In this document: positions 1-22,914 of the stretch, one piece after another
Layout of the letters: every line of letters starts with the position of its first letter
How positions within the stretch are numbered: position 1 is the first letter of the stretch
DNA from: a virus
Direction: 5' to 3' (one strand)
IMG/VR virus record: IMGVR_UViG_3300036768_001045
Span: 1 to 22,914 of that record
Length of the DNA stretch: 22,914 nt
The notes under the pieces: generated by a model
What the model was told of the DNA's origin: nothing
Database searches by the model: none
What the model saw: the letters and a program-made list of their open reading frames with translations, nothing else
Program-made: the position numbers and the translations under genes

Positions 1-753
1 CACGGCTTCCAGGTCCACCTCGGCGTCTTCGATCGTGGCGCGCGATGCGACTACGTGCCCGGGCTCCCAGGGCCACACGCGGATTTCCCTGCGTTGGAAT
101 TGCTGCTGTAGCGCGGTGCGCGCTGCGACCGGGTCGAGCCCCGCATTGCCCGGCCAGGTGTCCGTGATCTGCCCGGATACGTACTCGCCAGATGGTGCCA
201 CGTAGGGCTCCTGGTATACGTCGCGGCTCGTTCGCCGCACGGTGCATAGATCTCGCATGAGTGCGGTACGTCGTCGTGCGACACGCACCGTTGCCGCGAG
301 TTGCGGCGGCACGAGCAAATCTTCGCCCGTCGCCGAAGGCGGCGCTGCAGTCCATCGCATTCGCCAGCCAACACCGCTGTCTCCGGCTGCGAGATACGCC
401 TGCCGCTCTGCGGGCGTGAGCGCCGCCTCGCCCTGCGAGCACCATGCGCGGAACGCCTCGCCCCACGAGCGCACCGGCTCCTGTTGCTGCGCCACATGCG
501 CACGCGCCGGAGTCGACGCCGTCAACGTCGCTGCAGGTTGTGGCTGCGTGAGCGCCTCGGCCTGCTGACGGCGCTCCTCGTATTGCTTGAGGCGCGCAGC
601 CCGCTGCTGCGCGGCATCCATGACCTGATCGAGCTGCTCGACGGCGCGCTCGAACTGCTCGACTGCGTCGCTTGGCCATTGCTCTCCATAGCGCTGGTCG
701 AGCTCGGCTCGCAGTGCGTCTACCATTGCGACCGCCTCAGCAAGTGTGTGCAT
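1..753 (-). CDS. HK97-type major capsid protein, N-terminal 251 residues (cut by window edge)
   Basis: This is the start of the shell protein of the phage head. The reading frame is open from the ATG to the left edge with no stop, so the C-terminal part lies outside the window. Residues 1-65 are charged and helical, ending near KQYEERR, as expected for the delta/scaffold domain that the prohead protease removes. A Pro/Ala/Gln-rich linker follows. From about residue 145 the pattern is that of HK97 capsid proteins: EDLLVPPQ, then LMRDLCTVRR, then VVASRATIEDAEVDLE, matching the family's 'v.vS.elleDa..dle' region. The start is firm: GAGGAGGT lies just upstream, inside the last codons of the protease gene, and the two genes overlap by 17 bases. 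Assignment rests on family pattern and gene order; it is strong although the gene is incomplete. Confidence 0.85.
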   Translation of the reverse strand, partial: MHTLAEAVAMVDALRAELDQRYGEQWPSDAVEQFERAVEQLDQVMDAAQQRAARLKQYEERRQQAEALTQPQPAATLTASTPARAHVAQQQEPVRSWGEAFRAWCSQGEAALTPAERQAYLAAGDSGVGWRMRWTAAPPSATGEDLLVPPQLAATVRVARRRTALMRDLCTVRRTSRDVYQEPYVAPSGEYVSGQITDTWPGNAGLDPVAARTALQQQFQRREIRVWPWEPGHVVASRATIEDAEVDLEAV

Positions 754-1312
754 AGTGACCTCCTCTGACCTTCGTGTGGCGCAAAAGCGCCAATGCCCGC
801 CGCCTGGCGAGCGTCGTATCGGATGCCGATGCGCCTGCACCGGCGTCAGCTGCGATCTGTTCCGCGGCCTGCTGAATCTCCGCCGCGATTAGCTGCACCC
901 GTGCCTGGGAATTCGCGCCCCACGGCACGAGCGAGATTTCCTGGAGCAACGCTTGCTCCACCACCCACGTGCCCATGACGTATTGGGCCGTGATCGGAGC
1001 AAAGCCAATCGATGCCTCGCCGATCACGCCTCGCGTTACGAGCTCGGATAGATCAGAGCCGTCACGCGTATCGGTGAGCGTGGCCTCGAAGTACAACCCG
1101 CGGTCATCTTGCCGGAGCACATCCGGGCGCGCAATCGCACGTGTCGCATCATGATACGCGAGCACCAGGATGCGGTCGCGGACTGCAGGGAGCGTAAGCG
1201 AGCTGGTGAACGCGTTAGGCAACAAAACAACCGGCCCCACCGCCTGGCCGTTTGCCCCGGCAGGCCAGAATGGCGTGTTCCACGTTGCGGCATAACCGCC
1301 GACTCGGGCCAC
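737..1312 (-). CDS. HK97-family prohead (maturation) protease
   Basis: A serine protease that cleaves the capsid delta domain and itself during prohead maturation. The 191-residue product opens with GGYAATWNTPF, a typical first strand of the family (GYAAVFN). It has the conserved histidine in LAYHDATRAIA (His54) and the serine in GEASIGF (Ser101), followed by EISLVPWGANSQA, the usual C-terminal 'E.SlV..pAn..A' signature. I chose the GTG at 1312. AGGAT sits about 8 bases before it, whereas an upstream GTG at 1342 has no ribosome site and lies between the -10 box of a promoter and its likely start point. The C-terminus overlaps the capsid start and carries its ribosome site, so capsid translation is probably coupled. 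Position between the MuF-like and capsid genes fits the family. Confidence 0.85.
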   Translation of the reverse strand: MARVGGYAATWNTPFWPAGANGQAVGPVVLLPNAFTSSLTLPAVRDRILVLAYHDATRAIARPDVLRQDDRGLYFEATLTDTRDGSDLSELVTRGVIGEASIGFAPITAQYVMGTWVVEQALLQEISLVPWGANSQARVQLIAAEIQQAAEQIAADAGAGASASDTTLARRRALALLRHTKVRGGHYAHTC

Positions 1313-1333
1313 GATAGATATCCTCGCGGCGCG

Positions 1334-1361
1334 ATATTGCACGACAAACGCACGTTGTCAA
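1334..1361 (-). promoter_or_regulatory. Predicted sigma-70 promoter for protease and capsid genes
   Basis: On the minus strand, TTGACA and CAATAT are separated by 16 bases. The -35 box overlaps the stop codon of the MuF-like gene. Transcription would start near 1328, just before the ribosome site of the protease gene. It would give the protease and capsid genes their own transcript on top of any read-through from the portal. Confidence 0.5.
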
Positions 1362-2131
1362 GATTTGCCAGTGACGACTGTACGACAGCGGCAGTTGGGG
1401 TGCGCGGGCGGCTCTTCACTCCGCGCCCATTCGTCATCGAGGCCCTGCACCTCGCGGTCGCGCGGCTCGCAGATCGGGCACACGTGCTCGTCGTCGGCGG
1501 TGATCCACATGATCTGCGCATTGGGTCTCGCCTCGCGAAGCGTCTCGTGGCGCGAGATGTTCACTGCGCGTGCGGCCTCCGTGCGGGCAATCGTAAGTGC
1601 CCGCGAGTATGCCAGCGCCTGGGCGTAGTCTGCCTGCTCTGCGGGTGAGAGCGTCTCCGCCCTGCGTGCAAGTGCTGCCACCTGCCGCGGATGCAGCGGC
1701 ACGATGCGTACGAGCCCATCGCGGAGCGCCTGCGGCGAGAGGCCCTGGTCGAGTGCGTCCACCACTGCCGACTGGATCTCCGTGCGTGTCTCGTCGTCGA
1801 TTGCGGTCACGAGCTCCGCACCCCGCCGCTCAGCCCAATCGACGGCACGTTGGCTGGGAAGAGCAATTCCGCCACCCAAGTCCACCTGTAGCGAGCGGAT
1901 GCCTAGCTTTGCGGCCTTGACGAGCTGCTGTTGTAAAGCCGCGATGCGCATGCGCGACACGCCAGCCCGTTCGAGCTCGCGTCTCAGCGCCTCGACGTCA
2001 CGGGCGGCTAGAGCATCGTCGATGCGTTGCATGTCCACGCGCTGCGCGAGCACGCGGTCGTAGCTCCCTACGGCGCGCCGGATGGCCCGCTCGACGAGGT
2101 CGATCGTCTGCCCGACGTGCTCGCCCGCCAT
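1358..2131 (-). CDS. MuF-like head morphogenesis protein
   Basis: A minor head protein related to phage Mu protein F and SPP1 gp7, present in a few copies and linked to the portal. The 257-residue product has a long helical region, then the conserved C-terminal domain: TIARTEAARAVNISRHETL, MWITADDEHVCPIC, and PAHPNCRCRTVV. The pattern C-x-x-C ... H-x-N-C-x-C is the usual metal-binding signature of this family. The start is the ATG one base after the upstream stop (TGACATG), giving the normal N-terminus MAGEHVGQTID. A longer frame upstream is Arg/Ser-rich and runs antisense-like over the neighbouring gene. Gene order portal, small genes, MuF, protease, capsid is standard for HK97-type heads. 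Confidence 0.85.
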   Translation of the reverse strand: MAGEHVGQTIDLVERAIRRAVGSYDRVLAQRVDMQRIDDALAARDVEALRRELERAGVSRMRIAALQQQLVKAAKLGIRSLQVDLGGGIALPSQRAVDWAERRGAELVTAIDDETRTEIQSAVVDALDQGLSPQALRDGLVRIVPLHPRQVAALARRAETLSPAEQADYAQALAYSRALTIARTEAARAVNISRHETLREARPNAQIMWITADDEHVCPICEPRDREVQGLDDEWARSEEPPAHPNCRCRTVVTGKS

Positions 2132-2132
2132 G

Positions 2133-2480
2133 TCATGCCACGGTGACGAGGCCCGCGAGTCCGACACCGGCGAGATCCCCGATGGTGAGCTCGATGCGAT
2201 AGAACCACCGGCCTGCCGGAATCGTAGCAAGCGCCGCGCTTCCCCATTCCGCCTGCGGCGGGTCGGCGGATACCGTCGCCGATAGCGACGTCCCGGAACC
2301 GCCCACGCTCGCCGAGCAGATGAGCACGGCACTATCGATGGCGACGGTCTCGCCTGCGTCGTCTCGCACTGCGATCACGAGCGAGCCGGGGGCGCTGTGA
2401 TGTACGACTAGGGCGCGCCACTCTGGCAGATCGCGCAGTGCCGACATCGGGATCTCGATCACTCCAGGACGTGCTCGCAT
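2133..2480 (-). CDS. Beta-rich head-module protein of unknown function
   Basis: I do not recognise this 115-residue protein. It has no signal peptide and no Cys pair likely to bind metal. After the opening MRARPGVIEIPMSALRDLPEW it alternates hydrophobic and polar residues (ALVVHHSAPGSLVIAVRDD, RWFYRIELTIGDL), suggesting one compact beta-sandwich. A start with GAGGTGAG upstream and tight packing between the exported Ig-like gene and the MuF-like gene show it belongs to the head operon. A decoration, head-fibre or accessory role is possible from position alone, but nothing in the sequence proves it. Confidence 0.7.
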   Translation of the reverse strand: MRARPGVIEIPMSALRDLPEWRALVVHHSAPGSLVIAVRDDAGETVAIDSAVLICSASVGGSGTSLSATVSADPPQAEWGSAALATIPAGRWFYRIELTIGDLAGVGLAGLVTVA

Positions 2481-2483
2481 GCC

Positions 2484-2843
2484 TCACCTCGTCGGGTATG
2501 TCACCCGGATCAGGATCTCCGCGGTCGGAGTGTTGCCCATCGTATCGACGGCCCGCACGCGGCAGTGGTACGTGTTGCCAAGCCGCGCGGCGCCAGGCAG
2601 CACTGCCACGGTCACCGTGTCGCTCGCGGCCACCGTAGGCCCGCCGGCGAGCATGCCCGACGGGTCCGCGTCCGGCCGCTTGGCATCGACCAGGCGGCAC
2701 GACCATGTGGCGGACGTCACGGTGCGCGCCGGGTATACGACCCAGTATATGTCGCGCACGTCCGGCACGTGCTCGATCGTGGCATGGTAGTCGAGCGCCC
2801 ATGCGGGCGCGGCGAGCAGCAGCATCAGCAGCACACGCATCAT
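2484..2843 (-). CDS. Small exported Ig/Fn3-like protein within the head operon
   Basis: The 119-residue product starts with a clear Sec-type signal peptide: MMR, a Leu-rich core (VLLMLLLAAP) and an A-x-A site (AWA before LDYH). The rest is a beta-sandwich with Fn3/Ig-like rhythm: WVVYPARTVTSATWSCRLVD ... LGNTYHCRVRAVDTMGNTPT. The two cysteines, in WSCRLVD and YHCRVRA, sit where an Ig-type disulfide would, which would form only after export. The start overlaps the portal stop (ATGA) and has GGAGG upstream. An exported protein between portal and MuF is unusual, because head proteins fold in the cytoplasm. It could modify the host envelope, for example in superinfection exclusion, but that is inference. 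Confidence 0.75.
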   Translation of the reverse strand: MMRVLLMLLLAAPAWALDYHATIEHVPDVRDIYWVVYPARTVTSATWSCRLVDAKRPDADPSGMLAGGPTVAASDTVTVAVLPGAARLGNTYHCRVRAVDTMGNTPTAEILIRVTYPTR

Positions 2844-4102
2844 GGCTGCGCCTCCACTTGTGTCGGCTCCGTGAGCTCCGAGAGTCCGGACTTGAGCACG
2901 TCGCCGTCCGCGACGCGCGGAAGCCCCATCATTGAGCGCGCCTCATTGCGGGTGAGGAGTCCGGCATTCCAGCCCCGCTCCGCGAGCTGCCACTGCGTGG
3001 CGCGGTGCTCGTCGGCGCCGGCCAGCTCCGAGAAGTCCCAGATGAGTTCGACTTGCGACGGGTCGAGTCCGTAGAGCGGCGCCAACTGCGTCTCCAGCAT
3101 CTGCCCGATGCGGCCGACGAACGGAATGATCACATCGTGCACGAGGTGCTGCCTCGCCTCACGATAGTTGGCATACGTCGCGCGCTTCAAGCCGATGACG
3201 GCGCTCACCATGATTGGCGGCACGCCAAGCACGGAGCAAATCCGAGCCTCGACGTGCGCGAGCAGATCCGCGACGTCGATCTCCTGCGGGGATACCCCGA
3301 CCTCGCGCACATCGACGCGCGATTGCTGCAGCAGCGGGACGCCTGCCTGTCGGCCAGATGAGTCGCGCTTGAGGGCCGCTTCGACCCGCATGCGCACGGC
3401 CTCTGCTTCCTCGTCGTCGAGGTCGTCGCGCGTGGTAAGTACGATCTGGCGGAGCCCGCTCCGGGCCACGTCTCCGACGTAGCCCATGAGCGCACGATCG
3501 AGTGCGACCTCAGACGCGATCATCGTCCACCGTGCGCGCGGCACGAGCGGGTCGTCAGTGGCCGGCACGATCGCCCAGAGGAACGTGCCAGGCAGCATGA
3601 CTTTTGGCCGCCCCGTCCCCGGCTCACCGTACTCGATAGCCTCAAGGGCGCCCGTGGCGGAGTAGCGCTCCTGCACAACGTTCGACGGTCGCGGCAGGAT
3701 GTATGCCGGCGTGCCGTCGCCTCGCAATACGAGCTCGGAAACAATCCGGCCCACGAGTCGCTCCTGGGCAACCCATGTGCGGAGCAGCGTGGCGTAGTCG
3801 ATATCCGGCGTCGGGTGCCAAATCAGGTCCAGAATCGGGTGCTGCTCGACGGGTTGCCCTGCAATCCTGAGCGTGGGCCTCGCCGATGCGGCCACCGTGG
3901 CGATGGCCTCGATGCACGCCTCGACAAGCGGGTGCGTCGCAACATCGAGGTACGATGCTTTCGCGGCGCGGATGGGCTCCGCGAGCCGGAGCACCCGCAC
4001 GCCGCGCCCCGGCAACGTTGCTGCCGGCTGCACGGGAGATGCAGCGCGACCGCGCCGACCCACGGCGGCGCGGAACCGGTCGAGCCAGGACACCGTCGCC
4101 AT
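2840..4102 (-). CDS. Portal protein, HK97 family
   Basis: Forms the dodecameric ring at one vertex of the head through which DNA is packed and ejected. The 420-residue length is normal for HK97-type portals. The N-terminal part has the usual basic start (MATVSWLDRFRAAVGRRGRA) and the region HPLVEACIEAIATVAAS. The middle holds VRMRVEAALKRDSSG followed by PLLQQSRVDVREVG. The clip/stem part has DVADLLAHVEARICSVLGVPP, then ATYANYREARQHLVHDVIIP, the most conserved block of the family (adhering to 'fgVPp ... s.y.n.e.....f....l.P'). It is the first gene of the leftward head operon and is divergent from the terminase genes across a 46-base gap. The start is the only sensible ATG; its ribosome site (ACGGGG) is weak. 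Confidence 0.92.
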   Translation of the reverse strand: MATVSWLDRFRAAVGRRGRAASPVQPAATLPGRGVRVLRLAEPIRAAKASYLDVATHPLVEACIEAIATVAASARPTLRIAGQPVEQHPILDLIWHPTPDIDYATLLRTWVAQERLVGRIVSELVLRGDGTPAYILPRPSNVVQERYSATGALEAIEYGEPGTGRPKVMLPGTFLWAIVPATDDPLVPRARWTMIASEVALDRALMGYVGDVARSGLRQIVLTTRDDLDDEEAEAVRMRVEAALKRDSSGRQAGVPLLQQSRVDVREVGVSPQEIDVADLLAHVEARICSVLGVPPIMVSAVIGLKRATYANYREARQHLVHDVIIPFVGRIGQMLETQLAPLYGLDPSQVELIWDFSELAGADEHRATQWQLAERGWNAGLLTRNEARSMMGLPRVADGDVLKSGLSELTEPTQVEAQP

Positions 4103-4125
4103 GTGGCCCCGTCTATCATATCGCC

Positions 4126-4148
4126 GCCCGACATGCTAGTGTTCGGGC
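4126..4148. promoter_or_regulatory. Inverted repeat between divergent portal and terminase genes
   Basis: GCCCGA and TCGGGC are perfect complements 11 bases apart, and the right arm touches the terminase ATG. In a 46-base gap that must hold both divergent starts, this dyad is a candidate operator. No good -35/-10 pair is visible in either direction, so the two units may use phage-specific or activator-dependent promoters. Confidence 0.35.
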
Positions 4149-4496
4149 ATGTCGTTCCGCGATTCGTTACGCGAGCATGCCGGTCGCCTCGGGCTCCGAG
4201 AGATCGCCGGGCTCGCTGGCACGTCGAAAGCCGAGGCCCGCGAGGCGCTAGCCGACCCGGCCGTGCGGAGAGAGTACGAGGCTGCCCGGGCACGCTACAT
4301 CGACGGGCTCGTGCAGCAGCTCGAACGGGCCGCGCGTGGGGGCAACCTGCGGGCCGTGCGCGAGCTAATCCGCTTCGCCCGTGGCATCGAGCGGCGCGCA
4401 CCAAGGCGCGAGCGCAAGCGTGTCCGGCAAGATGTACCCGCCTCGCTCAGGGAGTGGCCGCGTGCAGTCGTACTCCCAGGCCGACGGCGCACCTGA
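4149..4496 (+). CDS. terS: Putative terminase small subunit
   Basis: A 115-residue, mostly helical, basic protein directly upstream of and overlapping the large terminase. Residues 12-40 (GRLGLREIAGLAGTSKAEAREALADP) look like a helix-turn-helix, followed by VRREYEAARARYIDGLVQQLERAARGGNLRAVRELIRFARG, a helical oligomerisation segment like that of small terminases. The tail is Arg-rich. This protein would recognise the packaging site and load the large subunit. The ATG has no ribosome site, only CGGGC before it, so translation may be leaderless or the message may begin very close. The assignment depends mainly on position and the helix-turn-helix; another DNA-binding protein cannot be ruled out. 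Confidence 0.6.
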   Translation: MSFRDSLREHAGRLGLREIAGLAGTSKAEAREALADPAVRREYEAARARYIDGLVQQLERAARGGNLRAVRELIRFARGIERRAPRRERKRVRQDVPASLREWPRAVVLPGRRRT

Positions 4497-5808
4497 GGCT
4501 GAGTTTCGCGTCCCGCTCCGGTCGGCACGCGAGCTCCGCCGCTACATGGAGCATGCCTGGGGCGTGCGCCTTGGTGCTCGTGCGGCCTGCCCGCACCACA
4601 CAGCGCCATTAGCGGTCGCATGGGACGCATACCGCGCCACACACCCGGTCATCATCGTGCGCGGGGCGAGGGGCACGGGCAAGACCTATATGGTCGCCGG
4701 GCTCGGGCTCACGATGGCCACCACGCTCGGGGCGTCGGTCACGATCCTCGGCGGCTCCGGTGAGCAGAGCAACCGCGTCCATGACCACATGCGCCGGATG
4801 TGGCTCCACTCGACGGCGCCCGTCGACATGCTGCTTGACGAGCCGACGCATCGTGTGACGAGACTCATCACGGGCGCCACCATCACCGCACTGCTCGCAT
4901 CGTCGCGGAGCGTGCGCGGCCCGCATCCCGAGCGGCTGATCCTCGACGAGGCGGACGAAATCGACGTCGATTTGATCGATGCGGCCCTGGGGCAGCCACA
5001 ATCTCGTGGGCCGATACGTGCGGGTGTGCTGGCGGTATCCACGGAGCACCGCACCGATGGCGGCATGGCGTATCTGCGGCGACTCGCCCAGGACCGCGGC
5101 TGGCCGGTCGTCGAGTGGTGCTGGCGGGATGTGATGTATCCCCACGGGTGGATGCGGCGCGAGCAGCTCGAACGGGTACGGGCGACGGTGCCCGAGAGTG
5201 TCTGGCGCGTGGAGTACGAAATGGGGCAGGTCGTGGCGCGGAATGCCGCGATCGACCCGGAGGTGCTCGCAAGCGTGCTCGATGGGCCCGAGGTCCGGGA
5301 CATGGGGCGGGAGATCGAGGTCGAGCAGCCCGAGAGCTCGGGGCAATACGCCTGCGGCGTGGACTGGGCGCGAAGCGAGCATGCGACCGTCGCAGTCGTG
5401 ATCCGATGCGACGTGCGACCGCGGCGGGTCGTGGCCTATCTCCGGATGCGAAGGCAGCCCTGGGCGAGACAGGTCGAGCGCGTGGCCGAGCTCGCGACAC
5501 GATACCGCGCCCGGGTGTGGCATGATGCCACAGGCCTCGGCGACGTGGTGCATTCGCTGCTCGTGGTGCCCGCCGTGCCCATTGTCTGGGCCCCGAAAAC
5601 ACGCGAGCGGCTCATCACGGGGTATGTGCGCGCATTGGAGACGCGGGCGCTACTGTTGCCGCGCATCGACACGCTCGTTTCTGAGCATACGCAAGCTACG
5701 TGGGACGACCTGTGGGGCCGTGGCCACCTGCCCGACTCGCTCGCCGCCTGCGCGATGGCCTGGTACGGGGCTGAGCGCGTGCGCGGCGTGGGCGGCATCT
5801 ATGTGTGA
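4462..5808 (+). CDS. terL: Terminase large subunit (packaging ATPase and nuclease)
   Basis: Powers DNA packaging and cuts the concatemer. Counting from the GTG chosen here, the N-terminal ATPase has Walker A GARGTGKT (68-75), a coupling segment near SRSVRGPHPE, and Walker B RLILDEAD (158-165). The C-terminal RNase H-like nuclease shows an aspartate in CGVDWARSEHATVAVV (Asp301), one in VWHDATGLGD, and the last in LPDSLAACAMAW. Length of 448 residues is normal. Three in-frame starts are possible: GTG at 4381 and ATG at 4432, both without a ribosome site, and GTG at 4462 with AGGGAG seven bases upstream. The last is the best and leaves a 35-base overlap with the small subunit gene. It runs opposite to the portal, which is unusual for this module. 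Confidence 0.93.
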   Translation: MQSYSQADGAPEAEFRVPLRSARELRRYMEHAWGVRLGARAACPHHTAPLAVAWDAYRATHPVIIVRGARGTGKTYMVAGLGLTMATTLGASVTILGGSGEQSNRVHDHMRRMWLHSTAPVDMLLDEPTHRVTRLITGATITALLASSRSVRGPHPERLILDEADEIDVDLIDAALGQPQSRGPIRAGVLAVSTEHRTDGGMAYLRRLAQDRGWPVVEWCWRDVMYPHGWMRREQLERVRATVPESVWRVEYEMGQVVARNAAIDPEVLASVLDGPEVRDMGREIEVEQPESSGQYACGVDWARSEHATVAVVIRCDVRPRRVVAYLRMRRQPWARQVERVAELATRYRARVWHDATGLGDVVHSLLVVPAVPIVWAPKTRERLITGYVRALETRALLLPRIDTLVSEHTQATWDDLWGRGHLPDSLAACAMAWYGAERVRGVGGIYV

Positions 5809-5830
5809 TCCGGCTCCTCTAGGAGGGAGT

Positions 5831-5862
5831 GGGGCCGGCGGAAAGGAGTAAACGCCGGCCCC
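5831..5862 (+). other. Strong stem-loop after the large terminase, purine-rich loop
   Basis: GGGGCCGGC and GCCGGCCCC form a perfect 9-bp stem around a 14-base loop that contains AAAGGAG, a ribosome-site-like sequence. There is no T tract, so it is not a normal terminator. It begins 22 bases after the terminase stop. It may protect the 3' end of the terminase message or act in regulation. A second AGGAGG follows six bases later without a good start codon. Confidence 0.4.
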
Positions 5863-5939
5863 GAGGCAGGAGGTTGGTGAACGGGCACTGTCTGTCTGTC
5901 ACATCGTGCTGCGATTGTCAAGTATCGCGGCGCGAGCCC

Positions 5940-5968
5940 TTGACGCGAGCAGCGGAAACCCGTATTTA
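5940..5968 (+). promoter_or_regulatory. Promoter of small-RNA cassette 1
   Basis: TTGACG and TATTTA with a spacer of exactly 17 bases, a good match to the sigma-70 consensus. It lies about 130 bases after the terminase stop. No plus-strand gene follows before the terminator 46 bases downstream of the -10 box. Confidence 0.6.
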
Positions 5969-5974
5969 TTCCCG

Positions 5975-6054
5975 CGATAGGAGCCTGGGCCGGAGTTCCC
6001 TGGGCACTCTTTCGCCCCCGTGGTGACCGCCATCACCAACGGGGGCTTCTTTTT
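5975..6054 (+). ncRNA. Putative small RNA 1 (about 80 nt)
   Basis: The ends are inferred from the promoter (start about seven bases after the -10 box) and the T tract. The short body can fold: GAG...CTC outside and CCTGGG with CCCTGG inside, with one U-U mismatch, around the loop CCGGAGTT. The terminator hairpin follows directly. There is no start codon with a ribosome site inside it. It is the first of three cassettes with the same layout and close to equal spacing, which is the main argument that it is a real transcript and not chance. No known RNA family was recognised. Confidence 0.5.
6014..6054 (+). terminator. Intrinsic terminator of cassette 1
   Basis: GCCCCCGT pairs with ACGGGGGC and GGTGA with TCACC, separated by a one-base bulge, around the loop CCGCCA. 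TTCTTTTT follows at once. This is a strong rho-independent terminator on the plus strand. Confidence 0.85.
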
Positions 6055-6088
6055 ACGCCTTCAGCCGCCGTGGAACCGCGCGCAAATG

Positions 6089-6117
6089 TTGACTTTTGGG
6101 TTCGCGTTCGGTATTAA
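6089..6117 (+). promoter_or_regulatory. Promoter of small-RNA cassette 2
   Basis: TTGACT and TATTAA with a 17-base spacer. The -35 box is 149 bases after that of cassette 1. The next terminator is only 44 bases past the -10 box. Confidence 0.65.
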
Positions 6118-6123
6118 GACGCG

Positions 6124-6201
6124 CTGAAGGCATGTGATGGGCAATCATGAAGCCTTCTTTGCCCCTGTGGCTGCCGCCAACAGCTACAGGGGCTTTTCTT
6201 T
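6124..6201 (+). ncRNA. Putative small RNA 2 (about 77 nt)
   Basis: The predicted transcript starts almost directly with a strong hairpin: GAAGGC (6126-6131) pairs with GCCTTC (6152-6157), and inside it CATGTGAT pairs with ATCATG with one bulged base, closing on a GGGCA loop. TTT and the terminator hairpin follow. The whole RNA is thus two consecutive hairpins with almost no single-stranded coding space. The layout equals cassettes 1 and 3 but the primary sequence differs. The ends are inferred, not measured. Confidence 0.55.
6161..6201 (+). terminator. Intrinsic terminator of cassette 2
   Basis: GCCCCTGT pairs with ACAGGGGC and GCTG with CAGC around the loop CCGCCAA, then TTTTCTTT. The loop and inner stem resemble those of terminator 1 (GTGG-TG-CCGCCA in both), suggesting common descent. 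Confidence 0.85.
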
Positions 6202-6231
6202 GCGGGCGGCGGTTTTCTCCCGCCTGCGGCC

Positions 6232-6260
6232 TTGACATACGCCGCGTGCTGGTGTACATG
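6232..6260 (+). promoter_or_regulatory. Promoter of small-RNA cassette 3
   Basis: A perfect TTGACA -35 box, a 17-base spacer and TACATG as a weaker -10 box. The -35 box is 143 bases after that of cassette 2, close to the 149 bases between cassettes 1 and 2. Confidence 0.55.
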
Positions 6261-6266
6261 CTCCGC

Positions 6267-6348
6267 ATCTTCCGCTGCGGACCTTGCGGTCCCCGTGGGA
6301 GTTCTTCCATTGCCCCCCGCGGTTTCGGCCGCGGGGGTTCTCCTTTTT
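6267..6348 (+). ncRNA. Putative small RNA 3 (about 80 nt)
   Basis: Around the start, CCGCA and TGCGG can pair around TCTTCCGC. Next comes GGACC-TTGC-GGTCC, a perfect 5-bp hairpin. CTCC and GGGAG near the ends of this segment can close a small multi-branched fold. The terminator follows after TTCTTCCATT. No ribosome site with a start codon is present. Ends are inferred from promoter and terminator positions. Confidence 0.5.
6313..6348 (+). terminator. Intrinsic terminator of cassette 3
   Basis: CCCCCGCGG and CCGCGGGGG form a perfect 9-bp stem with the loop TTTCGG, followed by TTCTCCTTTTT. Confidence 0.8.
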
Positions 6349-6350
6349 GG

Positions 6351-6405
6351 GCCTCGGCAACTTCACTTCCACGACTTCTCCTAGGGGAGAAGTGAAGTTC
6401 GAGGC
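6351..6405. repeat. Two mutually exclusive hairpins
   Basis: Large form: GCCTCG (6351-6356) with CGAGGC (6400-6405) and AACTTCACTTC (6359-6369) with GAAGTGAAGTT (6389-6399), 17 pairs with a two-base bulge. Small form: ACTTCTCC-TAGG-GGAGAAGT (6374-6393), 8 pairs. Both use GAAGT at 6389-6393, so only one can form at a time. There is no T tract on either side. Confidence 0.6.
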
Positions 6406-6438
6406 GAGTCGCCAGAGCGCCCCAGGGCTCGCCCCGAA

Positions 6439-6468
6439 TGGTAGCACGATGGTAGCAGCGTGGTAGCA
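6439..6468 (+). repeat. Three tandem TGGTAGCA repeats, 11-bp period
   Basis: TGGTAGCA begins at 6439, 6450 and 6461, an exact 11-bp period, so all copies face one side of the helix. This is a typical layout for protein-binding iterons or recombinase arm sites. No integrase was recognised in the window. The stretch lies in a region without protein genes. Confidence 0.55.
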
Positions 6469-6505
6469 GACTCCCGTAACCCGTTGAACTGCCGCCGGTT
6501 TGTCT

Positions 6506-6604
6506 GGCTACCCCAGGATTTTATGTCTTGGGGTCAAGCCGCGATCGTCGTCCTAGTGCATTTTCGATCGGGCCACGCGCGCTCCCGGTCGCGTAGATGC
6601 ACTA
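6506..6604. repeat. Two further dyads at the 3' side of the replication operon
   Basis: First dyad, 6506-6540: GGCT...AGCC outside and CCCCAGGA with TCTTGGGG inside (one G-U pair). Second dyad, 6554-6604: TAGTGCAT with ATGCACTA outside and CGATCGGG with CCCGGTCG inside (one G-U pair), loop CCACGCGCGCT. They lie just past the stop of the leftward helicase-loader-like gene but have no T tract in that direction. AGTGCATTT occurs again at 6616. From 6406 to 6630 I see no protein gene. Confidence 0.5.
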
Positions 6605-6630
6605 CGGCGATGTCCAGTGCATTTGCAGGC

Positions 6631-7170
6631 CTAGTTCCCGCGCTCCTCGTCGTCCGGCATCGGCCTGCCGAGCCGGTACGCAAGCCGCTGCAGGGCGCCG
6701 AGTATCTCCTGGCGGTCCTCGTCGCTCGGGCCGGGTGGTGGCAGCTGTGGCGCGCTTGGCTCCAGCTCGATCCACTCGCACCGGATGCGGCCCTCGACCA
6801 GAGCCTCGGCCACCAGGCGGTCGTAACAGCGCCGGAACGTGCGGTAGAGCTCATCATCACGCAGCCGCGTGCCCTCGGCGAGGCCCAGCGCCTGGAGGGC
6901 GAGTGATGGCATGCGTTTGCCGCGCCTTGCAAGGTCCCAGGCCTCCTCCGGCCCGGGCCAGGCGTCGTCGAGCGCCCGCACGATCGCGATCCAGGACACC
7001 CGCTCGCCTCGTGCTGCGATGCGGGTGATGGCATTACGCAGCTCCAGTGGTCCGAGCCCATACGGGGCGAGTTGGGCGCCGATGAGGACCGCGGTCTGCC
7101 GCTCGATCTGGAGGCCGTGGAACGACGCCGCGGCCATAATTGCGTCAGCTAGCGTGTCTACCGTTGCCAT
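6631..7170 (-). CDS. Putative replicative helicase loader
   Basis: This 179-residue protein follows the initiator-like gene, as lambda P follows O. The N-terminal half is helical with a winged-helix-like start (TLADAIMAAASFHGLQIERQTAVLIGAQLAPYGLGPLELRNAITRIA). The block PGPEEAWDLA followed by DDELYRTFRRCYDRLVAEA resembles phage proteins with the pattern 'PgPEEAWa ... a...fre.YerLv', which often sit beside initiator or DnaB genes. The C-terminus is Pro-rich then helical. I found no ATPase motif, so it is not a DnaC-type AAA loader. AGGAGGT lies before the ATG, and the start overlaps the initiator gene by 26 bases. The role is inferred from context and a remembered pattern, so it is moderate at best. 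Confidence 0.65.
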   Translation of the reverse strand: MATVDTLADAIMAAASFHGLQIERQTAVLIGAQLAPYGLGPLELRNAITRIAARGERVSWIAIVRALDDAWPGPEEAWDLARRGKRMPSLALQALGLAEGTRLRDDELYRTFRRCYDRLVAEALVEGRIRCEWIELEPSAPQLPPPGPSDEDRQEILGALQRLAYRLGRPMPDDEERGN

Positions 7171-8296
7171 TGTGACCTCCTGTCTTTGGCTGTGGGGCGA
7201 AGATTAGGCCGTGCTCGATTGCCCACTCAATCCCCTCCACGATCTCCCGCCTCTGCTGCTCCCACTCGCGGGCGAATGCCGGCCTCCAGTCGCGCATCTC
7301 GACCAACAGCACCTCGCAGTCCCGGAGCAGCAGCGAGAGCGGATGCCGTGCCCGCATGTGGATGCCGCCGGCGCGTGCGACATACCAGGCAGCCAGCTTC
7401 GGCGCGTCTTCGGCTCCGACCCGACGCACCAGCTGCAGACACATAGAGTTGGTCCGCGCGTTCCGTGGTGGGCGGGATCCGTAGCGCTGCTCGTAGGCCG
7501 ATGCGTATGCCTCCCAGGTCTCCGACCCTGGGGCCCCCTGGGGTTGCGCTACGGGGTGGTGTATTTCTGGGCTGACAGCCGGCAGATTTTCATGGCACGC
7601 GCTAGGCGCACCAGATTCGGTTATAGGCAACGTTTGCGGCCCCCCCGCTACCGCGGGCCTAGTCGGGGTGCGTTTTCGCGTTCTGGGCGATTTCTGGCGC
7701 TGTGGTGGCGGTGTGTGTCCGGTAGCCGTAATGGGACTTTCGGATGTGGCTACCTGGTCACTGGTCGGTGTGCGAGGCATCGTCGGGGTCGGATCGCAAT
7801 CCGAGTTGGCGTGCACTTCGGTGCGCGAAAAATTGTCGCGCGTCCCGCTGAGCTTTAGCTCAGCGGAAACATTCAAACCTACTAGCGATAGGTTATTCTC
7901 ACTATTCCGGTTTGTATCTAGTATCGTAGTAGGATGTGGGGGGGATAAAGGAAGGGGGTTATAGGGGGGAACCATCAAGGGGGGGCCGGCGCACAAAATT
8001 TGTGTGGACAGAATTGGTGTCGCCGGTGACACTAGTATGGTGTCACCAGTGACACTATTGGTGTCACCCATGACACTGGTGGCAGCCCAGAGCTGCCCGC
8101 GGCGCTCAACGGCACCCGTTGCCTCCAGGCGCCGGAGCGCATGCAGGATCGGCCGCATCGACGCTCGCAGCAAGCGGGCGAGACGGTACGCCGACGTCGG
8201 CCCGTATGCCGCGATTGCCACTGCGACCATCTGGTGCGCTCTGGACACCGGCAGCCCAGCCGCCCACTCGATCACGTGCCGTAGATCGTGTCTCAT
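7145..8296 (-). CDS. Replication initiator-like protein carrying the origin (lambda O-like layout)
   Basis: Three parts are visible in 383 residues. Residues 1-72 form a winged-helix DNA-binding domain (HQMVAVAIAAYGPTSAYRLARLLRASMRPILHALRRLEATGAVERRG). Residues 72-260 are low in complexity (Pro, Ser, Thr, Asn) and are encoded by DNA with origin features: three iterons, G tracts and an AT-rich stretch. Residues 260-360 form a conserved helical domain: SETWEAYASAYEQRYGSRPPRNARTN, then KLAAWYVARAG and RHPLSLLLRDCEVLLVEMRDW, as in many phage replication proteins that contact the helicase or its loader. The order DNA-binding domain, origin, interaction domain is that of lambda O. The start overlaps the upstream stop (ATGA) with GGAGGTG before it. 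The N-terminal domain probably binds the iterons in its own gene. Confidence 0.75.
   Translation of the reverse strand: MRHDLRHVIEWAAGLPVSRAHQMVAVAIAAYGPTSAYRLARLLRASMRPILHALRRLEATGAVERRGQLWAATSVMGDTNSVTGDTILVSPATPILSTQILCAGPPLMVPPYNPLPLSPPHPTTILDTNRNSENNLSLVGLNVSAELKLSGTRDNFSRTEVHANSDCDPTPTMPRTPTSDQVATSESPITATGHTPPPQRQKSPRTRKRTPTRPAVAGGPQTLPITESGAPSACHENLPAVSPEIHHPVAQPQGAPGSETWEAYASAYEQRYGSRPPRNARTNSMCLQLVRRVGAEDAPKLAAWYVARAGGIHMRARHPLSLLLRDCEVLLVEMRDWRPAFAREWEQQRREIVEGIEWAIEHGLIFAPQPKTGGHNGNGRHAS
7845..7866. repeat. Perfect palindrome at the distal edge of the origin region
   Basis: CCGCTGAGCT and AGCTCAGCGG form a 10-bp perfect stem around TT. It sits directly beside the AT-rich stretch inside the initiator-like gene. 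Confidence 0.6.
7867..8078. other. Predicted replication origin inside the initiator gene
   Basis: From right to left: three iterons (8016-8078); a short palindrome CACAAA-A-TTTGTG (7992-8004); four G tracts on the plus strand (7938-7985); and an AT-rich stretch (7867-7935, about 37% GC by hand count in an otherwise GC-rich block). Lambda-type origins have the same order of iterons then an AT-rich unwinding region inside the O gene. The coding sequence here is of low complexity, so the DNA seems to be constrained more than the protein. Confidence 0.65.
8016..8078. repeat. Three origin iterons with internal dyad symmetry
   Basis: Copies start at 8016 (GGTGTCGCCGGTGACACTA), 8039 (GGTGTCACCAGTGACACTA) and 8060 (GGTGTCACCCATGACACTG), at 23 and 21 bases. 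Each contains GTGTCAC-2-GTGACAC; the middle copy is a perfect dyad and the outer two have one mismatch. Spacing near two helical turns puts the copies on one face. Likely binding sites for the dimeric initiator encoded by the same gene. Confidence 0.75.
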
Positions 8297-8937
8297 TGTC
8301 CACCTCCTAGTGCGCGCTCAATATCACGGAGGGCCAGGGCAGCCAACAGCCCGAGCCTGCCCAGGATCTCCAGGCGCGCGCGCTGCGTGATCAGCCGCGC
8401 CCGCGCCCTCTCGCGCCAGACAAGCCACCGCCACTCGCCACGACCTAGCCGATTGGCTGCAGCAATCAGCCACCTCGGCCTCACACGGCGCGCGGCTTCG
8501 CCGAGCCAGTGGCTCGCGACAGGCGCGCTCTGCCCCCACCTTGTCCGTCGCAATGCGAGATATCGCTTGGCCGGCTCGACCATCCACGGGTGCTCGATGC
8601 GCACGTCAGCCAGGTGCCGCGCATGCTCTGCGGCGATGCTGCGGATCAGGACATCGAACTCCTCTGGCTGCATGCGCATGCCGGCGGCCATGGCCTGGAT
8701 GGCCCACGGGTCCCACTGGTCGATCTCGGCGGCGTCGGTATATCCGAGGGCGGCATCCAGCAGCGCCGTGTGCGCCATCGCATGCCAGAGCTCCTCGTAT
8801 TCCGATCTGTGGCGAGGCCGCGGCGGCACGATATCGCCCTCGTAGCGCTGATATCGTGGGCCGACACGAGCCGATCGGGGCCCGAATTTGCCGAGCCGGA
8901 GGCCATAGCTACGTCGTGATTGCGGTTTGCCTGTCAT
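8293..8937 (-). CDS. First gene of the replication block, function unknown
   Basis: I do not recognise this 214-residue protein. It is basic at the N-terminus (TGKPQSRRSYGLRLGKFGPRS), then has a helical core (EYEELWHAMAHTALLDAALGYTDAAEIDQWDPWAIQAMAAGM), and a C-terminal half very rich in Arg, Trp and Ala (GRGEWRWLVWRERARARLITQRARLEILGRLG). That suggests a nucleic-acid-binding or protein-interaction role. The start is uncertain: ATG at 8937 or GTG at 8955, neither with a ribosome site. A weak TTGACC-17-CATTTG pair would place the transcript start near 8939, so a leaderless message from 8937 is possible. It overlaps the initiator gene at ATGA and is divergent from the early operon. Confidence 0.65.
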   Translation of the reverse strand: MTGKPQSRRSYGLRLGKFGPRSARVGPRYQRYEGDIVPPRPRHRSEYEELWHAMAHTALLDAALGYTDAAEIDQWDPWAIQAMAAGMRMQPEEFDVLIRSIAAEHARHLADVRIEHPWMVEPAKRYLALRRTRWGQSAPVASHWLGEAARRVRPRWLIAAANRLGRGEWRWLVWRERARARLITQRARLEILGRLGLLAALALRDIERALGGGQ

Positions 8938-8992
8938 GGCGCGGCCAAATGCCACGATCTGCGGCGATGGTCAACGGCGATTCAAGCCGCTC

Positions 8993-9021
8993 TTGACATA
9001 TGTCACGGATTGCGGCACAAT
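8993..9021 (+). promoter_or_regulatory. Main early promoter (rightward)
   Basis: TTGACA, a 17-base spacer and CACAAT. The likely start is near 9028, 39 bases before the first gene of the early operon. The palindrome TGACATATGTCA covers the -35 box and GCGGCA-CAA-TGCCGC covers the -10 box, so both boxes lie inside dyads. This promoter probably drives all eight genes up to the terminator near 12500. Confidence 0.7.
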
Positions 9022-9052
9022 GCCGCCAATCATTGGCGCCAACCGTTGGCGC
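8994..9052. promoter_or_regulatory. Cluster of four operator-like palindromes
   Basis: TGACATATGTCA (8994-9005); GCGGCA-CAA-TGCCGC (9012-9026); CCAAT-C-ATTGG (9026-9036); GCGCCAAC-C-GTTGGCGC (9036-9052). The last two share the half-site TTGG in alternating orientation. All are perfect. Their position over and just after the promoter suggests tight repression of the early operon, by a regulator not identified here with certainty. Confidence 0.6.
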
Positions 9053-9066
9053 GGAAGGAGGTTGGT

Positions 9067-9813
9067 ATGGACGAGACGAGAGAGGTTCAGGTTTCGGAGC
9101 CGGCAGCACCGCCGGCCCCCCCGCCAGTGATCGGCGGCGGTGTGGCCACGATCGAGCAGGCCAGAACCGTCGCCAAGGAGCTGGCGCGCGTGGTCGAGGA
9201 GTGCGGCTTGTATGTCGTACTCCGAGGCAGCCAGCGCCACGTCCGCGTCGAGGGCTGGCTAACCCTCGGCGCGATGCTGGGCCTCACGGCCAGGGAGGTC
9301 TCGTGCACCGAGTCCGACGGCGTCTATACCGCCGTCGTCGAGGTCGTAAACTCCCGTGGCCACGTACTCGCCCGCGCGTCGGCCGAGTGCGGCGCGCCCG
9401 ACGAGCTTGACCGGCACGGGCGCCCGGTCTGGTCCGAGCGGCCGCGGTATGCACGTCGCGGCATGGCGGTGACGAGGGCCACGTCGCGGGCCCTCAGAAT
9501 GGCCCTCGGGTGGATCATGCCGCTCGCGGGCTACAGCGGCACACCGGCCGAGGACGTGGAGCCCATCCGGGACCAAATCGAGGCCGAGGCCGAGCAGCGG
9601 CCGCAGCGGCCCCAGAAGCCGAAGCCACGGCCCGCTGCACAGCCCACCGACGACGAGCACCGGTGGGAGACGGCGATCTCGGCCATCCACGAGGCCGAGC
9701 GGCTCGTGGGGATGAAGGAGACGCCGGAGGCCACACTCCGGCAGCAGGGGATCGAGTGGTGTAGACGGTACTATGCCGAGCTGCGTGCTCGGCTCGAAGC
9801 GATGGAGGTGTAG
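9067..9813 (+). CDS. Conserved phage protein, possible single-strand annealing recombinase
   Basis: First gene of the early operon, 248 residues. The core (about 45-165) reads VVLRGSQRHVRVEGWLTLGAMLG, then VYTAVVEVVNSRGHVLARASAEC, then RRGMAVTRATSRALRMALGWIMPLAGYSGTPAED. I recall this 'W..lg..lGl ... maqTRA.sRAlR...g.i..lAGy..tPaEe' pattern from phage proteins of unknown or recombination-linked function. The 'TRA..RALR...G' helix is reminiscent of Rad52/RecT-type annealing proteins. A Pro/Lys-rich linker (190-210) leads to a helical tail. The Cas4/AddB-like nuclease in the same operon supports a recombination pair, but this is inference. The ATG follows AGGAGG by five bases. Confidence 0.75.
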   Translation: MDETREVQVSEPAAPPAPPPVIGGGVATIEQARTVAKELARVVEECGLYVVLRGSQRHVRVEGWLTLGAMLGLTAREVSCTESDGVYTAVVEVVNSRGHVLARASAECGAPDELDRHGRPVWSERPRYARRGMAVTRATSRALRMALGWIMPLAGYSGTPAEDVEPIRDQIEAEAEQRPQRPQKPKPRPAAQPTDDEHRWETAISAIHEAERLVGMKETPEATLRQQGIEWCRRYYAELRARLEAMEV

Positions 9814-9815
9814 CC

Positions 9816-10094
9816 ATGAGCCGGCCCAGGAGTTTCCCAGAGCTGCCGATGTACATCAAGCAGATCCTGCGGGATCGCGACATCGGGGCGTATATGGAGC
9901 GGCACCCCGACGCGGAGCCGCACGACGCGATGCTGGCGGTCATCGACCGGCTGCGTCGCGAGATCGAGATCCTAATCGACGCGCTACACAAGGCGCAGCA
10001 CGCGCTCGATGCGGCTGCGAAGCCGTACATCGACGCGTCGCGCGCGATTGATCGAGTGTTTGCAGAAATAGCTGAAATGGAGAGGGAGGTATAG
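9816..10094 (+). CDS. Small helical early protein, function unknown
   Basis: A 92-residue protein starting two bases after the previous stop, with GGAGGTG upstream. The first 35 residues (RPRSFPELPMYIKQILRDRDIGAYMERHPDAE) are polar. From residue 45 it is one long amphipathic helix, DRLRREIEILIDALHKAQHA continuing to the end, and probably a coiled coil. No family was recognised. It may be a dimerising partner of the neighbouring recombination proteins; there is no direct evidence. Confidence 0.7.
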   Translation: MSRPRSFPELPMYIKQILRDRDIGAYMERHPDAEPHDAMLAVIDRLRREIEILIDALHKAQHALDAAAKPYIDASRAIDRVFAEIAEMEREV

Positions 10095-10096
10095 TC

Positions 10097-10279
10097 ATGA
10101 GGATGACTTTCATCACGTTGACGTTTTGTCCAGCATGCAAGACTTGGCACAACAAGGATGCGGATATCATCGCCTGGCGCGAGCACCAATTTTGGTGTTC
10201 CGCGCACCCGGAGCCAGTCCAGTGTACCGGCACGACGTCGTTCCCACGGATCGACTTTGGGGAGGCTGAGCAATGCTAG
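10097..10279 (+). CDS. Small zinc-ribbon-like protein
   Basis: A 60-residue protein with GGGAGG upstream. Metal-binding residues are likely: Cys11-x2-Cys14-x3-His18 (CPACKTWH) and Cys34-x2-His37 (CSAH), with Cys43 as a further candidate. Such short zinc-ribbon proteins are common between phage early genes; their role is mostly unknown. The stop lies inside the start of the nuclease gene, a seven-base overlap that suggests coupled translation. Confidence 0.7.
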   Translation: MRMTFITLTFCPACKTWHNKDADIIAWREHQFWCSAHPEPVQCTGTTSFPRIDFGEAEQC

Positions 10280-11169
10280 TCGAGCGACTTATTTACGAAG
10301 CAGAGTCAAGTCGCGAGCCGCGGCCATCCAAACCTGGCGCGTGGAACATCGGACGCTGTGTGCGGATGCTGTGGGCGGGTGCCCACGGTATCCCGCCCAC
10401 CGACCCACCGAGCGGCAGGCAGGTGATGTCATTCGACCTCGGCAGCCGCATCGAGGACGCGATCATGCAATACCTGGCGCAGGCCGGCATCGGCCACATC
10501 CGGCCCCTAGGCCGTGAGGACGCGGTACATGTGCCCTGGCTCGGGGCATCCGTGCGGCCCGACGCGCTCGTGGAGCTCGACCGCGAGCTCACGTGGCCCG
10601 ACGAACTCGGGCTCGTGACGGTCGCGGGCCTCGACTACCAGCAGCCGCCCAAGCCAGGAGAGCTAGTGGTGCTCGAGGTCAAGTCGATGTCCGATTATGC
10701 GTTCGACCGGGCGTGTCGAGGTGTAGTCGACGACGCCTACCTGGCGCAGTGTCAAGTCTACATGCACGCCCTCGACTGCCGGTGGGCGCTGCTCGTCGCG
10801 TACCGCAAGGAGACCAGTCACTTGGCCGAGGTCTGGATCCCGCGGAGCGAGCTCATCATCGACGGCCTGCGCGCCAAGGCGGAATGGGCCTTTGCTGACC
10901 GATGCCCGCCGCGGCCCTACGACCTGGAGTCCGCATGCCCCGGCATCGCCGAAGGGCGCTGTGTCGGTGGCCGCACACCAGGCCGGGGGCAGCCACATGC
11001 GGAATGCGGCGGCACGGGGCTCATGCCGGGCGGACCGTACATCCCCAGCTATCCGTGCGGGTACTGTGATTACCGGACCTGGTGCTGGGGAGAGCTAGAG
11101 GCCGTCGTGGCACGCATCGGGTCGCGATGGGTGCCACGATTCCGTCCGCGAAACGGAGGTGGAGCATGA
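10273..11169 (+). CDS. Cas4/AddB-like PD-(D/E)XK exonuclease with Fe-S cluster ligands
   Basis: A 298-residue nuclease. Motifs in order: Glu61 (GSRIEDAI), Asp97 (RPDALVEL), Glu135-x-Lys137 (VLEVKS), and the helix YLAQCQVYMHAL with Gln159 and Gln161, equal to the 'Y..Q...Y' motif of RecB-type nucleases. Four cysteines match the Cas4/AddB/Dna2 iron-sulfur pattern: Cys29 near the N-terminus, and Cys262-x2-Cys265-x5-Cys271 (YPCGYCDYRTWC). In phages such enzymes usually act in recombination or end processing, often with an annealing protein, which the first gene of this operon could be. There is no cas1 or CRISPR array nearby, so a CRISPR role is unlikely. GGAGG lies seven bases before the ATG. 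Confidence 0.85.
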   Translation: MLVERLIYEAESSREPRPSKPGAWNIGRCVRMLWAGAHGIPPTDPPSGRQVMSFDLGSRIEDAIMQYLAQAGIGHIRPLGREDAVHVPWLGASVRPDALVELDRELTWPDELGLVTVAGLDYQQPPKPGELVVLEVKSMSDYAFDRACRGVVDDAYLAQCQVYMHALDCRWALLVAYRKETSHLAEVWIPRSELIIDGLRAKAEWAFADRCPPRPYDLESACPGIAEGRCVGGRTPGRGQPHAECGGTGLMPGGPYIPSYPCGYCDYRTWCWGELEAVVARIGSRWVPRFRPRNGGGA

Positions 11170-11414
11170 GACTCGACACTCGGGATATCCGGCTAGCGCG
11201 CGGGCTCGTGCGCCGATGGGCGCGCGACCTGGCTACGGCGATGCTCCGCCGCGCCGAACACGACCCGCGGGTGCTCGCCGGTAGACGGGAGCACTACCTG
11301 GCGCGAATCGGGCACGATGTGATCATCTGCACTGATGTGCTCGATGAGGACGGCGAGCTCGTGTGGGTATATCGGTACCTATTAGACGGAGGTGACTATG
11401 CCTGGGTGCAATGA
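11166..11414 (+). CDS. Small early protein, function unknown
   Basis: An 82-residue protein beginning in an ATGA overlap with the nuclease stop, with GGAGG upstream. The N-terminal half is Arg-rich and helical (RDIRLARGLVRRWARDLATAMLRRAEHD). The C-terminal half looks beta-rich and acidic (HDVIICTDVLDEDGELVWVYRYLLDGGDYAWVQ). No known family was recognised. It overlaps the next gene by 17 bases, so it is clearly part of the translated operon. Confidence 0.7.
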   Translation: MRLDTRDIRLARGLVRRWARDLATAMLRRAEHDPRVLAGRREHYLARIGHDVIICTDVLDEDGELVWVYRYLLDGGDYAWVQ

Positions 11415-11697
11415 GTGGCTCACATACCCGGAGGCCGCGGCACGCCTTGGGACCACCGTCCAGGGCGTGCAACGGCTCGTGCGGCTCGGTGCCATCGAGG
11501 CGCAGGATCGGCGCATTCGAGCAGCCAGCGTGGAGGACTACATCCGCGAGGGGTCCGCAATCGTGCCGGGTGTGTTCCGGCGGCTCATCGTGCAGCTGCC
11601 ACCGGACTTGGCCGAGCAGCTCCGGCAGGCGGCACAGGAGCGGGGCACCTCGATGTCCGAGGTGATTCGACAGGCGCTCAGGGAGGCCTTGTCATGA
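11398..11697 (+). CDS. DNA-binding protein: excisionase/MerR-type HTH joined to a ribbon-helix-helix
   Basis: The 99-residue product joins two DNA-binding folds. Residues 7-50 (WLTYPEAAARLGTTVQGVQRLVRLGAI ... RRIRAASVEDYI) match the excisionase/MerR-like helix-turn-helix: 'Lt..eAA..Lgvs...v.rl...G.I ... r...r.s.edi..yi'. Residues 61-99 (RRLIVQLPPDLAEQLRQAAQ, then ERGTSMSEVIRQALREAL) match the Arc/CopG ribbon-helix-helix. The start is the ATG five bases after GGAGG; the in-frame GTG six bases earlier overlaps the ribosome site. It is the only clear transcription-factor-like gene in the early operon and so the best local candidate to bind the palindromes at the early promoter. That link is inference. 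Confidence 0.8.
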   Translation: MPGCNEWLTYPEAAARLGTTVQGVQRLVRLGAIEAQDRRIRAASVEDYIREGSAIVPGVFRRLIVQLPPDLAEQLRQAAQERGTSMSEVIRQALREALS

Positions 11698-12131
11698 ATG
11701 GGAAGCTCTGGACAGTCTACAAAATTGTGCGCGTCGATGGGGACGCGTATGCATCGATATCGTTCTCCGAGGGGGACCCATTACACGTACGGTATTGCCC
11801 CGGACAGTGGAGCTACGCGCCTGAGGAGATGAGCAGGGCCGGATACAATCTATGCGTGTTCACGGCTCTCTCCTACGCACTCGACTTCATCGCTGGCTGT
11901 GAGCTCCCGCCTGGCTGTGAAGTATGGCGGTGTGAGGCCCAGGATCTGCGCGTGCCCCGCGTCCCCAGTCTCGGCGAACCGTGCGCCACAACAATTCTGC
12001 GAGCGCTGCCGGTCGGTGCCTGGCCGATGGGCACGGTATTCGCCCGTGCCGTGCGGCTGGTCGAAAGGATGCCTGGGATCACGCGCTGTGAGCAGTGCGG
12101 AGCGGTGAGGTGGCATCATGGCACGGTGTGA
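11694..12131 (+). CDS. Early protein with C-terminal CxxC, function unknown
   Basis: A 145-residue protein that starts in an ATGA overlap with the previous stop; GGGAGG lies upstream. The core YCPGQWSYAPEEMSRAGYNLCVFTALSYALDFIAGC, followed by CEVWRCEAQDL, has the feel of small phage proteins with a 'Y..G..y.p.e....g..l.vf.s...A..f' pattern, but I cannot name the family. Residues 132-141 hold CEQCGAVRWH, a possible half zinc site. There are eight cysteines in all, a high count for a cytoplasmic protein. Function is unknown. Confidence 0.7.
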   Translation: MNGKLWTVYKIVRVDGDAYASISFSEGDPLHVRYCPGQWSYAPEEMSRAGYNLCVFTALSYALDFIAGCELPPGCEVWRCEAQDLRVPRVPSLGEPCATTILRALPVGAWPMGTVFARAVRLVERMPGITRCEQCGAVRWHHGTV

Positions 12132-12456
12132 TCTCTGTTGGGCCGGCCTCGGGCTCTGGGTATACCTGTATCTCGACGCCGAGCACGGAGAGGCCGTGCA
12201 AGAGATGACGCTGAGCCTCGCGACGCTCGCGATTCACGCCGTCGGCGGCTCGATGTCTCCCGGCTGGGGCAAGGACCCGGCTGATCTGATCGAGGACGTC
12301 CACGGCATCGGGCACCGTATCGTGGAGCGGTATGCGCGATTGCTACTGGAGCGCGCGGAGCTGGCGTGCCGCCAGGCGCGGGAGGCAGGCGATGCAGCGC
12401 GGGCGCGGGGCATTCAGACCAACATCGATCTCCTGCAGCTCGCGCGCGCGGTATAG
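12118..12456 (+). CDS. Last gene of the early operon, function unknown
   Basis: A 112-residue protein overlapping the previous gene by 14 bases. It opens with CDLC, which with the CxxC-type ending of the upstream protein may reflect a shared zinc-binding habit. The rest is helical: HGEAVQEMTLSLATLAIHAVGG and then YARLLLERAELACRQAREAGDAARARGIQTNIDLLQLARAV. The ribosome site is weak (GTGAGGTGG). A bidirectional terminator follows 40 bases after the stop. No family was recognised. Confidence 0.65.
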   Translation: MARCDLCWAGLGLWVYLYLDAEHGEAVQEMTLSLATLAIHAVGGSMSPGWGKDPADLIEDVHGIGHRIVERYARLLLERAELACRQAREAGDAARARGIQTNIDLLQLARAV

Positions 12457-12493
12457 ACAAGAAGGCAGAGCCGCGCTGCGCCCCGGCCACAAA

Positions 12494-12523
12494 AAAGCCC
12501 CCGCGGGTGACCACGGGGGCTTT
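12494..12523. terminator. Bidirectional terminator between converging operons
   Basis: AAAGCCCCCG and CGGGGGCTTT form a perfect 10-bp stem around a 10-base loop. Six A residues on the left and three T on the right make it usable from both sides. It separates the rightward early operon from the leftward small genes. Confidence 0.85.
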
Positions 12524-12546
12524 GGGTGGCGGTGGGGTGGGGCCGG

Positions 12547-12753
12547 CTAGCTGATCCGGTTCCGGAGGAGCCGGGGGAGCTCCTCCGGGGTGAAAAAGGT
12601 CTGGCATCCTACGCACTGGAGCCAGACCCGGCCAGCGTGGCGGCTCGCGATGAGCCGCCGGTTGCCGCCATGCCCCTTGTTGCATGCGTACTTCTCGGAG
12701 AGATACTTGCCGGGTGGGGTGGGATGTACTGTCTTCATCACGGTTGACCTCAT
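12547..12753 (-). CDS. Small zinc-finger-like protein
   Basis: A 68-residue protein with AGGAGGT six bases before the ATG. Cys24-x3-His28 (CNKGH) and Cys47-x2-Cys50 (CVGC) are plausible ligands of one zinc ion, separated by a basic stretch (GNRRLIASRHAGRVWLQ). Nothing further is recognised. Its gene contains two perfect hairpins, a 10-bp stem (12562-12588) and an 8-bp stem (12639-12659), a feature shared with the two genes upstream of it. Confidence 0.7.
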   Translation of the reverse strand: MRSTVMKTVHPTPPGKYLSEKYACNKGHGGNRRLIASRHAGRVWLQCVGCQTFFTPEELPRLLRNRIS

Positions 12754-12837
12754 GGCTGACCTCCTGCCCGCTGGTATTTGCCCCTGCCGGCGCGGGCCGA
12801 CCGGCAGGGAAAACAGCCCCTCGCGGGGAACGTGTGG

Positions 12838-13185
12838 CTAAGCCGTCACGAGCCGAGTGACCGCCACGATGCGGCCCTCGGCATCCCGGACCGCAGTTGG
12901 TCCGGTGTCCGGGGCGTAGACCCCGGACGTGTCGGCCCCGGAGGCCCGGAGAGCCTCCAGGACCAACGACGAGACGACCACGGGCCGGTCGGGCCCGTAG
13001 TCGCCGGGCAAGCCTTCGACGGCGCCGAAGTGCCTGCGGACCACCGGCACCTCGACCCCATCGAGGAGAACGATGCCCGCTGGCTCCTCAACGGTAGCCA
13101 CGCGGGCGACGGCCCCGGAGGGCGGAAGGGTGACGGTGCCCTCCGGGTGCTGCAGAACGATGGGGTGGGGCGTGAGGTTCCTCAT
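12838..13185 (-). CDS. Conserved phage protein, 'RNLTPH' family, function unknown
   Basis: A 115-residue protein. It opens with MRNLTPHPIVLQHPEGTVTLPPSGAVARV and continues with RHFGAVEGLPGD and VVVSSLVLEALRASGAD. I recognise this 'NlTPH.i.l ... ippSG..aRv ... G.v.gLP ... yiVS.lv' pattern from many phage genomes, but no function is known to me. The start overlaps the upstream stop at ATGA and has GGAGGTTCT before it. A longer frame upstream is not needed. The gene is dense in GC-rich perfect hairpins. Confidence 0.75.
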   Translation of the reverse strand: MRNLTPHPIVLQHPEGTVTLPPSGAVARVATVEEPAGIVLLDGVEVPVVRRHFGAVEGLPGDYGPDRPVVVSSLVLEALRASGADTSGVYAPDTGPTAVRDAEGRIVAVTRLVTA

Positions 13186-13751
13186 AGAACCTCCCCCGCC
13201 CCGTTGGAGACCGCCAACAGGCGGTCGACTTCGGCCCGAGGGCCGACGACTACGCCATCGGGAAAGACACGCAGCCCGACCTCTTCCCACTTCCAGGTAA
13301 AATCGAGGGTTAGTCCTTCGGGTGGTGGGGGCGGGAGAATCCAAACCCCGTTGTCGGTGGCATACCGGCCCTTATTGGGCCGGCTCAGGAGCTCACGGGC
13401 GCCCTCGACGCTGCCGGGGTCGGGGCCGGTGAGTCGGCCCCTCAGGTAGGGGCCTTCACCAACGTACACCACGAGAACCCCAGGGGTGGGGGTGGCCGGT
13501 GGCGCGGTGACCTCAACGGGGACTCCGCCATGGATCCGGAGGCCGACTTCCGGCCCCCACGGGAGCCGGACCGGGGTTTTCCCCAAGAGGGGAGCGGTCA
13601 GCCCCCTCTCGGGGATCAGAACATCAGGGGATACCGCGATGCGGTGCCCCCCCTCGAACTCAAGGGCGGGTGCGGGGAGCCCGCCCAGGGTAGCCACCGG
13701 CGCGGTGGCTACCCTGTAAGTGAACCTACCGAAGAGAAACAATGTCCGCAT
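13182..13751 (-). CDS. Beta-rich protein of unknown function, first gene of a three-gene operon
   Basis: A 189-residue protein rich in Gly, Pro and Val: LFLFGRFTYRVATAPVATLG, a Pro/Thr-rich middle (VTAPPATPTPGVLVVYVGEG), and EGLTLDFTWKWEEVGLRVFP near the end. It probably folds as beta strands. No family was recognised. The start is fixed by AAGGAGG five to six bases before the ATG and by a promoter upstream. A perfect 31-base palindrome lies 36 to 66 bases into the coding sequence and could pause ribosomes or bind a regulator. Confidence 0.7.
   Translation of the reverse strand: MRTLFLFGRFTYRVATAPVATLGGLPAPALEFEGGHRIAVSPDVLIPERGLTAPLLGKTPVRLPWGPEVGLRIHGGVPVEVTAPPATPTPGVLVVYVGEGPYLRGRLTGPDPGSVEGARELLSRPNKGRYATDNGVWILPPPPPEGLTLDFTWKWEEVGLRVFPDGVVVGPRAEVDRLLAVSNGAGEVL
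13686..13716. repeat. Perfect 31-bp hairpin in the coding sequence
   Basis: CAGGGTAGCCACCG and CGGTGGCTACCCTG are perfect complements (14 bp) around GCG. It lies inside the first 25 codons of a minus-strand gene. It is the longest perfect hairpin that I found in the window. Confidence 0.8.
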
Positions 13752-13773
13752 AACCAACCTCCTTTCGCGCCCA

Positions 13774-13802
13774 GATATGCCACGCGCGCAGCCCGGAGTC
13801 AA
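13774..13802 (-). promoter_or_regulatory. Predicted promoter of the three-gene operon
   Basis: On the minus strand TTGACT and CATATC are separated by 17 bases. The start would be near 13767, 16 bases before the ATG of the first gene and directly before AAGGAGG. The operon can thus be expressed apart from the late genes to the right. Confidence 0.55.
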
Positions 13803-13846
13803 TCCGATATATGCGTGAAATAATCTAATGCACTACATCAGCGCCA

Positions 13847-14605
13847 CTACTGCACCACCACGGTCGGCATCGGCGCGACCCGGATCTGCCTGGGTGGTGG
13901 CACATCGACCCGACGCGGCCCGGGCACGATGATGATCGCCCGCGGTGTGCCCTCAGCCGGTGGCCTCGTGGGCGTGATGGTGCGCGTGGGTGTATGCGTC
14001 GGTGGGTGTGTCGGCGTAAATGTCGCAGTGCGAGTCGGAGTCGCGGTCGGCGTATGTGTCGCAGTGCGAGTTGGTGTATCGGTCGGTGTGGGCGTAGCCG
14101 TGGCGGTGGGCGTGAACGTTGGCGTGGCGGTCGGTGTCGCGGTCGGGGTGTGTGTCGGCGTCTCGGTGACCGTCGGTGTGTGAGTCACCGTCGGCGTGTG
14201 AGTGGGTGTATTCGTCACCGTTGGTGTGTGCGTTGGCGTGTTCGTGACCGTCGGGGTGTTCGTAGGTGTCGGAGTGTGCGTCGGCGTGTGGGTCACCGTC
14301 GGAGTGTTGGTCACGGTGGGCGTGTGAGTCGGGGTGTTGGTGATCGTCGGCGTCGGGGTACGGGTCGGCGTGTTCGTCGGCGTCGGAGTGCGAGTTGGCG
14401 TCCCCGTCGGCGTACTAGTCGGAGTCTCTGTCGGCGTCGGCGTAGGCGTTGGCGTGGGCGTGCTCGTCGGTGTCGGCGTCGGCACGCCAAACCATAGCTG
14501 GCGAGGATACGCGCCGACGGTGCTCGGGCGCGCAACGAATACATAAATCGCCAGCGCGATGATAACGGAGAGCGATATGTGCGATATCCAGAGTGCCCGC
14601 TTCAA
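13847..14605 (-). CDS. Membrane-anchored Thr-Pro stalk protein
   Basis: A 252-residue protein. Residues 1-25 form a signal anchor ([20 protein letters not shown]). From residue 42 to about 212 the chain is almost only Thr-Pro in units such as TPTNTPT, TPTHTPT, TPTVTNT, a mucin-like rod likely to be extended and possibly glycosylated. The last 40 residues ([30 protein letters not shown]) are Pro/Val-rich and may be an interaction tip. The start is an unusual TTG, seven bases after GAGGAG; the nearby ATG belongs to another frame. It is the last gene of the late unit. Shorter Thr-Pro linkers occur in two genes upstream, so these proteins form a set. Exact function unknown. Confidence 0.8.
13970..14482 (-). 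repeat. Degenerate 6/12-bp coding repeat for the Thr-Pro rod
   Basis: About 85 units of ACN-CCN with substitutions at every second or fourth residue (Asn, His, Val, Ala, Glu, Arg). Such tracts change length easily by slippage or recombination, so rod length may vary between phages. Confidence 0.8.
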
Positions 14606-14616
14606 TCATCTGCTCC

Positions 14617-15336
14617 TCAATCGGTTGTACCCATCCATCCCGCTAGATCGCGCCTCGGGCAGAAGCGGTAAGCTATCGCCACCCAGGTTGCAGATACCGA
14701 CAACGTGCCACTGAATGCACCGCCACCATCATAACCGTGCTGGAATGTGGCGCGATGCGTCGCGGAGACAAAGTTGTTTATGCCGCAGAGCTGCGTGCCA
14801 GTGCCTGTCAGCGTGGGCGCGGTGCTCGAATACGTCATCACGGACACGATCGTCGCCATGTCGTAGCCAGCGGGACAGCTAGTGGCGGCCGCAGGTACGG
14901 ACACGGCCGTGCCAGTGCCAGTCGCTGTCTGCGTTTGAGCGAGCGTCATATCTTTCGTGTGCGCTACGTGCGACACACATATGTTCTTCACACGCACGCT
15001 GGTCGAGAAAGACCCTGTCCATGTTACCCCGGCTTGCGCTCCGGGCGCGCTGAACGGCCGCCCAACTCCGTCAAGATTGGCGCCGTTGTTAACCTCAAGC
15101 GTACTACTCAATGGGCTAGCGCTAGCCCATGATGATGTGATGCTGTACCCGGTCGTATCGTCAGAGGAGTGAGCGACAACGACCGCCCCCTTGCCGGGCA
15201 CATCGCCGGTACAACTGATGCTTGTCGTAAAGGTAGTACTCCCGGCATTGCAGACCTGCGAGTATGTATAGGCGAGGGCCTCGCTGGATACGAGTGAGAG
15301 GCACGCAACACTAGTCAGAATGCGCCGACCGATCAT
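14617..15336 (-). CDS. Exported beta-rich protein, function unknown
   Basis: A 239-residue protein with a signal peptide: MIGRRI, core LTSVACLSLVSSEA, cleavage after ALA before YTYSQ. The mature part alternates Ser/Thr and hydrophobic residues and probably forms a beta-sandwich: GKGAVVVAHSSDDTTGYSIT ... AGVTWTGSFSTSVRVKNICVS ... GTLSVSATWVAIAYRF. Several cysteines suit disulfides outside the cytoplasm. The pattern of an exposed jelly-roll such as a coat or fibre-tip domain is plausible, but I do not recognise a family. GGAGGTG lies four bases before the ATG, and the start overlaps the fibre gene by 26 bases. A perfect 20-bp palindrome lies in the coding sequence. Confidence 0.75.
   Translation of the reverse strand: MIGRRILTSVACLSLVSSEALAYTYSQVCNAGSTTFTTSISCTGDVPGKGAVVVAHSSDDTTGYSITSSWASASPLSSTLEVNNGANLDGVGRPFSAPGAQAGVTWTGSFSTSVRVKNICVSHVAHTKDMTLAQTQTATGTGTAVSVPAAATSCPAGYDMATIVSVMTYSSTAPTLTGTGTQLCGINNFVSATHRATFQHGYDGGGAFSGTLSVSATWVAIAYRFCPRRDLAGWMGTTD
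15111..15130. repeat. Perfect 20-bp palindrome without spacer
   Basis: ATGGGCTAGC followed directly by GCTAGCCCAT. It sits inside a coding sequence of average composition and encodes SWASASP, so the symmetry is not explained by a protein repeat. Confidence 0.7.
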
Positions 15337-18300
15337 ACCGCACCTCCACGCCAAGAATGCGCGGATCGTTGGTCCAGCTACTGCTGGTAGTATTCACAAC
15401 TCCACGCAACGCCACAGTTGATGCGCCGCTACATGTCCCCGCGCAGGTCACATTGGTGAGCGTGGCCTGCGTCACAGTATCTGCGCTCGATGCTGTTTGC
15501 GACGTTGTAGCCGCCGTACCATAGGCAGCGCCGATCGCAGATCCTGAGGCAATACACTTACAACTCCAATCGATCGCAAGCGTGTTGCTTGCGGAATCGC
15601 GGTGCACTGCAACGGGCGCGATTGCAAGCGCTGATCCCGACCATCCGCCCGGCATGGCAAAAACGACCGAAAATTCAGAGCCGGACGCATCGGGACAAGA
15701 TAGATAGCTATACCCTGGAGTATTCCCACTTGGTGCAACGACGTCCTGCGTACACGCGGCGGAAGCAGTGAATGCCATCGGGGAAAGCAGGAGCGTGCGC
15801 TTGCTAGTGTCCACATATGACTTGTTGGCGATGTGGTTCGCCGAGGTCGGGGCATTCGGGACTGAACATCTGTTACTATCAAACGCGCTACATGTCAGCA
15901 TGTTTGTGCCATTAACACTGAGGGCGACAATACCGCGATTGCCTTCATACTGCGTCACAGCAAAGGCCGGTGCATCTACAATTGCCCCGAACTTCGTTCC
16001 GTCCGGCGTGAAGAATCCAACTGTTCCGCCATTGTTGGTCCCATCGCCAGTCTGCCCGATTGGGATCGAATAAGTCGTGCCGCCGGAGCGATAACGTGGG
16101 ATGTATCGTGTACCGACTTTGGACATCCAGAGCTCGCCATCAATGGGGTTCGGTTGCGCAGAGCTGTCGGTACTAGGTGGCGCAGCTCCTGGCGTACCAC
16201 TACCAGTGTCAGTCCATGTATTTGACGACCAGCCGGAGAGCGTCTGCAAAAGACCGAATGCACCTCCGGATGTCGGTGGTCGCCCGTAGATCTTCCACCC
16301 AGTGGCGCCGTGAACTTGGTTCACAGTAATTGCCACAGCGCAATTCGAACTGCAGCCGCTGAGCGTGATACATACAGCATCGCCAGCGACAGTCTCGCCG
16401 AACTCGCTTACCGCGGTCGCGCGATAGCAATAAGTTCCGTTGCTAAGCGTACCGCCCGTAGTTTGCGCGAGCGTCACGGTCGGCGAGGCAAGCGTTGTGG
16501 TCTGCGGTTGGCCACAGTCAAGCACACCAAGATAGCCGCCGGCATTGCCGCCCCAGCGTTGGCCAATGTCGGCGGTCTTAGCGTTGATATCGACGTATCG
16601 AATCGCGCCTGCGCCCTCGATGCGCCGACGACAAGCGTTGTATGCAACATTGCCGGCGTAGAGGATATTGACCTTGTCGCCAACAATCGCATCGTACAAT
16701 GGCGGCCTGTCCGGAATCGAACGCAACTTCGCAAGAGTTGTATCTCGCACTGACAATTCAGATACGTTTCCAGATACAGATGCATTGTTTGACTGGCACG
16801 CACCACGAATAGCTACCAAGGCAGCATGCTTGTACGGTGATGGCAGCGAATAGGCGTTGACCAAGCTGCGCATAATGCCAGTGTTAAAGCCAGTCGAGCA
16901 GCGATTGAACACAAACTCGACTTGCCCTTGGTAATCTTGTGTGACGTTAGGTCCGCCCTGGATAAACGCGTAATCAAGTGTAAAGTCACCAGATCCACCG
17001 GATGCACGTGGAGATAGAACAGACTGGATTGCGCCACTTGACCCAAAACGTCGGTTCATGACGCATGATGATCCTGGACAATCTGCGTCAGTCAAGCACG
17101 CAAGTTGCGTGTTGTTGGCGCATACTAGTGCGGCGTCATTTTCAATACGAATAGAGCAGAATGACGCGTTCGGGCCGAAACCGTACGTCCAGAGATCGTC
17201 AAAATTTATTGTGACATTACCTGGGCCAGAAATAATGGCATCGTATCCACTACCCCAGTGAACTAGCCCGCTATGTGTCACGCCAGAACTACGCACATCA
17301 CCGGCAAACCATAACGCATGCCCGTTGCCCGTATTGGTGATCTGCAGACGCCGAAATGAAACAACGGACCTATTGGAAACATACACCGTCGCAATACTTG
17401 ACGCAGAAAGAATGTTCGCCGATAGCCTATCTGGCCCAAGATACGTAATCGAACCAGGGGATGGGATCGACTTGACCGTCGTATCTATACACGGACCATT
17501 CGCTCCACAATCCGCATCCGTGTGACATTGGATATTCTGATTCCCCTGACACGCAAAACCAATCCACTCATTGTAACGGCCTGCAGCTAAGTTGACCGCA
17601 TAGGACTTGATACCAAACAAATCGCATGAGCCACCGCCGCACCAACTCCTGGGACCATTGACACATGATGATGCTGCACATGGTGACGACGGGTGAGTAC
17701 GAGAGCACGTTTCATTTGAGGGACAATCATTGTCCACCGAGCAGCCAATATCGCTTACCGAGCAATATTTCGCGCACGGCGTGTCCGTACCGCTGCACAC
17801 GAGCGTTGAGCACACACCGCCGCCAGTGCAATCGCGGTGCTCATTGCACGCTGCGCCAGCATTCGTACCGCCAGCGCAACGCATGCAGTTTTTGGCATTG
17901 TCGTTGGAACACGTGTAAGCCCCGTTATCGTTGTTCGCCAAAATCCGCGCGTGCACGCCCTGCGGCCCTGTGATTGTTTTGCACGGCTTGTTGATCGGGC
18001 CACACTCGGGGCCATCGGTGCCGGCCGGGTCAACATACAGGGCGAACGCACTGGCAATGTCGGCTTGCGGCACTGGCGCATTGACAACCTGGCCTCCGAT
18101 CACGCGCAGGACCTGTCCAGTCGGGCTATCCGATAGCGACCCATTGTTCGTGCCGCCCCAAGTAAGCGGCCATACGGTCTGCGGTAGCGATATCGTACCC
18201 GTAGACACGTCATAGGATAGTGGCGGAGACGCCTGGATAGACCTGCGCGCTTCGCTGTCTGAGTAGGCGTCGTCCACGCGCGGCTGCGCGTAGACCACGA

Positions 18301-18349
18301 GCGCGCACATTAGGCCGACAAGCCCAATTGAGATTACTGCATGTCGCAT
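15311..18349 (-). CDS. Tail-fibre/tail-spike-like protein with signal peptide and cysteine-rich insertions
   Basis: A 1012-residue protein. Residues 1-22 are a Sec-type signal peptide (SIGLVGLMCALVV, cut after VYA). Residues 35-100 carry fibre-like modules (ARRSIQASPPLSYDVSTGTI; LTWGGTNNG). From YVDPAGTDGPECGPINKPCK on, it looks like a right-handed beta-helix, as in tail spikes. Cys-rich pieces interrupt it (CAGGTNAGAACNEHRDC; CHTDADCGANGPC; CLTDADCPGSSC). An Fn3-like domain follows (NGTYCYRATAVSEFG ... GATGWKIYGRP), then FTPDGTKFG, ANKSYVDT (fibre chaperone-like region) and a C-terminal beta domain. It would bind host or surface glycans. A signal peptide on a fibre is odd. GC is lower than in its neighbours (47% in one counted line), suggesting separate acquisition. 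Confidence 0.8.
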   Translation of the reverse strand: MRHAVISIGLVGLMCALVVYAQPRVDDAYSDSEARRSIQASPPLSYDVSTGTISLPQTVWPLTWGGTNNGSLSDSPTGQVLRVIGGQVVNAPVPQADIASAFALYVDPAGTDGPECGPINKPCKTITGPQGVHARILANNDNGAYTCSNDNAKNCMRCAGGTNAGAACNEHRDCTGGGVCSTLVCSGTDTPCAKYCSVSDIGCSVDNDCPSNETCSRTHPSSPCAASSCVNGPRSWCGGGSCDLFGIKSYAVNLAAGRYNEWIGFACQGNQNIQCHTDADCGANGPCIDTTVKSIPSPGSITYLGPDRLSANILSASSIATVYVSNRSVVSFRRLQITNTGNGHALWFAGDVRSSGVTHSGLVHWGSGYDAIISGPGNVTINFDDLWTYGFGPNASFCSIRIENDAALVCANNTQLACLTDADCPGSSCVMNRRFGSSGAIQSVLSPRASGGSGDFTLDYAFIQGGPNVTQDYQGQVEFVFNRCSTGFNTGIMRSLVNAYSLPSPYKHAALVAIRGACQSNNASVSGNVSELSVRDTTLAKLRSIPDRPPLYDAIVGDKVNILYAGNVAYNACRRRIEGAGAIRYVDINAKTADIGQRWGGNAGGYLGVLDCGQPQTTTLASPTVTLAQTTGGTLSNGTYCYRATAVSEFGETVAGDAVCITLSGCSSNCAVAITVNQVHGATGWKIYGRPPTSGGAFGLLQTLSGWSSNTWTDTGSGTPGAAPPSTDSSAQPNPIDGELWMSKVGTRYIPRYRSGGTTYSIPIGQTGDGTNNGGTVGFFTPDGTKFGAIVDAPAFAVTQYEGNRGIVALSVNGTNMLTCSAFDSNRCSVPNAPTSANHIANKSYVDTSKRTLLLSPMAFTASAACTQDVVAPSGNTPGYSYLSCPDASGSEFSVVFAMPGGWSGSALAIAPVAVHRDSASNTLAIDWSCKCIASGSAIGAAYGTAATTSQTASSADTVTQATLTNVTCAGTCSGASTVALRGVVNTTSSSWTNDPRILGVEVRYDRSAHSD

Positions 18350-18825
18350 CGTACGTAGTCTCCCGCGTTCTGCCTAGTTACATACAAGTCTGAACAATCG
18401 CCCGTTGCCGGCGCCGGATAGCGCACGCAATCCCCGTCGGACAGGTAGATGCCAGGACCGCCCCACGGCTGCGGTCCGACAGAGATGAGCACCCGCCCCG
18501 TGTTAGGACTTGGCCCCCGCGCGCAGCAGTAGCACCAGGCAGCTGGAATCGGCGTGGGAGTACCAGCCCCAACAGTCGGTGTTGGCGGGATCGCCGGCGT
18601 AGGTGTGCCGGGCGTGCCGCCTGCAAACGGGCCCTGGTGGATGCGGTTCCAGCGCGGGGAGTCGATAATTTTGTCAGCGCACCTTTGTTCCCCACCGTAG
18701 TCATAACAATGCGCGTCAATCACAGCGGTTGGTGTAGCCACTGTCTGGACCCCCAGGCCGCGATCGACCTGCGCAGATGCCGCAGACGCAAACAACCAGA
18801 TACATGCAGACAACAGATACATCAT
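18334..18825 (-). CDS. Small exported protein with Thr-Pro linker and cysteine-rich tail
   Basis: A 163-residue protein. Signal peptide: core YLLSACIWLFASAA, cleavage after ASA before QVDRG. The mature part has a short first domain (AHCYDYGGEQRCADKIIDSPRW), a Pro/Thr linker (GTPGTPTPAIPPTPTVGAGT), then AAWCYCCARG and a C-terminal region with further cysteines (GDCVRYPAPATGDCSDLYVT ... YVRCDMQ). Eight or more cysteines in a short exported protein suggest disulfides. The start is the first ATG of an ATGATG pair, ten bases after AGGAG. It overlaps the fibre gene by 16 bases, so both are translated together. It may be a partner or chaperone of the fibre-like protein; no family was recognised. Confidence 0.75.
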   Translation of the reverse strand: MMYLLSACIWLFASAASAQVDRGLGVQTVATPTAVIDAHCYDYGGEQRCADKIIDSPRWNRIHQGPFAGGTPGTPTPAIPPTPTVGAGTPTPIPAAWCYCCARGPSPNTGRVLISVGPQPWGGPGIYLSDGDCVRYPAPATGDCSDLYVTRQNAGDYVRCDMQ

Positions 18826-18841
18826 GGCGCGATATCTCCTC

Positions 18842-20170
18842 TCATGGCAAACCATCACAGCCGCACGCCACATACGCGCGGCGGATGTATTCGCACGAAT
18901 CCGCTGGACACCTGGCTAGGGCCGGCGTCGGTGAAGCCTCGGGCGTCGCCGTGTGCGTCCACGTCGCCGTAGCCCGCGCGGTCGCGGTGGCCGTGTTCCG
19001 CGCCGTGGCCGTAGGCGTGGGCTCCGGCGCAATCGCCGCACTCCACGCGGCCTGCCCGAGCACATCGAGCACCCAGGCGCGCGTGGCGGACATGGCTACG
19101 CGTCGCACCTGCGAGCCGCCAGGATACCCGCGCACTACGTCGCGGACCACGAGCTGCTGGTCAAGCACGTAGAGGTCACTACCGGACAGCAGTGCCACCC
19201 GTCCAGCACGCGACTCGACCGCCGGAGCCTGCAGCGCCCGCCCACGGATCGAGGCACCGACTGCTGGTGCGTCGCCACTCCACCCGGTGAGCCGCTCGGC
19301 ACCTGCAGCGCCGTAGGTCCAGAGCGCGCCCCGTCCGTAGCAGACCGTGTCAGCCAGGAGATAGCCGCCATCATAGACCGCGATGCTGCTTGCGAGCGGG
19401 AGCCGCGTGGTGGACGTGTCACACGTGTGCATCCCATCTCCCGCGATGCGCGCGGCCGCGCCGGTATCCGAGATCGAGTAGATCGCGGCGTAGTCGACCA
19501 CAATCCGATCAAGCAGCGCCTGCGGCTGATTGAGACCCGCGACGCGTACGTCGGAGTCGATGCCCTCCAGGTCGCGGAGCATGGTCATTGTCCCGCACCG
19601 CGCGAGCACCCGCCGCCTGCCGGCGTGCATCGAGAGCCAGCCGGAGCACCCCGCGCCCTGCTGCTCCGATACAACGCGCGTCACCAGTGTCGTAGTCCGG
19701 CCCGACACGCGCCACACGGCGAGCGAGCCGCGTTGCTGGGCATCGAGCCCGTACGTCGACAGCGCGTACAGTGTGCCCTCGGCATCGACCGCGATGCCGG
19801 TCACGCGGCCCGAGACGGCAGCGCCGTCCACGCCGCCGATGTCCTGCCGCCACTGGGCGGTCGCAGCACAAGCCAGGAGCAGCATCAGCATTGGTAGGAG
19901 CGTCTCGATCGGTTTGCGCGCGCCACGTGGCCAGTAGTGCAACACCGCGCGCCACGGCCCGCCCAGCGCGCGCGCAAGCTCTGCGGCCCGCGTGGCCCGC
20001 CGCCGTGCACGCCCGCTCTTCACTTCGACGAGCAGCGCGTCGCCAGGCCGGATCGCAACGATGTCGGCAGGCCCCTTCGAGCCCGCCGCGCGAAAGCACG
20101 TGTAGCCGCACGCTCGCAGATACTCGATGCTTCGCCGCTCGTAGTATACGCCACGCCGATAGTTGGTCAT
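18842..20170 (-). CDS. Holliday-junction-resolvase-like nuclease fused to an exported beta-propeller-like protein
   Basis: One uninterrupted 442-residue frame with two unlike parts. Residues 1-90: MTNYRRGVYYERRSIEYLRA, AAGSKGPADIVAI and LLVEVKSGR give Glu11, Asp36, Glu49-x-Lys51, the Hjc/VRR-type PD-(D/E)XK core, ending where such proteins normally end. Residues 93-106: LPMLMLLLACAATAQ, exactly like a signal peptide. Residues 107-390: repeated strands such as GRVTGIAVDAEGTLYALSTYG and ASSIAVYDGGYLLADTVCYG, consistent with a beta-propeller. Then a Thr/Pro/Ala linker and a Cys-rich end (ARCPADSCEYIRRAYVACGC). GAGGTGAG precedes the first ATG. A second start at 19891 would give the exported part alone but has no good ribosome site. 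A lost stop codon between two genes is an alternative. Confidence 0.75.
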   Translation of the reverse strand: MTNYRRGVYYERRSIEYLRACGYTCFRAAGSKGPADIVAIRPGDALLVEVKSGRARRRATRAAELARALGGPWRAVLHYWPRGARKPIETLLPMLMLLLACAATAQWRQDIGGVDGAAVSGRVTGIAVDAEGTLYALSTYGLDAQQRGSLAVWRVSGRTTTLVTRVVSEQQGAGCSGWLSMHAGRRRVLARCGTMTMLRDLEGIDSDVRVAGLNQPQALLDRIVVDYAAIYSISDTGAAARIAGDGMHTCDTSTTRLPLASSIAVYDGGYLLADTVCYGRGALWTYGAAGAERLTGWSGDAPAVGASIRGRALQAPAVESRAGRVALLSGSDLYVLDQQLVVRDVVRGYPGGSQVRRVAMSATRAWVLDVLGQAAWSAAIAPEPTPTATARNTATATARATATWTHTATPEASPTPALARCPADSCEYIRRAYVACGCDGLP

Positions 20171-20178
20171 CTCTCACC

Positions 20179-20859
20179 TCACTGCAGGGTCCAATCGCCC
20201 CACATGGTCCAGTAGTCGAGCCGCCGCTGGCGCACATAGACACCGTCGCCCTCGCGGCTGCCTGATGCGTCCGTGTTTCCTTCGACGGTCTCGCCGGCTC
20301 GCAAGACGATCGCCATGTGCCCGCCGGTGCGCCCGACCCGAAGTGCGAGGCATCCGCGGTACATGCGCGTGACCTTCTGACCGCGCGCATCGATCTCGAT
20401 GGCATGGTCGAGCACGCGTGCTGAGCGGATCCATGTCCGCGGGCATCCGGTCCACCGCCGCACCGTCTCCAGGCACCACACGACGTATGCAGCGCACCAC
20501 GAGTGTTCGCCTGTTGGGTCAAGCCCGGTCGTGCTGACGTACTCGTCGATCTCCGGCCCGCGATTGCGCCCCTCCTCTCGCACTCCGAGCTGCGAGAGGC
20601 CCACGAGGCAGAGGAGCCCCCGAAGCGCCGACGTCGTGGCCGGGAGCTGCGCGTGCACCGTGAGCTCCGTGATGCGCCCGACGGTCGGGAGCTCCCCACC
20701 GCCGAGCGCACGCAGTGCGGCCTCTGTGCGAGGCCCGAAGATCCCGTCGACCGGTCCCGGATCTGCGCCCTGCCGCATGGCAAGCTCCTGCAGCCAGCGC
20801 ACCTCAGCGCCACTGTGGCCCTCTGGGAGTCCAATCCGCCGCTGCTGCGCCGCGAGCAT
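20179..20859 (-). CDS. Endolysin: peptidoglycan-binding domain plus CHAP-type peptidase
   Basis: Degrades the cell wall at the end of infection. Residues 15-52 (GAEVRWLQELAMRQGADPGP, then VDGIFGPRTEAALRAL) form a PG_binding_1 domain. Residues 85-226 form a CHAP/NlpC-like peptidase: Cys122 in HSWCAAYVVWC, His181 in GGHMAIVL and Asn195 in VEGNTDAS give the expected Cys-His-Asn set, and VGLSQLGVREEGRNRGPEID is the usual start of the domain. There is no signal peptide, so release through the adjacent holin-like protein is expected. The start is the ATG one base after the upstream stop (TGACATG); a longer frame is antisense-like. Length of 226 residues is normal. Confidence 0.9.
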   Translation of the reverse strand: MLAAQQRRIGLPEGHSGAEVRWLQELAMRQGADPGPVDGIFGPRTEAALRALGGGELPTVGRITELTVHAQLPATTSALRGLLCLVGLSQLGVREEGRNRGPEIDEYVSTTGLDPTGEHSWCAAYVVWCLETVRRWTGCPRTWIRSARVLDHAIEIDARGQKVTRMYRGCLALRVGRTGGHMAIVLRAGETVEGNTDASGSREGDGVYVRQRRLDYWTMWGDWTLQ

Positions 20860-20860
20860 G

Positions 20861-21136
20861 TCACACCCTATGCCACGAGAGCGCCAGAAATGCCACCTGC
20901 GAGAGCACGCCCATAGCCGCGGCCACGGCCGCCCAGGCCACGCGCGTGGCGAACGCACGCATCGCAGCGCGATCCTCCGCGATCTCTCGTGCGAGCGCAT
21001 CGACCGCAGCGCGCAGGTGCTCAATCTCGGTCTCCAGGGATGCAAGCCGCTCCAAGAGCCCGCGGCTGCTCCCGTCGCCGTACACCACCCTGTAGATCTC
21101 GTCGTCGTCGCGTCTCATCTCACACGGCTCCATCAT
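20861..21136 (-). CDS. Holin-like / XhlA-type lysis protein
   Basis: A 91-residue protein with one coiled coil (GLLERLASLETEIEHLRAAV, then DALAREIAEDRAAM) and one C-terminal membrane segment (VAWAAVAAAMGVLSQVAFLAL) ending in WHRV. This is the layout of XhlA-type hemolysin/lysis proteins and of some single-span holins. It lies directly upstream of the endolysin and overlaps the tail gene at ATGA. GGAG is three to six bases before the two possible ATG codons. It probably lets the endolysin reach the wall; a spanin-like role cannot be excluded. Confidence 0.8.
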   Translation of the reverse strand: MMEPCEMRRDDDEIYRVVYGDGSSRGLLERLASLETEIEHLRAAVDALAREIAEDRAAMRAFATRVAWAAVAAAMGVLSQVAFLALSWHRV

Positions 21137-22914
21137 CTACTCCAAGGCGGGACCCCGACGGTGCGGGAGTCCACGCGATACAGTGCTGGGGCATCGATAC
21201 TCACCGATTGCCCGGTCTGAATCCTGAGCCACACTTGCACGTACGCCACAGCTTGCGCCGTCACCCGAGCAGTGGCGTAATACCTGAGCCACCCGAGCCC
21301 ATTGCGCTCTGCGGTAGGTCGCAGTGCGACCTGCAGGTCGGTGCCGATGATGTTGCCGGACGCGTCCATCTGTCGCACCACGATACTTGTGCGCTGCGTC
21401 GTGGAGAGCCAGGCCGACCAAAGAAACGTCCAGCCCGGGCGGGCGACGTGCAGCCGCGCAGCAGCGTCCGCGTCCCCAAGCGTGGCCGTGTCGAAGAACG
21501 ACGCCGTGGTCGTGGCGGTGAGCGTGACATATCGGTCGCCGACGCAATTTTGGTCCACGGTGACAGCCGCGTTGGCTCCATTGTACCACCAGCCGAGAGG
21601 GAATCCGCCGGACCTGAGCTGCGAGAAATCGGGATTGCGAAACCGGTTGCTGGTCGCCCGCGGCGCATCCGCGATTGCTGGGGCCAGATCGAGCACACCC
21701 GGCTGCAGCGTGGCCTGCGGTGTGCCGGTCTGCACGTAGGCCATGTTGCCGCGCCACGGCGCGAGCTCGATGTCGGTATCGTCGCCGAGCTGAAGCGCCC
21801 GCACGATCCAGTCGCCGCCATGGCGGCCCGTGGAGTCAGCCACACGCACGACGTCGTGCGGGCGCAGGTGCCAGAGCTCTGGCCCCCAGCCGCTGCGGAT
21901 GGCTAGCCGGTCACGGTCCGCGAACTCGTGCGCTGCGATCCGATACGCCATCGTGTCCACGGTCTGCCGGTCCATGAGGAGCGGCGCGGTCACCACGAGC
22001 TCGGGCCCGCTGTCGCTGAGCTGCAGCGAAAGGTCTCCCGGGTACTCGTCGAGCTGCTCTAGTACGGGCTCGTCACTGGTACCGCGCGCGCGAATCAGCG
22101 GCCCGAACCGCACGCGGAGACGTGCCGGAGCAGGCCCAATCTCGGGACGGCCGCTCGCATCGTCGTAGCCGCCCGCATCCGGGCCGACGAGCAGAGTGTG
22201 TTTGCGCGTCCGCTCGGCCTCCCAGGTGGCGTGTCGGTCTCCGAGATCACGCACGGCCGCGCACGCGACCTTGGCGAGCTCCTCTAATACGAGCTGCGCG
22301 CTCTCGCGTTGCAGCGATGCACCGAGCGCGCCGTCGATGCGCCGGGACGGTCGCGCTGCAAGCAGGGCCGCCGCCTGGTCGGAGCTGGCAACGCCGAGCC
22401 CCATCGTCGAGTGTGCGAGCACGTCGTGGATTGCCTGGGCATAGCTCGCACGTGCGCGCTGCACCCGAGCCATGACGGCACCGCGAGCCTGCCCGGGCAG
22501 CCGCACAATTGTGAGCCCAGTGCGGTAGTCTGCGCCGTCGAGCACGACGGCATCGCCCGACACCTCGCACCCGGGCCCGACTTCGAGCACGGTCACGCCG
22601 CCGTAGGTCGAGCCCGCCGTGTAACCGCGCCCAGGAGTGACGAGCGCTACTTCCGTGGCGTAGCCGCCCGACGCCCGCAGAATCACCACGCGCGCCCCGC
22701 CGGAGCCGATGGATACGATGTCCCCAGGCGAGCCCGCGACGGTATTGGCTGCAGGCGTGGCCAGGATCGACTTGACGACGCCGCTCGCCGTGCTCCCACT
22801 GAACGAGATGCCCGATACGGTGACCTGCGTGTCGCTGCCCGACAGCTGCACGGCCGTCACTTGCCCGTAGCGCCACATCGTATCGGTCGACGACATCCAG
22901 CGGAGTGTCATGCC
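21133..22914 (-). CDS. Tail hub/tip protein with C-terminal carbohydrate-binding-like domain (cut by window edge)
   Basis: The frame is open to the right edge, and the first methionine seen (three bases from the edge) lies in sequence that looks internal, so the N-terminus is outside the window. At least 593 residues are present. The first part (YGQVTAVQLSGSDTQVTVSG ... ADYRTGLTIVRLPGQARGAV) is followed by a hub-like region: DTMAYRIAAHEFADRDRLAI, LWHLRPHDVVRVADSTGRHG, DWIVRALQLGDDTDIELAPW, which resembles tail hub and GTA-type tail proteins. From NRFRNPDFSQ on there is a jelly-roll carbohydrate-binding-like domain (GWWYNGANAAVTV ... GWTFLWSAWLSTTQRTS ... AYVQVWLRIQTGQSVSIDAP). It probably forms the tail tip and touches the host surface. 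It is followed by the lysis genes. Confidence 0.8.
   Translation of the reverse strand, partial: GMTLRWMSSTDTMWRYGQVTAVQLSGSDTQVTVSGISFSGSTASGVVKSILATPAANTVAGSPGDIVSIGSGGARVVILRASGGYATEVALVTPGRGYTAGSTYGGVTVLEVGPGCEVSGDAVVLDGADYRTGLTIVRLPGQARGAVMARVQRARASYAQAIHDVLAHSTMGLGVASSDQAAALLAARPSRRIDGALGASLQRESAQLVLEELAKVACAAVRDLGDRHATWEAERTRKHTLLVGPDAGGYDDASGRPEIGPAPARLRVRFGPLIRARGTSDEPVLEQLDEYPGDLSLQLSDSGPELVVTAPLLMDRQTVDTMAYRIAAHEFADRDRLAIRSGWGPELWHLRPHDVVRVADSTGRHGGDWIVRALQLGDDTDIELAPWRGNMAYVQTGTPQATLQPGVLDLAPAIADAPRATSNRFRNPDFSQLRSGGFPLGWWYNGANAAVTVDQNCVGDRYVTLTATTTASFFDTATLGDADAAARLHVARPGWTFLWSAWLSTTQRTSIVVRQMDASGNIIGTDLQVALRPTAERNGLGWLRYYATARVTAQAVAYVQVWLRIQTGQSVSIDAPALYRVDSRTVGVPPWSR

Follow-up and report, generated by a model that had tools for sequence, protein, structure and literature searches.

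The convergent gap behind the terminase gene

The window, that is, the whole stretch of DNA analysed here, covers the entire 22,914-base virus record IMGVR_UViG_3300036768_001045 of an uncultured phage of ~34 kb. Among its products are a portal, a MuF-like head protein, a prohead protease, a large terminase, a Cas4-type exonuclease and an endolysin. The minus-strand ORF at 13847-14605 consists largely of Thr-Pro repeats (TPTPTPT) and varies in length among relatives. Another minus-strand ORF (18842-20170) shows an N-terminal match to Hjc (PF01870), a family of archaeal Holliday-junction resolvases, and continues with a long unrelated region.

Between the terminase operon on the plus strand and a converging operon on the minus strand lies a gap (5809-6630). 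A preliminary description of this DNA had placed the site in such a convergent setting, and correctly so: the terminase gene (terL) ends at 5808, and the next three ORFs (7170-6631, 8296-7145 and 8955-8293) are all read from the minus strand. Three tandem cassettes, each composed of a promoter, a short body and an intrinsic terminator, adjoin terL in this gap at the positions given in that description (Table 1). All three promoters point toward the minus-strand operon, and downstream of them there is no plus-strand gene to serve.

Table 1. Genes, promoters, predicted RNAs and terminators at the locus (window positions)
Feature	Position	Strand	Details
Large terminase subunit gene (terL)	4381..5808	+	phrog_2, phrog_9; start codon uncertain; upstream of cassettes
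Cassette 1 promoter	5940..5968	+	-35 TTGACG (5940-5945), 17 nt, -10 TATTTA (5963-5968)
Predicted RNA 1	5975..6053	+	~79 nt; start predicted ~7 nt past the -10 box
Intrinsic terminator 1	6014..6054	+	stem 6014-6046, T tail
Cassette 2 promoter	6089..6117	+	-35 TTGACT (6089-6094), 17 nt, -10 TATTAA (6112-6117)
Predicted RNA 2	6121..6201	+	~78-80 nt; hairpin GAAGGC..GCCTTC, then terminator; predicted start ~6124
Intrinsic terminator 2	6161..6201	+	stem 6161-6193, T tail
Cassette 3 promoter	6232..6260	+	-35 TTGACA (6232-6237), 17 nt, -10 TACATG (6255-6260)
Predicted RNA 3	6267..6347	+	~81 nt
Intrinsic terminator 3	6314..6348	+	stem 6314-6337, T-rich tail
Gene without assigned function, converging on cassettes	6631..7170	-	last in a minus-strand run of three

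Anatomy of the cassettes and chance tests

The preliminary description is exact in its promoter hexamers, its 17-nt spacers and its distances of 149 and 143 bases between the -35 boxes (5940, 6089, 6232), and it is also right in placing a strong hairpin with a T tract behind each promoter. The terminator stems begin 45, 43 and 53 nt past the -10 box in cassettes 1, 2 and 3, respectively; their dG values are about -24, -25.5 and -22 kcal/mol, and each is followed by a T-rich tail. By E. coli standards the cassette promoters have weak -10 boxes: a generic promoter scanner, which requires T at the final -10 base, leaves all three unlisted.

The pattern TTGAC-N17..19-TAY occurs three times on the two strands of the window, each time within 5940-6260, against a shuffle mean of 1.0. 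In 300 shuffles that preserved the dinucleotide composition of the window, promoter-terminator cassettes appeared three times in total, and no single shuffle contained two. This test is conservative, because the strict stem rule of the shuffle script detected only terminators 2 and 3 and thus missed the real terminator 1. The pairing of promoters with terminators in the gap is not a product of chance.

Relatives of the phage and variation of the gap

A TerL search retrieved just three other viral contigs, which represent two relatives, A and B, and no relative in GTDB genomes. Each relative is ~34 kb long and ~86% identical to the window across the head genes. The 68-kb contig IMGVR_UViG_3300036768_000756 carries A and B head to tail, i.e., two different ~34 kb phages that are ~86% alike; it is either a chimeric assembly or a pair of tandem prophages. 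The remaining two contigs match parts of A and of B identically or nearly so.

In relative A, cassette 2 is the sole cassette, and the minus-strand gene terminates directly behind it. Relative B has cassette 3 only, and the place of cassettes 1 and 2 is occupied by a small helix-turn-helix gene resembling excisionases and regulators (PF12728, phrog_66). Cassette 1 is absent from both, and its body was not found in other viral contigs; DNA matching against phage and plasmid collections gave no relative of any cassette. Thus, no cassette is common to the window phage, A and B, while each of them has at least one adjoining terL, and in all three the cassettes occur in the gap past terL only. Judging from these comparisons, related phages have probably acquired, lost and exchanged cassettes. 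Imperfect inverted repeats (5902-5940 / 6424-6451; 25/28 bases, 11-nt gap) lie on either side of the gap's variable part; their score was equalled in 1/1000 shuffles.

Several other features are found in the gap. Directly past terL (5831-5862) there is a perfect 10-bp hairpin, GGGGCCGGCG-GAAAGGAGTAAA-CGCCGGCCCC, without a T tail. It is identical in the window phage, A and B save one base, lies within 41 bases identical between the window and A, and was not found in other viral contigs; it may be a site for packaging or mark the end of an RNA. A long inverted repeat, AACTTCACTTC...GAAGTGAAGTT inside GCCTCG/CGAGGC (6352-6405), follows immediately past cassette 3 in the window phage only. Three TGGTAGCA repeats with 11-base spacing (6437-6470), iteron-like or arm-site-like, are kept in B and absent from A, and the same distribution is observed for three TAGTGCAT/ATGCACTA-like sites (6548-6625), which are possible operators.

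Conservation of the shared cassettes

In A, the promoter of cassette 2 reads TTGACT-17-TATTGA: both boxes are kept with one -10 base changed, and the spacer sequence is altered. The 53 bases at 6121-6173 are identical between the window and A, and this run starts near the predicted start of RNA 2. It is the second longest identical run among all alignments of the window with A, where the background identity is ~86%; 5 of 7329 53-nt windows are identical. Terminator 2 of A preserves its stem through one-sided changes that maintain pairing, and its loop is changed. In B, the promoter of cassette 3 (TTGACA-17-TATATG) retains both boxes; the 5' half of RNA 3 is common to the window and B, and the 3' half has diverged yet again forms a hairpin and a terminator.

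The comparison covers two relatives with one shared cassette each, cassette 1 being without a counterpart, and within it the RNA body is conserved above background for cassette 2 and in part for cassette 3. The preliminary description had proposed discrete transcription units for phage small RNAs and named the loss of promoters and terminators in related phages, with no compensatory changes, as evidence to the contrary. Such loss was not seen where a cassette is shared with A or B; the promoters and terminators kept in the two relatives and the invariant body 2 argue for the proposed units.

Relatedness, folding and coding capacity of the bodies

Similarity between the three bodies, taken without promoter and terminator, corresponds to z values of 1.3, 0.6 and -1.1, i.e., there is no relation among them, and terminators 1 and 2 are related (z 9.7). 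The earlier idea that the small RNAs form one family is not borne out, as the bodies share no sequence and the look of duplication is limited to these two terminators. Their common loop (CCGCCA) was correctly noted; the inner stem, also said to be common, has diverged, and it is the outer stem (GCCCC/GGGGC, GTGG) that they share.

The whole predicted RNAs 1, 2 and 3 fold better than their shuffles, with z values of -2.3, -4.1 and -3.9, to which the terminators contribute most. When the terminator is left out, body 1 folds no better than chance (z +0.7), and the values are z -1.2 to -1.6 for body 2 and z -2.2 for body 3; independent folding of each body, as originally claimed, therefore holds only weakly.

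GGA motifs are not common to all bodies, and a role as a CsrA decoy was rejected for this reason. Peptide coding is unlikely: the frame of RNA 2 is open through to the terminator with no stop before it, the differences in the frames of RNA 2 (window versus A) and RNA 3 are mostly replacements, and no reading frame conserved between the window and A or B was found in the cassettes.

Database searches

No Rfam family, including phi29 pRNA, reached its cut-off over the cassettes. With E up to 10, the best match was anti-hemB (RF02837), with E 0.01-0.02 over RNA 1 and a weaker match over RNA 3. This RNA is alike in having two hairpins plus a terminator in 81 nt, and its full-length matches score 21.4 bits (RNA 1) and 16.5 bits (RNA 3) against a cut-off of 49.5. 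Identity with anti-hemB was rejected, since these scores are far under the cut-off, the homologous cassette of B gives no such match, and the layout is generic. Rfam searches gave no riboswitch or leader match in the cassettes, nor any match to the CRISPR-repeat families that Rfam contains with E up to 10.

The 19-base core of RNA 2 had 12 matches in GTDB genomes, 11 of which lie inside open frames reading VMGNHE; these matches are protein coding and irrelevant to the cassettes. A search for antisense pairing within the phage, run without a shuffled control, returned short G+C-rich pairings only.

Possible function and alternative explanations

The gap is rather likely to be an accessory site carrying self-contained phage small-RNA genes, whose terminators would also end the terminase operon. 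In each cassette, a promoter of the host sigma-70 type could start an RNA of ~78-81 nt, which would comprise a body of ~40-50 nt and end at an intrinsic terminator. If made, these RNAs could have host or phage RNAs as their trans targets or bind a host protein; for RNA 2, loop contacts or protein binding are likelier than long antisense pairing, because little of its sequence is unpaired. The terminators probably also block terL read-through into the converging operon.

That last function could in principle be the only one. The cassettes would then do no more than terminate the terminase operon where it faces the converging one; the boxes resembling promoters would be fortuitous or weak, and short transcripts, if any, would have no role. 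The window phage, A and B each have at least one terminator between terL and the converging operon, and the generic scanner gives the cassette promoters no score, both of which fit this explanation. However, the strict promoter pattern sits within the window solely ahead of these terminators, the promoters are kept in A and B, and body 2 is invariant though the loop of terminator 2 varies. Terminators by themselves would require neither kept promoters nor an invariant body 2, and the explanation by terminators only is considered unlikely. Recombination modules similar to PeSLs, whose main effect would be modular gene exchange with the RNA incidental, could account for the gains and losses in the gap (one cassette in A, one plus the helix-turn-helix gene in B, three in the window phage) and for inverted repeats around its variable part of a quality seen once in 1000 shuffles. 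Yet the cassettes are confined to the gap in all three phages, they offer little homology, as sequence is shared mainly by terminators 1 and 2, and the invariance of body 2 is left unexplained, which makes this role improbable.

Attenuated leaders, in which a regulated terminator would permit some read-through antisense to the converging minus-strand operon, are suggested by the aim of every promoter into that operon and by the complementarity of the RNA 2 loop GGGCAA to TTGCCC in its own terminator arm. Six complementary bases are, however, unremarkable at such G+C content; three strong terminators stand in series, the terminator is strongly favoured in the predicted fold, and no match to a known riboswitch or leader was obtained, so that such regulation is very improbable. 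A packaging RNA partnering the adjacent terminase in the manner of phi29 pRNA had also been proposed, and the position of the cassettes next to terL in the window phage, A and B is in its favour. This role gained no support from the Rfam searches described above, and A and B share no cassette, therefore no single RNA can be needed for packaging; it is regarded as scarcely credible.

The reading as an accessory site for small-RNA genes could tentatively be taken further, though such an extension is rather speculative. The cassettes may be RNA-only morons, that is, self-contained promoter-sRNA-terminator units collected in tandem and traded at a fixed accessory site, with a separate host function or defence as the target of each RNA. 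Should the RNAs be produced, phage small RNAs will have been found in an uncultured lineage through anatomy and comparison alone, and the site would show that phages exchange RNA genes as accessory cargo in the way they exchange protein genes. The arrangement also supplies a search rule: a promoter-terminator distance of less than ~60 nt in a convergent gap where the promoter has no gene to drive.

Comparison with known systems

The PeSLs of T4-type phages, reportedly described by Arbiol in 2010 and Comeau in 2014, are small modules of a sigma-70 promoter and a terminator hairpin in plastic genome regions, with similar units recurring at several intergenic positions. The cassettes resemble them in joining a promoter to a terminator stem-loop. 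In contrast to PeSLs, they are limited to one gap in the window phage, A and B and are not repeated across the genome, their units are unlike one another, and they have a conserved RNA body separating the promoter from the terminator.

Racr RNA anti-CRISPRs are solitary repeat units in which a promoter is followed by a short hairpin RNA at a phage intergenic site (PMC10651486). Such RNAs mimic the CRISPR repeat of the host. The outline of the cassettes is similar (promoter, short hairpin RNA, intergenic position), but none of the Rfam CRISPR-repeat families matched them. AgvB and AsxR are short convergent sRNAs at a moron site of lambdoid prophages that were demonstrated to bind Hfq and to have anti-sRNA action (PMC4104026). 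Like the sRNAs predicted here, they are short, lie between convergent genes and occupy a site tolerating accessory insertions; they lie downstream of PR', whereas the cassettes lie after terL.

Phage sRNAs of 50-90 nt include lambda OOP (77 nt), PreS/LPR1 (~88 nt), StxS (74 nt) and P22 sar (68/69 nt) (PMC12197685). The RNAs predicted here are similar to these in length, in their phage intergenic site and in forming a compact hairpin RNA; no sequence relation to them was found, and the present ones are predicted as three in tandem. The general description of a phage-encoded sRNA gene, in which a short non-coding body is flanked by a promoter of its own and an intrinsic terminator, applies to the cassettes. 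Small phage RNAs are already a known kind, and these particular predicted ones are new.
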